Assembly (NCBI GenBank): GCA_014378085.1 | Contig: JACMOJ010000227.1 | Coordinates: forward strand, 1 to 5,033 | Length of the DNA: 5,033 nucleotides | DNA from: Burkholderiales bacterium | Lineage (GTDB): Bacteria; Pseudomonadota; Gammaproteobacteria; Burkholderiales; Usitatibacteraceae | Reading direction: 5' to 3' | Shown: positions 1 through 5,033 of the stretch, piece by piece | Layout: every line of letters starts with the position of its first letter | Position numbering within the stretch: the first letter of the stretch is position 1 | Notes under the pieces: generated by a model | The model's database searches: none | What the model was told of the DNA's origin: nothing | What the model saw: only the letters and a program-made list of their open reading frames with translations | Translations under genes and position numbers: made by a program

Positions 1-1
1 A

Positions 2-43
2 TCACCGTGCGCGGGGTTTGACCCGCTTGGGGATTTGGAATGA
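2..43 (+). CDS. possible 3' tail of an upstream gene (partial)
   Basis: One forward frame is open from the left edge and ends at TGA 41-43. That stop overlaps the next gene's ATG at 40 as ATGA, a common sign of translational coupling. The visible C-terminus would be about 13 residues, ending GDLE. The other two forward frames are also open at the edge and stop at 19-21 and 46-48, so the frame is chosen only from the ATGA overlap. No function can be read from so short a piece. Confidence 0.3.
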   Translation, partial: SPCAGFDPLGDLE

Positions 44-327
44 CTACTGACATCTATATCGCGACCACACACTTCAAAAGCATCGCGGAAGCAATCGCAG
101 CATTGAAGCCGTGCCCGTTCTTCGGCGTCGTGACGCCCGATCAGGTCATGATGACCTTGGCAGAGTTCGGCGTACTCCCCGAAATCATCCGGGCCGACGT
201 TGAGCGCGTGGCTCGGATAGACGCCGAAATCGAAGCCCGCAAGTTATCTGACGCTATCTCCAAGCCTGTTGCTAATGAGCAACTAGCCCCGTTTTCAGCA
301 CCTGCAAAAACGCTGCTCCTAAACTAA
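40..327 (+). CDS. hypothetical protein, 95 aa
   Basis: I do not recognise this family. The ORF starts at ATG 40, with a purine-rich GGGGA (29-33) six nt upstream as a plausible ribosome binding site, and ends at TAA 325-327. The protein has no signal peptide or membrane segment. Residues about 12-22 are Ala/Ile-rich and helical-looking, a CPFFGVVTPDQV stretch follows, and residues about 46-72 form a charged helix rich in Glu, Arg and Ala that could be a short coiled coil. The C-terminal 20 residues look disordered. It may be translationally coupled to a gene running in from the left edge through an ATGA overlap. Base composition is ordinary for a high-GC host, unlike the AT-rich gene at 638. 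It could be an island or phage accessory protein, but nothing in the sequence settles that. Confidence 0.6.
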   Translation: MTTDIYIATTHFKSIAEAIAALKPCPFFGVVTPDQVMMTLAEFGVLPEIIRADVERVARIDAEIEARKLSDAISKPVANEQLAPFSAPAKTLLLN

Positions 328-349
328 CCCCAACATTAAGCAATTTGGC

Positions 350-374
350 CTGCCGCCATGGCAAGCCATGGCAG
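350..374. repeat. imperfect inverted repeat (possible RNA hairpin)
   Basis: CATGG (357-361) pairs with CCATG (366-370) across a CAAG tetraloop. CTGC (350-353) pairs with GCAG (371-374), leaving three unpaired bases on the left side. It begins 23 nt after the 40-327 stop codon and has no T-tract, so it is not a standard intrinsic terminator. It abuts the palindrome at 375-390. Confidence 0.4.
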
Positions 375-390
375 ACAACTCAGGAGTTGT
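375..390. repeat. perfect inverted repeat, 7-bp arms with 2-nt spacer
   Basis: ACAACTC (375-381) is repeated in inverted form as GAGTTGT (384-390) around AG. The tight two-fold symmetry fits a binding site for a dimeric regulator at least as well as an RNA hairpin, because a 2-nt loop cannot close a stem fully. No T-tract follows. Function is unknown. Confidence 0.45.
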
Positions 391-637
391 GGGGCTGGAT
401 CGCGACTCGCGCCCAGATAGCGAAATCGCCAATTCCATTCCTATAAAAACTCATTCAAAGAAAATCATCGCTCGATAGTCAGGAGGACAAAGCACTAAAG
501 CCAAACCACAGCGAAGCTATTTTTTGAAGTTAAATCGCATCAGCTAACTAACGAAACGCATTTGCGCATCCGCGCTTCTGCGACAGCGAACCTATGCCGC
601 TCGATTGTAGGCGGATAAATCCAAGGACGAAATAACT

Positions 638-1159
638 ATGACCACCAATAGCACACCCCACGCCAGCATCAAGCCGGCCTTCACCGTGACCAGCAGATTG
701 GGTGAAACCGAGGCGACATCATCTATCGTTTTAGTTTTCCCCTTCTTCGGAAGGGAAAGCAGAATTTTATTTTCGATGGAGACTATTACTACGCTAGTTG
801 AGAATCTTAAAATTATCATCAATCGCAAGCGTGTCGGAGGAATTCAAATGTTTACCGACCAAGATGAATTTTTATATCTGTCAAAATCTAATGAACGAAT
901 TCGTATTCAACTTAATCGCGAATCAAACGGCGGCGACTACGCTCAAGAGCTAATTGAAGTGACGACTCTGCCGGTCTCAATGGTGCCGGAAATGCTTCTA
1001 GCAATTCGGCAGGAAATTGGGTGCGTCTTACGAAACTTCTACACCGACGAAGAGGACAAGGAGGAAAGTTTTTGGGCGAACCACAATGCGTTTTTACAGA
1101 AAGAGAACGAACGCTTGAACAAAACGGCGATCGAAAATAAAAATGGGACGGCACACTGA
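638..1159 (+). CDS. hypothetical protein, 173 aa, AT-rich gene
   Basis: I do not recognise this family. The start at ATG 638 is supported by AAGGA (623-627) ten nt upstream. The stop TGA 1157-1159 shares one base with the next ATG (TGATG), so the two genes are probably co-translated. The N-terminal 30 residues are Thr/Ser-rich and look disordered. Residues about 28-100 alternate hydrophobic and polar residues in a probable beta-rich fold (SSIVLVFPFFG, IQMFTDQDEFLYLS, RIRIQL). Residues about 112-132 form an amphipathic helix (MVPEMLLAIRQEIG), followed by a very acidic segment (TDEEDKEESF) and a Lys/Asn/Glu-rich helical tail. There is no signal peptide or membrane span. Part of the gene is markedly AT-rich: 781-900 is 33% GC by my count, against 65% at 1921-2040. 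That suggests acquisition from a different source. Confidence 0.72.
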   Translation: MTTNSTPHASIKPAFTVTSRLGETEATSSIVLVFPFFGRESRILFSMETITTLVENLKIIINRKRVGGIQMFTDQDEFLYLSKSNERIRIQLNRESNGGDYAQELIEVTTLPVSMVPEMLLAIRQEIGCVLRNFYTDEEDKEESFWANHNAFLQKENERLNKTAIENKNGTAH

Positions 1160-1341
1160 TGTCGAAAACCTCGTTTACATACGAGCACGGTGGCAGAACC
1201 CATTCTGGTAGTCATGAAATTAGTTCAGGAATGATTTTCGTAACGACAGAGTTCGGCCAGAAAAAAACGCAGCTTGGCAATCTGCGAGCAGAAACACTGG
1301 CGGGAATGCTTGCCCGCGAACTTGCGCGAGAGGCCTCCTAA
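1159..1341 (+). CDS. small conserved-looking hypothetical protein, 60 aa
   Basis: The ATG at 1159 overlaps the upstream stop by one base (TGATG), so translation is likely coupled to the 173-aa gene. The protein has a Tyr/Gly/Ser-rich N-terminal half with alternating residues (FTYEHGGRTHSGSHEISSGMIFVTT), then GQKKTQLGN, then an amphipathic helix ending LAGMLARELAREAS. This order of short beta strands, a G-K-TQ-G turn and a C-terminal LAREL helix resembles a group of small uncharacterised proteins I associate with Rhizobiales. That is an impression from memory, and no function is known to me. It is the last gene before the terminator at 1370-1403, so the operon ends here. Confidence 0.72.
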   Translation: MSKTSFTYEHGGRTHSGSHEISSGMIFVTTEFGQKKTQLGNLRAETLAGMLARELAREAS

Positions 1342-1369
1342 CTGATCTTATGTCCTATTGCTTAATCTG

Positions 1370-1403
1370 ATCCCCCGCGCTTTAGATGCGCGGGGGATTT
1401 TTT
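1370..1403 (+). terminator. strong Rho-independent terminator
   Basis: TCCCCCGCGC (1371-1380) pairs perfectly with GCGCGGGGGA (1388-1397) around the 7-nt loop TTTAGAT. A further A-T pair (1370/1398) is possible. Six T residues follow (1398-1403). It ends the 638-1341 operon, 28 nt after the last stop. The 3' arm also contains the likely ribosome binding site of the lipoprotein gene, whose ATG begins on the base after the T-tract. Confidence 0.92.
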
Positions 1404-1658
1404 ATGAAGTTAAATGCTCGGCTCTTTCGCAAAATGCTCGTCGTGGTCGTGCCGCTAATGCTGGCTGGCTGTGGCGGCGGTCATGATCGCTATGCGGCGC
1501 CCGGCATCGACACGCGGAACCTGGATCAGGCGAAATACAACAACGACCTCGCGGACTGCACCCAGCTTAAGAAGGACCACGGCTTCGTCGGCGACGGCGG
1601 GATGATCGGCGATTGCCTGACGCAGCGCGGCTACAGGGTCACTGACCCCAAGGGCTAA
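1404..1658 (+). CDS. small putative lipoprotein, 84 aa
   Basis: The protein opens with a classic type II signal peptide: a basic n-region (MKLNARLFRK), a hydrophobic core (MLVVVVPLML) and the lipobox L20-A21-G22-C23. Cys23 would be lipidated and the protein anchored in a membrane facing the periplasm. The mature part is Gly-rich, then has an LDQAKYNNDLADC segment (Cys52) and ends with a GDCLTQRGYRV segment (Cys71). These two Cys could form a disulfide. The pattern of a Y-x-x-DLADC segment and a C-terminal CL-x-x-RGYRV resembles small proteobacterial glycine-zipper lipoproteins, but the zipper between them is missing here; this family link is tentative. I chose ATG 1404 because GGGGGA (1393-1397) sits six nt upstream; an in-frame ATG at 1386 would add MRGGFF before the basic region. 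The gene is convergent with the 1670 gene, 11 nt away. Confidence 0.75.
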   Translation: MKLNARLFRKMLVVVVPLMLAGCGGGHDRYAAPGIDTRNLDQAKYNNDLADCTQLKKDHGFVGDGGMIGDCLTQRGYRVTDPKG

Positions 1659-1669
1659 TTCGGGAATAA

Positions 1670-1897
1670 TCAATACTGCGGCCGCCTGAGCAATTCGGGC
1701 AGCCGCGATATTGCCTTTGCTATCTTCCTTGCTTCCTCTCGCGACAAGTGATCGCCGGCGTATTGATAGCGTCGCGCGTGTAAGTCTTCCCGGTGAGGCA
1801 CGGTCAGCAGGAACAGCCCGGAAGCGTCCCGCACCGTGAATCCTCCATCATCTTCGGCCATCGTCCACGGCGCTGGAAACCGGCGTAGGTTGTCCAT
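1670..1897 (-). CDS. small hypothetical protein with RRFPAPW start, 75 aa
   Basis: Second gene of the minus-strand operon. The preferred ATG at 1897-1895 overlaps the upstream stop TGA (1899-1897) by one base. A GTG one codon earlier (1900) would instead give a 4-nt GTGA overlap. Either way translation should be coupled. The protein begins MDNLRRFPAPWTM, has a beta-like middle (GGFTVRDASGLFLLTV), and ends in an amphipathic helix (LSREEARKIAKAISRLPELL). This layout matches a group of short proteins that I recall as common in Bradyrhizobium and relatives, usually annotated as hypothetical. No catalytic motif, signal peptide or membrane span is visible. The promoter upstream of the first gene carries a LexA box, so this protein is probably made during DNA damage, but what it does is unknown. 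Confidence 0.8.
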   Translation of the reverse strand: MDNLRRFPAPWTMAEDDGGFTVRDASGLFLLTVPHREDLHARRYQYAGDHLSREEARKIAKAISRLPELLRRPQY

Positions 1898-2145
1898 CAC
1901 GCCCTACGGGATGCAGGGGTGCCGTTGATTGCTTTGTTAGTGCCGGGGTATTTCCGGCGCTGTTCGCCGACCAGCGTGTCCCGCTCAGCCACCAGCCCGT
2001 CTACCTTCTCCTGCATCCGCGCGAGCAGGGTTTCCGCCGCGCCAATATCGATCCCGGCACGCTGTAGCCGGAGCATGTCCTTTCGCTGGCGCGTGATCTG
2101 GCGCCTCATGTGTTCGATTTCGTTCCGGATCGCGTCGAGTCCCAT
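1897..2145 (-). CDS. small coiled-coil hypothetical protein, 82 aa, first gene of a LexA-box operon
   Basis: The protein is almost entirely helical. Residues 3-29 (LDAIRNEIEHMRRQITRQ onward) and about 37-60 (AETLLARMQEKVDGLVAER) read as two charged amphipathic helices joined by an AGIDIG turn, so a helical hairpin or dimeric coiled coil is likely. A short basic, disordered tail follows. I chose ATG 2145 over the in-frame ATG 2151 because AGGA (2154-2157) lies eight nt before 2145 but only two nt before 2151. Similar LDAIR-EIE-MR proteins are, as I recall, common in Bradyrhizobium and uncharacterised. The promoter directly upstream (2169-2197) contains a perfect LexA box, so SOS induction is the best-supported statement about this gene. 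It is translationally coupled to the gene at 1670-1897. Confidence 0.8.
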   Translation of the reverse strand: MGLDAIRNEIEHMRRQITRQRKDMLRLQRAGIDIGAAETLLARMQEKVDGLVAERDTLVGEQRRKYPGTNKAINGTPASRRA

Positions 2146-2153
2146 AGCCATCG

Positions 2154-2157
2154 TCCT
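2154..2157 (-). promoter_or_regulatory. ribosome binding site that decides the start of the 82-aa gene
   Basis: AGGA on the minus strand lies 8 nt before ATG 2145 and only 2 nt before ATG 2151. The spacing favours the shorter protein starting MGLDAIRN. Confidence 0.6.
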
Positions 2158-2168
2158 GATTTCGGTCG

Positions 2169-2197
2169 ATAAGAACGAAACAAGAACGACGAGTCAA
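2169..2197 (-). promoter_or_regulatory. sigma70-type promoter of the minus-strand operon
   Basis: Read on the minus strand, TTGACT (-35, plus positions 2192-2197, 5 of 6 consensus bases) is followed by a 17-nt spacer and TCTTAT (-10, 2169-2174, 4 of 6). Transcription would begin near 2162, giving a leader of roughly 17 nt before ATG 2145. The LexA box occupies most of the spacer and the first bases of the -10, so bound LexA should block RNA polymerase. Confidence 0.75.
2173..2187. promoter_or_regulatory. LexA (SOS) box, GAAC-N7-GAAC
   Basis: GAAC at 2173-2176 and GAAC at 2184-2187 are separated by exactly seven bases. This direct-repeat form (GTTC-N7-GTTC on the other strand) is the established LexA recognition sequence of alphaproteobacteria, unlike the palindromic box of Escherichia coli. 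Its position inside the -35/-10 spacer of the minus-strand promoter is the classical repressor position. It lies more than 60 bp from the plus-strand promoter, so it should mainly control the minus-strand pair. I scanned the GAAC/GTTC sites of the window by eye and found no second box with the right spacing. Confidence 0.8.
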
Positions 2198-2225
2198 CAA
2201 TAGTTTCTGGACGACGCGTCTTAGG

Positions 2226-2243
2226 TGTCGATTCCAATCGACA
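2226..2243. promoter_or_regulatory. 18-bp perfect palindrome, candidate operator
   Basis: TGTCGATT (2226-2233) is repeated exactly in inverted form as AATCGACA (2236-2243) around CC. The right arm overlaps the candidate -35 (TCGACA, 2238-2243) of the plus-strand operon, the usual arrangement for repression by a dimeric HTH protein. The operon encodes a small HTH protein at 2512-2739, a candidate autoregulator by inference only. Confidence 0.55.
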
Positions 2244-2267
2244 GGCAGCAGTACCCGGTCTTATATT
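2238..2267 (+). promoter_or_regulatory. candidate sigma70-type promoter of the plus-strand operon
   Basis: TCGACA (2238-2243, 5 of 6 consensus bases) and TATATT (2262-2267, 5 of 6) are 18 nt apart. Transcription would start near 2274, some 24 nt before ATG 2298. The promoter faces away from the LexA-box promoter, so this short region serves two divergent operons. Confidence 0.55.
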
Positions 2268-2297
2268 TCGTTCCCGGATATTGGTGCGGGTGGGGTG

Positions 2298-2501
2298 ATG
2301 TCCAGTCGAAAATCGGTCTCGACGTTGAGACACTATGCGGCTCATGCATTGCGTAGCGCTCGCCAGCTTCCCGTAGGTCCTGATCGGAACGAGCTGCGGC
2401 AACGCGCGATCTGCTTGCTCTGGCTTGAAAGAAGGTTTCTAAAAAATGAAGTTGTGGACAGGGCATTAGCGGCAATCAGCTTGGATCAGAAAAAGGATTG
2501 A
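2298..2501 (+). CDS. small helical hypothetical protein, 67 aa
   Basis: First gene of the plus-strand operon. I chose ATG 2298; a GTG immediately before it (2295) is in frame and would add one residue. The purine-rich GCGGG (2286-2290) lies seven nt upstream but is a weak ribosome binding site. The product is basic and mostly helical: a Ser/Arg/Lys-rich start, helix TLRHYAAHALRSARQ, then the turn LPVGPDRNELRQ, then helix RAICLLWLERRFL, and a final short helix. The LPVGP-RN-LRQ signature followed by a Leu/Trp-rich helix is one I associate with small uncharacterised Bradyrhizobium proteins. There is no signal peptide, and the hydrophobic ICLLWL stretch is too short to span a membrane. The next gene begins 10 nt after the stop, with its ribosome binding site overlapping this stop codon. 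An overlapping antisense ORF (2106-2402) is rejected because this reading has the recognisable motif and operon context. Confidence 0.72.
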   Translation: MSSRKSVSTLRHYAAHALRSARQLPVGPDRNELRQRAICLLWLERRFLKNEVVDRALAAISLDQKKD

Positions 2502-2505
2502 GGTG
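2500..2505 (+). promoter_or_regulatory. ribosome binding site that decides the start of the HTH gene
   Basis: GAGGTG lies six nt before ATG 2512 and overlaps the preceding stop TGA (2499-2501). The in-frame GTG at 2503 lies inside this site and has no good site of its own, so ATG 2512 is preferred. Confidence 0.65.
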
Positions 2506-2511
2506 CACCCT

Positions 2512-2739
2512 ATGCTTAACATCCGACCTTGGGACAACGAACAGGTCGAAATTCTCAAAAAGCTGATTGAGCGGAATGTATCGCTGGCGCGAGCGGCAGT
2601 TGTTTTGAACCGGCGGCAATCGTCGGTGCAGAAGAAAGCTCGCGAACTTGGCAAGCCGTTTCCCGGCGTGCGTGCACAAAAGGCCGCGCTGAGAGTCATT
2701 TTTATAGAGGCTGATACATTTAGGGAAAATCGAAGATGA
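2512..2739 (+). CDS. small SANT/homeodomain-like helix-turn-helix protein, 75 aa
   Basis: Residues about 6-47 form a tri-helical HTH of the SANT/GcrA-like type. Helix 1 opens with Trp7 (PWDNEQVEILKKLIE), helix 2 is SLARAAVVLN, and helix 3, the probable recognition helix, is RRQSSVQKKARELG. The pattern W..eq...L.kL...g.S...aA..L.R...sVq.kAreLG is typical of small DNA-binding proteins of alphaproteobacteria, where it binds DNA directly. A basic linker and a short hydrophobic segment (LRVIFIEAD) follow, perhaps for dimerisation. ATG 2512 is chosen over GTG 2503 on the position of the ribosome binding site. The stop overlaps the next start as ATGA, so the three genes from 2298 to 2927 form a coupled operon. 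It may regulate its own operon through the palindrome at 2226-2243, or another target in the island. The fold assignment is fairly secure; the target is a guess. Confidence 0.78.
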   Translation: MLNIRPWDNEQVEILKKLIERNVSLARAAVVLNRRQSSVQKKARELGKPFPGVRAQKAALRVIFIEADTFRENRR

Positions 2740-2927
2740 CCCACAATCCTGTTAAAAAACTGACGCGAACTGAAATGCGTATTGTATTGAACGCGCATCG
2801 TGGCACCGTTGACCTAACACTAAAGTCGTTGACCGACGAAGAACTGTGGCAGCTTATTTTGAAGAGGGAAGCGGAGGTAGCGGCTAAGCTGGAGCAAGCA
2901 GGAGTCGATAACTCAACGCTTCATTGA
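2736..2927 (+). CDS. small hypothetical protein, 63 aa
   Basis: Last gene of the plus-strand operon. Its ATG (2736) overlaps the preceding stop by four bases (ATGA), so it is probably translated by re-initiation after the HTH gene. The protein begins with a basic segment (MTHNPVKKLTRTEMR), then VLNAHRGTVDLTLKSLTDEELWQLILKREAEVAAKLEQAG, two amphipathic helices with a Leu/Trp face and a charged face. It is soluble, with no signal peptide. I do not recognise the family. Its coupling to an HTH gene suggests a partner or modulator of that protein, but this is inference from position only. The gene is convergent with the integrase, 44 nt from its stop. Confidence 0.68.
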   Translation: MTHNPVKKLTRTEMRIVLNAHRGTVDLTLKSLTDEELWQLILKREAEVAAKLEQAGVDNSTLH

Positions 2928-2948
2928 TCTTGAGATGCCGTTCAAGAT
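2927..2948. repeat. hairpin between convergent genes
   Basis: ATCTTGA (2927-2933) and TCAAGAT (2942-2948) form a 7-bp stem with an 8-nt loop, starting at the last base of the stop codon of the 63-aa gene. No T-tract follows on either strand and the stem is AU-rich, so it is at most a weak or bidirectional termination aid. The 8-mer AGATGCCG occurs twice here (2933-2940 and 2945-2952). Confidence 0.35.
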
Positions 2949-2971
2949 GCCGAGCGATGAGACGCAGCTAG

Positions 2972-4723
2972 CTAGTGCACCACCGTCGGAAAGGACACAG
3001 CCTCTATCATTTCAATTAACCTGCTGAGCACGCCTTCCTTCACGTTCCCATATCGTCCAGTGGTCGTTGCCTTGGCGTGACCGAGTAAAACCGCGAACTC
3101 TTCGTCCATATGATTGACGCGGAAGGCATCAGCCATGCCGTGCCGCAGGCTGTGGAAGTTTCGCGTCCGATCTGCTTTGACGCCGATCTCGCGAAAATAG
3201 TCATTGAAGAACATGGACGGCTTACCGGATACGAAGCCGCGCGCATCCCGCTCGATCTCTGGAAACATACTCGAATCGGGAGTCGCCATCTTGCTCGCGT
3301 GGTAGTCAAGAAGGCCAATCTCGACCAACTTGCTGTGCATTGGAATGACCCGCTGCGACCCCTTTGTCTTGACGGACTTACCGGCAGCACCTTCTTTCGT
3401 AACGTGGAAGATCCAGACGCCATGAAGCTGCCGGATGTCACCCGGCATAAGTTGGGCGATCTCGCCAAGCCGCGCGCCAGTGTATAGGGCTATCAGCGGA
3501 ATCCAGTAGCGCCAATCCCGCACCTTTTCGGCTCCGGCTTCATGCTCGCGCTTCTTGCCAGCGCACGACGTGAACAGTGGCGATGAAAAGATCGTCTTGA
3601 GTTGCGCCGGCGTGTAGGGATGCACCTTCTTTTCGTCACGATCGAAATTGAGATACATCCCGGTCATAGGATTGTCTTTGATAAAGTCGTTCGACAGCAG
3701 CCAGGTTGAAAAGCCGCCCAATGCCGACAGATAACGGTTGATGGTGCGCACCTGAATTGCGGGCTTTCCCAACTTCTCGTTCTTTTCGATCACTTCAAGA
3801 AACGACAGGCCTTTGAACACGGTGATCTCTGCTGCTTTTACCGGCCACTTGAAAAGGTTGGCTTTCCAGTCCCGAACATTTTTCCGCGTCAACGCCGAAA
3901 CGTGCGCTTTGCCGCCGACAAAGTCATTGAACAGGGCGACCAGCTTGCGGTTCTGCCTCCAAGCATCGGGAGCGACAGCGTTGGCGTTCTCCCGTTTGAA
4001 GCGGTCATACAGCTCCATGATGGTTTCGCCGCGTGCGTGGACGACTAGGGTAGGGGGCTGGACAAGCCTGTCCTTTGGCTCGCCTGAGAAGTCGCCAGCG
4101 TCCCTCTCTTCAGCCCGTTTCAATGCCTCCAGCTCGGCACGCTGGACCCCTTGGGCGAGTTTCCGATGTTCCGGGCTGCCATTCTCCAGATCAAGCCGGC
4201 GAGCGTTGATGATCGTCCGCACGGCATCGGCGACAAGCTCGGTTTCGCCGCGACCAGTATCGCGCCGCAGGTCGGTAAAGCGGATAGATCGTTCGGCCAC
4301 GTTATTTTGGAATGTATCCTTAATCATTTCATAGATGCGAAAGGCGTCTATGTCGTATGGACCAAACTCGGCCTCAAGGTGCTTCCAAATTTGATCGAGG
4401 TCAGCAGACGACGGCAGCGACTGGCGCAATTTTTCATCGGCCGTGATCAGCTCCAGATAACGCTTCCATACGGCGTCCTGAAGCTCCGTCTCGGTCAGTG
4501 TTCGGGGCAGGCGCATCTCCTCGAACTGGCGCTCCAGCGAATCAACGATCGGGCGAGCAAGGCGCTTCGCTTCGCGAGGGTCGCTGGTATTCAGCGACTT
4601 CCAAATCTCCCGCTTGGGCTTGCCCAAGGTGCCCATCCGGTTTTGGAGTTCTTTCGGCACCGCAATACGAGCGTAGTAGTTCCGGCTGCCAATGCGTCGC
4701 GAAATATTAGTGGCTAGGCTCAT
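2972..4723 (-). CDS. tyrosine-type site-specific recombinase (integrase) with DUF6538-like N-terminus, 583 aa
   Basis: This enzyme cuts and rejoins DNA through a covalent phosphotyrosine intermediate, integrating or excising a mobile element. Residues 1 to about 65 (MSLATNISRRIGSRNYYARIAVPKEL onward, with SLNTSDPREAKR) resemble the DUF6538 arm domain. A long helical region follows. Residues about 233-352 are the SAM-like core-binding domain (TIMELYDRF to NPMTGM), and the catalytic domain begins near residue 365. All six active-site residues are visible: Arg418 (TGARLGE), Lys454 (VKTKGSQR), His524 and Arg527 (HSLRHG), His549 (LLGHAKATT) and nucleophile Tyr558 (GRYG). It therefore looks intact, and its length suits the large DUF6538 integrases. 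I chose ATG 4723 because the family usually begins MSL; in-frame alternatives are ATG 4735 and GTG 4771. No clear ribosome binding site precedes any of them. The gene converges with the 2298-2927 operon. Target site and directionality factor are not identifiable here. Confidence 0.95.
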   Translation of the reverse strand: MSLATNISRRIGSRNYYARIAVPKELQNRMGTLGKPKREIWKSLNTSDPREAKRLARPIVDSLERQFEEMRLPRTLTETELQDAVWKRYLELITADEKLRQSLPSSADLDQIWKHLEAEFGPYDIDAFRIYEMIKDTFQNNVAERSIRFTDLRRDTGRGETELVADAVRTIINARRLDLENGSPEHRKLAQGVQRAELEALKRAEERDAGDFSGEPKDRLVQPPTLVVHARGETIMELYDRFKRENANAVAPDAWRQNRKLVALFNDFVGGKAHVSALTRKNVRDWKANLFKWPVKAAEITVFKGLSFLEVIEKNEKLGKPAIQVRTINRYLSALGGFSTWLLSNDFIKDNPMTGMYLNFDRDEKKVHPYTPAQLKTIFSSPLFTSCAGKKREHEAGAEKVRDWRYWIPLIALYTGARLGEIAQLMPGDIRQLHGVWIFHVTKEGAAGKSVKTKGSQRVIPMHSKLVEIGLLDYHASKMATPDSSMFPEIERDARGFVSGKPSMFFNDYFREIGVKADRTRNFHSLRHGMADAFRVNHMDEEFAVLLGHAKATTTGRYGNVKEGVLSRLIEMIEAVSFPTVVH

Positions 4724-4782
4724 GTGGGGATACATTCGTATGAGGGCGTCCGTAACACCCAAACGTAGCACTTTCGGAAAAA

Positions 4783-4811
4783 ATTAGACACGAAAACAAT
4801 GACTTCAACAA
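4783..4811 (-). promoter_or_regulatory. candidate promoter of the integrase gene
   Basis: On the minus strand TTGTTG (-35, plus 4806-4811, 3 of 6 consensus bases) is followed by 17 nt and TCTAAT (-10, 4783-4788, 5 of 6). Transcription would begin near 4776. That leaves about 50 nt of leader before ATG 4723 but almost none before GTG 4771, which supports the shorter protein. Confidence 0.45.
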
Positions 4812-4821
4812 TGTCAGTATC

Positions 4822-4935
4822 TTAGAGGTCGTAACAGAAAGCTCCTAGTTCCCCAGCCAGGCCGATTTCAGGCATCCATGTGGTTTCACGCCCTGTTCCG
4901 TTGACGGATCGGTACTGTGACACGGTCGTTGGCAT
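4822..4935 (-). CDS. doubtful small ORF, 37 aa
   Basis: An ATG at 4935-4933 opens a 37-codon frame ending TAA at 4824-4822. The peptide begins MPTTVSQYRSVNG and ends GELGAFCYDL. A GGGGGA lies about 10 nt upstream. The same frame is open back to a stop at about 4970, so it could also be the 3' end of a decayed gene. I do not recognise it. It sits about 100 nt upstream of the integrase start on the same strand, overlapping the candidate -35 region only at its end. Length alone makes it unreliable. Confidence 0.22.
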   Translation of the reverse strand: MPTTVSQYRSVNGTGRETTWMPEIGLAGELGAFCYDL

Positions 4936-5033
4936 CCGCCACTTGTCCCCCGGAACCGGATCGTCGCGCGGGCGTCAGGCTTGCTCGCGGTGCATCAATC
5001 GGCCACATCTGTAACACCCGGAACGGCTTGTAC

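What the first reader, a model, noticed from the sequence alone, without database searches (positions are those of the whole stretch)
2169..2197. An uncharacterised two-gene operon under a LexA-box promoter
The sequence shows TTGACT-N17-TCTTAT on the minus strand, with a perfect GAAC-N7-GAAC box inside the spacer and touching the -10. Alphaproteobacterial LexA is known to bind this direct-repeat form. The genes downstream (82-aa coiled-coil protein and 75-aa RRFPAPW protein) have no known role and are not classical SOS repair genes. If their relatives also carry the box, this would be a small new branch of the rhizobial SOS regulon.
Basis: partly seen in the sequence, partly recalled or inferred. 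Interest (0 to 1): 0.7.

Follow-up and report, generated by a model that had tools for sequence, protein, structure and literature searches.

The report
DNA-damage-controlled small-protein operon in prophages
Two small proteins of unknown function sit behind a DNA switch that looks like the one soil bacteria use to turn on DNA-damage genes, and the same switch stands before many of their relatives in related bacteria and prophages, sometimes beside genes that mend broken DNA.

Summary
The promoter is as described: minus strand TTGACT-N17-TCTTAT (2197..2169) with GTTC-N7-GTTC at 2187..2173. Alone the box is weak evidence (0.20 expected per window; 35 of 200 shuffles have one). Comparison makes it strong. 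Of 102 loci encoding relatives of the 82-aa coiled-coil protein, 66 carry the exact box within 300 nt upstream; other spacers of 3-12 reach at most 2 of 102, the reversed box 1 of 102. In related genomes the box stands before lexA (27 of 27 loci read) and recA (27 of 28). Relatives of the second protein without a coil gene have their own box in 9 of 26 loci.

New: the window matches an 18-kb predicted prophage (99.7%); the second gene of the operon varies; 10 of 51 coil hits lie within 3.5 kb of Ku, ATP-dependent ligase or SRAP genes, 0.43 expected.

Best reading: a LexA-repressed SOS operon of small accessory proteins, probably for DNA repair, also carried by prophages. LexA binding, induction and function are inferred. 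New member of a known kind.

The parts
2192..2197 (-). -35 hexamer TTGACT
   Evidence: sequence; consensus CTnGACT over 65 aligned family promoters
2173..2187 (-). LexA-type box GTTCTTGTTTCGTTC (GTTC-N7-GTTC)
   Evidence: exact box in 66 of 102 coil loci; same half-sites and spacing at lexA and recA of relatives
2169..2174 (-). -10 hexamer TCTTAT, overlapping the box by 2 bases
   Evidence: sequence
1897..2151 (-). gene 1, 82-84 aa predicted helical-hairpin (coiled-coil) protein
   Evidence: AlphaFold2 mean pLDDT 88.2, helices 3-29 and 35-63
1670..1900 (-). gene 2, 75-76 aa RRFPAPW protein, start overlapping the stop of gene 1
   Evidence: AlphaFold2 mean pLDDT 88.1, three strands then helices
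2972..4771 (-). tyrosine recombinase (integrase) of the prophage that carries the operon
   Evidence: Pfam Phage_integrase 1.6e-9 and DUF6538 6.9e-17, PHROG integrase 1.4e-36; window 1-4735 matches predicted prophage record L195 at 99.66%

Best explanation
A two-gene SOS operon. Host LexA is proposed to sit on GTTC-N7-GTTC between the promoter elements and over the edge of the -10, blocking RNA polymerase; when RecA filaments form on damaged DNA, LexA cleaves itself and both small proteins are made together, the second by translational coupling. The proteins most likely act as accessory factors of DNA repair, perhaps with end joining (Ku, ATP-dependent ligase) and SRAP; the prophage carries promoter and operon as one host-regulated accessory unit. 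Shown here: promoter layout, conservation of the box with both families, the same box at lexA, recA and ssb of relatives, the repair-gene neighbourhood of part of the family, the prophage match. Inferred: LexA binding, induction by damage, translational coupling, repair role. Probability of LexA control about 0.85; of a repair accessory role about 0.4.
For: Box in 66 of 102 coil loci, other spacers at most 2 of 102, shuffles 1.1 on average, 4 at most. Between the window's promoter and those of two related prophages the 29-nt core is 90-93% identical while the 60 nt before it are 28-32% identical; the aligned block of the operon ends at window base 2197, the first base of the -35, in both. lexA 27 of 27, recA 27 of 28 with the same box, the miss having only 178 nt upstream. 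The extended form GTTCBNNTTTYGTTCT occurs 69 times in 12 genomes against 2 for the reversed control; some of these sites lie before ssb, DNA polymerase III alpha and dprA. RRFPAPW genes without a coil gene have a box 24-37 nt upstream in 9 of 26 loci. SRAP, ligase or Ku matches (E 1e-5 or better) lie in 30 of 102 coil loci: SRAP 13, ligase 13, Ku 9; in 24 genomes 10 of 51 coil hits are within 3.5 kb of one, 0.43 expected.
Against: No binding or expression data. 36 of 102 coil loci have no exact box, and 17 of 26 coil-free RRFPAPW loci have none. The seven middle bases at lexA and recA (for example GATATGT, GCAATAT) differ from those of most coil boxes, so a second GTTC-repeat regulator is not excluded. 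The window copy, L007 and L015 have no repair gene in the stretches read, and only 17 of the 30 loci with repair genes have an exact box. The association test treats related genomes as independent, and I chose the 24 genomes from the 92 with coil hits. A helical hairpin is generic. The window's own genome is not held, so its own lexA was not read.
Confidence: 0.8

Rival explanations
1. The operon is a phage switch: LexA-controlled small proteins that antagonise the prophage repressor or help excision, so that the prophage responds to host damage (as Tum of phage 186, recalled).
For: The operon lies near the integrase in three related prophages; 9 coil loci come from predicted viral contigs.
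Against: 93 of the 102 coil loci read come from bacterial genome collections (2 duplicates removed), 30 of 102 with SRAP, ligase or Ku nearby; but I did not test systematically whether those copies lie in prophages. The coil protein's best match to an excision factor family is noise (PHROG 6474, E 0.23).
Confidence: 0.15
2. The operon encodes an SOS-induced growth or cell-division inhibitor, or a toxin with its partner, like SidA or DidA of Caulobacter in effect but unrelated in sequence (SidA recalled; DidA from the abstract of PMC4211646).
For: Small SOS-induced genes are often of this sort (recalled); two overlapping small ORFs with a constant and a changing partner.
Against: No toxin, antitoxin or defence family match above noise; the coil protein is a charged predicted hairpin with no hydrophobic segment visible in its sequence; part of the family neighbours repair enzymes.
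Confidence: 0.15
3. The GTTC repeat is the site of another regulator (a prophage or host HTH repressor), not LexA.
For: Middle bases of most coil boxes (YNNTTTY-like) differ from those at lexA and recA.
Against: The coil-type form also lies before ssb in two genomes, and GTTCN7GTTC is the published Caulobacter LexA motif (passage of PMC12700426).
Confidence: 0.1
4. Chance match in a GTTC-rich promoter.
For: 0.20 expected in the window, 35 of 200 shuffles with one.
Against: Conservation and spacer specificity, promoter core conserved while flanks are not.
Confidence: 0.02

Closest known systems
Alphaproteobacterial LexA/SOS regulon (Caulobacter: 47 RecA-LexA genes, motif GTTCN7GTTC; PMC12700426, passages read)
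   Same: direct-repeat box over the promoter; same box at lexA and recA of the relatives
   Different: target genes are two small-protein families with no match above noise in the curated libraries searched; LexA binding not shown
SRAP - Ku - ATP-dependent ligase SOS neighbourhoods (PMC3765255, abstract and passages read)
   Same: SRAP, ligase or Ku lies near 30 of 102 coil loci, in several divergent from the coil gene
   Different: the passages I read name Zn-ribbon and ImuB-C partners, not these small helical proteins; the window copy has no such neighbour in the stretch read
LexA-controlled prophage genes such as Tum (recalled) or phage GIL01 (PMC4551915, start of abstract in a search listing)
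   Same: prophage gene with a host-type LexA box
   Different: homologues were met mainly in bacterial genomes (whether in prophages was not tested), and no antirepressor similarity was seen

Membership tests
Alphaproteobacterial LexA regulon | GTTC-N7-GTTC box at the promoter | tested here: met
   window 2187..2173; 66 of 102 coil loci
Alphaproteobacterial LexA regulon | same box at lexA and recA of the same organisms | tested here: met
   27 of 27 lexA and 27 of 28 recA loci in related genomes; the window's own genome is not held
Alphaproteobacterial LexA regulon | box conserved at the orthologous promoter | tested here: met
   core 0.90-0.93 against 0.28-0.32 just upstream, window versus L007 and L015; but 36 of 102 family loci without exact box
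Alphaproteobacterial LexA regulon | LexA binds the site | not testable with these tools
   needs gel shift or ChIP
Alphaproteobacterial LexA regulon | RecA-dependent induction by DNA damage | not testable with these tools
   needs transcript measurement
SRAP-Ku-ligase repair neighbourhood | gene linked to SRAP, Ku or ATP-dependent ligase genes | tested here: inconclusive
   true for part of the family (10 of 51 hits within 3.5 kb, 0.43 expected; 30 of 102 loci), not for the window copy, L007 or L015
Toxin-antitoxin or defence system | match to a known toxin, antitoxin or defence family | tested here: not met
   best match of the two proteins E 0.043 in Pfam, 0.053 in PADLOC, none in NCBIfam
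Prophage | portal, capsid, protease, terminase and integrase in one element | tested here: met
   record L195, 99.66% identical to window 1-4735: portal, head protease, major head protein, terminase subunits, tape measure, integrase

The most novel reading that the evidence does not exclude
Nitrobacteraceae have a mobile, modular SOS branch: a standard LexA promoter placed before interchangeable small-protein genes (coil with RRFPAPW, coil with the AIDQYAEA protein, CDQAIA with YYVALPF, and others) that serve as SOS-inducible adaptors of Ku/ligase end joining and SRAP, and that prophages carry, promoter and operon as one unit, from host to host so that lysogens repair breaks differently.
Probability: 0.25. 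Interest if true: 0.7.

Novelty: new member of a known kind. Interest (0 to 1): 0.52.

Why it matters
The SOS response of rhizobia and their kin is known mainly for classical repair genes (recalled). Here 29 of 69 extended-box sites in 12 genomes lie before families of small uncharacterised proteins (my count), so a good part of this regulon may be small proteins that have not been tested. The link of part of one family to Ku, ligase and SRAP gives a concrete hypothesis, and copies in prophages suggest that phages bring SOS-timed factors to their hosts.

Tried and rejected
Window against plasmids (near) and phages (distant): no match. Pfam, NCBIfam and PADLOC on both proteins: nothing above noise. 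Structure searches: no PDB match with E of 0.001 or less for either model; the coil model resembles the seryl-tRNA synthetase arm and designed hairpins, taken as generic. tRNA in the window: none found. Generic sigma-70 scan: this promoter not listed. Papers: the rows listed by searches (10-20 rows each, of up to 697 papers) showed none on these families or on a Bradyrhizobium LexA regulon; this covers only the open library. da Rocha 2008 (PMC2238201) is not held. One passage of PMC3108266 gave no motif letters.

The idea that every relative has the box was rejected: 36 of 102 do not have it exactly. Part of these sit behind a further small ORF, 11 of 36 have a one-mismatch box, and some coil copies look broken. 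The idea that RRFPAPW is the fixed partner was rejected: 16 of 102 loci have it within 700 nt downstream, while 58 of 102 have the AIDQYAEA protein somewhere in the locus.

Full report
What is there. The minus strand holds TTGACT (2197..2192), 17 nt, TCTTAT (2174..2169), with GTTC half-sites at 2187..2184 and 2176..2173. Downstream lie an 82-84 aa coiled-coil ORF (1897-2151) and a 75-76 aa ORF (1670-1900) whose start overlaps the stop of the first. By itself the box is weak: 0.20 expected per window and 35 of 200 shuffles contain one.

Where it is. The best named relative of the coil protein is from Tardiphaga sp. vice304 (99% identity). No whole genome is held for the window. Window 1-4735 matches 13159-17893 of a 17.9-kb predicted viral record, L195, at 99.66%. 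The other genes of L195 include portal, head protease, major head protein, terminase, tape measure and HNH endonuclease, with the tyrosine integrase of the window at its end. A second viral record of the same source genome number (L196) and a Tardiphaga-like genome (L265) hold related prophages with the operon near the integrase. Compared with the window, their 29-nt promoter cores are 93% and 90% identical while the 60 nt before the core are 32% and 28%. The aligned DNA blocks that hold the operon end at window base 2197, the first base of the -35, in both: promoter and operon behave as one unit.

Test of the prediction. The coil family is found in 92 of 391 genomes of the family. I read 102 loci: L001-L104 without two duplicates, the window replacing L006. 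66 of 102 have exact GTTC-N7-GTTC within 300 nt upstream, 1 of 102 the reversed form, and spacers 3-6 and 8-12 give at most 2 of 102; shuffles give 1.1 on average, 4 at most. After removing similar upstreams 47 of 79 have it. Of 65 aligned boxes 59 lie 38-60 nt before the start and four near 170 nt, where a further small ORF comes first. Of 36 loci without an exact box 11 have a one-mismatch box within 700 nt and 25 have none by that criterion. In the loci, 9 of 26 RRFPAPW relatives without a coil gene nearby have their own box, eight of them 24-28 nt and one 37 nt upstream of the start; 17 have none.

Is it LexA's box. Of 28 genomes, lexA was read in 27 and all 27 have the box; recA has it in 27 of 28, the miss having only 178 nt of upstream sequence. 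Their middle bases differ from those of most coil boxes. The coil-type form GTTCBNNTTTYGTTCT occurs 69 times in 12 genomes, 2 times read backwards; 68 of these sites were read and the last is the L072 coil locus. Counting genes on either side of a site: two lie before ssb, six before a DNA polymerase III alpha gene (two of the six checked), one before dprA, others before DUF5131, DUF2130, a macro-domain protein and a DNA methylase. By my count 29 of 69 lie before small-protein families: coil 8, RINEIRRK 5, CDQAIA and/or YYVALPF 11, VIRLWNEL 3, AESAKLN 2 (labels are mine, from sequence strings). The published Caulobacter LexA motif is GTTCN7GTTC (PMC12700426, passages).

What the proteins may do. 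Neither matches a curated family above noise. The coil protein is predicted as a two-helix hairpin with a less certain tail, the second as three strands and helices; no solved fold matches at E of 0.001 or less. The second gene changes: RRFPAPW within 700 nt downstream in 16 of 102 loci, the AIDQYAEA protein in 58 of 102. SRAP (13), ATP-dependent DNA ligase (13) or Ku (9) matches lie in 30 of 102 coil loci, 17 of the 30 with an exact coil box (one example of each confirmed by Pfam); the stretches read differ from 1.5 to 5 kb per side. In 24 genomes, chosen from the 92 with coil hits, 10 of 51 coil hits lie within 3.5 kb of one of 262 such genes, 0.43 expected, Poisson 4e-11, with the caveat that related genomes are not independent. 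SRAP-Ku-ligase neighbourhoods as such are known (PMC3765255, abstract and passages). The window copy, L007 and L015 have no such neighbour in the stretches read.

Verdict. Control by LexA is likely (about 0.85); a role as accessory repair proteins is the best guess (about 0.4).

Noticed in passing
L195, L196, L265 (window 1-4735 = end of L195): Three related prophages (L195 and L196 are 18-19 kb records) with head genes, terminase and tape measure; possibly small or defective phages or satellites.
   Followed up: partly
window 2197; L196 3505; L265 5390: DNA similarity between these prophages around the operon stops at the first base of the -35, as if promoter and operon moved together.
   Followed up: partly
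L022, L008, L074, L064; L018, L046, L050, L049: SRAP or Ku genes divergent from the coil gene with an exact box (first four) or a one-mismatch box (last four) in the shared intergenic stretch, so the box may control both sides.
   Followed up: partly
L173, L180, L190, L059: A DUF3072 gene stands divergent from the coil gene across the same box (Pfam DUF3072 1.7e-27 in L059).
   Followed up: partly
L165, L181, L183, L192, L231, L232: A LexA-type box with a further GAAC half-site beside it lies about 270-340 nt before a DNA polymerase III alpha gene.
   Followed up: no
L174, L253, L255, L256, L259, L260, L261 (one genome, G168): A repeated stretch with GTTCC(T/C)ATTT(T/C)GTTCTTGAC, the box placed before a -35-like TTGAC.
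   Followed up: no
window 2295-2927 (+): Small plus-strand ORFs start about 100 nt from the box on its other side; one (2503-2739) matches a phage regulator family (PHROG 323, 5.3e-7), so the box could also act on them.
   Followed up: no
L047 / L266 (G153 C1 about 1,639,800): A coil and RRFPAPW copy without match to the prophage genes in the 16 kb read, whose promoter box looks decayed.
   Followed up: partly
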